A stretch of 64,000 bases of DNA from Phascolarctobacterium sp. (GTDB lineage: Bacteria; Bacillota; Negativicutes; Acidaminococcales; Acidaminococcaceae), in assembly GCA_017623055.1 (NCBI GenBank), contig JAGAPX010000012.1, forward strand, positions 1-64,000. The letters run 5' to 3'. The position numbers and the translations under genes are program-made. This document shows, one piece after another, positions 1 to 64,000 of this stretch. How positions within the stretch are numbered: position 1 is the stretch's first letter; each line of letters begins with the position of its first letter. The notes under the pieces were generated by a model. It searched no databases and was not told the origin of the DNA. It saw only the letters and a program-made list of their open reading frames with translations.

Positions 1-765
1 CATCAAAGCGTTTTGTGCGGTGTCGGACAGACGATCCAAGCAGCCAGCTTCTTTGAACAAGTTACCGAGCATCAACATACCAATCAATGCGGTTACGGAA
101 GGCAACAGCAAGGAGATGATGATGGTGCACATGATCGGGAATGCGATTTTTTCGAAGCGGGATACCGGGCGCAATTGTTTCATAACAATTTTGCGGTCAG
201 CTTCGGAGGTGCAGAGCATCATGATAGGCGGTTGAATCAGCGGAACCAAAGACATGTAGGAGTAAGCAGCTACTGCGATAGCGCCCAACAGTTGGGGAGC
301 CATTTTAGCAGCCAGGTAGATGGAGGTCGGGCCGTCAGCGCCACCGATGATACCGATAGCAGCTGCTTCTTGTACGGAGAAGCCCAACAACATAGCGCCG
401 AGGAGTGCTACGAATACGCCACCTTGAGCAGCAGCACCGAGCAACAAGGTTTTGGGGTTAGCCAGCAAAGGACCAAAGTCGGTCATAGCGCCTACGCCCA
501 AGAAAATCAACGGCGGGAATACTTCGTGGTGAATACCATAAGCGATAACGGACATTACGCCAGGAGCGTCAAAGCCGTTTTTAGGAATGTTTGCGAGAAT
601 GCAACCGAATGCGATCGGAGAGAGCAGCAGGGGTTCGAAACCTTTGCCAATAGCCATGTAAAGAAGAATAAGACCTACGCAAATCATGATAACATGGCCG
701 CCAGTCAAAGCGGAGAAACCGGAGTCAGCCCAAACAGATGCTAAAGCTACGATAAAAGCTTCCAT
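1..765 (-). CDS. mmdB: Methylmalonyl-CoA decarboxylase beta subunit (Na+ pump), 3' end cut by window
   Basis: The first 255 residues of the integral membrane subunit that couples decarboxylation of carboxybiotin to Na+ export. It is very hydrophobic with many membrane segments. Residues 141-150 hold the family signature [10 protein letters not shown], whose Asp (D144) corresponds to the conserved Na+/CO2 pathway Asp of OadB/MmdB. The ATG at 765 follows GGGAGG. It is the last visible gene of the propionate operon, downstream of mmdC. The family is about 370-430 aa, so roughly a third is missing beyond position 1. Oxaloacetate or glutaconyl-CoA decarboxylase beta subunits look alike; the neighbouring mutase and epimerase make methylmalonyl-CoA the likely substrate. 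Confidence 0.95.
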
Positions 766-789
766 TTAATATCCTCCCAATTTTCAATT

Positions 790-821
790 TGGGAAGGGCT
801 CTTGCGAAGGAGCCCTTCCAA
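790..821 (-). other. Intercistronic stem-loop between mmdC and mmdB
   Basis: A perfect 10-bp stem (792-801 with 810-819, GGAAGGGCTC/GAGCCCTTCC) around an 8-nt loop. On the transcribed strand no U-tract follows, so it is more likely an mRNA processing or stability element than a terminator. Confidence 0.7.
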
Positions 822-874
822 TTGGATTTTTAGTTTTAATAATTTCTAGTTAAACTGCGAACTATAACTAAAAA

Positions 875-1273
875 TTAGAGAACGATCATAACGTCGCCGG
901 TGGAAACGGTTTGGTTAGCGGATACGCGAACGTCGGAAACGGTGCCGTCAGCCGGAGCCATGATTTCGTTTTGCATTTTCATAGCTTCGAGGATCATGAG
1001 AACGTCGCCAGCTTTAACTGCGTCGCCAACTTTAACGTTTACGGACAATACTTTACCAGGCATCGGAGCGGATACGGTGGTAGCGCCAGCAGCAACCGGA
1101 GCGGGAGCAGCAGCCGGAGCCGGAGCCGGAGCAGCTTTCGGAGCGGGAGCAGCAGCCGGAGCGGGAGCAGCTTTCGGAGCAGGAGCAGCTTTCGGAGCAG
1201 CAGCAACTGCGCCAGCTTCTTCTACACATACTTCATAAGCGGTACCATTAACGGTGATAGTGTAATTTTTCAT
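875..1273 (-). CDS. mmdC: Biotin carrier subunit of methylmalonyl-CoA decarboxylase
   Basis: This 132-aa protein carries biotin between the carboxyltransferase (MmdA) and the membrane decarboxylase (MmdB). Residues 1-20 form a short N-terminal segment. Residues about 22-63 are an Ala/Pro/Lys flexible linker, typical of swinging-arm carriers. Residues 66-132 are the biotinyl domain with EAMKMQNE, and K99 is the expected biotinylation site. The ATG at 1273 follows GGAGG with a 10-nt spacing. It lies between mmdD and mmdB, the usual order in Veillonella-type decarboxylases. The linker is encoded by imperfect DNA repeats, so its length may vary between strains. Confidence 0.95.
   Translation of the reverse strand: MKNYTITVNGTAYEVCVEEAGAVAAAPKAAPAPKAAPAPAAAPAPKAAPAPAPAAAPAPVAAGATTVSAPMPGKVLSVNVKVGDAVKAGDVLMILEAMKMQNEIMAPADGTVSDVRVSANQTVSTGDVMIVL
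1090..1203. repeat. Imperfect direct repeats encoding the Ala-Pro linker of MmdC
   Basis: Repeated GGAGCAGCTTTCGGAGC-like and GGAGCAGCAGCCGGAGC-like units encode the APKAAPAP-type linker of the biotin carrier. Slipped-strand length changes in multiples of three would stay in frame. Confidence 0.6.
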
Positions 1274-1333
1274 GGAAATGAATCCTCCTTAAATCTCGTA
1301 TTTAAATAAATAGATTAGTTTTATAATGCTAAA

Positions 1334-1687
1334 TTAGAAGCATTCTTTACGAACAGTGTTAGCTTCAACGATAGCTGCGTTGGTCCAACCAGTGTTCGGG
1401 AGACGACGAACATAAGCGATGTCGTCAGCGGAGCAACCAAGAGCTGCTACTGCTGCTGCGATAACAGCGATGATTTCATCGTTGTTGGAAGCTGCAGGAG
1501 CTGCTGCCGGAGCTGCAGCGGGAGCTGCTGCCGGAGCCGGAGCTACTTTGGGAGCATCAGCTTTTTTTTTAGTGGGATCGATTACTTGGAGAAGGCTCAT
1601 CATAACGCCCAAAGCGATCAATACGCCGAATACGATGGTCATGTTAATAAGAGCAATCAACCAAGGGTTAGTGGTAACGGGACCCAT
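1334..1687 (-). CDS. mmdD: Methylmalonyl-CoA decarboxylase delta subunit (OadG/MmdD family)
   Basis: A 117-aa small membrane subunit that anchors and assembles the decarboxylase complex. One membrane segment lies at about residues 8-30, followed by a Lys-rich patch, an Ala/Pro-rich linker (about 48-66) and a conserved C-terminal block ending in RRLPNTGWTNAAIVEA. That build matches OadG/MmdD proteins. The ATG at 1687 follows GAGGTG. It sits between mmdA and mmdC in the same operon. No gene for the tiny epsilon subunit (MmdE) of Veillonella is visible here. Confidence 0.88.
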   Translation of the reverse strand: MGPVTTNPWLIALINMTIVFGVLIALGVMMSLLQVIDPTKKKADAPKVAPAPAAAPAAAPAAAPAASNNDEIIAVIAAAVAALGCSADDIAYVRRLPNTGWTNAAIVEANTVRKECF

Positions 1688-1744
1688 TTATTTCACCTCA
1701 TCTTTTCTTAAATATTTAAGCACTAAGCAACTTTTTGCAACGAA

Positions 1745-3271
1745 TTACAGAGGAATGTTGCCGTGGCGTTTAGCCGGACGGGTTTCACGTTTGGATTCGA
1801 GCATTTGCAAAGCGTTGATGATGGTGGGACGAGAGTTTTTCGGTTCGATAACCATGTCAACCATACCGCGCATAGCAGCTTGATACGGAGTAGCAAAGTT
1901 GTCGATGTACTCAGCAGTTTTAGCAGCAACATCAGGATCGTTTTTGAAGATGATGTTAGCAGCGCCTGCAGGACCCATAACTGCGATTTCTGCAGTCGGC
2001 CAAGCGATTACTTGGTCAGCGCCCAAGTCTTGGGAGCACATTGCCAAGTAGGAACCGCCGTAAGCTTTACGGGTAACCAAAGTGATTTTGGGAACGGTAG
2101 CTTCAGAGTAAGCATACAGCATTTTTGCGCCGTGACGGATGATGCCGCCGTATTCTTGGTTGCAGCCGGGCAGGAAGCCAGGAACGTCTACCAAGTTCAA
2201 CAGAGGAATGTTGAAAGCGTCGCAGAAACGGATGAAACGAGAAGATTTGTCAGAAGCGTTGATATCGAGGCAGCCAGCCATAACTTTCGGTTGGTTTGCG
2301 ATGATACCTACGGTTTTGCCGTCCATACGAGCGAAGCAGGTAATGATATTGGTTGCCCAATATTTTTGAGATTCATAGTATTCGCCGTTGTCAACGATAG
2401 CTTTGATAACGGTGTACATATCGTAAGCTTGGTTGGAGTTGTCAGGCAACAAGGTGTTCAAGCTTTCTTCGATACGCATCGGGTCGTCACCAGTTTCTAC
2501 GATCGGAGCGCATTCCATGTTGTTGGAAGGCAAGAAGGAGAGCAGGTAACGGATTTGTTGCAAGCAGTCTTCGTCGTTTTCAGCTGCGAAGTGAGCAACA
2601 CCGGAAGTGGAGTTGTGGGTCATAGCGCCGCCCAATTGTTCTTGGGTAACGTCTTCGCCAGTTACGGATTTAACTACTGCAGGGCCGGTAATAAACATTT
2701 TGGAAGTGTTTTTTACCATGTAGATGAAGTCGGTCAGAGCCGGGCTGTATACAGCGCCGCCTGCGGAGGGACCCATGATTGCGGAGATTTGCGGTACAAC
2801 GCCGGAAGCGATGGTGTTTTCAAAGAAGATTTTGCCATAGCCAGCCAATGCGTCGATAGCTTCTTGAATACGAGCGCCGCCGGAGTCATTCAGACCTACG
2901 AGCGGAGCACCCATTTTCATAGCCAAACGTTGAACTTTAACGATTTTAGCTGCGTGCATTTCGCCGAGGGAGCCGCCTTCTACGGTGAAGTCTTGTGCAA
3001 ATACATAAACAAGACGACCATCAACAGTGCCGTAACCGGTGGTTACGCCTTCACCCGGAAGTTCTTTCTTTTCTTGACCGAAGTTGGTGCAACGATGACG
3101 AACGAAACGGTCCAATTCTACGAAGGAGCCTTCGTCGAGGAGAGCCGCGATTCTTTCACGTGCAGTCATTTTGCCGGATTCATGTTGTTTAGCAACGCGT
3201 TTTTCGCCGCCAGCAGCAATGATAACTTCGGCTTTTTTGAGCATTTTCTCAATTCTTTCTTGAGTAGACAA
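1745..3271 (-). CDS. mmdA: Methylmalonyl-CoA decarboxylase alpha subunit (carboxyltransferase), TTG start
   Basis: A 508-aa carboxyltransferase that moves the carboxyl group of (S)-methylmalonyl-CoA to biotin on MmdC, releasing propionyl-CoA. It has the N- and C-terminal acyl-CoA carboxyltransferase halves (about residues 25-260 and 270-500), with family blocks such as NDSGGARIQEA and the late RHGAKMLYAYSEATVPK. Length is normal for MmdA/PccB. The start is a TTG at 3269-3271 preceded by GGAGG with a 9-nt spacing. The next in-frame ATG, nine codons later, has no ribosome site. The operon context argues against a propionyl-CoA carboxylase beta subunit working in the anabolic direction. Confidence 0.95.
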   Translation of the reverse strand: MSTQERIEKMLKKAEVIIAAGGEKRVAKQHESGKMTARERIAALLDEGSFVELDRFVRHRCTNFGQEKKELPGEGVTTGYGTVDGRLVYVFAQDFTVEGGSLGEMHAAKIVKVQRLAMKMGAPLVGLNDSGGARIQEAIDALAGYGKIFFENTIASGVVPQISAIMGPSAGGAVYSPALTDFIYMVKNTSKMFITGPAVVKSVTGEDVTQEQLGGAMTHNSTSGVAHFAAENDEDCLQQIRYLLSFLPSNNMECAPIVETGDDPMRIEESLNTLLPDNSNQAYDMYTVIKAIVDNGEYYESQKYWATNIITCFARMDGKTVGIIANQPKVMAGCLDINASDKSSRFIRFCDAFNIPLLNLVDVPGFLPGCNQEYGGIIRHGAKMLYAYSEATVPKITLVTRKAYGGSYLAMCSQDLGADQVIAWPTAEIAVMGPAGAANIIFKNDPDVAAKTAEYIDNFATPYQAAMRGMVDMVIEPKNSRPTIINALQMLESKRETRPAKRHGNIPL

Positions 3272-3314
3272 TGTCTTACACCTCCATCATTATTGGGAGA
3301 ACAAATTTTATATA

Positions 3315-3352
3315 CATATGCAGAGCATGTCACTTGCATGCCCTGCACTATG
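3315..3352 (-). other. Intercistronic stem-loop between mce and mmdA
   Basis: TGCAGAGCATG (3319-3329) pairs with CATGCCCTGCA (3337-3347) with one A-C mismatch, and CATA/TATG extends the stem. No U-tract follows on the transcribed strand. Confidence 0.55.
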
Positions 3353-3400
3353 TAACTAAGTTAAAAAATACCTGATAATTTACAAACCTAAGCTTATAAA

Positions 3401-3829
3401 TTAGTCAACATAGGTAGCCATCGGTTGGCAGAGTTCCAACAGGCAGCCAGCAGATTTCGGATGAACGAAAGCAATTTTCATTTGACCAGCGCCGTTACGA
3501 GCAACTTTGTCGATCATTTTGATGCCAGCAGCTTCAGCGTCAGCGATAGCAGCTTTGATGTCATCAACGCGCAGAGCGATGTGTTGGATGCCAGGGCCGT
3601 TTTTAGCAATGTATTTGCCGATCGGGCCATCGTTGTTTTCGGTGATGTCAACGAGGAGTTCGAGCAGGGTTTCGCCGCAAGGAATGAATACGGTTGCAAC
3701 GCCTTGTTCTTTAACTTCTTCACGGTTGGTGATTTCTAAGCCGAGAACTTCGGTGTAAATTTTTGCAGCTGCATCGAGGTCAGCGCAAGCAATACCAATG
3801 TGGTCAACGCAAATAGTTTTGAATGCCAT
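3401..3829 (-). CDS. mce: Methylmalonyl-CoA epimerase
   Basis: A 142-aa vicinal-oxygen-chelate protein that interconverts (R)- and (S)-methylmalonyl-CoA, linking the mutase to the decarboxylase. Two VOC halves are seen. Expected metal ligands are H10 (in CVDHIGIA), H83 (in GIQHIALRVDD) and E132 (in GCLLELCQP). The length is typical of bacterial epimerases. The ATG at 3829 follows AGGAGG with an 8-nt spacing. Its place between meaB and mmdA fits the pathway order exactly. Confidence 0.95.
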   Translation of the reverse strand: MAFKTICVDHIGIACADLDAAAKIYTEVLGLEITNREEVKEQGVATVFIPCGETLLELLVDITENNDGPIGKYIAKNGPGIQHIALRVDDIKAAIADAEAAGIKMIDKVARNGAGQMKIAFVHPKSAGCLLELCQPMATYVD

Positions 3830-3866
3830 AGTAAATTCCTCCTAAAAGTTTGTTATTTTGGTTGTT

Positions 3867-4805
3867 TTATTTTAAAACTTTACCAACGATATCATCAACG
3901 ACAGAGTAAGGTTCGATTTCACGGTTTTGCATCTTAACAACGAGTTCGTCAAATGCATCAGTGGAAACAACTTCTTTGTCGATGTAACGATTTACGCGGT
4001 CATTGAGCATAGCAGTAACTTCGTTTTTGATACGAGCTTTACGGATTTCAGCCAAACGACCAGAGTCAATCAAATATGCTTTGTGAGCTTCAATGGAGTC
4101 CACAACAGCCTCTATACCTTCACCCTTGCTAGCTACGGTCCTGTTAATCGGAGGACGCCAGCCAACATGTTCGGGATTTAATTCGAGCATCATTTCAATC
4201 TCAATGTTGAGCTTGTCTGTACCTTCACGATCAGCTTTATTGATAGTGAAAAGGTCACCGATTTCAAGTACACCTGCTTTAATAGCTTGGATATCGTCAC
4301 CCATGCCAGGGATTACAACAACCATAGTGGTATCTGCAGTTTTAACAATGTCAACTTCAGATTGGCCAACGCCTACGGTTTCAACGATAACTACGTCCAT
4401 GCCAAAAGCATCCATAAGTTTTACAGCATCGCCTGCTTTTTGGGAGAGGCCGCCAAGGCTGCCGCGAGTAGCCATAGAACGAACAAAGATTCCTTCATCG
4501 GCCATCAAGTCCATCATTCTAATACGGTCACCAAGGATTGCACCGCCGGAATACGGGCTAGTAGGGTCAATCGCTACGATACCAACAGTTTTACCGCGTT
4601 TGCGATATTCTTTTGCGAGTTTATCGGTCAGGGTGGATTTACCAGCGCCCGGAGGGCCAGTAATACCAATTACATAAGCATTACCAGTATGGGGATAGAT
4701 TTCTGTCATAATTTTGACAGCATCGTCATATTCATTTTCAACAGCAGTAATAGCTTTAGATAATGCAAGACGAGAATGAGCTAATAATTTATCTACGATT
4801 TCCAA
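3867..4805 (-). CDS. meaB: MeaB-type GTPase, chaperone of methylmalonyl-CoA mutase, TTG start
   Basis: A 312-aa P-loop GTPase of the MeaB/ArgK family that protects and reloads the B12 cofactor of methylmalonyl-CoA mutase. The Walker A motif GPPGAGKS spans residues 50-57. Later blocks include AIDPTSPYSGGAILGDRIRM and the NKAD guanine-specificity motif. The start appears to be TTG (4803-4805) after AAGGCGGTG; in-frame extension upstream hits a stop. It is encoded between the B12-binding mutase subunit and the epimerase, the expected place for the mutase chaperone. Confidence 0.92.
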   Translation of the reverse strand: MEIVDKLLAHSRLALSKAITAVENEYDDAVKIMTEIYPHTGNAYVIGITGPPGAGKSTLTDKLAKEYRKRGKTVGIVAIDPTSPYSGGAILGDRIRMMDLMADEGIFVRSMATRGSLGGLSQKAGDAVKLMDAFGMDVVIVETVGVGQSEVDIVKTADTTMVVVIPGMGDDIQAIKAGVLEIGDLFTINKADREGTDKLNIEIEMMLELNPEHVGWRPPINRTVASKGEGIEAVVDSIEAHKAYLIDSGRLAEIRKARIKNEVTAMLNDRVNRYIDKEVVSTDAFDELVVKMQNREIEPYSVVDDIVGKVLK

Positions 4806-4842
4806 AATTCACACCGCCTTGTCTTGTCAGTGTATTTTTTAA

Positions 4843-4869
4843 TGCAGGGTGGAACAAGTCCACCCTGCA
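4843..4869 (-). other. Intercistronic stem-loop between mcmB and meaB
   Basis: A perfect 11-bp stem, TGCAGGGTGGA (4843-4853) with TCCACCCTGCA (4859-4869), and a 5-nt loop. On the transcribed strand it is followed by TTAAAAAAT, not a U-tract, so termination is unlikely. Confidence 0.7.
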
Positions 4870-4888
4870 CAAAAGTTAAAAAACTAAA

Positions 4889-5278
4889 TTATTTAACGTT
4901 AGCGTTGATGAAGTCAACGATGTTGCTGGTCGGGGTGCCCGGGGTGAATACTTCTGCTACGCCAGCAGCTTTCAGGCCAGGGATGTCAGCGTCAGGAATA
5001 ACGCCGCCGCCGATTACCAGAACGTCTTCCAAGCCTTTAGCTTTCAAGAGTTCTACGCAAGCGGGGAACAGGGTGTTGTGAGCGCCGGAGAGCAAGGACA
5101 ATGCAACAACTTGAACGTCGTCTTGCAGAGCAGCTTCAGCGATTTGTTCCGGGGTCAGACGGATACCGGTGTAGATTACTTCGAAACCAGCGTCGCGCAA
5201 TGCACGAGCTACAACTTTAGCACCGCGGTCATGACCATCAAGACCCGGTTTAGCAACTAAAACTTTAACGTTTGCCAT
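4889..5278 (-). CDS. Methylmalonyl-CoA mutase small subunit, cobalamin-binding
   Basis: A 129-aa stand-alone B12-binding domain. The base-off signature GLDGHDRG (D14-x-H16-x-x-G19) supplies H16 as the lower axial cobalt ligand, followed by SLLSG and GGG loops typical of the Rossmann-like B12 fold. Together with the adjacent 548-aa catalytic subunit it forms the split form of methylmalonyl-CoA mutase, instead of the fused ~700-aa chain. The ATG at 5278 follows GGAGG. The gene lies 43 bp after the large-subunit gene. Confidence 0.95.
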
Positions 5279-5321
5279 TATAAGTTACCTCCGTATAATG
5301 TTAGTGTTTACAAATTAGGAA

Positions 5322-6968
5322 TTAGAGAGTGATGTTAGCTTTGTATTCGCCAAATACTTTTCTCATAACGCCGCAGATTTCGCCTTCGGTAGCATATGCA
5401 CGAACAGCGTCGAGGATGAACGGCATCAGGTTGTCGTCGCCTGCGCAAGCTTTTTCCAAAGCAGCCAAGGTTTCTTCAACTTTAGCGTTGTCACGACGAG
5501 CTTTCAATGCAGCGATTTTGTCAGCTTGCAGTTTGCCTACAGAGCCGTCTACGCGGAGCAGGTTTGTCGGCGGTTCTTCTTCTTGTTGGAATTTGTTAAC
5601 GCCAACGATGATACGGTCGCCTTTTTCGATATCCATTTGCCATTTGTAAGCGGAGTCTTGGATTTCTTTTTGGATGTAGCCTTTAGCGATAGCTTCCGGA
5701 GCGCCACCGATTTCGTCGATTTTTTGGATGTAGTCCCAAGCTTCAGCTTCGATTTTGTCAGTCAAAGCTTCTACATAGTAGGAACCGCCCAACGGGTCAA
5801 CGGTGTCAGCCAAGCCGGATTCGTAAGCAACGATTTGTTGGGTACGGAGAGCGATGGTTACGGATTCAGTGGTCGGGAGAGCCAAAGCTTCGTCTTTGGA
5901 GTTGGTGTGCAAGGATTGGGTGCCACCCATTACAGCAGCTGCGGTTTGCAAAGCAACACGAACGATGTTGTTGTTCGGTTGTTGAGCGGTCAGCATGGAG
6001 CCTGCAGTTTGGGTATGAACGCGGAGCATCATGGATTTAGCTTTTTTAGCGCCAAAACGTTCTTTCATAACTTTTGCCCATACACGACGGGAAGCGCGGA
6101 ATTTAGCAACTTCTTCGAGTACGTTGTTGTGAGCATTCCAGAAGAAGGACAGACGGCCAGCGAAAGCGTCAACGTCCAAACCAGCTTTGATAGCAGCTTC
6201 TACATAAGCGATGCCGTCAGCGATGGTGAATGCGATTTCTTGGGAAGCGGTGGAACCAGCTTCACGAATGTGGTAACCGGAGATGGAGATGGTGTTCCAC
6301 AGCGGTACGTTTTTGGAGCAATATTCGAAAATATTGGTGATCAAACGCATGGACGGAGCAGGCGGGAAAATGTAGGTGCCGCGAGCTGCATATTCTTTCA
6401 GAATATCGTTTTGGATGGTGCCGCGGAGTTTGTCAGCGGAAACGCCTTGTTTTTCAGCAACTGCAATGTACATAGCGAGCAGTACGGAAGCAGGAGCGTT
6501 GATGGTCATGGAGGTGGAAACTTTGTCGAGAGCGATGCCGTCGAACAGGATTTCCATGTCAGCCAAGGAGTCGATTGCTACGCCTACTTTACCAACTTCG
6601 CCTTCGGACATAGCGTCGGTGGAGTCATAACCGATTTGGGTCGGAAGGTCAAATGCGCAGGACAAGCCGGAACCGCCGTTAGCCAACAGGTAACGATAAC
6701 GTTTGTTGGATTCTTCTGCGGTGGAGAAACCAGCGTACATACGCATGGTCCAGAAACGACCACGATACATGGTGGGTTGTACGCCACGGGTGAAGGGATA
6801 TTCACCGGGGAAGCCCAATTTTTCAACGTAGTCGAAGCCTTCACCGAGATCCAACGGGGTGTACAGTCTGTTAGGTGCGAGGTTTGCACGTTCAGGTGCT
6901 TTGTCGAGTTTAGCTTCTACACCAGCGGTGTATTTTTCTAAACCAGCTTTAATTTCTTCAAATGCCAT
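5322..6968 (-). CDS. Methylmalonyl-CoA mutase large (catalytic) subunit
   Basis: A 548-aa TIM-barrel catalytic subunit converting succinyl-CoA to (R)-methylmalonyl-CoA by a radical mechanism with adenosylcobalamin. The substrate region reads [18 protein letters not shown], with Y78 as the radical-gating Tyr, and [11 protein letters not shown] carries the active-site His (H233). The B12 domain is absent and supplied by the next gene. The start was set at 6968 because AAGGAGG lies 8-9 nt upstream. A longer frame to 7073 would add about 35 residues of unconserved sequence and cover that ribosome site. Confidence 0.95.
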
Positions 6969-7101
6969 TCTGAAAATCCTCCTTAAAAATATTGGTTTAC
7001 ATATTTCGGATTGGACGGATCCGAAACGATGGTGAGAGTGTTCCGTCAAAGGACGGTATATGGCAAAGCTCACGCTTCGTCAACAAATTCACAAATGACC
7101 C

Positions 7102-7126
7102 GCCCATAGAAATAGCATCTATGGGC
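7102..7126 (-). other. Intercistronic stem-loop between the CoA-transferase and mutase genes
   Basis: A perfect 9-bp stem, GCCCATAGA (7102-7110) with TCTATGGGC (7118-7126), lies within a 212-bp spacer. Smaller palindromes also occur there (TTCGGAT/ATCCGAA near 7006-7026, CCGTC/GACGG near 7042-7055). No U-tract follows. Confidence 0.6.
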
Positions 7127-7180
7127 AAGGTACATTTTATAGTTTAACCTATTTTCAAAAACTTAACAAGAGTTTTTGAA

Positions 7181-8701
7181 TTATTTTTCCATGGTGCCGG
7201 TAGCAACGAAACGGTTGTGGAAATCGAATGCTTCGGTCAGGATGTGCGGAGTTTGGCTGTTGCCGCAAGCTTCGCATGCACGGTTGAAGTAATCCAACAG
7301 GAGCGGTTGATATTTCGGGTTAGCAATCTTGTCGATGATAACCAGAGCGCGTTCTTTCGGGCAGAGGCCACGAAGGTCAGCTACACCACGTTCGGAAACG
7401 ATAACGTCAACGTCATGTTCGGTGTGGTCGATATGGCTGCAGAACGGAACTACGGAAGAGATAGCGCCGCCTTTTGCCAAGGAGGTGGTGAAGAATACGG
7501 TCAAGAAGCCGTTACGAGCATAGTCGCCGGAACCGCCGATGCCGTTCATGATTTTGGTGCCGCAGATATGAGTGGAGTTAACGTTACCATAGATGTCAAC
7601 TTCGATAGCGGTGTTCATAGCGATAACGCCGATACGACGAGCAACTTCCGGGCTGTTAGCAACTTCTTGCGGACGGAGGATGATGTATTTTTTGTAGGTT
7701 TCTACGTTTTCATAGAATTTTTTGAGGCATTCCGGAGACGGGGACAGAGCGGTACCGGAGCAAACGCGGAGTTTGCCAGCGTCGATCAGGTCGAACATAC
7801 CGTCTTGGATAACTTCGGTGTAAACGGTGAGGTCTTCGAAGTCGGAGTTAACGAGGCCATTGATAACTGCGTTAGCAACGGAACCTACGCCAGATTGCAA
7901 CGGCAACAAGTTTTTCGGCAGGCGGCCAGCAGCAACTTCAGCTTTGAAGAAGTCAACCAAGTTTTTGCCCATTTTTTGAGCATCTTCGTCGATAGCGCCC
8001 AAAGGACGAACTTTATCGGTGATGTCGCAAGCAACTACTGCAGCGATTTTTTCAACTTCGCACGGAATGTACGGAGTACCGATGATGGTGCCGGATTCAA
8101 CAACGGGGATGGGTTCACGGCACGGAGGATCCAGGGGAACATAGGAGTCATGCATACCTTCCAAAGCTACCGGTTGGGTTACGTTAACTTCTACGATAAC
8201 TTTTTTAGCGGATTGCACATAAGAGGAGCTGTTGCCCATGGAAGTGGTCGGGATCAAGCCTACTTTGCCTTCGCCCAGGTCGATGATTTTGCAAACTTCT
8301 ACGATTGCAACGTCAACGTCACGACGGTTAGCATAGAAGCCATAACGGGACATTTGAGCAACATGGCTCAAGTGCAAGTCGGTGTATTTTACGGAACCAT
8401 TGTTGATAGCTTTACGCATATCGTTGTTGGTTTGATAGGGCAGACGACGGTCAACGATGCCTGCTTGGCTCATAGCAGTGTCCATTTCGGGACCTACGGA
8501 TGCGCCAGTCCATACATTAATTTTGAAGGGGTTAACTTTGCCTCTTTCAGCAAGAGCCAGAGGAACAGCTTTCGGATAGCCAGACGGGGTAAAACCACTG
8601 GTACCTACGTTGTCACCATCTTTTACGAATTCTGCAGCAGCTTCAGCGGACATAACTTTGTCAGCTACTACGTCAACAATGCGATCTTTAATGTCGATCA
8701 T
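7181..8701 (-). CDS. Succinate CoA-transferase (acetyl-CoA hydrolase/transferase family)
   Basis: A 506-aa family I CoA-transferase of the Cat1/AarC/SucC-type branch. It probably activates succinate with CoA taken from propionyl-CoA or acetyl-CoA, starting the propionate cycle. Visible motifs are the CoA-binding loop GVGSVANAV (271-279), the catalytic Glu in YTEVIQD (E296) and the glycine loop NGIGGSGD (386-393). The ATG at 8701 follows AAGGAGG. It is the first gene of the operon. Donor specificity (propionyl-, acetyl- or succinyl-CoA) cannot be decided from sequence alone. Confidence 0.92.
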   Translation of the reverse strand: MIDIKDRIVDVVADKVMSAEAAAEFVKDGDNVGTSGFTPSGYPKAVPLALAERGKVNPFKINVWTGASVGPEMDTAMSQAGIVDRRLPYQTNNDMRKAINNGSVKYTDLHLSHVAQMSRYGFYANRRDVDVAIVEVCKIIDLGEGKVGLIPTTSMGNSSSYVQSAKKVIVEVNVTQPVALEGMHDSYVPLDPPCREPIPVVESGTIIGTPYIPCEVEKIAAVVACDITDKVRPLGAIDEDAQKMGKNLVDFFKAEVAAGRLPKNLLPLQSGVGSVANAVINGLVNSDFEDLTVYTEVIQDGMFDLIDAGKLRVCSGTALSPSPECLKKFYENVETYKKYIILRPQEVANSPEVARRIGVIAMNTAIEVDIYGNVNSTHICGTKIMNGIGGSGDYARNGFLTVFFTTSLAKGGAISSVVPFCSHIDHTEHDVDVIVSERGVADLRGLCPKERALVIIDKIANPKYQPLLLDYFNRACEACGNSQTPHILTEAFDFHNRFVATGTMEK

Positions 8702-8936
8702 TTTTACCTTCCTCCTTATATTTAGGACATATAGTTTATTAAGGTTTCCCTTATATAAAACCTATCTGCAGTCTGCTAAAAGCAGCCCTACACATAAGAC
8801 TTTACCGTTGTTTAAAAAGTGCTCACATCATTTTTGCAGACACTTCACACTCTTCTATTTTCGTATTCGACACGTGCAAAAAAACTCCTGCTATAAAACA
8901 AGAGATTTTTCACGAAACATATTCTGAACTGATACA

Positions 8937-8965
8937 ATTATAACACATTTGAGAACTTTATTCAT
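8937..8965 (-). promoter_or_regulatory. Candidate promoter of the succinate-to-propionate operon
   Basis: An extended -10 TGTTATAAT (TATAAT at 8937-8942, minus strand) with a poor -35 (ATGAAT, 8960-8965) at 17 bp. The weak -35 suggests reliance on the extended -10 or an activator. Transcription would start near 8930, leaving a leader of about 230 nt. Confidence 0.55.
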
Positions 8966-9260
8966 ATCTTTTTCAAAAATTCTTGAGGAAATTTTTAATC
9001 ACTCAGGATATAAAGCTCAACGCATAATATAATATCAAGAAAATTGTAAGCCTGCAAGGCTTTTCTTCACAAATTGTTCAAAAACTCCCGCCCAGTTTAA
9101 TCAGGCAATTAAAAATTTACTTACTCCATCTTTGCCGTTTTGGGGGTTTTCAAGGCAACTTATATTATAGAGACTTCTTTTTTTACTCTCCTTTACCTTT
9201 TTCTTTTATATAATTTTCTTTTTCCCTTTCCTCTCTTTTATTTTCTTCGCCCTGTTCATA

Positions 9261-9383
9261 GAAAAACTTTTTCAAAGTTTTTCTTCCTCGTTCTTTACTA
9301 TAGTCTTTAATCAAAGTAACGCGTGAGCGTTACTTACCTTGTTCCTCTATCAAAATAATGCGAAGCATTATTGTCCTTGTTCC
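9261..9383. repeat. Three tandem palindromic repeat units with a conserved CCTTGTTCC tail
   Basis: Unit 1 is a 10-bp palindrome at 9261-9283 followed by TTCCTCGTTC. Unit 2 is AAGTAACGC-GTGA-GCGTTACTT (9314-9335) followed by CCTTGTTCC (9337-9345). Unit 3 is AATAATGC-GAA-GCATTATT (9354-9372) followed by CCTTGTTCC (9375-9383). Units 2 and 3 also share an ATCAAA-type lead-in. Stem sequences differ but remain self-complementary, so structure rather than sequence is kept. Confidence 0.7.
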
Positions 9384-9404
9384 CTAATATGCAGTAACAA
9401 AAGA

Positions 9405-9437
9405 AAAGCAAAAACCCCGCCACATACGTAGCGGGGT
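9405..9437 (-). terminator. Intrinsic terminator of the small RNA / folC unit
   Basis: The 7-bp GC-rich stem GCGGGGT/ACCCCGC (9414-9420 with 9431-9437) is followed on the minus strand by TTTTTGCTTTTC. Confidence 0.85.
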
Positions 9438-9524
9438 CTTGCCGTACAGTTCAGTTCTAAAGCCGAAAAGACGCAGTACAAAAATCGCTTCACCAGTTTT
9501 TCTTAGAATGCTTTCGCATTCCGT
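9405..9524 (-). ncRNA. Probable small RNA, about 120 nt, unknown family
   Basis: A compact transcription unit on the minus strand. A consensus-like promoter (9531-9559) would start RNA near 9524. The RNA opens with a GNRA-capped hairpin (GAATGC-GAAA-GCATTC, 9506-9521), passes through about 65 nt containing a possible UGUAC/GUACG helix, and ends at a strong terminator (9405-9437). There is no ribosome site with an open frame. It lies downstream of folC, so a processed folC 3' UTR is the alternative. I do not recognise it as 6S, SRP, tmRNA or RNase P RNA. Confidence 0.6.
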
Positions 9525-9530
9525 GTAACC

Positions 9531-9559
9531 ATTATATTAATTAAACATTTAATTTTCAA
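9531..9559 (-). promoter_or_regulatory. Promoter of the small RNA
   Basis: The minus strand carries TTGAAA (9554-9559), a 17-bp spacer, and a perfect TATAAT (9531-9536), about 40 bp after the folC stop codon. Confidence 0.7.
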
Positions 9560-9596
9560 GTAGATTTTTCTAAAATTTGTGAATTACTCGTGAATT

Positions 9597-10901
9597 TTAA
9601 TGACACTGCTCTTTTTCACGTTGCAGCATTGCTTTAAACTCGCCTACGAGGTACAAGCTGCCGCATACGCACACAACGCCCTCTTCACCGGCAAGGTTCA
9701 TGGCTTTGTGGTACGCAGTCTGTAAATCGCTTTCAGCCACTGCGTTCGCCCCAACTAAATCAGCCAACACATCAGCTTCAGCAGCACGTACGCCACCATC
9801 TGCTCGCACAGTAAGCACTACGTCATCTGCCTTAATCAAGGTTTTGATAACGCCGCTCATATCCTTATCGCCCATCATGCCAAAAACAAAATGAACTTTC
9901 TTACCGGGATAATATTTATCAAGGGCCTTACGCAGAGCTAATGCACCGTCAGGATTATGCGCACCGTCCAAAATTAAATCAGGCTTTTGGGCAATACGTT
10001 CCAAGCGACCAGGCCACAAAGTATTTGCTACGCCCATGTGGAGGGCAATCTCGTTAATACGTGCGTCTTGTTTGGAAACAAGCTTCGCCGCCACAATCGC
10101 CACACTAGTATTTTTAATTTGATGCTCGCCGGGCAATTTTATTTCGTAATCGGAATGGTAGTAGTCCCCAGCGTGCAAGGTAAATTTTTGACCATCCATG
10201 GAGCTGGTAACCTCTGTTCCGTAAAACGCTTTGCCGTAGAGATATACAGGCGCTTCTTTGAACATAGCCATGGTAACGATGGGGCCAAGAGCTTCCTCGC
10301 CTTCAGCAGCAGTTACTACAGGAACCTTCTCCTTGATGATACCTGCCTTTTGCATAGCGATACGCGCTACTGTCGCACCGCAACGGTCAGTATGGTCTAA
10401 GGAAACATTGGTGATTACAGATACCACGGGGGTAATGATATTGGTGGAATCCCACAAGCCACCCAAGCCAACTTCAATAACAGCGTAGTCCACCTTTTGC
10501 AAGTGGAAGTACAGAAACGCCGCCGCAGTCAAGATTTCAAATTGAGTAGGCTGCTCGCACACTCCCTTTTGTACAACGCTATCCGCCGCCACTTTTACCG
10601 CAGTAATGGTCATAGCAAAGTCTTCGTCGCTGATGTCCTTGCCGTTAATCTCGATACGTTCATTGTATTTCACAAGATGGGGAGAGGTAAACTTGCCCAC
10701 CTTCAAACCTGCCGCAAGGATGATGTTGGTAATCATACTGCTTACAGAGCCCTTGCCATTTGTACCGGTAACATGCACGGTTTTAATCTTTTGTTCCGGG
10801 TTGCCAAGCTCACGCAACAAACCTTCAATTCGTTCCATACCCAGCTGGATACCAAATTTACCAAGCGAATCCAAATATTCTAAGCTTTTAACATAGTTCA
10901 T
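9597..10901 (-). CDS. folC: Folylpolyglutamate synthase / dihydrofolate synthase
   Basis: A 434-aa Mur-ligase-family enzyme that adds glutamate to dihydropteroate and/or tetrahydrofolates in the cytoplasm. It has the P-loop TGTNGKGSV near residues 45-53, central blocks such as EVGLGGLWDSTN and SLDHTD, and DGAHNPDGA in the C-terminal half. Length is typical. It follows valS by 58 bp, a common pairing in Firmicutes, and is probably transcribed from the same T-box-controlled promoter. Confidence 0.95.
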   Translation of the reverse strand: MNYVKSLEYLDSLGKFGIQLGMERIEGLLRELGNPEQKIKTVHVTGTNGKGSVSSMITNIILAAGLKVGKFTSPHLVKYNERIEINGKDISDEDFAMTITAVKVAADSVVQKGVCEQPTQFEILTAAAFLYFHLQKVDYAVIEVGLGGLWDSTNIITPVVSVITNVSLDHTDRCGATVARIAMQKAGIIKEKVPVVTAAEGEEALGPIVTMAMFKEAPVYLYGKAFYGTEVTSSMDGQKFTLHAGDYYHSDYEIKLPGEHQIKNTSVAIVAAKLVSKQDARINEIALHMGVANTLWPGRLERIAQKPDLILDGAHNPDGALALRKALDKYYPGKKVHFVFGMMGDKDMSGVIKTLIKADDVVLTVRADGGVRAAEADVLADLVGANAVAESDLQTAYHKAMNLAGEEGVVCVCGSLYLVGEFKAMLQREKEQCH

Positions 10902-10923
10902 AATTTATTCCTCAAGATAGAAC

Positions 10924-10950
10924 TCCCCCAACCTATTCAGTTGAGGGAGC
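10924..10950 (-). other. Stem-loop between valS and folC
   Basis: CTCCCCCAAC (10924-10933) pairs with GTTGAGGGAG (10941-10950), a 10-bp stem with one mismatch and a 7-nt loop. No U-tract follows, so it may set the valS:folC mRNA ratio. Confidence 0.55.
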
Positions 10951-10959
10951 AAATTTTAA

Positions 10960-13620
10960 TTACAGTGTCTTTAAATATTCTAAGCGTTCAAGAATTGCGG
11001 ACTTCTTACCATTCAACTCTTCAGCCTTAGCTTTTTCTTTTTCGATAACGTCAGCAGGAGCTTTTGCCAAGAAGCCAGCGTTACCCAGTTTGCCTTCTAC
11101 ACGGCTCAATTCTTTGTCGATGGTAGCCAATTCTTTGTTCAAGCGTTGGTTTTCTTTTTCAACGTCAATCAAGCCAGCCAAAGGCAGGTAAACTTCGATA
11201 CCGCTTACAACTGCAGCCATTGCGTTTTCCGGTTTAGCTGCGTCGTCAGCCAAAATGGTCAGCTCGTCAATAGCGCCCATCAGGTGAATGTAATTAGCGT
11301 TAGCTTCTACGCCACCTTTCAGGTCTGCAGCAGCAAGGAGGATTGCCGGAACTTTCTTTCCAGGTGGTACGTTAACTTCTGCACGCATGTTACGGATAGC
11401 CTTAATGCTGTCCATGATTGCGCCCATCAGGCGTTCTGCTTCATCGTCCATAAGCTCTTCTTTAGCAAAGGGCCATTCAGAAACCATAATGCTTTCTGCT
11501 TGGTGAGGCAGGCATTGGTAAATTTCTTCGGTGATGAAGGGCATGTAGGGATGCAGAAGTTGCATTGCGCTGGTGAGAACGGTAGCAAGTACGTGTTGAG
11601 CAGTTGCACGTTCTTCAGCGTTTTCTTTATTGTAAAGACGAGGTTTAGCAAGTTCGATGTACCAGTCGCAAACTTCGCCCCAGATGAAATCGTAAATAGT
11701 GCGGCCAGCTTCGCCCAGTTCAAATTTGCCAAGCAAATCGGTAACTTCTTTAGATACGTGTTGCAGGCGGGAAAGAATCCATCTATCTGCCAAGGTATAG
11801 GGAGCCAGCTTCGCATTGGGGTCGTAGCCTTCAATGTTCATCAATGCAAAACGGGAAGCATTCCAGATTTTGTTAGCAAAGTTACGAGTGGATTCTACGC
11901 GTTCCCAATAGAAGCGCATATCGTTACCCGGGGTGTTGCCGGTAATGAGCATAAAGCGCAGGGTATCTGCACCGTATTGGTCAATAACTTCCAACGGGTC
12001 AATGCCGTTGCCCAAGGATTTGGACATTTTACGACCTTGGCTATCACGCACAAGACCGTGGATGAATACTTTTTCAAAGGGAATGTCTTTCATAAATTCC
12101 ATACCCATTACGAGCATACGAGCAACCCAGAAGAAGATGATGTCGTAGCCGGTAACCAGTACGCTGGTGGGATAGAATTGATTTAATAACGGAGTTTTTT
12201 CGGGCCAACCCATAGTGGAGAAGGGCCACAGTCCACTACTGAACCAGGTGTCCAGAGCGTCTTCGTCTTGATGAATGTTAGTGCTGCCACATTTGGGGCA
12301 AGCAGTCAAATCGGTACGGGAAGCGTGCATTTCGCCGCAGTCGTCGCAGTACCAAACAGGGATACGGTGACCCCACCAAATTTGACGGGAGATACACCAG
12401 TCACGAATGTTTTCCATCCAGCCGGTATAAGTTTTGGTAAAGCGTTCCGGTACGAACTTGGTACGACCATCTTCAACACATTCAACAGCTGCTTTTACCA
12501 GCGGGTCCATTTTTACAAACCATTGAGTGGATACCAAAGGTTCTACTACGCTACCGCAGCGTTGGCAGTGACCAACAGCGTGAGCGTGGTCTTCTATTTT
12601 TACGAGGAAGCCAAGCTCTTGCAGTTCTTTTACCAAGTTTTTACGACATTCGTAGCGTTCTTGGCCTGCGTATTTGCCAGCTTCTTCAGTCATCAAACCG
12701 TTCATGCCGATAACAACGATGCTGGGCAATTTATGACGAATACCCATTTCGTAGTCGTTGGGGTCGTGTGCCGGAGTAATTTTTACAGCGCCGGTACCAA
12801 ATTCCAAATCTACATAGCTATCAGCGATGATGGGGATAATGCGGTCAGTAATGGGCAGACGCAAATGTTTGCCAACCAAATGACCATAACGGGGGTCTTC
12901 CGGGTTAACTGCTACTGCAGTATCGCCCAGCATAGTTTCCGGACGGGTAGTAGCGATGGTCAGGAAGGTACCTTCTTCTTCAACAACAGGGTATTGAATG
13001 TACCACAGGTTACCTGCGTCATCTTTATGTTCTACTTCGATATCACTCAAAGCGGTGTTACAGTTTACGCACCAGTTGGTAATGCGGGTGCCTTTGTAAA
13101 TCAAGCCTTTTTCGTACAAGGAGCAGAACACTTCACGTACAGCTTGAGAGCAGCCTTCATCCATGGTAAAGCGTTTACGTTCCCAGTCACAGGAAACGCC
13201 CAAGCATTTCAATTGGTTGATGATGCGGTCGCCGTATTGATCTTTCCAAATCCAAACGCGTTTCAGGAATTCTTCACGACCAAGGTCATAGCGGGTTTTG
13301 TTTTCTTCTTTTTTGATTACTTCTTCTACTTTGATTTGGGTAGCAAGGCCTGCGTGGTCATAGCCGGGCATCCACAGGGTATTGTGACCCATCATGCGGT
13401 GCCAACGGATAAGAATATCTTGCAGGGTGTTGTCCAATGCGTGACCCATGTGTAATTGACCGGTAATATTCGGAGGCGGAATAACGATGCTGAATGCATC
13501 CTTGCCTTCTTCTACTTCTGCGTGGAAATAACCATTGTCTTCCCAATATTTATACCATTTCTTCTCAACGGAAGCGGGGTCATAAACTTTAGGGATGTTG
13601 TGTTCTTGTTGTTCGCACAT
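10960..13620 (-). CDS. valS: Valyl-tRNA synthetase
   Basis: An 886-aa class I aminoacyl-tRNA synthetase that charges tRNA-Val. The HIGH-type motif appears as HMGH early in the protein and KMSKS as GRKMSKSLGN. The editing domain lies between them, with the anticodon-binding domain and a C-terminal coiled coil (about the last 70 residues, Glu/Lys-rich) after KMSKS. Full length for the bacterial enzyme. A T-box leader lies directly upstream, so expression should rise when tRNA-Val is uncharged. Confidence 0.98.
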   Translation of the reverse strand: MCEQQEHNIPKVYDPASVEKKWYKYWEDNGYFHAEVEEGKDAFSIVIPPPNITGQLHMGHALDNTLQDILIRWHRMMGHNTLWMPGYDHAGLATQIKVEEVIKKEENKTRYDLGREEFLKRVWIWKDQYGDRIINQLKCLGVSCDWERKRFTMDEGCSQAVREVFCSLYEKGLIYKGTRITNWCVNCNTALSDIEVEHKDDAGNLWYIQYPVVEEEGTFLTIATTRPETMLGDTAVAVNPEDPRYGHLVGKHLRLPITDRIIPIIADSYVDLEFGTGAVKITPAHDPNDYEMGIRHKLPSIVVIGMNGLMTEEAGKYAGQERYECRKNLVKELQELGFLVKIEDHAHAVGHCQRCGSVVEPLVSTQWFVKMDPLVKAAVECVEDGRTKFVPERFTKTYTGWMENIRDWCISRQIWWGHRIPVWYCDDCGEMHASRTDLTACPKCGSTNIHQDEDALDTWFSSGLWPFSTMGWPEKTPLLNQFYPTSVLVTGYDIIFFWVARMLVMGMEFMKDIPFEKVFIHGLVRDSQGRKMSKSLGNGIDPLEVIDQYGADTLRFMLITGNTPGNDMRFYWERVESTRNFANKIWNASRFALMNIEGYDPNAKLAPYTLADRWILSRLQHVSKEVTDLLGKFELGEAGRTIYDFIWGEVCDWYIELAKPRLYNKENAEERATAQHVLATVLTSAMQLLHPYMPFITEEIYQCLPHQAESIMVSEWPFAKEELMDDEAERLMGAIMDSIKAIRNMRAEVNVPPGKKVPAILLAAADLKGGVEANANYIHLMGAIDELTILADDAAKPENAMAAVVSGIEVYLPLAGLIDVEKENQRLNKELATIDKELSRVEGKLGNAGFLAKAPADVIEKEKAKAEELNGKKSAILERLEYLKTL

Positions 13621-13641
13621 AAAAACTACCTTCTCCTCTCT

Positions 13642-13895
13642 AAAATAAAAAGCCCTGTCCTAATTTAGAACAGGGCGAATAACCGCGGTACCACCTATTT
13701 TCCCAACACGAATGTTGAGCACTCAATACGCGTAACGTGCATCCACGTTTCTGCCTACTACTACTTCAGCAGAAAAACTCAAGGGCTACATAACCTGCTA
13801 CATTGCTACGGCTTGCACCAACCGCCGTTTCTCTAAAAGCTTTGCCTTGCAGGGAACCTCCCCATCATAGTCTTTTGATTTTAAATTACCTGTAT
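13642..13895 (-). promoter_or_regulatory. T-box riboswitch leader of valS
   Basis: The T-box sequence AGGTGGTACCGCGG is on the minus strand at 13683-13696. It precedes a terminator (GCCCTGT/ACAGGGC stem, 13652-13676, then TTTTTATTTT). Upstream, AGAGAAACGG..GGTTGGTGCAAGCCG matches the Stem I AG bulge and distal region, and GUAGG with CAGAAACG marks the end of Stem I. A GUA triplet in the expected specifier zone fits valine, although several overlapping GUA repeats make the exact codon uncertain. Confidence 0.92.
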
Positions 13896-13925
13896 ATCTT
13901 ATCAACATTTGCCCTCATATGTCAA
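13896..13925 (-). promoter_or_regulatory. Promoter of the valS T-box leader
   Basis: A perfect -35 TTGACA (13920-13925) and -10 TAAGAT (13896-13901), 18 bp apart, on the minus strand. Confidence 0.6.
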
Positions 13926-14106
13926 TATAACTTTTGTGTTGTTGGCAGAAAACTGCATAAAAGCAAAGCAAGATGATATTACAGGCAACGACCTCTTATT
14001 TTTTAGAAGCGTATTGATATTACCGCAACACTCAAACGCGACAATATTTAGTGCACCTCAAAAAGCCAACACACAATATATTGATAAAATAACTTTTGAA
14101 AACGTA

Positions 14107-14134
14107 TTGACAAACAGGCGAAATCCGTTATAAT
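14107..14134 (+). promoter_or_regulatory. Promoter of the ZTP-type leader and transporter gene
   Basis: TTGACA (14107-14112), a 16-bp spacer and TATAAT (14129-14134): both hexamers are perfect consensus. Confidence 0.85.
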
Positions 14135-14149
14135 AAAGGCATAACTTAA

Positions 14150-14257
14150 TAAAGCAATGTAGTGCTGACGGAATTAAGTGGAGTTAACCACGTGTACTGC
14201 ATTGTGATTATGCCGACCGTCTGGGCAAGCACTTGAGCCCGGGCGATTTTTGTTTTT
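14150..14257 (+). promoter_or_regulatory. ZTP (pfl-type) riboswitch with overlapping intrinsic terminator
   Basis: P1 is a 9-bp helix (14155-14163 with 14196-14204) that encloses GCTGACGG and a GTGG/CCAC hairpin. Downstream is CCGACCGTCTGGGCA (14213-14227), the hallmark 3' domain of ZTP/pfl riboswitches. The same CGTCTGGGC also forms the 5' arm of a terminator with GCCCGGGCG (14237-14245), followed by ATTTTTGTTTTT. Ligand binding would hold the 3' domain and prevent termination. The loop AAGCACTTG is complementary to CAAGTGCTT at 14266-14274, offering a further switch. Confidence 0.75.
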
Positions 14258-14308
14258 AGGGGCGGCAAGTGCTTCTAGAACAAATTCTTACGAAAAGAGG
14301 TTATCACA

Positions 14309-15523
14309 ATGCAACAAACCAAGAACAGATGGCTCATCGCCTTATCAGCAATCGGTATTCACATCTGTATCGGCAGTGTTTACGCTTGGAGCGTACTCAC
14401 TAAGCCCATCATGGAAGCAATGGGTTTCTCCTTGAAGGACGTAACCTGGACCTTCTCCCTTGCGATTTTATTCTTGGGTCTTTCCGCAGGCTTCTTAGGT
14501 AGCTATGTAGAGAAATACGGCCCGCGTCGCAGTGGTCTTGTTTCTGCTACATTTTTTTCTTTGGGCATGTTTGGCACAGCCTTCGCTCTCAAGCAAGAAA
14601 GTTTAACCTTGATGTATCTGTTCTACGGTGTTATCGGTGGTATTGGCTTGGGTACCGGTTACATCACTCCCGTATCCACCTTGGTAAAATGGTTCCCCAA
14701 TAACCGTGGCTTAGCAACTGGCTTGGCAATTATGGGCTTTGGCTTTGCAAGCCTCATCGCTGGTCCCGTAATGCAACTCCTGATTGCTAAATATGGCTTG
14801 ATTAATAACTTCTTGATTTTAGGCTGCGTTTACTTCGTAGTAATGGTTTCTTCCGCACTGTACTTGGAGCCTCCCAAAACTGCTCCTCTGCCGGAAAATC
14901 CTACCAAGCACACCATTAACCAACCCTTAGTAACTGGTCCCCAATACACTGCTAAAGAAGCAATGCACACTTGGATGTTTGCAGCGCTCTGGTGGATTTT
15001 CTTCACCAACATTACCTGCGGCATTGGTCTTTTGGCTGTAGCCTCCCCCATGGCACAAGAAGTTATCAAAATGTCTCCGTTAGAAGCAGCTTCCATGGTT
15101 GGTATCATTGGTCTTTTGAATGGTGGCGGACGTATCGCTTGGTCCACCCTGTCTGACTATATTGGTCGCCGCAACACCTACGTGCTGTTCTTCGCAATCC
15201 AAATCGTAGCCTTCTACCTTTTGGCAAGCGTAACTGATAGCTTTATGTTCCAAGCTCTGATTTTCATCATCATCACTTGCTATGGTGGCGGTTTCTCCTG
15301 TATGCCTGCATATTTGAGTGACCTTTTCGGCACCAAACAACTTAGTGCTATCCACGGCCGTATCCTGACAGCTTGGGGCTTGGCTGGCATTGCAGGTCCT
15401 TTGATTCTCTCTCTCATCTACGAACGCACCCATAGCTACAGCTTAACCCTGTACTTCTTCTCTGGCTGCTTCGTTCTGAGCTTGATTATCGCACTCATCC
15501 TGAAATTCAAAACTGAAAAATAG
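14309..15523 (+). CDS. MFS transporter, OFA (oxalate/formate antiporter-like) family
   Basis: A 404-aa protein with about 12 membrane segments and the two-halved MFS layout. N-terminal WLIALSAIGIHICIGSVYAWSV and GLGTGYITPVSTLVKWFPNNRGLATGLA are typical of the OFA family, which moves small monocarboxylates and dicarboxylates. The ATG at 14309 follows AAAAGAGG. The gene stands alone between a ZTP-type leader and a terminator. Control by ZTP, a sign of low 10-formyl-tetrahydrofolate, suggests formate or another one-carbon source as substrate; this is inference. Confidence 0.85.
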   Translation: MQQTKNRWLIALSAIGIHICIGSVYAWSVLTKPIMEAMGFSLKDVTWTFSLAILFLGLSAGFLGSYVEKYGPRRSGLVSATFFSLGMFGTAFALKQESLTLMYLFYGVIGGIGLGTGYITPVSTLVKWFPNNRGLATGLAIMGFGFASLIAGPVMQLLIAKYGLINNFLILGCVYFVVMVSSALYLEPPKTAPLPENPTKHTINQPLVTGPQYTAKEAMHTWMFAALWWIFFTNITCGIGLLAVASPMAQEVIKMSPLEAASMVGIIGLLNGGGRIAWSTLSDYIGRRNTYVLFFAIQIVAFYLLASVTDSFMFQALIFIIITCYGGGFSCMPAYLSDLFGTKQLSAIHGRILTAWGLAGIAGPLILSLIYERTHSYSLTLYFFSGCFVLSLIIALILKFKTEK

Positions 15524-15540
15524 CCTCTTAAAATAAATTA

Positions 15541-15570
15541 CGCCTTGGAATTCCGAGGCGTTTATTTTTT
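15541..15570 (+). terminator. Intrinsic terminator of the OFA transporter gene
   Basis: CGCCTTGGAA/TTCCGAGGCG forms a near-perfect palindromic stem at 15541-15560, followed by TTTATTTTTT. Confidence 0.9.
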
Positions 15571-15674
15571 AATGACCATCTTGCCAAAATAAGCTTGCTT
15601 AATATCAGCACAAAACCTATAATTAAAATATATAATAATCTTTTTTACAAAAGATTTATGGAAGGAGAGTTATT

Positions 15675-16349
15675 ATGGCAGATTCCTCTAAAGTTTTTAG
15701 ATTAGCAGAAGGCATGACCGTGGTTGGTGTTGGCGAAGCAATCATGGGCTACCTGTCCTCTGATCACAATATGTATGCAGAAGGTACCACCACTCCGGAA
15801 GGCTACTTCCTGCAAGCAAAATCCCAAGATAGCGGCTGGAAAAAACTGGCTGGTATGAGCAAGGCAACCCAAGTACAAATCATTGCAAGTGGCGATTTGA
15901 TTACCGTTTCCATTGGTAGCGGCGAATGGTCCGACAAAGTTGGTGCAGGCGTAGTTGGCGCAATAGTTTTTGCTCCCTTAATGTTCACTGCTGCTTTTGG
16001 CGCATGGGAACAAAAGAAACTTGTTGAGCAAATCTTTACCTTTACTCAAAACTATATTGCCAGCGGTGGCAAAAACGTAGTAGTTACTTCTACCCCCGTT
16101 GACCACGGTGATTTAGTAGAGTGTCCTGCTTGCAAAGCAAAGAACACTCCGGATAAAAAATTTTGCGGCGAATGCGGTGCTCCTTTGGCAGCTAAATGCC
16201 CGTCCTGCGGTGCTTCCGTTCCTTTCGGAACTAAATTCTGTGGTGAATGTGGTTCCCCCATGGTAATCAAAAAAGTTTGCGCTGGTTGTGGTGCAGAACT
16301 TAGCGAAGGCACCAAATTCTGTGGTGAATGTGGTAAACCCGTAGCATAA
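15675..16349 (+). CDS. Zinc-ribbon protein with three C-terminal double-CxxC ribbons
   Basis: A 224-aa protein of unknown function. Residues 1-125 form a domain with one hydrophobic Gly/Ala-rich segment (about residues 92-115) that could be membrane-associated. Residues about 150-224 hold three consecutive zinc ribbons, each CPxC/CxxC paired with FCGECGxP. Such ribbons are structural zinc sites often found in proteins that bind partners or lipids. It has its own ribosome site (GGAAGGAG) and terminator and is monocistronic. Confidence 0.7.
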   Translation: MADSSKVFRLAEGMTVVGVGEAIMGYLSSDHNMYAEGTTTPEGYFLQAKSQDSGWKKLAGMSKATQVQIIASGDLITVSIGSGEWSDKVGAGVVGAIVFAPLMFTAAFGAWEQKKLVEQIFTFTQNYIASGGKNVVVTSTPVDHGDLVECPACKAKNTPDKKFCGECGAPLAAKCPSCGASVPFGTKFCGECGSPMVIKKVCAGCGAELSEGTKFCGECGKPVA

Positions 16350-16365
16350 GCTTATAACAAAAATA

Positions 16366-16410
16366 AAGCAGAGTAGTTTTAGTTCAACTAAAGCTACCCT
16401 GCTTTTTTGT
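16366..16410. terminator. Bidirectional terminator between convergent genes
   Basis: AAGCAG-GTAG pairs with CTAC-CTGCTT around a TTTAGTT/AACTAAA hairpin; U-runs lie on both flanks, serving the zinc-ribbon gene and the convergent gene at 16415. Confidence 0.75.
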
Positions 16411-16414
16411 TTTC

Positions 16415-17290
16415 TTAAAACGCTTTACTAATCATATCCATAATAGTGCCACTATAGATTTTTCGTTCCACGCCAACTTCTGCGGTAAACTCCTCCTCGA
16501 ACTCACCATTCTCATCGTAAGTAAGCATTACGTGGTCGGTGTAGGTGTTCTTTTCTAAATTGATGGTCGTTCTACTCAAGCCGTACTTCACAGGTGGTTT
16601 CGCCTTGTCCACAGCCTTACCATCGATAAAGCGATACTTAATCCACGCAGTTACCTCTTTACCGTCAGCACTTACATCTACATTCTGCTTATCGTAGTAG
16701 AACACATAGCTTTCGCCCAAACCCGTAGCTTCGTCCAGCAAATTCCTACCACCAATATACTGCCACACGTTGGTGGAAAGGTCACTGATGTAATCCCACA
16801 TCTCAGTATAATCGTCAGGCACATCTGCCTTGCTATCGTCCTCATCTACGAGCAAGGTCTTTTGCTTTTTGTCGAAGATGAGTTTGATAAGCTCCTTGTT
16901 AGCTTTCTTCTCGATGTTTTTATCCTTCCAAGGCACTGCCTTGTCGCCAGTCAGTACATTGTAGCGGGCGCTAGAGGCTACGGTGTCCTTGTCGCTGTAA
17001 AATATATAGTCTAAAATTTTATACTTTATCTTTTCGCAGTCAATATACATCAGCTGCAAATCTTCCTTGCCCATAAGTTCAGGCTTGTTGTAAATCTTCT
17101 TCGCCCAAACGTAAGCATATCTATCGCCTTCAAGGGTAACGCTTTCCTTGTCAAAGCGCATTACGCCTTCCTTGTCGCTGTCGTAGAACACCCATCTGCT
17201 TTCGTCCTCAAGCGCAGGATTATAAGCAGAAGCAATGCTACTTACGCAACACATTGCGGCAACTAAAAACATTTTTTGCAATCGTTTCAT
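16415..17290 (-). CDS. Secreted protein of unknown function, surface-adhesin-E-like repeats
   Basis: A 291-aa protein. A signal peptide (about residues 1-22, MKRLQKMFLVAAMCCVSSIASA) targets it out of the cytoplasm. The mature part has two similar beta-rich stretches, one opening with SRWVFYDSDKEGVMRFDKES and one with GESYVFYYDKQNVDVSADG, recalling the Adhesin_E-type domain of Negativicutes proteins. No catalytic motif is seen. It is 14 bp downstream of the Pro/Arg-rich protein gene and probably cotranscribed with it. The family assignment is tentative. Confidence 0.6.
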   Translation of the reverse strand: MKRLQKMFLVAAMCCVSSIASAYNPALEDESRWVFYDSDKEGVMRFDKESVTLEGDRYAYVWAKKIYNKPELMGKEDLQLMYIDCEKIKYKILDYIFYSDKDTVASSARYNVLTGDKAVPWKDKNIEKKANKELIKLIFDKKQKTLLVDEDDSKADVPDDYTEMWDYISDLSTNVWQYIGGRNLLDEATGLGESYVFYYDKQNVDVSADGKEVTAWIKYRFIDGKAVDKAKPPVKYGLSRTTINLEKNTYTDHVMLTYDENGEFEEEFTAEVGVERKIYSGTIMDMISKAF

Positions 17291-17304
17291 TTCACTTCCA
17301 CTCC

Positions 17305-17964
17305 TTATCTACGTCTTGGTCCTCTTTCAGCACCGGGTCTACCTCCGCCGTGATGCCTTGCTCCTCCACCACGAGATCCACCGTTTTGGAAAATCATTTC
17401 ATCATTACGGGAACGAGGCGGTGCACTTCTCATCTGCGGTCTAGGTTTAGAAGCAGGACGCATTACAGGACGATTACCTCCCGGTCTGGAAGCTGGTCTC
17501 GAAATGGCAGGTCTACCTGGTCTTGGTGCAGGCTTGCTAATATGTGGCCTTGGTTTTGGTGCTGGTCTACTAATGCCCGGTCTTGGCGGTCTCGGAATAG
17601 GCTTACCAATATGGGGGCGAGGGGGTCTATGTACGGGTGGTCTACTAATGTGAGGACGGGGCGGTCTTGGTGGTCTGTGCCATACGTGGTGATGCCATCT
17701 TCCCCAATGATACCAATCGTCCCAAATAAAGAGGAAGGGGTAACGATACACGGGAACTTCTTTTACGATAACAGTTTCCTTCGTAGTGGTAGTAGTATTT
17801 GCCACACTACCTTCCATCGTACAGGAAATTTTATCCCTAAATCCTCCCCACATTCTGGCTTCTTCTGTTTCAGCTTCAGTCGCCGCTTCTACTTTTGTTC
17901 CATATAAGTTCAGTGCCAACAAAGCGGCAAAAATTCCTGCAAATAATTTCTTACGCTCTAACAT
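17305..17964 (-). CDS. Secreted Pro/Arg/His-rich low-complexity protein
   Basis: A 219-aa protein. A signal peptide (MLERKKLFAGIFAALLALNL...) is followed by an acidic patch, a Thr-rich stretch and a WDDWYHWGRWHHHVWH aromatic/His block. From about residue 95 onward it is a long basic region of PRPxISKPxP-like repeats. It is probably a periplasmic or envelope-associated disordered protein, perhaps binding peptidoglycan, polyanions or metals. The start at 17964 was chosen because GGAGG lies 8 nt upstream; a GTG at 17979 would overlap that site. No known function recognised. Confidence 0.6.
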   Translation of the reverse strand: MLERKKLFAGIFAALLALNLYGTKVEAATEAETEEARMWGGFRDKISCTMEGSVANTTTTTKETVIVKEVPVYRYPFLFIWDDWYHWGRWHHHVWHRPPRPPRPHISRPPVHRPPRPHIGKPIPRPPRPGISRPAPKPRPHISKPAPRPGRPAISRPASRPGGNRPVMRPASKPRPQMRSAPPRSRNDEMIFQNGGSRGGGARHHGGGRPGAERGPRRR

Positions 17965-18061
17965 CTGCACTACCTCCACAATCTAGCGAATATCTTACTA
18001 ATCTTTTCGTAAGCTTATCATAAACTAAGATTGTGTTAATTTTGTGGCTAAACCACCTTAA

Positions 18062-18095
18062 AAGAAAAATAACCTGTACGACAAGCGCACAGGTT
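18062..18095 (-). terminator. Terminator of the feo operon
   Basis: Stem AACCTGT/ACAGGTT (18071-18077 with 18089-18095) is followed on the minus strand by ATTTTTCTTT. Confidence 0.8.
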
Positions 18096-18103
18096 AAATT
18101 TAC

Positions 18104-18268
18104 TTAGTGTTTCTCGTTACAACAACCGCCTTCTCTATTTTTATAAGAGCAGCTGCAACCAGCAGGACAGCCAATACATTTAACGCCTTTTTTATGAGAC
18201 TTGTAAATATATCTTACTGCACCGCCTACGAGGGTAAGGATTACTAAGGCAAGAATAATATCTGTCAT
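18104..18268 (-). CDS. FeoB-associated Cys-rich small membrane protein
   Basis: A 54-aa protein: MTDIILALVILTLVGGAVRY forms one membrane segment, then a basic linker and a Cys-rich tail (CIGCPAGCSC ... GGCC) with six Cys. This is the hallmark of the small FeoB-associated proteins of Firmicutes, thought to assist or regulate ferrous iron uptake, possibly through an Fe-S or metal site. The ATG at 18268 lies 29 bp after the feoB stop, and a terminator follows the gene. It is short enough to be missed by gene callers. Confidence 0.88.
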   Translation of the reverse strand: MTDIILALVILTLVGGAVRYIYKSHKKGVKCIGCPAGCSCSYKNREGGCCNEKH

Positions 18269-18297
18269 AGCAAACACTCCTTTAGAATATGCAAGAA

Positions 18298-20289
18298 TTA
18301 TCTTTTCAGAGCGAACTCTGCTTGTAAGCTTTGATTAGTTCTAGAAATAAGATGCAGAACGTAAGCAACGATTACTGCCACTACTGCCAATCCCGGCAAG
18401 AAGCCTGCACCAAAAGCACCAGTGTTCATAAAGGTACCAATTTGGTACACGCCAAAGGCTACTACGTAACCAGTAGCAAATTGCAGGGCAACGCCACCCC
18501 AGAACCATTTTCTGTCGCTGATTTCTGCGTTCATAGCGCCAAGAGCAGCAAAGCAGGGCGGAGTGAAAAGGTTAAACATCAAGTAAGCCAGTGCTGCACT
18601 GGAAGTTAAGCCCATCATGGCAGCCACTTCGTTAGCGCCGCCAACCAATGCCAACTCTTCAGTATCGATAAAATTGGTTACACCGTACACTACAGCCAAA
18701 GTACCAACTACGTTTTCCTTAGCGATGAAACCGGTAACAGCAGCTGCTGCCAATTGCCATGCGCCAAAGCCCAAGGGAATCATCAAAAGTGCGAAGGGAG
18801 AAGCGATGCTTGCCAAGATGGAAGTGTTTTCCAAACCTTCTTCCACCAGCTCGAAATTCCAGTTAAAGCTTTGCATGATTTGCACAGCGGTATTGCACAC
18901 CAGAATAACGGTACCAGCTTTGATGATATACGCCCACCCACGGGAGCACATGGATTCAAAGGCACGTTTCAGACTAGGAACTTTATATTCCGGCAGCTCC
19001 ATGATAAAGAAAGATTTACGGTTCTTATGACCGGCAATCTTATTTACCAAAAGAGCACCAAAGAAAATCAAGGCAATGCCTACAAAATACATCAAGGTAC
19101 CAACCCAAGCCGCATCACCGAAGAACACACCTGCAAAAAGCGCAATTACAGGAAGTTTTGCGCCGCAGGGCATAAAGGGTGCCAGCATTGCAGTCGCCCT
19201 ACGCTCACGCTCGTTATGAATGGTACGACAAGCCATAACGCCCGGAATTGCACAACCAGTTGCAATTACAAAGGGAATTACAGATTTACCGGAAAGACCT
19301 ACTTTTTTGAAGATGGGGTCAAGCACTACGCTAACACGCGCCATATAACCGCAATCTTCCAAAAGGGCAATCAAGAAATACATAACCATTACGAGGGGCA
19401 GGAAGCCAACTACTGCACCAACGCCGCCAATGATGCCATCAACTAAAATTGCTTGGCTCAAAGGAGAGCTGTCTTCTACCATAGCGGCAATGCTTTTTTG
19501 GAAGCCTTCAATCCAACCAACCAAAGTATCTGCCAAATAGGGACCAAGACTGGATTGGGAGATGTCAAATACCAAGAACATAATCACTGCGAAAATGGGC
19601 AAGCCTAAAAATTTATTGGTTAAAATTGCGTCAAGCTTATCTTGGGAATTCTTTTCCTTAGTCAAAACCTTGCGTTGTTCGACAGAAGCAACAATCTTAT
19701 TGACAAAAGCAAAGCGTTTTTTATCAGCCTCGATAACTGCTTCCTTGCTGGACAAATCTATTTCGCCTTGGCTATAAGGTGCTTTTTGACCTTTGCCGTA
19801 TTGGTCAACAGCAGCCTTTACAACTGCTTCCAAACCCTTTTCGTCAGTAGAAACAGTTTCAATTACGGGGCAGCCTAATTTTTTAGAAAGCTCTGCCACG
19901 TTAATGCGTGTATCTTTTTTATCGTTGATGTCAGTTTTGTTCAATGCGACAACAACGGGAACATCTAATTCTAAAAGTTGAGTGGTAAAGAACAAGCTAC
20001 GGCTCAAATTGGTAGCGTCCACAACGTTGATGATAACGTCAGGATTTGCATTCTTCACGTAAGCACTGGTAATGCTTTCCTCAGAGGTAAAGGGAGACAT
20101 GGAATAAGCACCAGGAAGGTCAACTGCAATAAGTTCTTCTGCACTGGCATAGAACTTTTTGCTAATGGGAGCTTCCTTCTTTTCTACGGTAACGCCAGCC
20201 CAGTTACCTACACGTTCATGCATACCGGTAAGTGCGTTGTAAGTAGTTGTCTTACCACTATTGGGATTACCGGTTAAAGCAATTTTCAT
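18298..20289 (-). CDS. feoB: Ferrous iron transporter FeoB
   Basis: A 663-aa polytopic inner-membrane Fe2+ transporter with an N-terminal G-protein domain. G1 GNPNSGKTTTYNALTG is at residues 7-22, with G3 DLPGAYS and G4 NKTD. A helical GDI-like domain precedes two gate repeats and about ten membrane segments. It is shorter than E. coli FeoB (773 aa), mainly at the C-terminus, as is common in Firmicutes. The ATG follows AGGAGG. It is in an operon with feoA upstream and the Cys-rich partner downstream. Confidence 0.96.
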   Translation of the reverse strand: MKIALTGNPNSGKTTTYNALTGMHERVGNWAGVTVEKKEAPISKKFYASAEELIAVDLPGAYSMSPFTSEESITSAYVKNANPDVIINVVDATNLSRSLFFTTQLLELDVPVVVALNKTDINDKKDTRINVAELSKKLGCPVIETVSTDEKGLEAVVKAAVDQYGKGQKAPYSQGEIDLSSKEAVIEADKKRFAFVNKIVASVEQRKVLTKEKNSQDKLDAILTNKFLGLPIFAVIMFLVFDISQSSLGPYLADTLVGWIEGFQKSIAAMVEDSSPLSQAILVDGIIGGVGAVVGFLPLVMVMYFLIALLEDCGYMARVSVVLDPIFKKVGLSGKSVIPFVIATGCAIPGVMACRTIHNERERRATAMLAPFMPCGAKLPVIALFAGVFFGDAAWVGTLMYFVGIALIFFGALLVNKIAGHKNRKSFFIMELPEYKVPSLKRAFESMCSRGWAYIIKAGTVILVCNTAVQIMQSFNWNFELVEEGLENTSILASIASPFALLMIPLGFGAWQLAAAAVTGFIAKENVVGTLAVVYGVTNFIDTEELALVGGANEVAAMMGLTSSAALAYLMFNLFTPPCFAALGAMNAEISDRKWFWGGVALQFATGYVVAFGVYQIGTFMNTGAFGAGFLPGLAVVAVIVAYVLHLISRTNQSLQAEFALKR

Positions 20290-20348
20290 TATGAAATCCT
20301 CCTGTGTAATTTATCTTGCTTGCCTAATTTATACTAAATTCATTATGA

Positions 20349-20362
20349 TTAGCAAGAGCTAA
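20349..20362. promoter_or_regulatory. Putative metal-regulator operator copy between feoA and feoB
   Basis: Perfect inverted repeat TTAGC-AAGA-GCTAA, the same geometry as the site upstream of feoA at 20703-20716. Confidence 0.5.
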
Positions 20363-20404
20363 CCACGCTCCAAAAATAAAAGGCTAAAGTAAGCCTCTCA
20401 TCAT

Positions 20405-20617
20405 TTAAATTGAAATGGCTTCTGCCAAAGCATTATCTATGGTGTAGCGACCATCTTTTATGGAAACAATGCATCCGCCGTGAATGTGAGACACCACTGT
20501 AATAGGCTCACCCACGTAACAACCCAAAGAGAACAAAAATGCGTCCACCTCTTCGTCGCCGGTTTCAATGGCAGTAACAATATACTCTTTTCCTTCTTGA
20601 GCGTCTTTTAAATTCAT
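20405..20617 (-). CDS. feoA: FeoA-family protein
   Basis: A 70-aa SH3-like cytosolic partner of FeoB. It starts MNLKDAQEGKEYIVTAIETG and ends with the typical GRYTIDNALAEAISI block. The ATG follows TTAGGAG. It is first in the feo operon, behind a strong promoter flanked by putative operators. Confidence 0.9.
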   Translation of the reverse strand: MNLKDAQEGKEYIVTAIETGDEEVDAFLFSLGCYVGEPITVVSHIHGGCIVSIKDGRYTIDNALAEAISI

Positions 20618-20640
20618 AAGTATCTCCTAATTTAAAACCA

Positions 20641-20716
20641 GTTAGCTATTACTAACTTCCATAAAAATATACCATCATTGTTTGAATTCGTCAAGCTTTA
20701 ATTTAGCAATGGCTAA
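20641..20716 (-). promoter_or_regulatory. feo promoter with flanking TTAG...CTAA operators
   Basis: On the minus strand, TTGACG (20689-20694), a 17-bp spacer and TATATT (20666-20671) form a strong promoter. A 16-bp inverted repeat GTTAGCTATTACTAAC (20641-20656) covers the start of the transcript, and TTAGC-AATG-GCTAA (20703-20716) lies just upstream of -35. The layout and the TTAG/CTAA half-sites are like operators of DtxR-family iron or manganese repressors; the regulator itself is not in the window. Confidence 0.7.
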
Positions 20717-20823
20717 CTCAAATTTTTAGAAACCTTCCTTTTCGCAAAGGCAAAGCTAATTTTGCTCCAATCTTTTTACAAATATAAGGTGACAAAGTTA
20801 CAGTATTCCTCTTGGGATTAGGG

Positions 20824-20829
20824 TATAAT
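20824..20829 (+). promoter_or_regulatory. -10 element for the thioredoxin-reductase fusion gene
   Basis: A perfect TATAAT 34 bp before the start codon; no good -35 is present at 16-18 bp, so an activator or divergent control with feo is possible. Confidence 0.45.
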
Positions 20830-20862
20830 TATCTCAAAGAATAAATAAAAGGAAGTGACAAC

Positions 20863-22125
20863 ATGGCTATCCTGTATCCGAACGCTCAAGAATTTAAAGC
20901 AATGCTCCAAGAAAAGAAAACTTTTTTTGCAGACTTCTTCGCAACCTGGTGTGGTCCCTGCAAAATGGAAAGCTACGTACTGGACGACCTTGACCAAATC
21001 ATGGGCGACAAATTAGACATCGTGAAAATTGATATAGATAAAGAGCCTGCCCTCACCGAAGAGCTGGACATTACCATCGTCCCCACTCTGCTCTTCATCA
21101 AGGACGGAGAAATCGTTTCCCGTTACAGCGGCTTCCTGCCTTTGGAACGCTTGCAAGCTCGTTTGGAAAAACTTTTAGGAAATGAGCATCCCGAAGAAAC
21201 TGCGCCTGACGCGTGCTTCGATTTGATTATTGTTGGTGGTGGCGCAGCAGGCTTGACCTCTGCCATTTATGCAAGACGTGCTGGCTTAAAGACTTTGGTT
21301 TTAGAAGCCTTCGCTCCCGGTGGCAAGCTTATTAAAACTTTCGAGTTGGAAAACTGGCCTGGACTCAAAAACGTGAACGGTAGCCAGCTGGCTTACGACA
21401 TTTACGAGCAGGCAATGGCTCTCGGAACGGACTACCTCTACGAAAAAGCAACAGAAATCATTGACAAGGGCGAGCAAAAAATTGTAGTGTGCGAAGATGG
21501 CAAACGCTTCGGTGCAAAAGCAGTTATCATCGCAACAGGAACTGTAGAGCGTACCCTTGGCATTCCCGGTGAAATGGAAATGATTGGGCGTGGGGTAAGC
21601 TTCTGTGCAGTTTGTGATGCAGCCTTCTATCGTAACAAGCCCGTTGTCATCGTAGGTGCAGGCAACTCTGCCTTCGAAGAATCCCTTTATTTGGCAGAAT
21701 TTGCCAGTGACATAACCATTCTTGCCCGTAGCGACAAATACTCCGCAGAAATGATTACCCAACAAAAAGTTAAGGACAATCCTAAAATTACTGTACTCCC
21801 CTTCCGCCAACCTTTAGAAATTATGACTAAAGACGATAGAGTTGCAGGAGTGCATGTTCTCAACAAGCAAACTGGTGAAGAAGAAATCATCCCGGCAAAC
21901 GGTGTGTTCCCCTACATTGGTGCAGACCCTGTTACTAAGTTCGTGAAAGATTTGGGCATCACCAACGAACAAGGCTACCTTGTAGTCAACGAAGATATGA
22001 GCACTGCTATCCCCGGAATTTATGGTGCTGGTGACGTATGCGCCAAGGTTTTGCGCCAAGTAGTAACCGCTACTAACGACGGAGCCATCGCTGCCCAAAG
22101 TGCTCTGAAATATATTCGTGGCTAA
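20863..22125 (+). CDS. Thioredoxin-thioredoxin reductase fusion (Trx first)
   Basis: A 420-aa two-domain redox protein. Residues 1-106 are a thioredoxin with the WCGPC active site (29-33). Residues about 118-420 are a flavin thioredoxin-reductase domain with FAD loop GGGAAG (125-130), redox pair CAVC (248-251), nucleotide loop GAGNSA (265-270) and FAD-end GAGDVCAKVLRQ (388-399). The usual HRRxxxR NADPH-phosphate motif reads ARSDKYS (288-294), so NADPH preference is doubtful. It is divergent from feo and followed by a CDF exporter, hinting at metal/redox stress. Confidence 0.92.
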   Translation: MAILYPNAQEFKAMLQEKKTFFADFFATWCGPCKMESYVLDDLDQIMGDKLDIVKIDIDKEPALTEELDITIVPTLLFIKDGEIVSRYSGFLPLERLQARLEKLLGNEHPEETAPDACFDLIIVGGGAAGLTSAIYARRAGLKTLVLEAFAPGGKLIKTFELENWPGLKNVNGSQLAYDIYEQAMALGTDYLYEKATEIIDKGEQKIVVCEDGKRFGAKAVIIATGTVERTLGIPGEMEMIGRGVSFCAVCDAAFYRNKPVVIVGAGNSAFEESLYLAEFASDITILARSDKYSAEMITQQKVKDNPKITVLPFRQPLEIMTKDDRVAGVHVLNKQTGEEEIIPANGVFPYIGADPVTKFVKDLGITNEQGYLVVNEDMSTAIPGIYGAGDVCAKVLRQVVTATNDGAIAAQSALKYIRG

Positions 22126-22188
22126 CGCTTGACGAAGCCATTGCTAACCACGTACACTTAGAGTAATCTATGTGTTAGAGGTAAAGAA

Positions 22189-23127
22189 ATGAAATTTAAC
22201 AGTCAAGAAGAACGTACTGCCATGATTGTTTCCATCAATAGTATCATTGGCAACTTGCTCCTTTCCGTAGGCAAGCTCTTCGCAGGCTTTGTAGCTCATT
22301 CCGCAGCAATGGTTTCTGACGGTATCCATTCTGCGTCCGACGTACTCAGCACTCTTGTCGTAATGGCAGGCGTGCGCTATGCCAACAAAGCTTCCGACAA
22401 GCAGCACCAATACGGACACGAGCGTATGGAATGCATCGCCGCCATAATCCTTGCGACAATGCTGACTATGGTTGCCCTTGCTATTGGTTACAATGGCTAC
22501 GAAAAAATATTTAATGAAAATTCTACAGAGCTCACCATTCCCGGACAGCTTGCCCTGTGGGCAGCAGTTATTTCCATCATAATGAAGGAAGCAATGTTCT
22601 GGTACACCAAGAACGCAGCTGAAAAAATCAACTCCGGAGCACTGATGGCAGATGCTTGGCATCACCGTAGCGACGCACTTTCTTCCGTAGGCAGCTTCGT
22701 AGGTATCTTGGGTGCACGTATGGGGTATCCCATCTTGGACCCACTTGCCAGCATTATCATTTGCTTAATGATTTTGTACGCTTCTTATGAAGTTTTTGCA
22801 GATGCAGTCTATAAAATGGTTGACCACAGCTGCGACGAAAAGACTACCCAAGAACTAATCGACCTTATCCACCGCGTTCCCGGTGTGGAGCACGTGGATA
22901 GCATTACCACTCGCATCTTTGGTAATCGCATTTACGTAGACGTGGAGATTAGTGTTGACGATATGCTTCCTTTAATAGAAGCTCATCACATTGCGGAAAC
23001 TACTCACGCCGCCATCGAAGCAAACTTCCCGCTCGTAAAACATTGTATGGTGCATGTGAATCCTATGAGTGAAAGCGACCATGATTGTTGTCCGGAGCTA
23101 CCGGAAGAGCTTAGACCTAAGAAATAA
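22189..23127 (+). CDS. Cation diffusion facilitator family metal exporter
   Basis: A 312-aa inner-membrane divalent metal/proton antiporter with six predicted membrane segments. Metal-site residues appear as DGIHSASD in TM2 and DAWHHRSD in TM5, giving D/H/D type coordination. The cytosolic C-terminal domain (about 215-312) ends with a His/Cys tail (HDCCPE). The gene follows the Trx-TrxR fusion by 63 bp on the same strand. Zn, Fe or Mn are all possible; the fused neighbours and the nearby feo operon favour iron or manganese, but this is inference. Confidence 0.9.
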   Translation: MKFNSQEERTAMIVSINSIIGNLLLSVGKLFAGFVAHSAAMVSDGIHSASDVLSTLVVMAGVRYANKASDKQHQYGHERMECIAAIILATMLTMVALAIGYNGYEKIFNENSTELTIPGQLALWAAVISIIMKEAMFWYTKNAAEKINSGALMADAWHHRSDALSSVGSFVGILGARMGYPILDPLASIIICLMILYASYEVFADAVYKMVDHSCDEKTTQELIDLIHRVPGVEHVDSITTRIFGNRIYVDVEISVDDMLPLIEAHHIAETTHAAIEANFPLVKHCMVHVNPMSESDHDCCPELPEELRPKK

Positions 23128-23130
23128 AAA

Positions 23131-23159
23131 ACTCGTACCAATTTTGGTACGAGTTTTTG
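23131..23159. terminator. Bidirectional terminator between CDF and dehydrogenase genes
   Basis: ACTCGTACCAA/TTGGTACGAGT is an 11-bp perfect stem with A5 before and T5 after, serving both convergent genes. Confidence 0.92.
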
Positions 23160-23168
23160 TTTTATAAA

Positions 23169-24257
23169 TCAAAGAGTTTTGCCGTATGCATCCATATCGA
23201 AAATAGCCTTTTTAAATTTCTCACGAGTCATTTCATACGGGGTTTTGCTCCAGTCAAGGTGATGCGGGCAATCGTCAAGAATTACTTCCACATCTTCAGG
23301 AGAGCATTCAATTTCCGCCAAGGTTACAGGCAAGCCCAGCTCTTTGTGGAATTTAGCAATCTTATCGCGGTCAGGGTCTTCGTCGCAGGTGAGGAGCACC
23401 AGTACACCAAAGGAAACTACTTCGCCGTGCAAATGCTTGTGAGCTTGGGGAAGCTTAGTGTAAGAATTATAGAAGCAATGTGCCAAGGAAGCATTGTAAT
23501 AATATTTAGGACCACCAATTACCAAGTTGGAAACAATACCAGTGGAGATGATAATATCCAGAGCAGTTTCGGTAATCGCGTTGGATTCTCTATTATTGCG
23601 GCAATCTTCCAAAGCTTGTTTGCCATATTGGAGCAACGGATTAGCACAAGCACAAGCTACAGCTTGACCAAGCAAGGGAGTGTGGAACAGGTCTACACCA
23701 CGGGTTGCCAGCTTAACTTCAAATTCTTTAGACATCGCGTCGCCAATGCCAGCCCAGAAAAGTTCAACGGGAGATTCTGCGATAATCTTGGTGTTAATGA
23801 AGATATGGTCACAGCAACGTTCACGATAGTAGTAACCTGCCATGCTTCCGTCAGGTTTATACATTACGCACAACGCGGTAGAAGAAGCGCAGTTAGAAGC
23901 CAAAGTCGGGAAGTTGAACAAAGGCTTGCCCAATTTATCTGCCAAAACTTTGCAGCAGTCAGCAGCACGACCGCCACCAACGCCAAAAATCATATCAGCT
24001 TCTTGTACGCTTTCCTTTGCCATCAGCATATCAACATTTTCGTAGGTTGCGTCGCCGCCAAACCATTCGCTACCAATAATTTCTAAATCACTGCCAGCGA
24101 TACCTTCTTTAATAGGTTCAGTTGCCACGGAAAGAGCAGTCTTCCCACCAACTAAAACGATTTTTTTGCCATAGCGTTTTACGATGGCAGGAATTTCTTT
24201 ATAGCAATCGGGACCGATTGTATAGCTGGGTAAAAATAAGCTATAGGATTGACTCAT
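23169..24257 (-). CDS. Iron-containing alcohol dehydrogenase family, glycerol dehydrogenase-like
   Basis: A 362-aa NAD-dependent polyol dehydrogenase-like enzyme. The nucleotide loop reads FGVGGGRAADCCK. The metal ligands are expected at the Asp in WAGIGDAMSKEFE and at His in SLAHCFYN and HLHGEVVSFG, as in GldA. The ATG follows TTGGAGG. It is monocistronic. Substrate could be glycerol, hydroxyacetone or another small polyol; sn-glycerol-1-phosphate dehydrogenases of the same superfamily are an alternative, which is of interest given the glycerophosphate enzymes at 31-33 kb. Confidence 0.85.
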   Translation of the reverse strand: MSQSYSLFLPSYTIGPDCYKEIPAIVKRYGKKIVLVGGKTALSVATEPIKEGIAGSDLEIIGSEWFGGDATYENVDMLMAKESVQEADMIFGVGGGRAADCCKVLADKLGKPLFNFPTLASNCASSTALCVMYKPDGSMAGYYYRERCCDHIFINTKIIAESPVELFWAGIGDAMSKEFEVKLATRGVDLFHTPLLGQAVACACANPLLQYGKQALEDCRNNRESNAITETALDIIISTGIVSNLVIGGPKYYYNASLAHCFYNSYTKLPQAHKHLHGEVVSFGVLVLLTCDEDPDRDKIAKFHKELGLPVTLAEIECSPEDVEVILDDCPHHLDWSKTPYEMTREKFKKAIFDMDAYGKTL

Positions 24258-24369
24258 AACACTACCTCCAAAAATTTTTGTGGTTTATTATAACACGACC
24301 AGTAGAATTGTCAAAATCACTTTTATCTTTAGACAAAACACTAATCAAAATTGTAACGAAAATAACGCT

Positions 24370-25053
24370 TTAGAGAACTAACTTCAATATTGCAAAGAAC
24401 ACAGGTGGAACTAGAAGTGCAGGCAACATATTCAAAGTCTTGCAATCACGAATCTGCAAAATCCCAAGACCTGAACTCATCAAGAACACACCACCTAAAA
24501 TAGAAATCTCTGCCATAAGCTGGAGCGTCATATAGGGCGCAATAAAACCTGCGAAAGCATAGATGCTTCCCTGCCAACAGAAAAGCACCAGCGCCGCAAT
24601 GGCAATGCCGATACCATAAGCAGATGATAAAATAATGGAAGAAACAAAATCCAAAGTTGCATTAGTAAAAAGATAAGTATTGTTACCATTCAGCCTGCTT
24701 TCTATTGGTCCGAGTATTGACAAGGTTCCAATGCAGAAAAGTAGGATTGCAGTAGAAAGACCTTCTGCCAATTTGGAACCGCCCTTTGCCTTTTGCAATA
24801 GGCCTTGAAATTTTCCGTTCAAATCCAGCCAAGTACCAAGCACAGTGCCAATGGCAAGACTAGCGATAAAAAGGACAGGGTACTCGCTCTTAGGCATATT
24901 GCTTACGAAAGCATTTGCACCTAAACCAATAGTCGCCAAACCTAACGCATCAAAGAGAGCCATTTTATATTTTTCATTAATTCCTTTACTTACGAAGCTA
25001 CCGATTATCGAACCACTTAAAATGCAGCCGACGTTAACTATGGTTCCTAACAT
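24370..25053 (-). CDS. DUF554 family membrane protein
   Basis: A 227-aa protein with about seven membrane segments and the family opening MLGTIVNVGCILSGSIIGSF. Members are of unknown function, often annotated as YdfK-like transport proteins. The start at 25053 is preferred: GAGGGG sits 8 nt upstream, whereas a GTG at 25062 would be only three bases from it. No clear partner gene is adjacent. Confidence 0.85.
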   Translation of the reverse strand: MLGTIVNVGCILSGSIIGSFVSKGINEKYKMALFDALGLATIGLGANAFVSNMPKSEYPVLFIASLAIGTVLGTWLDLNGKFQGLLQKAKGGSKLAEGLSTAILLFCIGTLSILGPIESRLNGNNTYLFTNATLDFVSSIILSSAYGIGIAIAALVLFCWQGSIYAFAGFIAPYMTLQLMAEISILGGVFLMSSGLGILQIRDCKTLNMLPALLVPPVFFAILKLVL

Positions 25054-25098
25054 GAAACTCACCCCTCAAAACATATGTTAATTATAATCCCTCGCACA

Positions 25099-25132
25099 TA
25101 AAAAATCCACCTTGCCCTAATACAAGGTGGAT
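25099..25132 (-). terminator. Terminator after the lipid kinase gene
   Basis: ATCCACCTTG/CAAGGTGGAT forms a 10-bp stem (25105-25114 with 25123-25132) followed on the minus strand by TTTTTT. Confidence 0.9.
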
Positions 25133-25138
25133 TAATTT

Positions 25139-26080
25139 TTAAGCCAAGAATTTAATTGGTGTTTCTTCAAGCTCAATTTTTAAAGGAGCTGTCGTAATAG
25201 CATCCCCATCGAGTTCTGCAGCAAAGTCTTCTACGTTACAACGAATCTCCAACTTTTTAGCAGTTTTCAGAACAATACTTTTTTCCAACTGCAACGCTTC
25301 CATGGCAATGCAAGCAGCATAACGCATAAAGTCATTACGAGTATTGCCACTAAAAAGTGCAACGTGCAGTACGGGGCTCGCCAAAGACGCACCATCGAAC
25401 AGAGAATACCGTCCTGCGTAATATCTGCTCTTGCCTACGATAACAGAAGAAGCCTCGTACCACTCTTCTTCATCGTCAAAACACACTTCAAATTTATAGC
25501 GCCAGTTACTAAACGCAAGCTCTTTATGCATCAGTTCTGCACCTTGGACAACGTACGCCATTTTATTAAGCAACTTCTTAGATTCTTCTGTCACGTTATT
25601 AACCACCAAAGAATCAAATCCAATACCAGTTACCGTCAAAAAAACGTGTCCATTCGTGCGACCCAAATAAACCGGAGCCACAATTCCTTTAGCAACACGT
25701 TTCACCCATTTAGCAGGATCCGTAGTCATCAATAGTTCCTTCGCCACCAAGTTGACAGTTCCAGCAGGGAACACGCTTACATAAGGAAGATAATTTCTAT
25801 CGGCAAGCTTTTCGATAAGTGCACGAATAGTTCCATCACCGCCCGCAATGATAACCCAATCAACCTTTTCAGCTTCAACGCGTTCAGCAATGTTATCTAG
25901 ATCTGCAAAGCTTTTAATGTCATAAATCTCAGTACGTTTAGCCCCAAGAATATCCTTTAATCGTTTATAGACCTCGTTGACTCTGGAAAACATACTGGCA
26001 AAAAGCTGCTTGCCAGAATTGCGGTTAAACACAATCAACACCTTATTAAATTTTTCGATATCAACACGTGTCAAAGGCAT
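25139..26080 (-). CDS. Diacylglycerol kinase family lipid kinase
   Basis: A 313-aa soluble lipid kinase-like protein. The nucleotide motif GGDGT is at residues 80-84, preceded by an NRNSGK phosphate-binding block (19-24), and the C-terminal half is a beta-sandwich typical of DgkB/YegS proteins. It starts 2 bp after the gtrA stop, so the two are translationally coupled. With GtrA and the cytidylyltransferase upstream it may supply or modify a lipid carrier used for envelope decoration. The exact lipid is unknown. Confidence 0.88.
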   Translation of the reverse strand: MPLTRVDIEKFNKVLIVFNRNSGKQLFASMFSRVNEVYKRLKDILGAKRTEIYDIKSFADLDNIAERVEAEKVDWVIIAGGDGTIRALIEKLADRNYLPYVSVFPAGTVNLVAKELLMTTDPAKWVKRVAKGIVAPVYLGRTNGHVFLTVTGIGFDSLVVNNVTEESKKLLNKMAYVVQGAELMHKELAFSNWRYKFEVCFDDEEEWYEASSVIVGKSRYYAGRYSLFDGASLASPVLHVALFSGNTRNDFMRYAACIAMEALQLEKSIVLKTAKKLEIRCNVEDFAAELDGDAITTAPLKIELEETPIKFLA

Positions 26081-26082
26081 TC

Positions 26083-26526
26083 TTAACTCCTAAAAATCCA
26101 TTTCTTACGAGATAAATAGTTCCAAACTACAACGATGCAACTGGTAATAACCTTAGCAACCATTGGCTGCCAATTTAACCAGCCTACAAAAACATACATA
26201 AACATCAGGTTAAACGCTAAGCCCATAATGCTCACAAGAAACACAAGGCTAAGCTCCTTACCTTTATTATACTTGCTGCCACTATCAAAAACCAGTACAT
26301 TCCCTAGGAAATAATGATATAAAGTAGACATCCCAAAGGCAAGTGCTGTGGCAACCAAAGTCAAAGTATCTAAGCTAAATCCTAAGTTAGCAAATAGATA
26401 ATAGAAGAAAAAGTAGAACAATCCCCACTCTACAAGAGCAGCAGTGCCACCAACAAACAAATATAAAATTATTTTAATCAGCTCATTATCAGTATAATCA
26501 ACGCCGAACAAAACTTTTTTACGCAT
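26083..26526 (-). CDS. GtrA-like membrane protein
   Basis: A 147-aa protein with four membrane segments and the GtrA-type end WNYLSRKKWIFRS. Family members help flip or position lipid-linked sugars for surface polysaccharide modification. The start at 26526 has GGAG seven bases upstream. Remarkably, that GGAG is part of the terminator stem of the preceding gene and the seven spacer bases are its T-run. Confidence 0.85.
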   Translation of the reverse strand: MRKKVLFGVDYTDNELIKIILYLFVGGTAALVEWGLFYFFFYYLFANLGFSLDTLTLVATALAFGMSTLYHYFLGNVLVFDSGSKYNKGKELSLVFLVSIMGLAFNLMFMYVFVGWLNWQPMVAKVITSCIVVVWNYLSRKKWIFRS

Positions 26527-26583
26527 AAAAAAACTCCACATTAAGATGATATTAATTATATCACTTTAATGTGGAGTGAGCAA
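26527..26583 (-). promoter_or_regulatory. Overlapping terminator, promoter and ribosome site ahead of gtrA
   Basis: On the minus strand, CTCCACATTAA (26566-26576) and TTAATGTGGAG (26534-26544) form an 11-bp stem followed by T7, a terminator for the licC-like gene. The loop contains TATAAT (26555-26560) with TTGCTC (26578-26583) at 17 bp. RNA started there (near 26548) lacks the 5' arm, so its GGAG is free. In read-through RNA the GGAG is locked in the stem. Confidence 0.75.
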
Positions 26584-26602
26584 AATCTGAAATTAATTTA
26601 AG

Positions 26603-27493
26603 TTACACATCATAGACCTTATCAAGCTCTTTTAACTCTCTAAAGGTATCAATCTCAACAATATCATCAAAGGTACATTCACGAACGCCAACATTGTACT
26701 CTTTGATATATTCACCTAAGGCTACTTGATCCCAATATCTTTCCTTTCCCCCAGGAGAATTATAAACTTGTTCTACATGGTTACAAAGCTTTCTGCCATC
26801 ATCTTCAGTCCAGTAAGAAATGCCAAACATATGATGACAGTTCAAGCCACCAACACCTAACTTTTTAATTCTATCACCTTCCATAAAGAAACACCAGTCA
26901 TCAGTTTTCTCAGTAGGAACGCCAAGATAGTTAGAGCTATATTGGTACTTAGTAATCAATTTCGGATTGGACAAAAGCAAATCTGCTTCTAATACGTACG
27001 CATTAGAAAGCAAATATCTAATACACATTACAGAAGAAATATTATTCGCTTCATTATATAAAGGATTTTCCACAAACTTAACCATAGGATATTTGTATTT
27101 CAGTTGATCAAACTGTTCAGCCAAATATCCACGCACAATAATTATCTCTTCAATTCCAGCAGCGATTACTGCATCAAGCAATGTATCAATAATGCGTACA
27201 CCTTTTACACGCACCAACGGTTTCGGTGTATTCAAAGTAATAGGAACCAAACGGCTACCAAAACCTGCTGCAATAAAAATCGCTCTTTTTACACGGTAAG
27301 GTTCTAAAGCATTGAGTCCTTTTTTAGTAATCTGCTTATTTTCAATAAAGCCTTTTTCTTCCAAGTCATTCCATAGTTTATTAACAGTACCAACAGAAAA
27401 ATCCAGCTCTTCGGCCAATTCTTTTTGAGTCAATTTTTCATTATTGTTAGCCTCAAGATAAGTTAAAATCGCAAATTCTTTTTTATTCAACAT
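26603..27493 (-). CDS. LicC-like choline/ethanolamine-phosphate cytidylyltransferase with N-terminal winged helix
   Basis: A 296-aa two-domain protein. Residues 1-65 are a winged helix-turn-helix resembling MarR/Lrp-type domains (QKELAEELDFSVGTVNKLWNDL). Residues 68-296 are a nucleotidyltransferase with AAGFGSRLVP (75-84) and a PKPLV Lys (K91), as in LicC, which makes CDP-choline from phosphocholine. The metal Asp is in VLEADLLLSN. It sits between an organophosphate transporter gene and gtrA. The DNA-binding domain suggests self-regulation. CDP-ethanolamine or a related CDP-alcohol is possible. Confidence 0.8.
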   Translation of the reverse strand: MLNKKEFAILTYLEANNNEKLTQKELAEELDFSVGTVNKLWNDLEEKGFIENKQITKKGLNALEPYRVKRAIFIAAGFGSRLVPITLNTPKPLVRVKGVRIIDTLLDAVIAAGIEEIIIVRGYLAEQFDQLKYKYPMVKFVENPLYNEANNISSVMCIRYLLSNAYVLEADLLLSNPKLITKYQYSSNYLGVPTEKTDDWCFFMEGDRIKKLGVGGLNCHHMFGISYWTEDDGRKLCNHVEQVYNSPGGKERYWDQVALGEYIKEYNVGVRECTFDDIVEIDTFRELKELDKVYDV

Positions 27494-27655
27494 CTTACTT
27501 CTCCTCTATTTTTCAAAAAAGCAATCTAATTATAGAGGAAGATTCAATATCTTCCTCACCACAACTTTTACCATAACCAAACCACAATATTGTTCATAAC
27601 CCAAAACGCTCCAGTTCATCATAACTAGGAACGGTTTACTCTTATTGCTCTACTA

Positions 27656-28954
27656 CTATAGTTTTTGCATTTTCATATTACGTGCTTTAAGAGTTAAAAT
27701 AAGCATCAAAAGATACAGACAACCAATAGTAACAAAAATTGCATCCCATCCAAAGACATCTTTTACGTAGCCAAAGCAAACCGCTTGAACAGCAGCTCCC
27801 ATATAAACTGCCCAATCAAGAACCCCAACAACAGTAGAAGTTAGTGTTTTGCCTCCCATATCACCTGCTACTGCCCAAATTACACCATCAATCATACTAA
27901 ACATCCCAACTATAAGCAGAGTAATAGATGCGAAAAATTTAGTTTCTACAAACGTAAATAAAATCATACCAAAGAAAGTGGCAACCGAAGCAAAAACCAA
28001 CATCGGTTCACGTTTACCATTAAAAAATTTATCAGTCATAAACGGGAACGCAAATTCAGCACAAGCTTGACCAACAGGAAGTAAAATTGCACTTATAATG
28101 CCTGCTTTAATAGATAAACCCATAGATTCTGTAAAATATGTAGGAATCCAGGTTAATAATCCATAACGACCAACACCCGCTATTGCGGCTATAAAGCAAA
28201 ATATAATTACCTTATATTCAGCAAACACCAATCTATACGGATGCCAAAATCCTTTACTTTCTAATTCTAATGCAACAGCCTCATCTTTGTCGACATGCAC
28301 ACGATCTTCTTCTACAAAAGGGTTAAGACCAATATCTTCCGGTTGATTTTTAAACAATATCGCAAAAACAACCAGCATTATAGCCATTGGCAACATAGGA
28401 TAACGAAATGCTGCACGCCATCCCCATTCAGGATTAAGATCCAGACACAATAAAATTGTCATATAGGTAACTATCTGTGCTACACCAGAAAAAGCTGTTG
28501 CAAGGCCAGTCGCAAAACCACGATCTTTTTTAGGCCACCACTTATTAAGGACACCAATACCATTAGCCCAAACCATAGATTGACAGAAACCATTTAATCC
28601 CCAAAACAAAGCAATAACAGCTATTGAAGATTGAAAAGAAATAAATATATTTAATATTACTGATGCAGCTATACCAAACATCATAAATCTTTTGTAACCA
28701 AAGTATGCGCCCAGTCGACCATTTATAAGTTGTCCAAAAGAATAACACCAAAACAACGAAGAAGATACTACACCCATTGCTGCAGTGGTTGACCCTAAAC
28801 CTTCAGCCATTTGAATAAGAACAAGGTTAATATTTTGACGACCATTATAGAAAAACATATAAGTTAATCCAAAACTTAAAAGTACTTTCCATGCAAACTC
28901 TTTAAACTTGACATATTCTTCTGGTGTATATCCATAAGTATTCTTGTTATTCAT
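27656..28954 (-). CDS. MFS transporter, organophosphate:phosphate antiporter (GlpT/UhpT) family
   Basis: A 432-aa protein with about 12 membrane segments. Typical OPA features are an early FFYNGRQNINL segment (the GlpT/UhpT substrate Arg position), LNKWWPKKDRGFATGLATAFSG and WAVYMGAAVQA. The start was set at 28954, behind AAAGGAG; an upstream in-frame ATG lacks a site. Likely substrates are glycerol-3-phosphate, glycerophosphocholine or another phospho-alcohol, which would feed the LicC-like enzyme 160 bp downstream. Substrate is inference from context. Confidence 0.85.
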   Translation of the reverse strand: MNNKNTYGYTPEEYVKFKEFAWKVLLSFGLTYMFFYNGRQNINLVLIQMAEGLGSTTAAMGVVSSSLFWCYSFGQLINGRLGAYFGYKRFMMFGIAASVILNIFISFQSSIAVIALFWGLNGFCQSMVWANGIGVLNKWWPKKDRGFATGLATAFSGVAQIVTYMTILLCLDLNPEWGWRAAFRYPMLPMAIMLVVFAILFKNQPEDIGLNPFVEEDRVHVDKDEAVALELESKGFWHPYRLVFAEYKVIIFCFIAAIAGVGRYGLLTWIPTYFTESMGLSIKAGIISAILLPVGQACAEFAFPFMTDKFFNGKREPMLVFASVATFFGMILFTFVETKFFASITLLIVGMFSMIDGVIWAVAGDMGGKTLTSTVVGVLDWAVYMGAAVQAVCFGYVKDVFGWDAIFVTIGCLYLLMLILTLKARNMKMQKL

Positions 28955-29180
28955 ACCAAAATCTTCTCCTTTAAATTCATATAATACGATACTTAAAACC
29001 CCTAAAATATTCAAATTTTATTATGAGATTAAGTCATTTGAATTATTTTATCACATTTTCCGAAATTTAAACATATTTATTTTACTGTTTTTCCATAAAT
29101 ATAACTAATTTAAAAAGGGTTATGCATTCTTTCTAAGAGTACATAACATTTTAGGGTATTCAAAGTTTGGTTATCCCTAA

Positions 29181-29227
29181 AAAAGAAAGATGGCTAAGAA
29201 TCCCTAAGGATTTGCTTAACCATCTTT
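29181..29227 (-). terminator. Terminator of the YidC-fusion operon
   Basis: AAAGATGG-TAAG pairs with CTTA-CCATCTTT with one mismatch; the minus strand continues CTTTTTTAGG. Confidence 0.75.
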
Positions 29228-29240
29228 ACATTAGTTTCGA

Positions 29241-31916
29241 CTAATAAGGCAGCACTGCATCTTTTTTGGCAACCTTCCAATTTTCTTTATTCCATATATC
29301 AGTATGTACAGAATACCAATCGCCAGGAATATACGTATTTTTATCGTGCTTGCTCAATGAATGTGCATGAGAAGCAAATACGTATTGAGCATCTTCATAT
29401 TTTGCCTTATTCGAAATTTCTTTACCAGTAAAAGGATTTACCGGATTATGAATGATTCCCTGCGTAGCAATAGTCACAACATCAGCATTAGTCATAAATT
29501 CGTCAGTTTCTTTAAACCCTTGACTATCAAAATCTTTTACTAACAACAGCGGATAATACCACTCAATATTTTGAGGCTCTCCTTTTCCATCATCTAATAC
29601 TAATTCATCAAAATGGTATAAAGGTGCACCGTGGTCAGACACTAAAATAATACGTGTATTATCATACACACCGTTATCTTTCATAAAATCAAACCACTCA
29701 GCCAATTTTAAGAAAGCCGCCATATTAGCATGATAATGACTTACATGATCTCTAGTCGTCATCTTTAGTTTGCGACCATTAACTACATACCAATCCTCAT
29801 TAACAAAACTAGTATTATTTACTCTAGACGCTGGTACATAATCAGGCATTTGCAACAAGCATGGAGCATGAGGCACATTATTAGCAAATGACAAAAAGTT
29901 ATTACCTTGCTCTTTTATATGGCTCATCTCAGGAAGAGTATCTAAAACCTTGTATTCTCTCATAAAATTCTTATTAACACCAAAAGCCGTGTGTAAGGAA
30001 GTAAGAGATTGATTAAGCACCTTACCAGATAAATAGTCACCATTATCATACAAAAACTTTTGCATAATCACCGGTGCACTTTTAAAGATGCCATAAAAAT
30101 AAAAGTTCCTGTTATTCATTGCCACAATTTCTGTAGCAGATTCTTGATCAGTAATTACAGTATCTTCTGTGTAAGCAGCACCAGTAACTACATTAAAGCC
30201 TTCCTTACCAAAAAGTTCTGGCATCAAATTACTTGCTTCACGATGTTTTTGAATTAGAGAATCTTTATCCCGTTTGTTCATCTCCACAGGCGTATATTCG
30301 TACCCCCCGAAAATACTCGGAGCACCGAATATAGTATGTCCACCATGAGATATAACATTATTATAATACGTAAAGCCGGAAAACTTTTCTTTCAGCTCAG
30401 GCTTTTCATTAAAGATATAAGGTACATATTCTCCCATCGCCCTGTCAAGCATTACAACAACTACGTTTTTTCCATTTTTACTTAACGACAGATGACCTTT
30501 AGTACCTTGCACGGTGGCTTGCACTTCACCGCCATCATTCAACGCCGCTTGCACGCCAAAAATATTAAAGGTAGTCATTCCTAACACAGCAATTATTCCA
30601 ATACTCAAAACCTCAAAAACATTCTTCTTATACTTCTTCCAGATGAAATTTAAAACTAAAATCACTGCAATTATAGCAACTAAGTTAATAATCTTTTGAC
30701 TATTAGAAAATCCTACACGTTTTTCGTAATGCAACATCATACTCAAAACGCCAAAACTATTATTGAAAAACATATAATCTACAATAGCAGCACCAGAAGC
30801 AAACCACACTATACGTTCAATACTAACTTTGTTATCATCAGCAGCTAACCAATAGAATACGCCACCCCATAAAACAAATGTACCAAATGCTATGGCAGAA
30901 GAACTTGCTACATACCACAACGGATTATTAAAATAATTTACTATAACAAATTCTTTGGGAGCAGAACCAATAACAGCAGAAGGTATCAGCGCTCCTATAA
31001 GTAGTGCAAGGAAAAACGCTCCCGCAAAATATAGATTGCGATTTGGTTCTTCAGTAATAGCTTTAACCTTACGTGGGAATTTGCTTCTAATCAGCTTACA
31101 AATAAGACGTGAATTTAATAACAATCCCAACACAGTAGAATAAAAGGCTTTACGTAAATTAGGTTCTGGTGCCAAAACACAACCGTACAAAATTATGAAT
31201 GCACCAAGTACGCCAAATACAATGTTCACACCCTTATCTACGTTATCAAGTTTACAGATAATGGTCTTAACAAGATTAAAGATATTGTTAAGAGTCCAGT
31301 AAAAAACCAATCCAGCCGGAGAAGCATATAAAAACACTAAAAAGAAGCATGCCATACCATAAAGCTGCATCTTAGTTTTTCTCGTTAAATTTTTTGTAAA
31401 AATATAGGCGGAAACAAGATTTACAGCTGTCATTATAAAAGGCAAAACATTAATAGTCATACCCGCAATTGACAGTAACCCATCGGGCACACCTAAATCT
31501 TTAATAGGGCCAAGAATTGCTCCATTTAAAATCTCCAAATGAGAAAGGAACTGATATGCAGCCACGAAGAATGGAATTTCCAAAAATAAGGAAATAGAAC
31601 CTTTAATGGAATCCAAAGGACTGTATCCATTTTGACGATAATAGGTTTGCAGTATCATAAGCTGCTCATCGCCCTTAAAGGTTTTCTTAATATGTTCTAC
31701 ACCCTTACTAAGTTTTACCTCAATATCTCTTTCTGCTTCCTGTATTGCATCTGCCCTATTGTACAAGGGTAATACCAAAAGATTTACTATAAAGCTTAAG
31801 GCAATGATAGATATACCCGGGTTGCCAATCAAGCGAAAAGCAAGATAATAGATTACCTCAAAAATTATCTGTAATGGCATGAAGATTAGCTGGTACATTA
31901 TTGACAAAAATTCCAT
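29241..31916 (-). CDS. YidC/Oxa1-like insertase domain fused to an alkaline-phosphatase-superfamily transferase (copy 1)
   Basis: An 891-aa membrane protein. Residues 1-225 align with YidC/Oxa1: FIVNLLVLPL, then YRQNGYSPLDSIKGSISLFLEIPFFVAAYQFL, and ASPAGLVFYWTLNNIFNLV. The groove Arg of bacterial YidC is Asn (N45). Residues about 230-455 add several membrane segments. Residues about 480-890 are an extracytoplasmic sulfatase/LtaS-like domain with MLDRAMGEY (D491), SHGGHTIFGAPS (probable nucleophile T528) and SDHG (D761/H762). It is in an operon with a glycerophosphotransferase and a paralogue. Probably transfers a phospho-group onto a surface glycan; substrate unknown. Confidence 0.82.
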   Translation of the reverse strand: MEFLSIMYQLIFMPLQIIFEVIYYLAFRLIGNPGISIIALSFIVNLLVLPLYNRADAIQEAERDIEVKLSKGVEHIKKTFKGDEQLMILQTYYRQNGYSPLDSIKGSISLFLEIPFFVAAYQFLSHLEILNGAILGPIKDLGVPDGLLSIAGMTINVLPFIMTAVNLVSAYIFTKNLTRKTKMQLYGMACFFLVFLYASPAGLVFYWTLNNIFNLVKTIICKLDNVDKGVNIVFGVLGAFIILYGCVLAPEPNLRKAFYSTVLGLLLNSRLICKLIRSKFPRKVKAITEEPNRNLYFAGAFFLALLIGALIPSAVIGSAPKEFVIVNYFNNPLWYVASSSAIAFGTFVLWGGVFYWLAADDNKVSIERIVWFASGAAIVDYMFFNNSFGVLSMMLHYEKRVGFSNSQKIINLVAIIAVILVLNFIWKKYKKNVFEVLSIGIIAVLGMTTFNIFGVQAALNDGGEVQATVQGTKGHLSLSKNGKNVVVVMLDRAMGEYVPYIFNEKPELKEKFSGFTYYNNVISHGGHTIFGAPSIFGGYEYTPVEMNKRDKDSLIQKHREASNLMPELFGKEGFNVVTGAAYTEDTVITDQESATEIVAMNNRNFYFYGIFKSAPVIMQKFLYDNGDYLSGKVLNQSLTSLHTAFGVNKNFMREYKVLDTLPEMSHIKEQGNNFLSFANNVPHAPCLLQMPDYVPASRVNNTSFVNEDWYVVNGRKLKMTTRDHVSHYHANMAAFLKLAEWFDFMKDNGVYDNTRIILVSDHGAPLYHFDELVLDDGKGEPQNIEWYYPLLLVKDFDSQGFKETDEFMTNADVVTIATQGIIHNPVNPFTGKEISNKAKYEDAQYVFASHAHSLSKHDKNTYIPGDWYSVHTDIWNKENWKVAKKDAVLPY

Positions 31917-31932
31917 TTAATCATTCACTCCC

Positions 31933-33174
31933 TTAATTTTCCGCTTCGTCCTCAAGCTCAGCTTGTTTTTTCACGATGAACTCAACAACTCGCTTTGCAC
32001 CTTCGCCTTGATAAGCCCAAGTATCAGCAATAGCCTTCTTACGACCTTCTGCATATTTTTCTTCATTAATACATTGGTCAATCATTTCTTTTAACTTACC
32101 CATATTATCAGCATTCAACTGCATTCCAAGGTGAGGTAAAATTTCAAAAGTCCACAACTTGGAATCAAGCCACCAGGCATCATAAACACTATCATCAAAA
32201 GAAGTATCTGCATAAATAACAGGCTTATCATACACCAATGCAAAGTCAAAAATTACACCGGAGAAATCAGAAATAAGAATATCAGACCGTTTAAGCACTT
32301 CAAAATTATCTGCATCACGATTCCATTCCAGTTGTTCGGAGTTAGGATACTCCTTCATCAGGCTTTCCATTAATTCTTTTTCAGAAGTAAAGGATTGGGG
32401 ATGAGGTCTTACAATTACGTGGTAACCTGTTTCTAAAAGTACATCAATAATCTTTTTCCCATACTTACTCAAAATAGCACTAGGTCCCCAAGACGGAGCA
32501 AGCAAAATGGTAGTTTTATCATTCTTTTGATTTACATTAGGATTATTTTTAAAACGACGCAACATTTCATCCATATACGGAATACCCACTTTAACAATTT
32601 CCTTAGCGGGCAAATTACGCAAGCTTTCCAAATCTCTAATTTGTTTTTCCTGATAATCACCGGAAATAAGCAAAGTATCATAATAATCGATACCAAACAT
32701 GCGATACAAAGTTACATCGCCTGCTGCATGAAACATATGGATATAGCTTTTTACTTCTCTGGAACGCTTCCATTGGTATACATCAAGACCAGGAGTGGTT
32801 GCAAGAACGATATCAGCATTCAAGAAATTAAGCTTAGCAAAAGCTTTATTTCCCGTGCCGATGAATAAAGTTTTAATATGCTTGTACTCATTCTTTAAAG
32901 CAGGGTCTTCTTCCGACGCAGTCATATACACTGCCTCAATGCCACGCTCTTCCAGTTCGCGACACACAGGATTAAAAATATTCCAATACTGCTTACCTTC
33001 AGAAAAAATTACTAAGGGCAAATTATCTCCGTCATCTTTGACCTTTCTGCCACCACTCAAAAAGAAGCGGAGCTTAACAAACCAAGATTTAAACACATAT
33101 CTCAATGCACCTAAAATACCAATTAAAATTGTAAAAAGCATACTACCCGTTCCCGGGTCAATATAAAATTTCAT
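31933..33174 (-). CDS. CDP-glycerol glycerophosphotransferase (TagB/TagF-like)
   Basis: A 413-aa protein. An N-terminal hydrophobic segment (YIDPGTGSMLFTILIGILGA) anchors it, followed by the GT-B-like catalytic region with HMFHAAGD, RPHPQS and SDFSGVIFDFALVYDKPVIY, the last a signature of poly(glycerol-phosphate) polymerases. It should transfer glycerol-phosphate (or ribitol-phosphate) from CDP-alcohol. The ATG at 33174 has GGAGG six bases upstream; a GTG three bases earlier is too close. It lies between the two YidC-fusion genes, 16 and 23 bp apart, so all three are cotranscribed. Confidence 0.9.
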   Translation of the reverse strand: MKFYIDPGTGSMLFTILIGILGALRYVFKSWFVKLRFFLSGGRKVKDDGDNLPLVIFSEGKQYWNIFNPVCRELEERGIEAVYMTASEEDPALKNEYKHIKTLFIGTGNKAFAKLNFLNADIVLATTPGLDVYQWKRSREVKSYIHMFHAAGDVTLYRMFGIDYYDTLLISGDYQEKQIRDLESLRNLPAKEIVKVGIPYMDEMLRRFKNNPNVNQKNDKTTILLAPSWGPSAILSKYGKKIIDVLLETGYHVIVRPHPQSFTSEKELMESLMKEYPNSEQLEWNRDADNFEVLKRSDILISDFSGVIFDFALVYDKPVIYADTSFDDSVYDAWWLDSKLWTFEILPHLGMQLNADNMGKLKEMIDQCINEEKYAEGRKKAIADTWAYQGEGAKRVVEFIVKKQAELEDEAEN

Positions 33175-33197
33175 CACATACCTCCACTAATACCCTA

Positions 33198-35957
33198 TCA
33201 ATACGGCAAAACGGCTTCTTCTTTTTCAAGCTTCCAATTATTTTTATCCAACATATTAGTATGAACGGAATACCATCTACCTGGAGCAAAACTACACCCC
33301 ATATTCGGATGAACTCTATATTTATCCGAACCTAACACAAACTGCTTATTTTCTTTATATGCTTCACTAATTTTATTACCAGTAAAAGGATTGGTAGGTT
33401 CATCAATAAGATCTTTAAAGGCAATATTTGGAACATCTGCGTTAGTCATAAATTTTTCTGAAACAGTAAATCCTTTAGCGTTAAAGTCTTTAACTAATAA
33501 CAGAGGATAATATCTTTCGATATCACCATATCCATCTTTAACATCTTCTACAATCATATTCTTAAATTGTCTTATATTCCAACCATGATCGCCTACCAAA
33601 ATTATTCTGGTATTATCATACACACCATTATCACGCATTAAATCAAACCATTCTGCCAACTTTAACATCGTAGCCATATTAGTATGGTAGTGGCTTACAT
33701 GTACCTTCTCTTTCATATTTAGCACATTACCGTTAACATCATTACGAATTATCTCGTCCTTTTCATACAAATGATTATCAACATTTGAACTTATTTCATA
33801 GTTTGGCAGCTGTAAAAAACATGGTGCATGAGTAATATCATTAGTTAGTGCTAAGAAATTATTACCTTCATCTTCAAACTTGGTAATCTCTTTAAAACGT
33901 TCAAGCTTTTTGTAAAAATAAATGTAGTCTTTCGGAGCACCAAAAGCTGTATGAAGTGAAGTAATTTCTTGATTAAATGCTTTACCAGCTAAATAGTTAC
34001 CACCATCATACAAAAATCTTTGCATTATTATTGGTGCAACTTTAAAAATGCCAAAGCAATAAAAATTCCTTTTATTAGTTTTTACTGTTTCTTCATCAGA
34101 ATTGACATTATTTTCATCAGCTTTTGCTCTAACGATATTTCTATACGCTTTTATATAGGGATGAGCAGCATATATAGAAAAATCAGGTATTGGCTGATAG
34201 TTAACCATGGGTGGGTCAAATACAGTTACACTATAACCTGCTTCACCAAAAACTACAGGCATAACCTTCAAAGCCTCATTATGCTTATCTACCAATAATT
34301 GAGTATCACGTTTATTCATCTCAAAAGGTGTGTATTCATAACCACCAAAAAGTCCTGGGGATCCAAAAACAGTATGCCCACCGTGAGATAATGTATTTAC
34401 ATAAAAGGTAAAGCCTGAAAACTTATCTTTCAATTCAGGTTTCTCATTAAAAATATAAGGTATATATTCACCCATTGCTCTATCTAACATAAACACAATG
34501 ACATTATTACCTTTTTTACTTAATGTAATAGAACCTTCCTCTACTGCAACAACATTTGGTACCTTTTTAACAACTTTGCCCAATGAGTCTTGAATACTAA
34601 ACACATTGACAACTACCATTCCGGACATTGCTAAAATACCGATTAACAATAATTCAGAGATATTTTTACGATATCTTTTCCAAATAAAATTCAAAGCAAA
34701 AGCAACTGCAAAGATTACTGCTAAGTTAATATTTTTATAGGTTGAACCAAATTTTATACCTCTTTCGTATTGCAGAGTAGAATTCAGCACACCCAAATCA
34801 TTACCAAAGAACATATAGGTAACAATAGAAGAACCTACAATAAATAAAAAAGCACGCTCAATTTTAGCCTTGTATTCATCAGCTGTAAGCCAGTAAAAAA
34901 CTCCACCCCAAAGCACAAAGGCACCTAAGGCAATGGCAAAAGCATTCGCCACATACCACAACGGATTATCAAAATAATCCATAATGACAAATTCTTGAGG
35001 TGAAGATTCAATAACTGCAGAAGGAATCAATGCACCTACAAGCACTGCCATAAAAATTGCCCCGGCAAAGAAAATGTTTCTTGCTGGAACTTCAATGACA
35101 TTTTCTTTTTTGCAAGGGAACTTGCTTCGAATAATTCCATAAATAAAGCGAGCATTTAAAAGCAAAGCAAATATTGCAGAATAAAAAGTTTTACGGATAT
35201 TGGGATTAGGAGAAAGCAAACTACTATATACAACAATGAAAATACCGCAAAGACCCATAGCAATATCTACGCCTTTTTCAGTATCATCCAACTTGCAAAT
35301 AATAGTTTTTACAAGATTAAACAGATTGTTCAAAGTCCAGTAGAATACCAACCCTGCAGGGGACGCATATAAGAAAACAAGGAAGAAGCATGCCATACTG
35401 TACAATTGGATTTTAGTCTTGCTGGCCAAATCTTTAGTAAAGATATAAGCAGAAACAAGATTAACCGCAGTCATAACGAAAGGCAAAACGTTAATGGTCA
35501 TACCCGCAATAGTTAAAAGTCCATCAGGTGCACCTAAATCCTTAACGGGACCAAGGCTAGCACCATTTAAAATTTCTAAATGAGAAAGAAATTGGTATGC
35601 TGCCACAAAGAAAGGAATTTCCAAAAACAAGGAAATAGAACCTTTGATGGAATCCAAAGGACTGTAGCCATTTTGACGATAGTAAGTTTGCAACATCATC
35701 AACTGCTCGTCACCCTTAAAGGTCTTTTTAATATGATCTACGCCTTTACTAAGCTTAACCTCCATATCCCGTTCTGCTTCTTGAATAGCATCTGCCCTAT
35801 TGTATAAAGGCAAAACTAACAAATTAACAATAAAACTTAACGCAATAATAGAAATACCAGGATTACCAATAAGCCTAAACGCCAAATAATAAATAACTTC
35901 AAAAATTATTTGCAAAGGCATAAAAATCAATTGATATAACAATGACAAGAATTCCAT
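33198..35957 (-). CDS. YidC/Oxa1-like insertase domain fused to an alkaline-phosphatase-superfamily transferase (copy 2)
   Basis: A 919-aa paralogue of the gene at 29241. The first 225 residues are nearly identical to copy 1 although many codons differ, pointing to purifying selection. The Asn-for-Arg change (N45) is shared. The middle membrane region and the catalytic domain diverge more. Motifs kept are MLDRAMGEY (about 491), SHGGHTVFGSPG (T about 529) and GDHG (about 789). Inserts are seen after the nucleophile block, so acceptor or donor specificity may differ. The ATG follows AAGGAGAG. It is second in the operon after a CPBP protease gene. Confidence 0.82.
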   Translation of the reverse strand: MEFLSLLYQLIFMPLQIIFEVIYYLAFRLIGNPGISIIALSFIVNLLVLPLYNRADAIQEAERDMEVKLSKGVDHIKKTFKGDEQLMMLQTYYRQNGYSPLDSIKGSISLFLEIPFFVAAYQFLSHLEILNGASLGPVKDLGAPDGLLTIAGMTINVLPFVMTAVNLVSAYIFTKDLASKTKIQLYSMACFFLVFLYASPAGLVFYWTLNNLFNLVKTIICKLDDTEKGVDIAMGLCGIFIVVYSSLLSPNPNIRKTFYSAIFALLLNARFIYGIIRSKFPCKKENVIEVPARNIFFAGAIFMAVLVGALIPSAVIESSPQEFVIMDYFDNPLWYVANAFAIALGAFVLWGGVFYWLTADEYKAKIERAFLFIVGSSIVTYMFFGNDLGVLNSTLQYERGIKFGSTYKNINLAVIFAVAFALNFIWKRYRKNISELLLIGILAMSGMVVVNVFSIQDSLGKVVKKVPNVVAVEEGSITLSKKGNNVIVFMLDRAMGEYIPYIFNEKPELKDKFSGFTFYVNTLSHGGHTVFGSPGLFGGYEYTPFEMNKRDTQLLVDKHNEALKVMPVVFGEAGYSVTVFDPPMVNYQPIPDFSIYAAHPYIKAYRNIVRAKADENNVNSDEETVKTNKRNFYCFGIFKVAPIIMQRFLYDGGNYLAGKAFNQEITSLHTAFGAPKDYIYFYKKLERFKEITKFEDEGNNFLALTNDITHAPCFLQLPNYEISSNVDNHLYEKDEIIRNDVNGNVLNMKEKVHVSHYHTNMATMLKLAEWFDLMRDNGVYDNTRIILVGDHGWNIRQFKNMIVEDVKDGYGDIERYYPLLLVKDFNAKGFTVSEKFMTNADVPNIAFKDLIDEPTNPFTGNKISEAYKENKQFVLGSDKYRVHPNMGCSFAPGRWYSVHTNMLDKNNWKLEKEEAVLPY

Positions 35958-35968
35958 TTCTTCTCTCC

Positions 35969-36532
35969 TTATCTATTAAAATAACATCTATTATTAAACA
36001 TTCGATAAGCGTGCACAAAATATAATATTGCTACAAATAAAAGTAAGCAAATCTCCACACTAGTTAAGGCAAGCTTTTCAGCTCCATCATCCAAACCAAT
36101 GGATGTAATATTTATTAACGCATGAATTAGAATACAAGGAACAACGCTTTTAAATCTGTAATAAATTGCCGCTAAATCAAAGCCTACGACAAAGGCACAC
36201 AAGCCTTGAACGATAGCATAGGTCAAGCTTGCATAAGAAAACACATTCATAAGATGCAAGGCACCAAAAACTGCACTAACAATTATACCTGCCAATATTG
36301 GCTTTACCTGAAAGCTAAATAACAATTCCCGTAGCAACAAACCTCTAAAAAAAAGTTCTTCCGCAACAGCAACAAAAATCAAAAGCAATATCTGTTTTAC
36401 AATTATAAAAACATCAATATTTGCAAAGCTTGCAGTATTACCAGATAAAAAGAAAAACAACCCCATATTTGCTAACGGAAACAGCAATAATGAAGGCCAT
36501 ATACTTTTATCTAGATAGTTTTTTGTTATCAT
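35969..36532 (-). CDS. CPBP family (CAAX-like) intramembrane metalloprotease
   Basis: A 187-aa polytopic protein with the family motifs EELFFRGLLLREL (catalytic Glu-Glu and Arg), FGALHLMN (His) and HALINI (His). Such proteins are putative intramembrane proteases, often of unknown target. It ends 11 bp before the YidC-fusion gene and probably heads that operon. An extended -10 TGTGATAAT lies at 36556-36561 (minus strand), about 25 bp before the start. Confidence 0.85.
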   Translation of the reverse strand: MITKNYLDKSIWPSLLLFPLANMGLFFFLSGNTASFANIDVFIIVKQILLLIFVAVAEELFFRGLLLRELLFSFQVKPILAGIIVSAVFGALHLMNVFSYASLTYAIVQGLCAFVVGFDLAAIYYRFKSVVPCILIHALINITSIGLDDGAEKLALTSVEICLLLFVAILYFVHAYRMFNNRCYFNR

Positions 36533-36614
36533 TGTAAGAACCTTGTTTTCGCTAAATTATCACACACTAAGTATAGCACAAAAAGTAACTTTTAACTAAG
36601 GGTAGAAAAAGAAA

Positions 36615-36655
36615 AAGTCAAGAGAAAACTGGTAAATATCAGTTTCCCTTGACCT
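36615..36655 (-). terminator. Terminator of the rmlB-containing operon
   Basis: GTCAAG-GAAA-CTG pairs with CAGTTTC-CTTGAC in a long imperfect stem; the minus strand continues ACTTTTTCTTTTTC. Confidence 0.8.
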
Positions 36656-36678
36656 TAAAATTATTATTAAATTTATTT

Positions 36679-37698
36679 TTACCTATTCCCATACATCTTT
36701 TCATAATAATTTTGGTACTCACCGCTGATGATATTCTCCCACCATTCACGATTATCTAAATACCATTGAATAGTTTTCTTGATACCATCAGCAAACTTAG
36801 TTTCCGGCAACCAACCTAATTCATTATGAATCTTGGTCGAGTCAATTGCATAACGCATATCATGTCCCTTGCGGTCAGTAACATACGTAATCAAGCTTTC
36901 CGGCTTGCCAAGTTCCTTGCAGATAAGCTTAACAATGTCAATATTGCGCATCTCGTTATGACCGCCAATATTATAAACTTCGCCAACCTTGCCATTATGA
37001 AGAATCAAATCAATTGCCTTGCAGTGGTCTTCAACATAAAGCCAGTCACGCACATTGATACCTTCGCCATAAACTGGCAACGGTTTATCATTCAAAGCAT
37101 TGGCTATCATCAAAGGAATAAGCTTTTCAGGAAAATGATATGGGCCATAATTATTAGAACAACGACTAATAGTCACAGGCAAACCATAGGTACGATGGTA
37201 AGCAAGTACCAATAAATCTGCTCCTGCCTTAGAGCTGCTGTAAGGAGAGCTTGTGTGAATAGGTGTTTCTTCCGTAAAGAACAAATCAGGTCTGTCAAGC
37301 GGCAAATCACCATAAACTTCATCAGTAGAAACTTGATGATAACGCTTAATGCCAAACTTACGGCACGCATCCATAAGGACAGCAGTACCCATCACGTTAG
37401 TCTGCAAGAAAATTCCAGGGTCTTCAATGGAACGATCAACATGGCTTTCTGCTGCAAAATTAACTACGATATCAGGATGTTCTTCTTCAAAAAGCTTTTC
37501 AACAGCTTCACGGTCGCAGATATCTGCCTTTACAAAACGGAAGTTAGGATTATCCATCACGCTTTCTAAAGTAGAAAGATTGCCTGCGCAAGTAAGTTTA
37601 TCCAAACAAATAATGCGATAATCAGGATACTTCGCCAACATATGAAATATAAAATTAGATCCAATAAATCCGGCACCGCCGGTGATTATGATAGTCAT
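36679..37698 (-). CDS. rmlB: dTDP-glucose 4,6-dehydratase
   Basis: A 339-aa short-chain dehydrogenase-type enzyme that makes dTDP-4-keto-6-deoxyglucose, a precursor of rhamnose and other deoxysugars. Rossmann loop GGAGFIGSNF at the N-terminus, catalytic STDEVYGD and YSSSKAGAD (YxxxK). The start at 37698 has GGAGG six bases upstream; an in-frame extension to 37725 covers it. RmlA, RmlC and RmlD are not in the window. It is the last gene of the minus-strand glycan operon, followed by a terminator. Confidence 0.96.
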   Translation of the reverse strand: MTIIITGGAGFIGSNFIFHMLAKYPDYRIICLDKLTCAGNLSTLESVMDNPNFRFVKADICDREAVEKLFEEEHPDIVVNFAAESHVDRSIEDPGIFLQTNVMGTAVLMDACRKFGIKRYHQVSTDEVYGDLPLDRPDLFFTEETPIHTSSPYSSSKAGADLLVLAYHRTYGLPVTISRCSNNYGPYHFPEKLIPLMIANALNDKPLPVYGEGINVRDWLYVEDHCKAIDLILHNGKVGEVYNIGGHNEMRNIDIVKLICKELGKPESLITYVTDRKGHDMRYAIDSTKIHNELGWLPETKFADGIKKTIQWYLDNREWWENIISGEYQNYYEKMYGNR

Positions 37699-37758
37699 AA
37701 AACACCTCCAGTAACCAATTCTCAAAAATTTATGTAATATATTTTTAATTGAATTATT

Positions 37759-38946
37759 CTATAAAAGCTCAAAATGTATATGGTTAATCGCCCTCTTACA
37801 TCTTTCAACAGCTTCTTCATTGTTTTGGCCTAAAGCTATAACATAACCAAATCTACCAGTATCATCACAGGCATCATAATATCTATGTCCTATTTTACCT
37901 ATAACTTCCACCTTAATTACACCTTCAATATTTTGGGCATCTTGCAAACCAGAAATTCCTTTAATAACACCTTTTTTAGATGGAATAAATACTATTGCAC
38001 CACTAGTACCAGTATCTGTTATATCATTTACGAGTGGCTTTTCTCCCAAAGCTAAATCTATAGCTGCTTGAGACATATTAATCCCTTTTACAGTGTTATC
38101 TAACAGATAAGTAGTAATACAATCACCACCCATACGTCCGCCTAATTCAATCATCTTAGGGCCATTAGGAGTAACTTTTATTTCTATGTGTGCAGGACTA
38201 TTATCAATACCTATAGCCTTTACTGCCTGTACAGCAACATCAGATATTTGCTTTTTAATCATTTTCGGCAATGCAGATGGTTGCACATGTCCTATTTCGT
38301 AGAAGTTAGGTGCTCCAGAAGTAATTTTATCAGTAATTTGTAAAACATAAGGTATGCTATTAATAACAACTACTTCAACACTTACTTCGGGACCACTTAA
38401 GTATTCTTCTATCAATATATCTCCTGTTAAGCCAGCTTTAGAACTACTGTATGCAGCAACACTTAATTCTGACTCATTTGATACTAAATTAATTCCTTGT
38501 CCACCTGCACTGTCAACTGGTTTTGTAATGACAGGATAACAAATATCACACTTAAAAGAATCTAATTCTTCCTTTTTAACATATTGAAACTTAGGATGAG
38601 GCACACCATATTTCACAAAAGAATATAACATTTCTAATTTATTTGTTGCTTTAATAGAAACGTCTTCAGAATAAAAAGGCAGACCAAGATTACTTGCCAC
38701 ATATGCTGCTGTTACAACAGATGTATCACAAGCACCACAAATTACACCATCAGGTTTAAATTCTTTAGCAATATCGAGAACAGCATTTTTATCACGTAAA
38801 CTGCAACTAAAATTGTGATTTACATAAGGTACTGCTGGTGCATTACAGTCTATGTCAACCAATCCTACATCTAAGCCACATTCTTTAGCCTTTTCTATAA
38901 TAGGTATCTGAAATATAGGCCCACCTAAAAACAATAATTTTTTCAT
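37759..38946 (-). CDS. ATP-grasp family ligase
   Basis: A 395-aa ATP-grasp enzyme. The N-terminal pre-ATP-grasp fold starts MKKLLFLGGPIFQIPII. The ATP-grasp core follows, with YPVITKPVDSAGGQGINLV, LIEEYLSGPEVSVEVVV and EIKVTPNGPKMIELGGRMGGD (metal and ATP residues), and a C-terminal cap. The family joins a carboxylate and an amine via acyl-phosphate. Its place directly after a cytidylyltransferase fusion and an aminotransferase suggests it adds an amino acid or acyl group to a glycan decoration. Substrate unknown. Confidence 0.8.
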   Translation of the reverse strand: MKKLLFLGGPIFQIPIIEKAKECGLDVGLVDIDCNAPAVPYVNHNFSCSLRDKNAVLDIAKEFKPDGVICGACDTSVVTAAYVASNLGLPFYSEDVSIKATNKLEMLYSFVKYGVPHPKFQYVKKEELDSFKCDICYPVITKPVDSAGGQGINLVSNESELSVAAYSSSKAGLTGDILIEEYLSGPEVSVEVVVINSIPYVLQITDKITSGAPNFYEIGHVQPSALPKMIKKQISDVAVQAVKAIGIDNSPAHIEIKVTPNGPKMIELGGRMGGDCITTYLLDNTVKGINMSQAAIDLALGEKPLVNDITDTGTSGAIVFIPSKKGVIKGISGLQDAQNIEGVIKVEVIGKIGHRYYDACDDTGRFGYVIALGQNNEEAVERCKRAINHIHFELL

Positions 38947-38955
38947 AAGTTTCCC

Positions 38956-40296
38956 TCAATGCCTAATAATCTTTATATTTGATTTCTTTTCAAATTGTTC
39001 CATGATGTCTGAAATTGCACAAGAAATGTTATTGGAAATATTGTGTTCATCATAATCGTCATTAACTGCCCTCAGAAATGCAACAAATTCATATGGTATC
39101 CCTTCACCATCTAACTGATAAAAATATCTTTTATTATTCAACGGATTCTCAAATCTAATTTCAAAATAATCTGTCTTCCACCAAGGCGCTGGTACATATA
39201 CATATCCTTCTGTACCAGATATAATTAGTTCTCCTTCTGCTTTTACACCAGTCCCTACCTTAATTGATGCGACAGCATTTAAATACCTCAAATCTATTTT
39301 AGTAAAAACATCCATTTGATTGTTATCTAACATAGTAGTTATTGTCTTATCAACATAATCTGTAGATAACAATTCAAATACAGGTAAAAGTGCAGTGGGC
39401 CCCCATGCAGCCAAGCTCCCCCAATTATCATTAAATGATTGAACACTATCATTATTAGTACTTAAACTAGTGCAAACAGCATCAATAGAAGTTACTTTAC
39501 CAATTTTCCCACCTTTTACTAACAGTAACAATCTAGAAAAAGCAGTTGAATATGCAGTTCTTAATGCTTCCATAAGAACTAAGTTATTATCTTTAGCAAT
39601 TTTAATGAGTTCTAAACATTGTTTCTTTGACATAGCTAGGGGCGACTCGCATAATACATGTTTACCATATAAAAGTGCCTCTTTTACTTCTTTATAATGA
39701 AGATGTGGATTAGAATGAACATACACTGCATCTATCCCTTCTAGAAACTCACTATAACTTTCTCCATAAGCGCACAATTTCTTAGTATCATCATTAAGAT
39801 TAGTGTCATATCTCGAATAGATTTTACAAATTTCAACACCACTTACACTAGACGCTTCTCTATAAACCTTGTTTATAAAACTAGAATAGCCAACCAAACC
39901 AATTCTAGTGTTCTGTACTTTCTTTCTTAATTCAGTACTAGAAACACCTTCTGTTCTTGGTAAATAAACAACTTTACAATAACTATTTAAGTAATCGAAC
40001 TTTCCAACCCAATCAGAGCCTACTGTAAAAATATCAACATCATATCGTTTGATATCATCTATTTTTTGCCCTTCATATTCTTCTACAATAATTTGATCAG
40101 CCAATCCCGTAGACTTAACAGCTTCAATTCGTTCCACTAATGACTGTTTAACATTTATTTTACCGCGAGTTTTATCAAAGTCATCTGCTGTAACAGCAAC
40201 AATAAGATAATCACCCAAAGCCTTTGCTCTTTGTAATAGCTTTATATGTCCATAATGAAGTAAATCATATGTCCCATAAGTGATTACTTTTACCAT
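38956..40296 (-). CDS. Cytidylyltransferase fused to a Gfo/Idh/MocA-type oxidoreductase domain
   Basis: A 446-aa two-domain protein. Residues 1-128 are a TagD-like cytidylyltransferase with GTYDLLHYGH (8-17, HxGH type) and RTEGVSST (114-121). Residues 131-446 resemble Gfo/Idh/MocA oxidoreductases (IGLVGYSSF..., HSNPHLHYKEVKEALLYGKHVLCE). The usual EKP catalytic Lys is replaced: residues 216-219 read CESP. The dinucleotide loop is also degenerate (GYSSFI). The fused half may be non-redox or altered. Neighbours are an aminotransferase upstream and an ATP-grasp ligase downstream, 10-18 bp apart. Confidence 0.82.
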   Translation of the reverse strand: MVKVITYGTYDLLHYGHIKLLQRAKALGDYLIVAVTADDFDKTRGKINVKQSLVERIEAVKSTGLADQIIVEEYEGQKIDDIKRYDVDIFTVGSDWVGKFDYLNSYCKVVYLPRTEGVSSTELRKKVQNTRIGLVGYSSFINKVYREASSVSGVEICKIYSRYDTNLNDDTKKLCAYGESYSEFLEGIDAVYVHSNPHLHYKEVKEALLYGKHVLCESPLAMSKKQCLELIKIAKDNNLVLMEALRTAYSTAFSRLLLLVKGGKIGKVTSIDAVCTSLSTNNDSVQSFNDNWGSLAAWGPTALLPVFELLSTDYVDKTITTMLDNNQMDVFTKIDLRYLNAVASIKVGTGVKAEGELIISGTEGYVYVPAPWWKTDYFEIRFENPLNNKRYFYQLDGEGIPYEFVAFLRAVNDDYDEHNISNNISCAISDIMEQFEKKSNIKIIRH

Positions 40297-40314
40297 AATT
40301 ATCTCTCCACAACC

Positions 40315-41388
40315 TCATAACAAACCACGTTTTTGCATATCTTTAAAAGCATTTACCAATGTAGTATTATCTTCTACTCGTAAATTACCCAAATGCCCTA
40401 TTCTAAATACAGTTTCAGCCAATTCTCCACCGTTAGGACAAATCCAAATTCCATATTCATCTTTAAGAATTTCAAAAATCTCTTTTGCAGAAGCTGTTAA
40501 AGGATGGATGGGTGTTACTGCATTAGACATAGATTCAGATACAATCTCAAATGGTAAGTCTTTTATCTTATTTCTGAAATCTTCTGCTAAATTGACAACC
40601 TTTTGTATTTCAACATCCGCACCACCATTAGCTTCTATTTCTTTCAATCTAGCATTAATTTGTAATAAAATACCTACTGCTGGAGTAAAAGGAGTTTGAC
40701 CTCTCTCACCATTTTTTAGGGCATCATTTAAATCAAAATACATGCATTTACATTTATGCTCATATACTCTATTTATTCCTTTAGGTGACAAAACTATTAC
40801 TGAAATACCTGGTGGGCATGCTAATGCTTTTTGAGATCCAGTAATCATAACGCCAACATCAAGCGCCTCCATATTAAAATCATCCGCCAAAAAAGAGCTT
40901 ACAGCATCAACTACTAGAAACAAATTATTACGTTTGCAGAAGGCACTAATCATATCAATATCATAATGAACACCAGTAGATGTCTCATGAACATTAACCA
41001 AGAATCCAGTATACCCAGCATTCTCATATTGCTCTAACATTTCTGCAGTTAAAACCTTACCTGTTTTTAATTTTATTTCATCATAAGGTATATGGTGCAA
41101 TTCACATAACTGCACAAAGCGATGTCCAAAGCTACCACCATTTACGATTAGGACTTTATCTGTCTCATCAAAAACGTTCATAATAGTTGCTTCCATAGAT
41201 GCGGTACCAGAACCAGTAATGAAAACAACTCTTGAGTCACCAGAAGCCTTTGCAAACTTTTTCATCAGAGCTTCATTTTCACGCATTATTTTAGAAAACT
41301 CAGGTGTTCTAAAATACGGAACTTGTTCAGCACCAATTTCACGAACAATATCGCAAGATTGAACTGGCCCAACAGTAAAATTTAACAT
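40315..41388 (-). CDS. Class V aminotransferase, 2-aminoethylphosphonate/serine-pyruvate type
   Basis: A 357-aa PLP enzyme. The probable PLP Lys is in [11 protein letters not shown], with the upstream VDAVSSF aspartate block and N-terminal NFTVGPVQ, a typical opening for alanine-glyoxylate and phosphonate aminotransferases. The start at 41388 has GGAGG just upstream; a longer frame to 41421 lacks support. No PEP mutase gene is nearby, so phosphonate metabolism is not shown. With the cytidylyltransferase fusion it may aminate a keto-alcohol phosphate or CDP-linked intermediate. Confidence 0.82.
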
Positions 41389-41445
41389 ATATCCTCCGTT
41401 ATGACACATGGACAATACCAACTAAAAGAATTTAAAATATAAAAT

Positions 41446-42351
41446 CTATCTCATTTCTTTTAAAACTTCACTAAAAGTTTTTACAGTAGAAACTATCAAT
41501 TTACCATGAGAAGTACCTACTTGTTTAGGAGTCATATAATCCTCTCCATAACCAACTTTAAGTACTTCATCATAACATTTAGGAACAGGAAAACTCATAC
41601 CTTCAAACTCCATATAACAAACATCATCATACCAGCAACGTTTATAACGTTCACACTCTTCTATTTTATATCTGAACATTAAAATTTCAACATCTTCACT
41701 GTCAGAATACCATTCCGCAATTTTTGAATATCTGTCAAATAATTCTTTAACACTCCCGAATATAATCTCTACATACTTTGCCTTTATTTTTTTAATCATT
41801 TTTTTAAACATATTAGTAGAATTTCTATATGTAATATGTTTCATTAGTCTTCTAATACGATTCATTTCGACAAGCTGCTTTTTCAATAAACACTCATCTT
41901 TTACTAAACCATCTAAAACAAATATGTCTAAAAAAACACCCTGATTAAACTCAACAATTTTAGCTTCATATGGAAGCATCATACACGTTTTCGTGTTTCT
42001 TAATTGAAAGTGTCCACGCATATAATTTTTATCAGTATATGCTGATTGTAATAAATACAAATCATTAAATTCTACCTCAGCAATACTTATTAACTTATCA
42101 TAATCTTCCCTAAAAATAACAACATCAATATCATCATCCCAAGGAATAAATCCTTTATGCCTTACAGCTCCTAGCAATGTTCCATATGCTAAAAAATATC
42201 TAATTTGATACTTTCTGCACACTTCATCAAACTTAACTAATAAATCCAGCTCAATTGCCCACAACTCTTTTATGTCACGTGTTACCAAATATCCACTTCT
42301 ATATTCTTCTTTGTAAAAATTATCACTTAAATTAATTTTTAATGGTAACAT
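41446..42351 (-). CDS. LicD family phosphotransferase
   Basis: A 301-aa protein of the LicD nucleotidyltransferase-fold family that transfers phosphocholine or similar phospho-alcohols from CDP carriers to surface sugars. The hallmark reads FLAYGTLLGAVRHKGFIPWDDDIDV, with G57-R64 and the WDDDID metal cluster at 71-76. It lies 57 bp before the aminotransferase gene in the same operon, consistent with a dedicated CDP-alcohol donor being made by the neighbours. Confidence 0.9.
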   Translation of the reverse strand: MLPLKINLSDNFYKEEYRSGYLVTRDIKELWAIELDLLVKFDEVCRKYQIRYFLAYGTLLGAVRHKGFIPWDDDIDVVIFREDYDKLISIAEVEFNDLYLLQSAYTDKNYMRGHFQLRNTKTCMMLPYEAKIVEFNQGVFLDIFVLDGLVKDECLLKKQLVEMNRIRRLMKHITYRNSTNMFKKMIKKIKAKYVEIIFGSVKELFDRYSKIAEWYSDSEDVEILMFRYKIEECERYKRCWYDDVCYMEFEGMSFPVPKCYDEVLKVGYGEDYMTPKQVGTSHGKLIVSTVKTFSEVLKEMR

Positions 42352-42472
42352 AACATTCCCCCTAAAAAATAATTATTTTGAAGTTTGCTACAAACAAACT
42401 ACCGTCTGTATCAACACAAATATTTCCCAACCGCTATCATTTTACAGCTATCATTATATCAATTTATTATTT

Positions 42473-43588
42473 TCACAATTCCTTCTCCACCAGTTTCAAC
42501 GCACTGTCAATTACAGCATCCATATCATAATATTTGTACTCACCCAAGCGTCCACCAAAGATTACTTTGCTTTCTGCTTCAGCAAGTTTTTTATATCCTT
42601 CGTACAGCTTGCCGTTACGTTCATCGTTTACCGGATAGTAAGGTTCATCCCCTACTTTCCATTCACTACTGTACTCTCTGCTAATTACAGTCTTGGGTAA
42701 GTCATTACCTTCTTCATCCTTGCCAAACTCAAACCATTTGTGTTCAATAATCCGTGTCCAAGGAGTTTCTGGATCCGTATAGTTCACTGCAGCGTTGCCC
42801 TGGAAGTTAGGTTTATCAAGCACCTCGTTTTCAAAACGCACGCTGCGGTATTCCAAGTTACCCAGTTTATAATCAAAGTAAGCATCAATGGCGCCAGTGT
42901 AGATAACTTTTTCTGCCAACTTATCCAGTTCTTCTTTATTTTCTAAATAATCAACACCTAAACGCACTTCAATGCCTTCAAGCATATTGGCAACCATTTT
43001 GGTATAACCACCAACAGGAATACCTTGGTACAAAGCGTTGAAGTAATTATTGTCAAAAGTCAAACGTACAGGCAAACGTTTAATGATGAATGCAGGCAGT
43101 TCTGTACAAGGTCTGCCCCATTGCTTTTCGGTATAGCCTTTAATGAGCTTTTCGTAGATGTCAGTTCCAACTAGGGAAATTGCTTGTTCTTCTAAATTTA
43201 GAGGTTCAGTAATTCCTGCTTCATGCTTTTGTTCTTCAATCTTAGCTTCCGCTTCTTCCGGAGTTACCACACCCCACATTTTATTAAATGTGTACATATT
43301 AAAAGGCAGGCTGAATAATTCTCCCTTGTAATTTGCAACAGGAGAATTAGTAAAACAATTAAACTCTGCAAATTGGGTAACGTACTCCCAAACGTGCTTC
43401 AAGTTTGTATGGAAGATATGCGCACCGTAAACGTGTACGTTAATGCCTTCAATTTTTTCAGTATAGACATTGCCGGCAATGTTATTGCGTTTATCTATAA
43501 CTAAAACTTTTTTACCTCGCGCCTTTGCTTGTTGTGCAAATACTGCACCAAACAAACCACTACCAACTACTAAATAATCGTATTGCAT
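42473..43588 (-). CDS. glf: UDP-galactopyranose mutase
   Basis: A 371-aa flavoprotein converting UDP-galactopyranose to UDP-galactofuranose for surface glycans. FAD loop VVGSGLFGAVFAQQ, GKKVLVIDKRNNIAGN, and HVYGAHIFHTN are classic. The C-terminal FGGRLGEYKYYDMD block is conserved. The start at 43588 follows GGTGGAAAG. It implies a Galf-containing O-antigen or capsule. Confidence 0.97.
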   Translation of the reverse strand: MQYDYLVVGSGLFGAVFAQQAKARGKKVLVIDKRNNIAGNVYTEKIEGINVHVYGAHIFHTNLKHVWEYVTQFAEFNCFTNSPVANYKGELFSLPFNMYTFNKMWGVVTPEEAEAKIEEQKHEAGITEPLNLEEQAISLVGTDIYEKLIKGYTEKQWGRPCTELPAFIIKRLPVRLTFDNNYFNALYQGIPVGGYTKMVANMLEGIEVRLGVDYLENKEELDKLAEKVIYTGAIDAYFDYKLGNLEYRSVRFENEVLDKPNFQGNAAVNYTDPETPWTRIIEHKWFEFGKDEEGNDLPKTVISREYSSEWKVGDEPYYPVNDERNGKLYEGYKKLAEAESKVIFGGRLGEYKYYDMDAVIDSALKLVEKEL

Positions 43589-43633
43589 AAAACTTTCCAC
43601 CTTTTTAACAAGCATCTTAAGCTGTTAGATTAC

Positions 43634-44680
43634 TTACAACCACTTAAACTTTCTATTTTTATATAAGTTTCTTTTTGCCAAACTTCTCAAAGTTTTCTCT
43701 TTTCTGTTATATACTTTGAGCAAAATATCAAAAAGTGCTTTGTTTTTCATTTTCATAGCACCATACATCCATGTCCCAAATACAGAAATCATTGAGTTTT
43801 TATACACTTTGTCGGATTCAGACTGCCTAACTATTTCTTCAGAAAATATTTCAAAATATTCTTTTGTTAAGTCTTCCTTAATCCTGCCATAATTCCAAAG
43901 ATTACCTCTGAAACGATGCACAATGTATGTTTGTTTCAACTCAACAAAATTCATTTGTTCAACAAAAGATTTTATTTCATCATATTCCTTATGTAACATC
44001 ATTACTTTTTCTTTTGTTGCAATCTTAACAGAAGAATTAGAGTTGTCTTGTCTGTAGTTTAGATATGCTTTAGGAGTTAAAACTGCTCTATTCGCCAAAG
44101 CAGCAGTTTTAAAATTAAAAGAAGTATCTTGATAAGATGCACCTGGAGTACTTAAGAATTTGATTTCATTTGCTGTTAGAAAACTTCTTTTATAAATTGC
44201 AGACCATATAGAAGGTGCTCGCCACAATATTTGTTCCTTAGCATTGTCTCTATCTGAAACAACTTTATCAATGCGTAAATTGTTATAATACTTGAATACA
44301 TCTTTTGATTTTTCCCAATACAAATTGTAATTGGACTTAACTATATCCGCATCGTATTCTTTGGCTAACAAATATAACTCTTCAAACATATTTGTATTAA
44401 TAAAATCATCAGATTCTACGATGCCAATATACTCACCTTTCGCAATTTCCATACCCTTATTCATAGAATCGCCATAGCCACTATTAGGTTTATCAATAAC
44501 CACAATACGTTGGTCATTTTGAGCGAATTTTTTTATTATCTCCAAAGAACTATCTTTAGAACCATCATTTATACATATTATTTCTATATCAGTTAATGTT
44601 TGATTAACTATACTTCCTAAACATTTATCCAAGAACTTTTCTACATTACATATAGGAACAAGAACTGACACTTTAATCAT
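43634..44680 (-). CDS. Family 2 glycosyltransferase
   Basis: A 348-aa GT-A enzyme. VLVPICNVEKFLDKCLGSIVNQTLTDIEIICINDGSKD opens the nucleotide-sugar domain, and ESDDFIN supplies the DxD-like metal site. A C-terminal basic region may bind membrane or acceptor. GGGAGG lies before the ATG. It is the first gene of the minus operon that runs to rmlB, and faces a second GT2 gene across a candidate invertible promoter. Confidence 0.9.
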   Translation of the reverse strand: MIKVSVLVPICNVEKFLDKCLGSIVNQTLTDIEIICINDGSKDSSLEIIKKFAQNDQRIVVIDKPNSGYGDSMNKGMEIAKGEYIGIVESDDFINTNMFEELYLLAKEYDADIVKSNYNLYWEKSKDVFKYYNNLRIDKVVSDRDNAKEQILWRAPSIWSAIYKRSFLTANEIKFLSTPGASYQDTSFNFKTAALANRAVLTPKAYLNYRQDNSNSSVKIATKEKVMMLHKEYDEIKSFVEQMNFVELKQTYIVHRFRGNLWNYGRIKEDLTKEYFEIFSEEIVRQSESDKVYKNSMISVFGTWMYGAMKMKNKALFDILLKVYNRKEKTLRSLAKRNLYKNRKFKWL

Positions 44681-44723
44681 CGCGTTTCCTCCCTCTCATA
44701 ATATATGCCATCATAAAAAACCG

Positions 44724-44851
44724 AAAAGTACACCTTTTGGTACGTCTCCAAACATTTCTTGCAAGAGTTGTTTTTCGTAGTATATTACTGAAAACGTCTA
44801 CAATCTGTGTTATAATGTAGGAAAAAACAGCGTACCAAAAGGTGTACTTTT
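44724..44851. repeat. Perfect 21-bp inverted repeat flanking a promoter: candidate phase-variable inverton
   Basis: The left arm at 44724-44744 (AAAAGTACACC...GGTACG) is the exact reverse complement of the right arm at 44831-44851. They enclose 86 bp that carries an extended -10 promoter pointing right. The segment lies between divergent glycosyltransferase operons. No stable single hairpin function explains arms 86 bp apart, whereas site-specific inversion of a promoter is a known way to switch surface polysaccharide loci. No recombinase gene is in the window. Confidence 0.7.
44788..44816 (+). promoter_or_regulatory. Promoter inside the inverted-repeat segment, facing the plus-strand genes
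   Basis: Extended -10 TGTTATAAT (TATAAT at 44811-44816) and CTGAAA (44788-44793) at 17 bp. Transcription would start near 44823, just before the right arm. Confidence 0.7.
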
Positions 44852-44908
44852 TTGCATTCTAACCTGTGTTGTACACCAAGATTTAAATTTAAGGTGGTGT
44901 AAATCCCT

Positions 44909-45847
44909 ATGCCCGAAATTTCTGTTATCATCCCAGTGTATAATGTTGAAGACTGGTTACCAAAGTGTCTTGATAGTGTACTTAAGCAAACATTCTGTGA
45001 CTTTGAGGCGATTTGTATCAACGATGGTTCACCTGATAATAGTCTTAAAATTTTAGAACAATACGCCAAATCCGATGCCAGAATAAAAATCATATCTCAA
45101 AAAAACCAAGGGCTCTCAATGGCTAGAAATAACGGATTTTTAAACTCAACTGGTAAGTACATATACTTTTTAGATTCTGATGACGAAATTCATTACCAAA
45201 CATTAGAAATTGTTTACAAACTATCCCAAATGCATAATGCCAGATTAGTTTGTTGGGAATTCACCAGCAACGACATTAATAAGTTTCACAACAGAAAATT
45301 TGACATTAATAATCTAGATATTAATGTCTCACATTCACCTATTTCTCTTGGAACTCATAAAGAAAAATATAGCATTAATTTTAATGTATGTACAAAACTG
45401 TATAAACGTGAATTGCTAACTGGAATCGAATTTATTTCTGGAATACATTTTGAAGACGTCCCACACACATTTGCAATATTGTCCAAATATCCTAAGACCG
45501 TAGTCGTGCACGAGCAACTATATTTTTATAGAAGAAATCCAAACTCTATTACTAATCAAAAAGCAAATCCACAACAAATTAAAGATTACATTACTGGATT
45601 GCAGTATATATACGAACTATATGTTGATGCTAATATGCATAAAGAATTACAATTTTTATCTAAAAATTTTATTCCCAACATTTTGCAGCAACAATTAGGA
45701 CGTTGCCGGCATTCAACTACTGAAGTAAAACAAGAAATGTGGAAACTTCTAAACGAAGAATTCATATGGCTAGACTCTATAAATATGATTAGGTGGACTA
45801 ACCATAGAATTTTAAGATGTTGGCTTCATTTAAAATTCAATATATAA
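44909..45847 (+). CDS. Family 2 glycosyltransferase
   Basis: A 312-aa GT-A enzyme opening PEISVIIPVYNVEDWLPKCLDSVLKQTF, with NDGSPDNS and FLDSDDEIH (DxD) motifs. A basic C-terminal region follows. RBS AAGGTGG. It is the first gene of the rightward pair served by the promoter in the inverted-repeat segment. Codons are strikingly AT-rich compared with the metabolic genes of the window, as often seen in exchangeable glycan loci. Confidence 0.9.
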   Translation: MPEISVIIPVYNVEDWLPKCLDSVLKQTFCDFEAICINDGSPDNSLKILEQYAKSDARIKIISQKNQGLSMARNNGFLNSTGKYIYFLDSDDEIHYQTLEIVYKLSQMHNARLVCWEFTSNDINKFHNRKFDINNLDINVSHSPISLGTHKEKYSINFNVCTKLYKRELLTGIEFISGIHFEDVPHTFAILSKYPKTVVVHEQLYFYRRNPNSITNQKANPQQIKDYITGLQYIYELYVDANMHKELQFLSKNFIPNILQQQLGRCRHSTTEVKQEMWKLLNEEFIWLDSINMIRWTNHRILRCWLHLKFNI

Positions 45848-45918
45848 AACGTATCGAATCCATAAAACACATACAAATCTTAACATATTAATACTCACAT
45901 CTAGAAAGGAAAAGTACT

Positions 45919-46611
45919 ATGATAAAAGATAAAATTTATAACATATTACAAACACCAATAATATCACAGGTTCTATCTAAAAAACTAAACAAAAATCTAC
46001 TAATAGAAAACAGAAAAATTGCACTACAAAAATACGGGTTTGATACTATAAAAACAATAGATTCTGCTTTAACAAAAAATCAAATTTTATACTTTGCGGA
46101 CTTTGGAACATTGCTAGGTATTGTTAGAGAAAATGGTTTCATCAAACATGATTTAGATATGGATTTCGGTATAATTGAAAATCAACATTTTTCTTGGAGC
46201 AAATTAGAAAAATTAATGCTAGCTAATAACATATTAAAAGTAAGACAATTCATTTATAAAGGAATTATTACAGAGCAAACTTATCGTTTTGAAAATTTAA
46301 CCATAGATTTTTTCTTACACTTTAGAGATGATAAAAATGATTTTGCATACGAGTATTACAAGCAGAAAAAATATCCTTATAAATCAAACAATGAATTCTC
46401 TGTTGCTAAATGGAACTTATATAAATTTGATAATATCGAACGTAGACGTGTTAATGAAATCGAAATAAATATTCCGTGCGATCCCGAAAAATATTTGGAA
46501 AGCATATACTCCACAAATTGGAGAATTCCCAATGCAAGATGGAAATCTTGTGATGGTCAGGGTTGGACTATATTAAATAACGAAATTGCTACAATGGTCC
46601 CGTTTGATTAA
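45919..46611 (+). CDS. LicD-like nucleotidyltransferase-fold protein
   Basis: A 230-aa protein. FADFGTLLGIVRENGFIKHD (near 60-78) and HDLDMDFG (77-84) match the LicD-type GTLLG...D-x-D signature in degenerate form; the usual WDDDID is HDLDMD. It probably transfers a phosphorylated alcohol or related group to a surface sugar. Very AT-rich. It is 71 bp after the GT2 gene and followed by a terminator. The fold is fairly clear; the substrate is not. Confidence 0.72.
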   Translation: MIKDKIYNILQTPIISQVLSKKLNKNLLIENRKIALQKYGFDTIKTIDSALTKNQILYFADFGTLLGIVRENGFIKHDLDMDFGIIENQHFSWSKLEKLMLANNILKVRQFIYKGIITEQTYRFENLTIDFFLHFRDDKNDFAYEYYKQKKYPYKSNNEFSVAKWNLYKFDNIERRRVNEIEINIPCDPEKYLESIYSTNWRIPNARWKSCDGQGWTILNNEIATMVPFD

Positions 46612-46670
46612 AACAGTCTAATCTTTACAATCTGAATCCAAACAATACATTTAAGTTTTAGAAGCAGAAA

Positions 46671-46725
46671 TGGTCAAGAGATTGATTAGCCAAACTGCTA
46701 ATCTTCTCTTGACCATAAATTTTTT
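46671..46725. terminator. Terminator after the rightward GT2/LicD pair
   Basis: A long stem, TGGTCAAGAG-GATTAGC with GCTAATC-CTCTTGACCA, is followed by AAATTTTTT. Confidence 0.9.
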
Positions 46726-46784
46726 ATTAACTTGCCCCCAAAACCACAATATATCGAACTATAATTTGAACAAGTTCCATACAT

Positions 46785-47756
46785 TTACCATTTACCTTTT
46801 TCTCTAAACCAATACATCACATACAAAACAAAAAGCAAATTGTTTTTTAACAACCAGACATTTGTTGCTCGTTTATTCCCTTTAGTAGCATATCTGCCAT
46901 CAATAACATTTCTTATTTCACCAGCACGTCTACTAAAAGTACTATAGCCACCATCAGTAATGGCAAACCATTTAAGGTAATTTAGACATTGATGAGTTAA
47001 TGCTATGTTCCCATTAACGATGTTTTTTTCTATGATGAAGTTTTTTAATGCATCTGCAACCTTCAATACGCTTTTAAAATTCTTCTCAGACCTATTCTTA
47101 CTTAAACTCTGCGACGGTCTACGCAAATAATTGTATAAAGCTTCCTTTACAATCGCATATTTTTCTATATGTCTAAGATATTGCAAGTTAAACATTACAT
47201 CTTCATTGAAAGATATATCTTCTGAAAAATATACTTTCTTATTTTTCAAAATAGCAGCATCATACAACTTTGTAACGGGACCAGTAATTATAGGCATCAT
47301 GAACAAAGCACAAAAATCATCTTGCAGGTTCCCAGTAAGTTTTTCAGGAAACTTTCTTGCCTTAATTTTGTTCTTTTTTACATTTACGTCATTGATACCA
47401 CAAATGACCAAATCATAATCGTCACTTTGCAACGGTTCTACTAATTTCTTTACGTAATCCAAATCTACAATATCATCACTATCGATAAATAAAATTTTGG
47501 AACCAGTAGCAATACTTATCCCATAGTTTCTTGTGTAACTAACACCATGGTTTGTATTATGTACAACTTTTATTCTTTTATCCTTTTGGGCATACACATC
47601 TAGCACATCACCGGAACCATCGTTACTACCATCATCAATCAATATGATTTCAATATTTTTATAAGTTTGGTTGATGATAGAATCCAAACAAGCTTCCAAG
47701 TAATCTTTCGCATTATATACTGGTACAACTATTGAAACCAAAACATCTTTATCCAT
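46785..47756 (-). CDS. Family 2 glycosyltransferase
   Basis: A 323-aa GT-A enzyme with VSIVVPVYNAKDYLEACLDSIINQTYKNIEIILIDDGSNDGS and FIDSDDIVD. It is the last gene of the leftward LPS cluster, 15 bp after a family 9 glycosyltransferase gene. Probably adds a sugar to LPS core or O-antigen. Confidence 0.9.
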   Translation of the reverse strand: MDKDVLVSIVVPVYNAKDYLEACLDSIINQTYKNIEIILIDDGSNDGSGDVLDVYAQKDKRIKVVHNTNHGVSYTRNYGISIATGSKILFIDSDDIVDLDYVKKLVEPLQSDDYDLVICGINDVNVKKNKIKARKFPEKLTGNLQDDFCALFMMPIITGPVTKLYDAAILKNKKVYFSEDISFNEDVMFNLQYLRHIEKYAIVKEALYNYLRRPSQSLSKNRSEKNFKSVLKVADALKNFIIEKNIVNGNIALTHQCLNYLKWFAITDGGYSTFSRRAGEIRNVIDGRYATKGNKRATNVWLLKNNLLFVLYVMYWFREKGKW

Positions 47757-47771
47757 AACATTCCATCCTAA

Positions 47772-48854
47772 TTAGTTATTAGAAACACTTTCCAATTCAG
47801 CACATCGTAAAATAGTTTCAAACACTTTTTCCGGCGCAATATATTGCATACAACACTCGCCTTTAGGGCACACTACCTTATAGCAATTCTTACAAGGATA
47901 ATCGGCCGTAAGCATAATGCCTTTTTTACCCAAAGTACCATGCACTTCTGGTGAAGTAGAATTCATAAGTGTTATGGTAGGTACGTTTAATGAAGCTGCT
48001 ATATGTAACGGTCCAGTATCACCACCGACTACGACATCAGCTTTGTTCAGAACCATAATCATTTGTCTAAGAGATGTTTTACCAATCAAATCAACTAATT
48101 GACTGCCATTAACACTTGCTTTGATTTTCTTTAAAGCTTCCTTGTCTTTAGCATCACCCATAAACACAACTGCTTTATTATTTTCTACCGCTAATTGTGT
48201 TAATTTAATCCAATTTTTAACAGGGTAGTTTTTGCTTTCCCATGTTGTACTAAGAACAAAAATAATAAATCTATCACTATCTAATCCATTATTTTTCAAC
48301 AGACTTTCTGTTCTTTCTAACTCTTCTGCTCCAAAGTTCCAACCGTAATCAATATTCTTATTTACGAAATCATCAACATCAAACTTTTTATCAAGAGATT
48401 TTAAAGTCTCCAGTCCTTTTAAAATAACATTTTTGTCTTCTTTGCTAACCACATCGCTGCCAGGCAACCAAGGTGCTTTGGCAAGTTTAGGAGCACTACA
48501 TGCCTCTGCAAACATAGCAGCATCAAATTTCTCGTGTAAATTGATGACTATGTCATAATTTTCTTTTTGAAGTTTATTAGCTTTACTAAATTTCAACCAT
48601 TTGTTCAAACCAACCAAAGAATCTTTTCTACGAAAAATTCTTTTTGCAATCCTAAACCATAAATCTTTATAATCTTCAAAAACTAAAATTTTATCTATGA
48701 ATCGATTGCCCTCTAAAACAGTTTTAAATTTTTTAGTTACCAACCAATGTATTTCAAATTCTTCGTCAAAATTATTTTTTAAGGCAGAAGCTACCGGCAA
48801 AAATTTCACTACATCTCCCAGCGCACTTCCTCTAATAATTAAAACTTTCTTCAT
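47772..48854 (-). CDS. Family 9 glycosyltransferase (heptosyltransferase-like)
   Basis: A 360-aa GT-B enzyme. N-terminal KKVLIIRGSALGDVVKFLPVASALK and C-terminal VVGGDTGPLHIAASLNVPTITLMNSTSPEVHG are typical of ADP-heptose:LPS heptosyltransferases. A C-terminal Cys group (CKNCYKVVCPKGEC) matches the Cys group in the two other family 9 enzymes here (53284 and 54314). Likely acts on the outer part of the LPS core. Confidence 0.9.
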   Translation of the reverse strand: MKKVLIIRGSALGDVVKFLPVASALKNNFDEEFEIHWLVTKKFKTVLEGNRFIDKILVFEDYKDLWFRIAKRIFRRKDSLVGLNKWLKFSKANKLQKENYDIVINLHEKFDAAMFAEACSAPKLAKAPWLPGSDVVSKEDKNVILKGLETLKSLDKKFDVDDFVNKNIDYGWNFGAEELERTESLLKNNGLDSDRFIIFVLSTTWESKNYPVKNWIKLTQLAVENNKAVVFMGDAKDKEALKKIKASVNGSQLVDLIGKTSLRQMIMVLNKADVVVGGDTGPLHIAASLNVPTITLMNSTSPEVHGTLGKKGIMLTADYPCKNCYKVVCPKGECCMQYIAPEKVFETILRCAELESVSNN

Positions 48855-48869
48855 GTCCTCTACTCCAAC

Positions 48870-49892
48870 TTATTCTACAACAAACTCTACACCAGTTTCT
48901 TTCATCAAACCAATGTAAGCGTTGTTTTTATTTGCACCATTAGGATTAGCAAGGCTAACGCACTTAATGCTTCTACCGGTAACCTTTTCTGCAATGATCA
49001 AGGTAGTAGTTTGGTAGCTAACTACTTCTTTGATGCAAGGTTCTTTAGTTAAAATAATCTCAATAGGCAGCTTGCTATCGTTGATTATAATTTCAGGGTA
49101 ATTCTTTTTAACGTAATCTATTTTCTCATCCTTTTCATTGGGATGCGGTTTATAGATTACTTTTTTATTTTCAGGCAGGTCTTTCATCAAATTAGCAAGA
49201 TACTGTTTTTCAACTGCCTCCGGAATAATAGGTTGGCTCAAAAATACGATATAATCATAATCGTGTAATTCTTGTTTCAACAATCCTGCCTTTCCCAACT
49301 TATCCATAGCAGTTTTAATCATATCTCTGTCAATATCAAACACTTTAGGAGATTTTCTCTTTAAAAGCTGTGGCATAAAAAGATAATCGCCTAAGCTCGC
49401 CTTGTTTTCCCCCAAAGCGATGGTGTTAATGGGGAAATCTGAACTTATACCAAAAGTCATTGCAGCAAGCTTAATTTGCATTTCGTGGAACTTTGCTTTG
49501 TGGTAAGGACGTTTTCTGTCTTCATTATAGTAAGACCACATACCATCATCAAGCCTGTAAAAATGTTTCATATCCAACGCACTCAAAAGCAGTTGATCTG
49601 CTACATTTACGTCGCTACCAACAAAGGCTTCGTCAAATTGCAGAGGCTTCATTTTTTCTTTTATATATTTAGCCTGTTGAGTATTCATCTTCTCTACCAA
49701 AGAAAATACTTCTTTGAATCCACCTTCAGTAGATGACATATAGCTCATTACAGCGCATTCCTTCCACTTTGAAAATCCATGAGGATGCACTAACGCTAAA
49801 TAATTATCATCATTAACAAACTTTGAATTAGCCAATATAAACGCTGACATCAAATGCAGTGGCGAATTAACCACAAACAAATTCTTTGCCAT
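48870..49892 (-). CDS. Putative glycosyltransferase of the polysialyltransferase/GT52-like group
   Basis: A 340-aa protein opening NLFVVNSPLHLMSAFILANS, a pattern of alpha-2,8-polysialyltransferase and lipooligosaccharide sialyltransferase-like families. KVIYKPHPNEKDE and the late SYQTTTLIIAEKVTG fit the GT-B nucleotide-sugar half. Sialic acid synthesis genes are absent from the window, so another sugar is possible. It lies between two LPS glycosyltransferase genes with 15-17 bp gaps. Confidence 0.6.
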   Translation of the reverse strand: MAKNLFVVNSPLHLMSAFILANSKFVNDDNYLALVHPHGFSKWKECAVMSYMSSTEGGFKEVFSLVEKMNTQQAKYIKEKMKPLQFDEAFVGSDVNVADQLLLSALDMKHFYRLDDGMWSYYNEDRKRPYHKAKFHEMQIKLAAMTFGISSDFPINTIALGENKASLGDYLFMPQLLKRKSPKVFDIDRDMIKTAMDKLGKAGLLKQELHDYDYIVFLSQPIIPEAVEKQYLANLMKDLPENKKVIYKPHPNEKDEKIDYVKKNYPEIIINDSKLPIEIILTKEPCIKEVVSYQTTTLIIAEKVTGRSIKCVSLANPNGANKNNAYIGLMKETGVEFVVE

Positions 49893-49909
49893 AAACCTTC
49901 TCCTAAAAA

Positions 49910-50689
49910 CTATCTCAACAACTTTAACTTCACATATTTATTCAACGTATAATTTGCATAATTAAGACACAGTACAAATCCTAACCATCCCTCTAAAAAA
50001 CCTTTTTTCAAAATATACATCTTAAAAAAAGCCAAAAATGGTCTAAAAACTATGTCTTTAATTATACTTACTTTCTTATCTTTAATCCTATAGTTTTGTG
50101 CAGCAATACTAGAATACATATTCATTTTCGCAACATATTGATCAAAATCAGTATAAGTAAAGTGTTTCAAATAACCATCTAGTGTAATAATTGGCAAGTC
50201 ACCCACTGGTCTTTCATGTACTTTATCCTTCCATTTTACCTTGTTCTTAGGAAATAATCTGATAACACTGTCTGGTGCCAAAACTCCATACTTAAAATCT
50301 TTTCCAAAGGCACTATTTCTTCTAATAAATCTATACACTGCATTCTTAGAAGTAGGTACTATTTCAACAATTCCCTTGCACAGCTCCTCGTTCATTCGCT
50401 CGTCTGCGTCAAGATAAAGAACCCATTCTGTATCAACGTGCTCTAAAGCAAAATTACGTTGTGCTGCAAAGTCATTATCCCATGCACGATATACTACTTT
50501 CGAACCATTTTTCTTGGCAAGTTCTACAGTCTTATCTGTACTACCAGAATCCACAATCAATACTTTATCAGTAACTTGTTTGGCGTTAGCAATGACATCA
50601 ACAATATTCATTTCTTCGTTTTTTGTGAGGATAACTACCGTTAAATTACTAACCATATTATCTTTCTTAACACCATGCTTCAAAAACAT
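49910..50689 (-). CDS. LPS core glycosyltransferase, WaaE/KdtX-type family 2
   Basis: A 259-aa GT-A enzyme: LTVVILTKNEEMNIVDVIANA, DSGSTDKTVELAKK, RNFALEHVDTEWVLYLDADERM are the WaaE/KdtX signature. The C-terminal half has aromatic, membrane-associating stretches. The start may be 50689 (AAGGA upstream) or 50656 (MVSNLTVV); the second fits family length better but has a weak site. Expected to add glucose or heptose-linked sugar to the inner core. Confidence 0.88.
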   Translation of the reverse strand: MFLKHGVKKDNMVSNLTVVILTKNEEMNIVDVIANAKQVTDKVLIVDSGSTDKTVELAKKNGSKVVYRAWDNDFAAQRNFALEHVDTEWVLYLDADERMNEELCKGIVEIVPTSKNAVYRFIRRNSAFGKDFKYGVLAPDSVIRLFPKNKVKWKDKVHERPVGDLPIITLDGYLKHFTYTDFDQYVAKMNMYSSIAAQNYRIKDKKVSIIKDIVFRPFLAFFKMYILKKGFLEGWLGFVLCLNYANYTLNKYVKLKLLR

Positions 50690-50710
50690 TGATTATTTCA
50701 TCCTTCAACT

Positions 50711-52639
50711 TTAATTCAATTCATTCCCTTTTAGTACTCTCCAAGCAGATACTCGTTTAGTACTTCCAGACAACTCTTTAACTTGTTTGTTGCTATTACC
50801 TATCCCGTCAAACTTATTGTCTTTCACATACAAGTAATTATTTGCCACAATATTATTCTTATTATTAAACATATTAGGCATAATGGCAGTATACGTATCG
50901 CCAGGTTTACCCAAGACCTCTGCTAAGGTTCCTGGTAGCTGCATATGCGCACCTACTTGATTGTTTCTAAACCAACTTTTTTGAACACCTTTACCGTAAA
51001 AAATACATGGTACTGCTGAAAGCTCCTGCCTTGTGGCTGCTTTTGCAAAAGAGAATCTTTCTGCATGATCACCAACCATAGTAAATAAAGTATCTGGTTT
51101 AATAGTTTCTACTTGCCGGATGAAATCACACATCGTTTTATCAGCATACCAAATGTGCCCCAGATGGTTAAGAATTTTTTCATCATTGATAATGCTATCT
51201 GGTAAACCATTCTTTACTTTCTCTTTCTTAAACCCTTTACTCTCCACATCTAATGTAAAAGGTGGATGGTTACTCATTGTAAGCACAAAATGAAAAGCTT
51301 TTTCTTCTTTGTATTGTTCGATATGTTTTCTTACTGCAGTAAAGAGATACTCATCTGCTGCTCCCCATACATTACCCTCACTATAAGGATACGAATCAGC
51401 AGCACGAAAATGGTCAAAACTCTGTGCTTTAGTGAATTTTTCTACATCCTGCCAGCTACTAAAGCCACCATACCAAAAATAGGTCTTATAACCTAAATTC
51501 TTCATAATAGTGCCTATGCCACCACTATATTTTTCACGATAACTTGTAGGTTGGTAATTTTCATGTAAAAAAAGGTTATCAAGTCCTGTAAGCAAAGCAT
51601 TTGTTGCCATAACAGTTTCACTTCCCTGAGATAAAAAGTTAAAAGTATAGGCAACTTTATCAGTATTCAAAAGCTTTTTACATTCATCAACTAATCCTAT
51701 GTCTTTATATTCATCTAAGAAGGGCCACGCTGCATAGTTCTCGCCTAAAATTAAAATTACATTTTGCGGCTGTACAGAAAGCATTTGCCTATCTACAGTT
51801 CTTTTCAAAGCTTCATCAATAGTTTTGGCTCTTCTATTACCACCTAAAACATCAATACTTTTTTCTAAATCTTGTTTTGTAAAGCTAATCTTGTGAGCTT
51901 TGTTGATTCTTTTGTAAGCAAACCATACCCTGTACATGGCCTGCCCATCATCCAAAATTGCTTCATTCAAAATATGAGCACTCAAGCGACCAGCGTTTTC
52001 CCAGTGGATACCAGTTCTATAACTGTACCCGCCACCAAATCTCACCAATACACAAAAAAACGGTAAAAAACACAATAAAAATATACTTGCCCTAAGTATT
52101 TCTTTAGAATTCTTCACCTTGTATTGCCAATACTCAATTGCTAATATGCGATTAAGTATTTTACACAAACCTACAGTAATAACCAAAACAGCAATTAACG
52201 CAGGATAAAAATTATATTCGTTGACAACGGTCTGGTAGATTGCCCAAACATCGTCATGTAATACATTTAATAAAGTTGAATTAAATGTTGAATTATATAA
52301 TTTGTAATATGGAACACGAGTAAATACACCAAAGGTTAGTATAAAAATAGAAAAGTAAGCAAAGCTTTTGCTTATTACCCTTGCAGGCCATTTCCCAATT
52401 AATATTTGTGGTAATGCAGAAAACACAAACCCAATTAATGCCAGTAAGCCTGCTGTTTTTAAACTTAATCTAAATCCTAACCATAAACAGTTAACTATCT
52501 CTTGCCAGTTAATAGCAACTAATTGTTCAGAAAAAACATATAAAAAAATAATTCTATATAAATTTATCAACACTATTAGAAACATAAATATCTTTATGCT
52601 CTGTTGTAAATTTACTAAGAATTTATCGAATCTATCCAA
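50711..52639 (-). CDS. LTA-synthase-like sulfatase-family phosphotransferase, TTG start
   Basis: A 642-aa membrane protein. About five membrane segments fill residues 1-215; the extracytoplasmic catalytic domain runs from about 290 to 600. ILGENYAAW supplies a metal Glu, SQGSETVMATNALLTG the probable Thr nucleophile, and MVGDHAERFS the late metal Asp/His. Such enzymes move phosphoglycerol or phosphoethanolamine to glycans or lipids. The start codon appears to be TTG (52637-52639) with GGAG nine bases upstream. In a diderm LPS cluster, core or O-antigen decoration is more likely than lipoteichoic acid. Confidence 0.87.
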   Translation of the reverse strand: MDRFDKFLVNLQQSIKIFMFLIVLINLYRIIFLYVFSEQLVAINWQEIVNCLWLGFRLSLKTAGLLALIGFVFSALPQILIGKWPARVISKSFAYFSIFILTFGVFTRVPYYKLYNSTFNSTLLNVLHDDVWAIYQTVVNEYNFYPALIAVLVITVGLCKILNRILAIEYWQYKVKNSKEILRASIFLLCFLPFFCVLVRFGGGYSYRTGIHWENAGRLSAHILNEAILDDGQAMYRVWFAYKRINKAHKISFTKQDLEKSIDVLGGNRRAKTIDEALKRTVDRQMLSVQPQNVILILGENYAAWPFLDEYKDIGLVDECKKLLNTDKVAYTFNFLSQGSETVMATNALLTGLDNLFLHENYQPTSYREKYSGGIGTIMKNLGYKTYFWYGGFSSWQDVEKFTKAQSFDHFRAADSYPYSEGNVWGAADEYLFTAVRKHIEQYKEEKAFHFVLTMSNHPPFTLDVESKGFKKEKVKNGLPDSIINDEKILNHLGHIWYADKTMCDFIRQVETIKPDTLFTMVGDHAERFSFAKAATRQELSAVPCIFYGKGVQKSWFRNNQVGAHMQLPGTLAEVLGKPGDTYTAIMPNMFNNKNNIVANNYLYVKDNKFDGIGNSNKQVKELSGSTKRVSAWRVLKGNELN

Positions 52640-52642
52640 TTC

Positions 52643-53287
52643 CTACTTCTCCAACTTAGTCAAAAACTCTCGTAAATCCCTAAAGCCTTCGTGATTTAAA
52701 TCAAAGGCTCCTTTCGTCGCCGCCTCGCCCAATCGTAAACCAACAAACTTTTCTGTACCGGCAAAGTACCCATACAAAAAGTTCCTGCTATAATTTACGA
52801 TACGATTCTTTTGCCCGCGACTATTATTCACACTAAAAATATACTCGTGGGCAATGTTATGCAGATTATAAAAATAACAGCATTCAGAAGTTTCCTGCTT
52901 TAACGCAGGCACAAGTAAGTCTTCCATAAAACCTGGAGACCAGTTCCCAGCAGCACTTTTCTTAGGGAATAGGTACAAGTCGTAATCAAAATCCACCAAA
53001 AAGCTATGTCGCTTCACACTATATAAAAAGTGTTCCGTTTCTAAACGCTTTATTCCAGCGTCTGCAATGAGCAGAACCTTTCCAATATCAGAAAAATCCT
53101 CTGCTTTTTCCAACCCTTGCAAGTATTGGAGCAAATTATCCAAACATTGCAGATTAATAATGCGCACGTTAGGTATTGCTACACCCTCAGTACGCAAGTA
53201 TTTTATATAAACATCTACGAAAGCCGCTATATCCAAGCGCTCGCATAAAACTAAAATCTGTTTGGGTACTGCTTTTAAGGCAGTCAT
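52643..53287 (-). CDS. Uncharacterised protein in the LPS cluster, possibly TOPRIM-like (DUF3226-like)
   Basis: A 214-aa cytosolic-looking protein with no signal peptide. KVLLIADAGIKR resembles the metal-binding Asp strand of TOPRIM-like folds. A later LFPKKSAAGNWSPGFMEDLLVPAL with a FDLNHEGFRDLREFLTKL end recalls the DUF3226 pattern. It overlaps the upstream heptosyltransferase gene by 4 nt (ATGA) and stops 3 bp before the LTA-synthase-like gene, so it is translationally coupled within the operon. Function in LPS synthesis is unknown. Confidence 0.5.
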   Translation of the reverse strand: MTALKAVPKQILVLCERLDIAAFVDVYIKYLRTEGVAIPNVRIINLQCLDNLLQYLQGLEKAEDFSDIGKVLLIADAGIKRLETEHFLYSVKRHSFLVDFDYDLYLFPKKSAAGNWSPGFMEDLLVPALKQETSECCYFYNLHNIAHEYIFSVNNSRGQKNRIVNYSRNFLYGYFAGTEKFVGLRLGEAATKGAFDLNHEGFRDLREFLTKLEK

Positions 53288-54327
53288 TCTCCTTCACCGC
53301 GAGAAGACAGTATCTTATCGGCTGCTTCTATAACTTGTTCCACTGTTAGACGGGTCATACACTGCATATCACTACATTTGTGCTTCATACCACCTGCACA
53401 ACCCATACAGGGAGGTACTGCAGTAACAACAATAGCATTCTTGGTATATGGTCCATAAAGTTTAACTAGGCTTGGACCATACAAAGCCACAACAGGAACG
53501 TCTTGGCTGATTGCAACATGCATAGGTCCGCTATCGTTAGTAATAAGCAAATCACAGCGCTTTAAAGCGGCAGCTAAAGCACCTATATTAAAAGCACCAG
53601 TAGCTACAATGGGAGTAGTGTGCATAGCGGCAACTGCTTCATTAACAAATTCTTCGTCCATCGTTCCACCAAAAAATACAGGTTTGTACCCTTTAGCAGT
53701 CATTGCATCTGCTACTTGAGCAAATCTTTCCGGAGCCCAACGCTTAGTAGGAATAGCACTACCAATATTAAACCCTATCAACTTATCTGTAGCAAAAACG
53801 CCATTGTCACGCCAAAACTGCTCAGCACTAATTTTGCTTTCTTCGCTAATGAATACTTCCAAGCCCTTGTGATTCAGTTCTTTAATGCCTAACTCGTGCA
53901 GTACATCTAAATACATATCTGCAGCATGGATAGTTCTATCCAATTGAATAAAAATATCCCAAAATGGTCTAAATACAGTATGCGCAGTACCAACACGCCA
54001 CTTTGTTTTAGTCATAGCACAAATGAAAGAACAACGTTCGTTAGGATGAAGATTGATTACTACATCAAAATCCATCTTACTTAATCTGCGAGCGCACGCC
54101 ATTAAAGCAAGAATACTATTATCCCTACCCAGTTTATCAATAGTAATTACTTCATCCAAATTAGGATTGTGTAATACAACATCTTTTAACTTTTCATCCA
54201 CTAAATAGGTAATGTGCGCATCAGGAGCAGCTTTTCGCAAGGCATGTATAAAAGGTGTTGTTAATACCAAATCTCCTAAATGCATTAAAAACGTTACCAG
54301 TATTTTCTTGCCATTAAGATCTATCAT
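53284..54327 (-). CDS. waaF: LPS heptosyltransferase II-like, family 9
   Basis: A 347-aa GT-B enzyme with GKKILVTFLMHLGDLVLTTPFIHALRKAAP at the N-terminus and LLITNDSGPMHVAISQDVPVVALYGPS in the donor domain. A C-terminal Cys group (CMGCAGGMKHKCSDMQC) is present. The start at 54327 is set by GGAG six to seven bases upstream and overlaps the preceding waaC-like gene by 14 nt. Expected to add the second heptose to the inner core. The I/II assignment rests on order only. Confidence 0.9.
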   Translation of the reverse strand: MIDLNGKKILVTFLMHLGDLVLTTPFIHALRKAAPDAHITYLVDEKLKDVVLHNPNLDEVITIDKLGRDNSILALMACARRLSKMDFDVVINLHPNERCSFICAMTKTKWRVGTAHTVFRPFWDIFIQLDRTIHAADMYLDVLHELGIKELNHKGLEVFISEESKISAEQFWRDNGVFATDKLIGFNIGSAIPTKRWAPERFAQVADAMTAKGYKPVFFGGTMDEEFVNEAVAAMHTTPIVATGAFNIGALAAALKRCDLLITNDSGPMHVAISQDVPVVALYGPSLVKLYGPYTKNAIVVTAVPPCMGCAGGMKHKCSDMQCMTRLTVEQVIEAADKILSSRGEGE

Positions 54328-55357
54328 CATTTTCTCCAAGTTTATCTTTATAAACTTCATAAACCATTTCTGGAGTTATATCGTGCATGCAATGCCAATC
54401 GTCGCATGCTTTTTTCAAACAACCTGCACATTTGGCCGGAGTGATCATTACTGTGGAATTATTGCTACCGTAAGGACCAGTTCTATCAGCTTTAGTTGGT
54501 CCGTACATTGCTATCAAAGGCTTTTTCAACGCCGCAGCAAAGTGAAGCGGTCCAGTATCAGCACTAATATAGAACTTACAATCTTTTATAAGAGCAGCAA
54601 GCTCACGCAAAGTAGTTTGACCAGTCATATCCACAACTTGTTCCAACCCACTTAACTCTTTAACTTTAGCACCCTTAGGCGCATCATCAGGTCCGCCTGC
54701 AAGTACAACGTGCATACCGTCTGCAACGATTTTCTTCGCCAGCTCAGCGTAATGTTCTACAGGCCATTCCTTGGTTTTCCAGCGTGCACCGGGAACAAAG
54801 ACAACATAATCTCCTTTGACACCTTTAGCCGCCAGTTTTTCTTTTACAGCTTCGCTTTCCTTGGTTAAATCCGGCATGGGAAATTCTAATTCCTCTACCT
54901 TTGCACCAAGGTGACGAGCAACGTCTAAATAACGCTCAATTACATGGTCCTTGCTGTGACTACCACCAATTGCCTTGCTCACGAAGCCACTGCCTTCACG
55001 CATTTCGCAATAACCAATACGATTACCACAACCGCTTATGGCAGCCATTACTGCGCTCTTGAACAAGCCCTGCATATCGATTACCAAATCAAAATGCTTG
55101 CTGTGGAGCATATCACGCATTTCTTTAAAATATTTTATTTTATCGCCCAAGCTCATCTTATTGAACTTAACTTTATCAAAATACAAGACTTCGTCAATTA
55201 CAGGCGGGTCAGGTACGAAGCCTGCAAATTGGGGATGCACCAGCCAACTAATCTTGGCATTGGGGTACAGTTTGCGCAGTTCCGCCGCAAAAGGCAAAGT
55301 ATGAAGAACGTCCCCTAAGGAGCTCATTTTGATAAGTAAAATATTTTTGTAGTCCAT
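54314..55357 (-). CDS. waaC: LPS heptosyltransferase I-like, family 9
   Basis: A 347-aa GT-B enzyme: NILLIKMSSLGDVLHTLPFAAELRKLYP and ISADTGPLHFAAALKKPLIAMYGPT are diagnostic. A C-terminal CAGCLKKACDDWHC group is present. The start at 55357 has AAGG eight bases upstream. It follows gmhB by 4 bp and overlaps the next heptosyltransferase gene. Expected to transfer the first L,D-heptose to Kdo. Confidence 0.92.
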   Translation of the reverse strand: MDYKNILLIKMSSLGDVLHTLPFAAELRKLYPNAKISWLVHPQFAGFVPDPPVIDEVLYFDKVKFNKMSLGDKIKYFKEMRDMLHSKHFDLVIDMQGLFKSAVMAAISGCGNRIGYCEMREGSGFVSKAIGGSHSKDHVIERYLDVARHLGAKVEELEFPMPDLTKESEAVKEKLAAKGVKGDYVVFVPGARWKTKEWPVEHYAELAKKIVADGMHVVLAGGPDDAPKGAKVKELSGLEQVVDMTGQTTLRELAALIKDCKFYISADTGPLHFAAALKKPLIAMYGPTKADRTGPYGSNNSTVMITPAKCAGCLKKACDDWHCMHDITPEMVYEVYKDKLGENDDRS

Positions 55358-55361
55358 GTAA

Positions 55362-55865
55362 TTAACCTTCAACTATATTTTTAACAAATTCTAACAGGCT
55401 ACCGCCTTGGAATAAATATCCTTTAATATCAGCAGCTTCTGCTGCTTCCACATCACGTTTACTATCGCCAATAAGGAAGCAAGCTTCTTTGTCCAAGTCG
55501 TTTTCTGCAAAAGCCTCTAGAATCATACCCGGTTTAGGCTTACGGCAATCGCAATCAATGGCGTATTCCGTAATCTTGCCTTCTTTATGGTGAGGACAAT
55601 AATAGAACGTCTCCACCTTCGCACCACATTTCTCCAATTCAGAAGCCATATATGCGTGAAGCTTGTTCATATCTTCAATGGTGTAGTAACCACGGGCAAC
55701 ACCGCTTTGGTTGGTAACAACGAAAATTTTGTAGCCTAATTTAGATAAATAAGCCAAAGCTTCGCGTGCACCATCCACCCACACCAAATCTTCAATTCTG
55801 TATAAGTAGTCCACGTCAACGTTAAGCACGCCGTCGCGGTCAAAGAACACTGCCTTATCTTTCAT
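55362..55865 (-). CDS. gmhB: D-glycero-beta-D-manno-heptose 1,7-bisphosphate 7-phosphatase
   Basis: A 167-aa HAD phosphatase. FFDRDGVLN (DxDxV nucleophile region), VVTNQSGVARGYY and GDSKRDVEAA are the HAD motifs. The zinc loop YYCPHHKEGK...CDCRKPKPGM is typical of GmhB. It overlaps hldD by 11 nt. It removes the 7-phosphate in ADP-heptose synthesis. Confidence 0.95.
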   Translation of the reverse strand: MKDKAVFFDRDGVLNVDVDYLYRIEDLVWVDGAREALAYLSKLGYKIFVVTNQSGVARGYYTIEDMNKLHAYMASELEKCGAKVETFYYCPHHKEGKITEYAIDCDCRKPKPGMILEAFAENDLDKEACFLIGDSKRDVEAAEAADIKGYLFQGGSLLEFVKNIVEG

Positions 55866-56829
55866 AAACGTAGTAACCGCCAGTTTTATCTAAGAGTTCG
55901 CAGTATTCAGCGATTGCATCTTCAATGGGAGTAAAGCCACCATCGTAGCCTGCTGCCAAAAGATTAGCAGTATCTGCTTGGGTAAAGCTTTGATATTTGC
56001 CTTTCAGCACTTCCGGGAAGGGAACATATTCCAGTTCGCCACTACCAAAATGCTTCAGCACGCCTTTAGCGAGAGTATTGAATTGGTGAGCATGACCAGT
56101 ACCACAGTTAAAGATACCACTGATTTCTGGATGATCCCAGAAGTAGAAATTAACTTTTACAACGTCTTTAACGTAGATAAAGTCACGGGTATGTTCGCCA
56201 GGACCATAGCCATCATATTCGCCAAAGAGTCTTACTTTATGTTCTGCTTTCCATTGGTTATACATTTGGTAAATCATGGAAGCCATTTTGCCTTTGTGAT
56301 TTTCTTGAGGGCCATATACGTTGAAGTAACGCAAGCCCACTACTTGGCTTTGTGCTTGGGGAAGCAAGCGACGCAGGTAGTTATCAAAGAACAATTTAGA
56401 GAATGCATACACGTTCAACGCTTCTTCGCAGGAAGGCTCTTCACGGAAGCCATGCAAGCCACTACCATAGGTAGAAGCAGAAGATGCGTAAAGCATTTGA
56501 ATCTTTCTATCCAAGCAGAAGTGGAGTACGTTTTTAGTGTACTCGAAGTTGTTCTCCATCATATATTTGCCGTTATATTCCATAGTGTCGGAGCATGCAC
56601 CCTCGTGGAAAATAACATCAATTTTTTCGTGGTTAAATTTGCCTGCAGCCAAAGCTTCGCTAAAGGCATACTTGTCCATATAATCTTTAACTTTCAAGCC
56701 TTGGATATTTTTGAACTTAACCATATTGGTTAAATTATCTACTACCAAAATGTCATCGTGACCGCGTTCATTTAAACCTTTAACAATGTTACTGCCAATA
56801 AAGCCAGCGCCACCGGTAACAATAATCAT
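55855..56829 (-). CDS. hldD: ADP-L-glycero-D-manno-heptose 6-epimerase
   Basis: A 324-aa extended short-chain dehydrogenase: GGAGFIGSNIVKGLNERG at the N-terminus, SSASTYG and the YAFSK catalytic Tyr/Lys, then GLRYFNVYGPQE. It makes the L,D-heptose form used by heptosyltransferases. It overlaps hldE by 4 nt (ATGA) and gmhB by 11 nt. Confidence 0.96.
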   Translation of the reverse strand: MIIVTGGAGFIGSNIVKGLNERGHDDILVVDNLTNMVKFKNIQGLKVKDYMDKYAFSEALAAGKFNHEKIDVIFHEGACSDTMEYNGKYMMENNFEYTKNVLHFCLDRKIQMLYASSASTYGSGLHGFREEPSCEEALNVYAFSKLFFDNYLRRLLPQAQSQVVGLRYFNVYGPQENHKGKMASMIYQMYNQWKAEHKVRLFGEYDGYGPGEHTRDFIYVKDVVKVNFYFWDHPEISGIFNCGTGHAHQFNTLAKGVLKHFGSGELEYVPFPEVLKGKYQSFTQADTANLLAAGYDGGFTPIEDAIAEYCELLDKTGGYYVYER

Positions 56830-58316
56830 ATCTTGCCCTCCTTAACCATTTGCGCAATCTTCTCAACTACGCCAGTAGTGGAATAACCATCTTCAAATTC
56901 TATAATTTGTACTTCGCCTGCATATTCACGACCAGCAACCTCTTCAGGCTTGTAGTCGCCACCTTTAACTAAGATATCAGGACGAATTTTTTCAATCAGT
57001 TCAGTGGGAGTATCTTGGTCAAAGAGCACCACAGCATCCACGCAGTTAAGTGCCGCGAGAACGCGTGCTCTGTCCAGCTCGTGTACGAGGGGACGGGTTT
57101 CACCCTTTAATCTACGCACGGAAGCATCAGTATTCAAACCTACGATTAAGTGCTTGCCAAGGTTCTTCGCTTTTTCCAAGTAAGTTACATGACCTACGTG
57201 AAGAATATCGAAGCAGCCATTAGTAAAGACAATCTTTTCACCACAAGCTTTCCAAGTGTTTGCTAAGGAAGCAATTTCTTCCCAGCTTAAGGTGCGGTAG
57301 CTCTTGCCTTGTTTGCGTTCTTCCGTCAGCAAATCCTTCAAAAGCTCGTCACGATGTACAGGGTAAGTACCTGCTTTCGCGACTACAATGCCAGCGGCAC
57401 GGTTTGCCATAAACACAGCATCACTCAAATCAAGCTTGCCTGCTGCACCAGCCAGTAAAGTTGCAGCAACAGTGTCACCTGCACCAGAAACATCAAATAC
57501 TTCCATTGCAGTAGCAGGATTGTGGATGATTTCTGTATCATTAACCAAGGTCATACCCTTTTCACTACGAGTAACAACCACATTCTTAATGCCAAACTTT
57601 TCTTTAGCAGCACGAGCCATCTCCACAACAACAGCGTCTTCATTTTCGCGTTGGCAACCTGCCGCTTCACACATTTCCTTTAAATTCGGAGTAATGAAGT
57701 CACAACCACTATACTTGGTCCAGTCTGAACCTTTAGGGTCAATCAAAACAGGGATACCGTAAGCATTGCCTTGTTTAATTACCCATTGGCAAAAGTTATC
57801 AGAACATACGCCTTTAGCATAGTCAGAAACGATAATACCATCCAAACCAGCTTCTAACAGTTTGGTAAGCCAGTTGCTCAAAGCTTCTGTTTCTTCAGGG
57901 TACAAGTCACCAGTTTCTTCGAAGTCAAGACGCAACATCTGTTGAGTGCCGCCAATAACACGCAGTTTGGTAATGGTCTTGCGTTTGTCACTCTTAACCA
58001 AGCCAGTATAGTCAATACCAGCTTCGTCCATCAAGCGTTCCAAAAGTACACGGTTATCATCATCACCAGTAACACCGCCCATAAATACCTTGCATTCCAA
58101 ATGAGCAAGATTGGCAGCTACGTTGGTAGCACCGCCTAAAACGGATTTTACTCTATTAATTTTAGTTACAGGTACAGGTGCTTCCGGAGAAATACGCTTT
58201 ACTTCACCGTGAAAGTACCTGTCAAGCATTACGTCGCCAATTACGGCAATCTTCAAATCTTTTATTTTCTCTGCCAAGAAGGCAGTCACAGCCAAACCGG
58301 ACAATTTATTCACCAT
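56826..58316 (-). CDS. hldE: Bifunctional heptose-7-phosphate kinase / heptose-1-phosphate adenylyltransferase
   Basis: A 496-aa fusion. The N-terminal PfkB-type kinase (to about residue 320) has DVMLDRYFHG, GGATNVAANLAHL and the catalytic DVSGAGDTVAAT. The C-terminal nucleotidyltransferase opens FTNGCFDILHVGH (HxGH). Both steps of ADP-heptose synthesis are thus in one chain, as in E. coli. The start at 58316 overlaps the gmhA stop by 11 nt; a longer frame to 58343 is also open. The ribosome site is weak, suggesting translational coupling. Confidence 0.95.
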   Translation of the reverse strand: MVNKLSGLAVTAFLAEKIKDLKIAVIGDVMLDRYFHGEVKRISPEAPVPVTKINRVKSVLGGATNVAANLAHLECKVFMGGVTGDDDNRVLLERLMDEAGIDYTGLVKSDKRKTITKLRVIGGTQQMLRLDFEETGDLYPEETEALSNWLTKLLEAGLDGIIVSDYAKGVCSDNFCQWVIKQGNAYGIPVLIDPKGSDWTKYSGCDFITPNLKEMCEAAGCQRENEDAVVVEMARAAKEKFGIKNVVVTRSEKGMTLVNDTEIIHNPATAMEVFDVSGAGDTVAATLLAGAAGKLDLSDAVFMANRAAGIVVAKAGTYPVHRDELLKDLLTEERKQGKSYRTLSWEEIASLANTWKACGEKIVFTNGCFDILHVGHVTYLEKAKNLGKHLIVGLNTDASVRRLKGETRPLVHELDRARVLAALNCVDAVVLFDQDTPTELIEKIRPDILVKGGDYKPEEVAGREYAGEVQIIEFEDGYSTTGVVEKIAQMVKEGKI

Positions 58317-58869
58317 CCACAAGTTCACATAAAATGTGACCAATTAAAATATGCATCTCTTGAGCACGAGCAGTAACCTTAGCAGGAATAGCGATACATT
58401 CATCGCAAAGTTCTGCCAGCTTAGCGCCATTAGCTGCAGTCATACCTACACAGTACATTCCCTTAGCTTTTGCCAATTCAACAGCAGCAAGCACGTTGGG
58501 GCTAGTTCCACTGGTAGAAATCCCTACAAGCACATCGCCTTCGTTACCCAAAGCTTCCACTTGACGCACAAACACCTTGTCAAACCCATAGTCATTGCCT
58601 ACAGCGGTCAAGATGGAAGTATCAACAGTAAGTGCGATAGCAGGCAACCCTTGACGTTCCTTTTGGAAACGCCCTACGAATTCTGCAGCTAAATGCTGGC
58701 TATCTGCTGCACTGCCACCATTACCACAAAACAAAACCTTCTTGCCATTTGCCAAAGCAGCTTTAATAGCAGTAGCAACACGCTCAACTTGTTCTAAAAT
58801 GTCGCTTTGCATTACAGCATTGGCTACAGCCAAATGCTCTTCAAAACGTTCTTGAATAATTTTTTGCAT
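58306..58869 (-). CDS. gmhA: Sedoheptulose 7-phosphate isomerase
   Basis: A 187-aa SIS-domain protein: LFCGNGGSAADSQHLAAEFVGRF and GISTSGTSPNVLAAVELAKAKG are diagnostic of GmhA. The C-terminal HILIGHILCELV carries metal His residues. The start at 58869 has GAGG six bases upstream. It heads the heptose genes and lies 12 bp after the LptD-like gene. Confidence 0.96.
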   Translation of the reverse strand: MQKIIQERFEEHLAVANAVMQSDILEQVERVATAIKAALANGKKVLFCGNGGSAADSQHLAAEFVGRFQKERQGLPAIALTVDTSILTAVGNDYGFDKVFVRQVEALGNEGDVLVGISTSGTSPNVLAAVELAKAKGMYCVGMTAANGAKLAELCDECIAIPAKVTARAQEMHILIGHILCELVDGE

Positions 58870-58881
58870 AATATACCTCAA

Positions 58882-60357
58882 TTACAGATTGTAGAAGTAA
58901 TACACTATTCTGCGTGTACTATCGTTTTCTAATTGTTCTTGTTCATATTCAAAAGCTAACATCCAGCAACAGAACTTATGTTCCCAAGAATATTTCGTGG
59001 AATATTGTTGTCCTTTGCCAATATCATATCTATTAACGATAGTGAAAGTATTTTTATCATCCATTTTCCAACGCAGGCCATTACGAATTTCTTTTGCCAT
59101 ATCAGGTTGTCCAATATCAAACAAAGAACTTGTTTCATCTTCACGATGCCAGCCAATCCAAGTATCCCATTTAGAAGATAATTTTTGTGCCAGAGTTGCA
59201 GAATACACATCAGTTTGTTCAGTTTCCCCATTATAGCTTTCATGAACCCACTTTTTACCAACTCGCAAATTAAGAACGGTATTCTTAGAATTAAACAAAT
59301 AAATCGGGTCATGAGTTAAATACACAACATATTCCTTATGCCAACTATTTACACCAGTATCTTCATTTTTCCAAAAACCATATTCAAAGTAACCGGAATA
59401 ACTTAAAGGCAACCCATCAATAAAGCGATGCGGCTTATAAGTAAATCTCCATGTGTTTTGCTTTTTGTACCAATCATCGTCGTCTTCTTCCCAGCCATTT
59501 TTATAGGTAATGTCAAAATTACGCTCGTTATGCTTCAAAGAATACATTGGCTTATAACCAGCTTTTTTATATCTAATAAGTTCTGCATTAGCAGACGTCT
59601 TCTCACCCATTTGCCAATTGATGTCTAATTTTGCAAAAGTACCATTGTCACTGCCCGCATAACCAACTCGAGGCATAATGCTCATCTTACGAGCACCAAC
59701 TTCATTTACCCATATATCGCGAGAATATACGTGCTTGCCTCTTACAAATACTTTAACATCATGGGCAACCATTTTTTCCTGAGGATAAATTTCAAATGTT
59801 TTTGCTTTAATTGACAAGCAAGGAGGATGCTCTTTGGACGGACAACGAGACATATAACCACCTTCATCAACTACTAACTTATCAGACAGGATAGTTGCAT
59901 GCGGTGCATCAAACCATTCCTTTTCACTTTTGCCAGTAATTTCTTTAATTTCACCAGTCTTTGTATTGAAATTATAGTGAACCCATTTACCAGTCATTCT
60001 AGTTCCTGGTTCCACAATTGTGCCACCTTGGTCAAGCCACACATCACCAGTCTTCATGTTGCCATGAGCATGAGTAGTCAAAAGCTTTTCCGCACCTTGA
60101 GTAATAACAACATTACCACTTAAATGAAAGTCTCCACTTACACTATCATATTCTGCTTGGTCACCGGTCATTTTAATAGGCAAAGCTTTTCCCATATTTT
60201 CTTCACGAGCAGACTTCTTTACTACGCTCGCAGAATTTGCATCTTCATCATATACAGGTGTTGCGTAAATGCTTGCATCACTATTATCATCAAAGTTTGC
60301 ATATACAGGTACACACATACTAACAGCCAAGGCTGTAGCTAAAAACATCTTTCTCAT
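58882..60357 (-). CDS. LptD/OstA-like outer-membrane LPS-assembly protein, short form
   Basis: A 491-aa exported protein. A signal peptide (residues 1-20, ends PVYA) is followed by a low-complexity region and an OstA/LptA jellyroll (about 60-230: GDQAEYDSVSGDFHLSGNVVITQGAEKLLT). The rest is beta-barrel-like and ends in YYFYNL. Classical LptD is about 750-800 aa; this shorter form has only about 260 residues for the barrel. A CPSKEHPPC pair may form a disulfide. It is cotranscribed with gmhA. It could be a diderm-Firmicute LptD or an LptD-like barrel. Confidence 0.72.
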   Translation of the reverse strand: MRKMFLATALAVSMCVPVYANFDDNSDASIYATPVYDEDANSASVVKKSAREENMGKALPIKMTGDQAEYDSVSGDFHLSGNVVITQGAEKLLTTHAHGNMKTGDVWLDQGGTIVEPGTRMTGKWVHYNFNTKTGEIKEITGKSEKEWFDAPHATILSDKLVVDEGGYMSRCPSKEHPPCLSIKAKTFEIYPQEKMVAHDVKVFVRGKHVYSRDIWVNEVGARKMSIMPRVGYAGSDNGTFAKLDINWQMGEKTSANAELIRYKKAGYKPMYSLKHNERNFDITYKNGWEEDDDDWYKKQNTWRFTYKPHRFIDGLPLSYSGYFEYGFWKNEDTGVNSWHKEYVVYLTHDPIYLFNSKNTVLNLRVGKKWVHESYNGETEQTDVYSATLAQKLSSKWDTWIGWHREDETSSLFDIGQPDMAKEIRNGLRWKMDDKNTFTIVNRYDIGKGQQYSTKYSWEHKFCCWMLAFEYEQEQLENDSTRRIVYYFYNL

Positions 60358-60412
60358 GGCGAACTCCTTTATATAAAAATTATCTAAAAAAGCATACAGT
60401 CATCCACTCAAC

Positions 60413-60418
60413 ATTATA
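60413..60418 (-). promoter_or_regulatory. Extended -10 promoter of the LPS operon
   Basis: TGTTATAAT on the minus strand lies 56 bp before the LptD-like start and just downstream of a terminator stem. The -35 is poor. Confidence 0.5.
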
Positions 60419-60430
60419 ACACGAAAAACG

Positions 60431-60460
60431 AAAAAAGGCTCACGAATTGTGAGCCTTTTT
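60431..60460 (-). terminator. Terminator after the gene at 60477
   Basis: AAAGGCTCAC/GTGAGCCTTT forms a 10-bp stem with A/T runs on both sides, effective on the minus strand. Confidence 0.9.
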
Positions 60461-60476
60461 ACTTCTTTTTATTAAA

Positions 60477-61406
60477 TTATTCAGTATATACCACGCCTTG
60501 CATAGCAGTATCTTCGCTAGTTTGAACATAGGTCACGCTTCCCGCAGGAATCACTACGCTACTACCTTTTACGAAGGCACCACCGATGGCACCAATAGGT
60601 CCAAGAATAATCATACCACCAATGGCTGCACCAGCTGCGCCAGCATAAGACTTTGCTTGTTGTTTAGCAAGCTCGCCTACAAAAACGGGAATCTCAGTAC
60701 CGTCAGTACCATAAATGTACATGAAGTTGACATCTACTCTCCCATCTTTTCCAAACATACCGGGTTGCACAACTTTCTTAATCTTGCCAACACCAGTAGC
60801 GCCTTTAGGGAGAACAAGCACGTCGTTCACATAGAGGTTATCCACAGCCTTGAAGCCAACTTCATCGCCAACCTTATTAATCTTGTTACCAAGTTCTTGA
60901 GTAAATTCAATTTTTATTACAGAATCTTTAGGTAAGGTAACATCTTGTACGGGAACAACGCCACCTTCGTAAGAAACCAGCTCTAACAAATCTTCAAGGC
61001 GGGTGGAAAGGGCACCATCATCAACCTTACCATTCAAAAGCTTTTCTGCCGCTTCAATACGAGCTTTGGCAGGACCGCCACTCATGCTTTCGTTCAAGCG
61101 CCATTCTACCATATTAAGACGGGTCGCAAAGGAAGCTCCGCCTTCTTCCGGTTTTCCTTTAAGATAGTTGTACATATCATCAACACGTTCCAAAATAGAT
61201 TCAGAAGTCATCAAACCGTTAACATCATATTCGATATTATCCATACGTTCAACCAAAGAGCCTTCTTGCGCTGTGCCGTAAAGCATCACTTCCATAGATT
61301 TAATCTTGTCGGCAGCAGGAATATTCACGTCCGCAGCAAAGCCAGGCACTACAGCAGTCACACAAAATATAAAAGTAAGCATTAAACTTGCAAGTTGTTT
61401 TCTCAT
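60477..61406 (-). CDS. Exported protein of unknown function with glycine-rich C-terminal segment
   Basis: A 309-aa protein. A signal peptide (MRKQLASLMLTFIFCVTAVVPGFA) is followed by Glu/Asn-rich amphipathic repeats of the MxxIExDVNG/RVDDMYNYLKG/RLNMVEWRLN type (about 35-130). Then comes a beta-rich domain (PKDSVIKIEFTQEL..., GFKAVDNLYVNDVLVLPKGATGVGKI) like those that hold envelope proteins at the wall. A hydrophobic Gly-rich GAAGAAIGGMIILGPIGAIGGA stretch precedes the end. GGAGG precedes the ATG at 61406. Probably envelope or tether-related; not identified. Confidence 0.6.
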   Translation of the reverse strand: MRKQLASLMLTFIFCVTAVVPGFAADVNIPAADKIKSMEVMLYGTAQEGSLVERMDNIEYDVNGLMTSESILERVDDMYNYLKGKPEEGGASFATRLNMVEWRLNESMSGGPAKARIEAAEKLLNGKVDDGALSTRLEDLLELVSYEGGVVPVQDVTLPKDSVIKIEFTQELGNKINKVGDEVGFKAVDNLYVNDVLVLPKGATGVGKIKKVVQPGMFGKDGRVDVNFMYIYGTDGTEIPVFVGELAKQQAKSYAGAAGAAIGGMIILGPIGAIGGAFVKGSSVVIPAGSVTYVQTSEDTAMQGVVYTE

Positions 61407-61521
61407 TTTATATCCTCCATTCATAGCTATTATATGTATATTGTAGCACAAGATATGAAGTTTTACTATACACTCTCTAGCAGTTATGCTGACACCCTCC
61501 TAAACAAGTAAAGCCAGCAAA

Positions 61522-61552
61522 AGAAAAGAGAGTAGTTTCCACCACTCTCTTA
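61522..61552 (-). terminator. Terminator after the gene at 61560
   Basis: AGAGAGT and ACTCTCT pair around a small GT/AC extension (61527-61550); the minus strand continues TTTTCTTTT. Confidence 0.75.
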
Positions 61553-61559
61553 ATCACAA

Positions 61560-62111
61560 TTATTTTTTAGCTTTCAAAGCACGTTTAATTTCAATACGAA
61601 CTTGACGACCAAATTCTTCATGAACCCAATCCCAACGACTGGTCAAAGTTTCATCGATTTGTTTATCGCTAGCAAATTCGTGTTTGTAGAAAACGCCATT
61701 CAAACGATTGTAAGCAACTGCAACGCCTTCCATATCCAGTTCCAGCATACGTTCAGTAGACGGGAACACCGGTTTATCTTCCAAATCATCAATTTGCATT
61801 GCAATAACAATATCTACATTACCGTCTTTTGCAATTTGTGCCAAAGTTGCTTTATCAGGAACTTCGTCTACAATACGAGCAGCGTCAATAGCAGCATTGA
61901 TTTTGTCATTTTCCATAAGGACAAAACCTTTTTGTAATTTCATAGTGGCAAGCGCTTCTTTGTAGAATACTTGGTTAGCAATATCGTCGCCACCTTCCAC
62001 ATTATTAATTAAGGGAAGCAATGCTACGCTTGCAGCTTCTGCGCTAAGGCAGGGCAAGCTAACAAACAATGCCATAACTGTCATTAACAAATAACGCAAT
62101 ACTTTTTTCAT
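61560..62111 (-). CDS. Small exported protein, CsgG/TolB-N-like fold suspected
   Basis: A 183-aa protein. A signal peptide (about residues 1-26, ends AEA) precedes SVALLPLINNVEGGDDIANQVFYKEALATM, a beginning shared by periplasmic proteins that assemble ring-like or lipoprotein structures. It then has DGNVDIVIAMQIDDLED and a basic C-terminus. No lipobox is seen. It lies between a hypothetical exported protein and an SLH porin. Function unknown. Confidence 0.55.
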   Translation of the reverse strand: MKKVLRYLLMTVMALFVSLPCLSAEAASVALLPLINNVEGGDDIANQVFYKEALATMKLQKGFVLMENDKINAAIDAARIVDEVPDKATLAQIAKDGNVDIVIAMQIDDLEDKPVFPSTERMLELDMEGVAVAYNRLNGVFYKHEFASDKQIDETLTSRWDWVHEEFGRQVRIEIKRALKAKK

Positions 62112-62237
62112 TATAATTCCTCCTAAAAATCCAACTAAGATAGATATATTTTATCACAACAGGAGAACTTTTGCATATATTTTCGTAAATTATTTTGACC
62201 GAAAAGTCAGTTGCTCTATTGAATCCACACCATACAT

Positions 62238-62267
62238 ACAAAAACAGGACTGCTTTCGCAGTCCTGT
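62238..62267 (-). terminator. Terminator of the SLH porin gene
   Basis: ACAGGACTGC-GAAA-GCAGTCCTGT on the minus strand, a 10-bp perfect stem with a GNRA tetraloop followed by TTTTTG. Confidence 0.93.
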
Positions 62268-62294
62268 TCAAAGCTTTCGCTATTAACTTTAGAA

Positions 62295-63524
62295 TTAGAA
62301 GAAGAAGTACAATTCGCTGTAAACCACTTCATCTTTGTTAGAACCGATTTTTGCTTCAGTATCATAGTAGTTTACGCACAATTGGATATTTTTAGCTAAG
62401 GTGTAGTCTACACCTACACTCCAACCCTCATAACCGCCTTCATCCAAGAAGTTGTTCAAGTCAAAGGTCGGGGAAAGAATAGCATTAACCGGTTGGTCAT
62501 AGTAGTAAGCATGTACACCATAAGTGCCAGCTACGGAAGCATCCGCACCCTTATAGTTCAAACCAACGATGTAACCATCTTTGGAAACTTCTTTTTCATA
62601 TTCTTTGTCGCCCCACATATATTCGTAGGAAAGGTTCAAATCTTTAGCAACATCCATATTAACTGCTACGTTGTAGATTTCTTTTTCTCCAGTTCTACCT
62701 TCTGCAATCTCTACAGCATCACCATTTACTTTATACCAGTTAGCATAAGCATTAACAACGCCTACTTTAGTTTCTACACCAGCAGCGTAAACACGATCGT
62801 TAGATTCGGAAGTCAATGCAAAACCAGTATTGGTATGATCTTTATCTGCAGCTTTACCAGCGGTTGCCCAAACTTTAACATCATTGCCGTATGCAATTTT
62901 TACACCGTCAAGATAGGTATCAAGAACTGCACCAGAACCAGGGATTTCATCCCAACGACCAGCACGTACTGCCATACCGCCAACTTTACCATCCAGGTAA
63001 GCACGACCTAAGTAAACATCATCTTCAGCAGTAGCACCTTTATCAGAACCAGAAACAGTTTGAACGTTTTCAAACATACCAGTATAGGTCCAATCTTCGT
63101 TGATTTGACCAGTCAACCAGAGACGAGTACGGATATCAGTTTTATCTTTATCGCCACTGTCATGAGCAACATTGCGAATACGGAATTGACCAGCAATTTT
63201 AACTGCGTCAGCACCTTTTTCTAATTTAGCTACGCGAACACCAAGGGTATCCAGTTCATCAGCAAATTCAGCAGCCAGTTTGTCGCAGTCAGCACCTTTA
63301 GCCATAGCTTTTGCTACGATTTGAGCCATTTCATAACGGGTGATGAGTTTGTCGCCAGCGAAAGCGCCGTCAGCATAACCATCAACTACGCCAGCAGCAG
63401 CCAATTTAGCTACGGAGTCATATGCCCAGTGGCCAGCGGGAACATCAGAGAACGGGTTAGCAGCATAAGCAGAAGCGGTTACGCCCAATGCCATTGCCAT
63501 TGCAAGAACTAAGGATTTTTTCAT
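62295..63524 (-). CDS. SLH-domain outer-membrane porin (OmpM type)
   Basis: A 409-aa protein. A signal peptide (residues 1-21, ends AYA) is followed by one SLH domain (about 23-80: NPFSDVPAGHWAYDSVAKLA...ITRYEMAQIVAKAM), a short coiled-coil-like helix (about 84-107), and a beta-barrel of about 300 residues ending in aromatic YSELYFFF, the BAM recognition end. This layout is the Negativicutes OmpM/Omp-alpha, which ties the outer membrane to polyamine-modified peptidoglycan. A second such gene begins the tandem at the window edge. Confidence 0.95.
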   Translation of the reverse strand: MKKSLVLAMAMALGVTASAYAANPFSDVPAGHWAYDSVAKLAAAGVVDGYADGAFAGDKLITRYEMAQIVAKAMAKGADCDKLAAEFADELDTLGVRVAKLEKGADAVKIAGQFRIRNVAHDSGDKDKTDIRTRLWLTGQINEDWTYTGMFENVQTVSGSDKGATAEDDVYLGRAYLDGKVGGMAVRAGRWDEIPGSGAVLDTYLDGVKIAYGNDVKVWATAGKAADKDHTNTGFALTSESNDRVYAAGVETKVGVVNAYANWYKVNGDAVEIAEGRTGEKEIYNVAVNMDVAKDLNLSYEYMWGDKEYEKEVSKDGYIVGLNYKGADASVAGTYGVHAYYYDQPVNAILSPTFDLNNFLDEGGYEGWSVGVDYTLAKNIQLCVNYYDTEAKIGSNKDEVVYSELYFFF

Positions 63525-63796
63525 TGTGTTTTCCTCCTCAGGAAATAAATTTAGTAATTTGCCTTGAATTTCCTAAGTAGTTTGCGCTCAAATGCTATAA
63601 ATAATAAACCTTAGTAAGAGTTGCCTTGTTTCCTCTACACGGCTATATTATCCTTGCATTTTACTAACATTCTACTACAGTTAGCAAGCACAAATTTCCA
63701 TATGGTAAGTTTATCACAGCTTGTTCACAAATGCAAGACATAAGTTCTCATTGTTACAATGTATACAATTTCTAAAATAAATACTTCTTAACAAAA

Positions 63797-63812
63797 TGTT
63801 TCACGTGAAACA
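63797..63812. promoter_or_regulatory. parS centromere site
   Basis: TGTTTCACGTGAAACA is a perfect 16-bp palindrome identical to the bacterial ParB-binding parS consensus. parS sites cluster near the chromosomal origin, so this position suggests origin proximity. Confidence 0.9.
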
Positions 63813-63819
63813 CTCAAAA

Positions 63820-63845
63820 TATAAAAAGGGCAGCAATTGCTGCCC
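63820..63845 (-). terminator. Terminator of the partial porin gene
   Basis: Palindromic GGGCAGCAATTGCTGCCC (63828-63845) followed on the minus strand by TTTTTATA. Confidence 0.9.
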
Positions 63846-63880
63846 TAATCATTTCCCCTATGTGAACATTATCTTAAATT

Positions 63881-64000
63881 TTAGAAGGTAATCATCATTT
63901 GGCTCCACAAGGTCTTCATGCTTTGTTTACCAATATCAGTACCTACTGCTTTGCTATCAAGGTCGTACCATTCAACAGCGCCAACCATATTTTTAGCAAA
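63881..64000 (-). CDS. C-terminus of a second outer-membrane porin (5' end outside the window)
   Basis: The last 39 codons: barrel-like alternating residues (AKNMVGAVEWYDLDSKAV ... TLWSQMMITF) ending in Phe, the outer-membrane insertion signal, then TAA. It resembles the last strands of SLH porins and lies in tandem with the porin at 62295. The SLH part is not visible. Confidence 0.7.
   Translation of the reverse strand, partial: FAKNMVGAVEWYDLDSKAVGTDIGKQSMKTLWSQMMITF

Follow-up and report, generated by a model that had tools for sequence, protein, structure and literature searches.

A very probable invertible promoter, the likely target of a small serine recombinase, between divergent glycan operons of Phascolarctobacterium

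The window analysed here, by which we mean the whole stretch of 64,000 nucleotides (Phascolarctobacterium sp., GCA_017623055.1, contig JAGAPX010000012.1, positions 1-64,000, forward strand), contains a short intergenic region from which two glycosyltransferase operons diverge. The rightward operon opens with a gene for a family 2 glycosyltransferase (GT2; 44909-45847, plus strand; Pfam PF00535, 1.5e-37) and continues with one for a marginal LicD-like protein (45919-46611, plus strand), which scores 20.3 bits with Pfam LicD against a cut-off of 22.6 and 50 bits, again below the cut-off, with NCBIfam NF045866, and which is 42% identical over 50 amino acids to the LicD protein of the leftward operon. 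The latter, encoded on the minus strand throughout, also begins with a GT2 (43634-44680; PF00535, 9e-32), 31% identical to its rightward counterpart. It then comprises a UDP-galactopyranose mutase (glf; 42473-43615; PF03275, 4.1e-82), a LicD family phosphotransferase (41446-42351; PF04991, 1.7e-41), a class V aminotransferase of the PhnW/BhcA-like kind (40315-41421; PF00266, 1.5e-18; NCBIfam TIGR03301, 157 bits, below cut-off), a cytidylyltransferase fused to a GFO/IDH/MocA oxidoreductase (38956-40296; PF01467 and PF01408; TIGR01518, glycerol-3-phosphate cytidylyltransferase, 120 bits, below cut-off), an ATP-grasp ligase (37759-38946; PF13535, 1.4e-19) and a NAD-dependent sugar epimerase/dehydratase (36679-37725; PF16363, 9.4e-89). 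Each operon therefore has a LicD or LicD-like gene as well as a GT2. The Pfam matches agree with the divergent arrangement and the leftward gene content (GT2, glf, LicD, aminotransferase and others) proposed in a first-pass annotation of this DNA; on the right its GT2 assignment stood, while its LicD-like assignment is the weaker part.

To the right of the intergenic element, genes on the minus strand encode GmhA-, HldE- and HldD-like proteins, heptosyltransferases and an LptC-type protein, and the element therefore lies beside a lipopolysaccharide core region. Several other features of the window were recorded in passing. Two proteins of about 900 amino acids with a YidC-type (60KD_IMP) N-terminal part are encoded on the minus strand at 29241-31916 and 33198-35957, the first also carrying a sulfatase-type domain and the second a weak DUF229 match, and between them lies a CDP-glycerol glycerophosphotransferase-type gene. 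An N-terminal MarR-like winged helix is joined to a nucleotidyltransferase domain in the product of 26603-27493 (minus strand), near GtrA and diacylglycerol kinase genes, and the window further holds a T-box leader (13668-13877, minus strand) and a ZTP riboswitch (14151-14233, plus strand).

A perfect 21-bp inverted repeat (44724-44744 and 44831-44851; 21 of 21 positions complementary) encloses 86 bases between the two operons, exactly as first annotated. It is the sole perfect inverted repeat of at least 14 bp with a spacer of 20-300 in the 64-kb window, the chance expectation for 21-bp inverted repeats being about 9e-6, and no second copy of its arm was found elsewhere in the window's genome. 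A half-site scan extended each arm to an imperfect palindrome of 28 bp, built as 13 + 2 + 13 bases; the arms had thus been placed correctly, but the predicted functional unit is larger than they are. The left recombination site is predicted at 44717-44744 (AAAACCGAAAAGT-AC-ACCTTTTGGTACG, core AC at 44730-44731; 37.9 bits, E 3.0e-6 with our site model R1) and the right one at 44831-44858 (CGTACCAAAAGGT-GT-ACTTTTTTGCATT, core GT at 44844-44845; 37.1 bits, E 5.2e-6), both sites belonging to the training set of that model. The right-site core GT is inverted relative to the left-site core AC, so that the two are the same dinucleotide read in opposite orientations. Inverted palindromic sites with matching 2-bp cores are the crossover geometry of Hin-type serine recombinases set for inversion. 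The 112 bp between the cores (44732-44843) would be the invertible segment, as judged from the cores, from in-silico inversion and from a homologue in a sister genus described below. Its overall layout, a short segment within inverted repeats of the 10-40 nt or so usual for promoter invertons, is the expected one. Core-to-core spacing is 114 bp in the window copy against 115-117 in relatives. In the window copy both outer half-sites have degenerated, each matching the consensus at nine of 13 positions, and the inner halves, both cores and the 21-bp perfect repeat are intact.

Only one good promoter was found in the intergenic region, and it lies within the segment: a -35 box CTGAAA (44788-44793), a 17-bp spacer and an extended -10 element TGTTATAAT (TATAAT at 44811-44816), on the plus strand. 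The extended -10 promoter of the first-pass annotation is thereby confirmed as a consensus match, one of 10/12 plus TG that makes it the top-scoring site of its region. It faces right as read, as had been stated, and its predicted transcription start lies 86 nt from the ATG at 44909. In the present orientation no leftward promoter better than 8/12 was found upstream of 44680. When the segment is inverted in silico, the -10 element comes to lie at 44759-44764 on the minus strand, aimed at the leftward operon as the annotation had foreseen, with a leader of 72 nt, and a comparable promoter is then absent from the other direction. Good ribosome-binding sites precede the first genes of both operons. 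The segment has, as a promoter inverton should, a promoter (by consensus match) and a gene to be served downstream, here a GT2 on either side. The assembly presents the window copy in one orientation alone.

Two resolvase-domain proteins are encoded in the window's genome, which has a single small serine recombinase gene, intact and located on another contig, C35 (positions 266-907; about 214 aa; PF00239, 108 bits). Its product aligns to Sin, and its catalytic domain is of the resolvase type and contains the catalytic serine motif (YVRVSS); the nearest solved structures are Sin (E 6.5e-32), gamma-delta resolvase and then entries named DNA-invertase. It does not belong to the Mpi family, since it scores 45.3 bits against a cut-off of 272 with the Mpi model NCBIfam NF009949. 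A pair of R1 sites (C35 168-195 and 284-311) overlaps or adjoins the 3' end of this gene, and the search advised with the first reading, for a recombinase with matching arms nearby, has therefore found one: the genome holds a site-specific recombinase accompanied by sites like those of the window. The reading frame of the recombinase passes through part of the 284-311 site before it ends at 263, within the segment (L053:168-311), so inversion there would alter the last residues of the enzyme. Core polarity is AC/GT in the window pair and GT/AC in the recombinase-linked pair of the same genome, a difference that should not block flipping because each pair is inverted within itself. When four genomes of the genus were scanned with R1, the window's genome gave exactly these two site pairs, all four sites scoring E<=5.2e-6 and the next match 0.12; as both pairs trained the model, this result shows the absence of further close pairs and is no test of these two. 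Recombinases of other kinds were also noted (XerD-like, prophage-type tyrosine, large serine), and R1 gave no sites on their contigs.

Sites were compared in register across the genus, each as two half-sites near TGTACCAAAAAGT around a 2-bp core. A looser search found pairs about 115-117 bp apart at many genus loci, and in every genus pair one core is the reverse complement of the other, the combinations being GT with AC and AT with AT. Across the family the recombinase (E<=1e-40) occurs in 15 of 59 genomes and the sites (E<=1e-3) in five, all five among the 15. Genomes G001 and G003, of two other species, encode an intact recombinase without an adjacent site and yet have five pairs and one pair of sites; because these pairs stand apart from the enzyme, action in trans is likely. 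The window's genome has one recombinase and two site pairs. Downstream of the genus pairs lie genes for autotransporters, for a YadA-anchored protein, for an ESPR-type adhesin-like protein and for a TpsB/TpsA pair. Autotransporters, YadA-type proteins and TpsB/TpsA systems are usual phase-variable surface genes. In most of the copies near surface genes the promoter faces away from the gene, so the genus copies taken alone would also be compatible with a fixed orientation; scoring of promoter orientation over 43 elements was too noisy for counting states. A DNA search with the intergenic region against the other three genus genomes gave a single arm-like match, in one genome alone, and hence no orthologous locus at which to compare orientation. 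A GTDB protein search with the left GT2 returned no relatives, and neither the arm nor the inner segment had an exact match among viral contigs.

A family of small XRE-type regulators, with 55-100% identity along most of the protein, occurs in several copies per genome (L055, L056, L067, L057, L068 and others); in the cases examined (L055, L056, L067) the next thing downstream is an autotransporter or YadA gene. Broken recombinase copies lie downstream of clpB at two loci (L064:1845-1991 and L085:5379-5764), each still preceding a site pair and a different surface gene, although the second L085 site is weak.

The cores were then considered over a wider set of 80 recombinase relatives from GTDB genomes of Clostridia and Negativicutes, with a pair finder that took no account of the core. 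In 48 of the 80 it picked two sites 3' of the recombinase gene, and at 36 of these 48 loci the cores were reverse complements, against 12.5 +/- 2.4 after shuffling; none of 100,000 shuffles reached 36, a figure uncorrected for kinship among the genomes. The 36 pairs fall into four classes (GT/AC or AC/GT, 23; CT/AG or AG/CT, 6; AT/AT, 5; AA/TT, 2) that vary between genomes but match within pairs, and palindromic half-sites around a 2-bp core are seen in the genus pairs and in these relatives alike. Judged from the sequences, such covariation is what a serine recombinase with a 2-bp overlap would require. In the Clostridia the next gene after the pair, judged by eye, often codes for a protein that is secreted or lies in the membrane, for a GT2, for a glf-like protein or for a flagellin.

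A homologous element was found in both orientations in two species of a neighbouring genus (L197 and L199). The locus is the same in both, with flanks 95-96% identical, whereas the 114 bp between the cores are 95.6% identical when one is inverted and 67% when compared directly; the inner half-sites are swapped and the outer ones retained, as predicted for recombination at the core. Since the flanks are shared and the segment matches only when inverted, segments of this kind do invert in nature. This element adjoins its own recombinase, about 60% identical to the C35 enzyme, and its half-sites differ somewhat from those of the window. Its inner segment almost forms a palindrome, in which TATAAT-like boxes point in both directions about a central hairpin. 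A second candidate for a flipped pair, L093 and L122, was set aside on account of opposite core polarities.

Promoter inversion, which the first-pass annotation had read from the anatomy of the locus alone, is now supported by three independent lines of evidence: the site pairs, of 13-2-13 layout, in which the 2-bp cores are inverted and vary together; the matching serine recombinase of the window's genome, whose gene has a site pair of this kind beside it; and a homologous element that lies in opposite orientations in two sister species. From these sequence comparisons we conclude that the window element is very probably an invertible promoter. Because of the sites, the recombinase, the covariation of the cores and the sister-species flip, it is most likely the C35 recombinase that would turn it, acting in trans. 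The enzyme would bind both 28-bp palindromic sites and cut at the AC and GT cores, whereupon the 112 bp between them would be reversed. As read, the promoter would drive the rightward GT2 and LicD-like genes through the 86-nt leader; inverted, it would drive the leftward genes (GT2, glf, LicD, aminotransferase, cytidylyltransferase/oxidoreductase, ATP-grasp and epimerase) through that of 72 nt. We infer from this that the window copy flips under the C35 enzyme, that its promoter is active and that the operons are expressed alternately.

As a single promoter would serve the right operon in the orientation read and the left operon after inversion, we consider it likely, though with less assurance than the inversion itself, that the element is an either/or switch by which one of two GT2 + LicD sets is chosen to decorate a surface glycan. 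That it turns a single operon ON or OFF, and that the other operon has a promoter of its own upstream or within, is the best of the other readings, but an unlikely one: internal promoters are possible and other genus copies do have just one surface gene before them, on one side, but here the first gene of each operon would stand 72-86 nt from the promoter in its own state, behind a good ribosome-binding site, and nothing above 8/12 offers the leftward operon another start upstream of 44680. It is distinctly less probable that the copy has decayed and is locked, a former invertible promoter held rightward by its degenerate outer half-sites. The nine matches of 13 in those half-sites, the single state seen and the broken recombinase copies beside sites in related genomes (L064, L085) would fit such decay; the intact inner halves, cores and 21-bp repeat argue against it, as does the intact recombinase of the same genome, and a locked segment would leave the leftward operon without any promoter.

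A first arm match in G001, at an XRE gene whose promoter region lies between sites of this kind, had prompted a quite different reading, one that the first-pass annotation had also named as an alternative, in which the arms are operators: a regulator such as a small XRE-type helix-turn-helix protein would bind the palindromes, loop the DNA and repress a fixed rightward promoter, with no flipping. Such proteins are abundant in the genus, the spacing of the sites is nearly constant at 115-117 bp, and in most copies a strong promoter stands in one orientation before surface genes. We dropped this explanation, which now seems very improbable, because the sites follow the recombinase and not the XRE genes (an XRE gene adjoins only four of ten genus site pairs, and most XRE copies lack such sites) and because the cores co-vary; looping would leave unexplained both the reverse-complement central dinucleotides in four classes and the inverted sister element. 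A MITE-like transposon relic with 21-bp terminal repeats, suggested by the shortness of the element and its inverted ends, is scarcely credible given that the flanks show no target duplication, that the arm has no other copy in the genome and that the paired sites adjoin a site-specific recombinase, not a transposase.

The invertible promoter proposed here may be set beside several known systems. Sin and other Tn552-type resolvases recombine res sites that stand in direct repeat and are accompanied by accessory sites; Sin is the closest solved structure to the C35 recombinase by sequence, but the Phascolarctobacterium pairs are inverted, not direct. The Hin and Gin invertases are serine recombinases that invert a promoter-bearing segment between palindromic sites with a 2-bp core. 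In all of these respects the hix and gix systems resemble the one proposed here, their sites being 26 bp long and those of Phascolarctobacterium 28 bp. The Mpi-controlled capsule promoters of Bacteroides fragilis are ON/OFF switches serving one operon each, whereas the window promoter has an operon diverging on each side of it and could serve the two of them. Moreover, the C35 recombinase is far from Mpi (45 bits against 272 with NF009949), and the Phascolarctobacterium sites, in contrast with those of the Mpi system, are 28-bp 13-2-13 palindromes. The mechanism of Hin has been reviewed (PMC11868660), and in B. fragilis a single serine recombinase is known to flip many surface promoters (PMC4747536).

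Invertons of gut bacteria have also been catalogued by read mapping with PhaseFinder, with a median of 11 per genome in Firmicutes_C, mostly Negativicutes (PMC11892184), and these resemble the window element in that a promoter close to surface genes is enclosed by short inverted repeats. Phascolarctobacterium is not named in the main text of that study, which links invertons to tyrosine-type or site-specific integrases, whereas the present system would combine a defined serine recombinase with a site rule. Our literature search, mainly of open-access papers, found no paper on surface phase variation in Phascolarctobacterium.

Phascolarctobacterium is a common gut genus of diderm Firmicutes, and the cell studied here can probably switch which of its sugar-coat gene sets is on, because its own genome encodes an enzyme for the target sites that flank the promoter. 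With a named recombinase, a 28-bp site rule that checks itself through the 2-bp core and a list of loci, this switching becomes testable from existing reads, and in many Clostridia, too, the core rule can pick out switches of this kind when assemblies are the only data. On balance, and by a narrow preference, we favour the broader view that a small non-Mpi serine recombinase, of a family found in Negativicutes and Clostridia, runs surface-wide switching in Phascolarctobacterium, covering autotransporters, two-partner secretion and an either/or glycan promoter that would always keep one operon or the other on. If the either/or switch is real, one promoter would alternate between two sets of LicD/GT2 decoration, and this would bear on immune recognition and on phage attachment.
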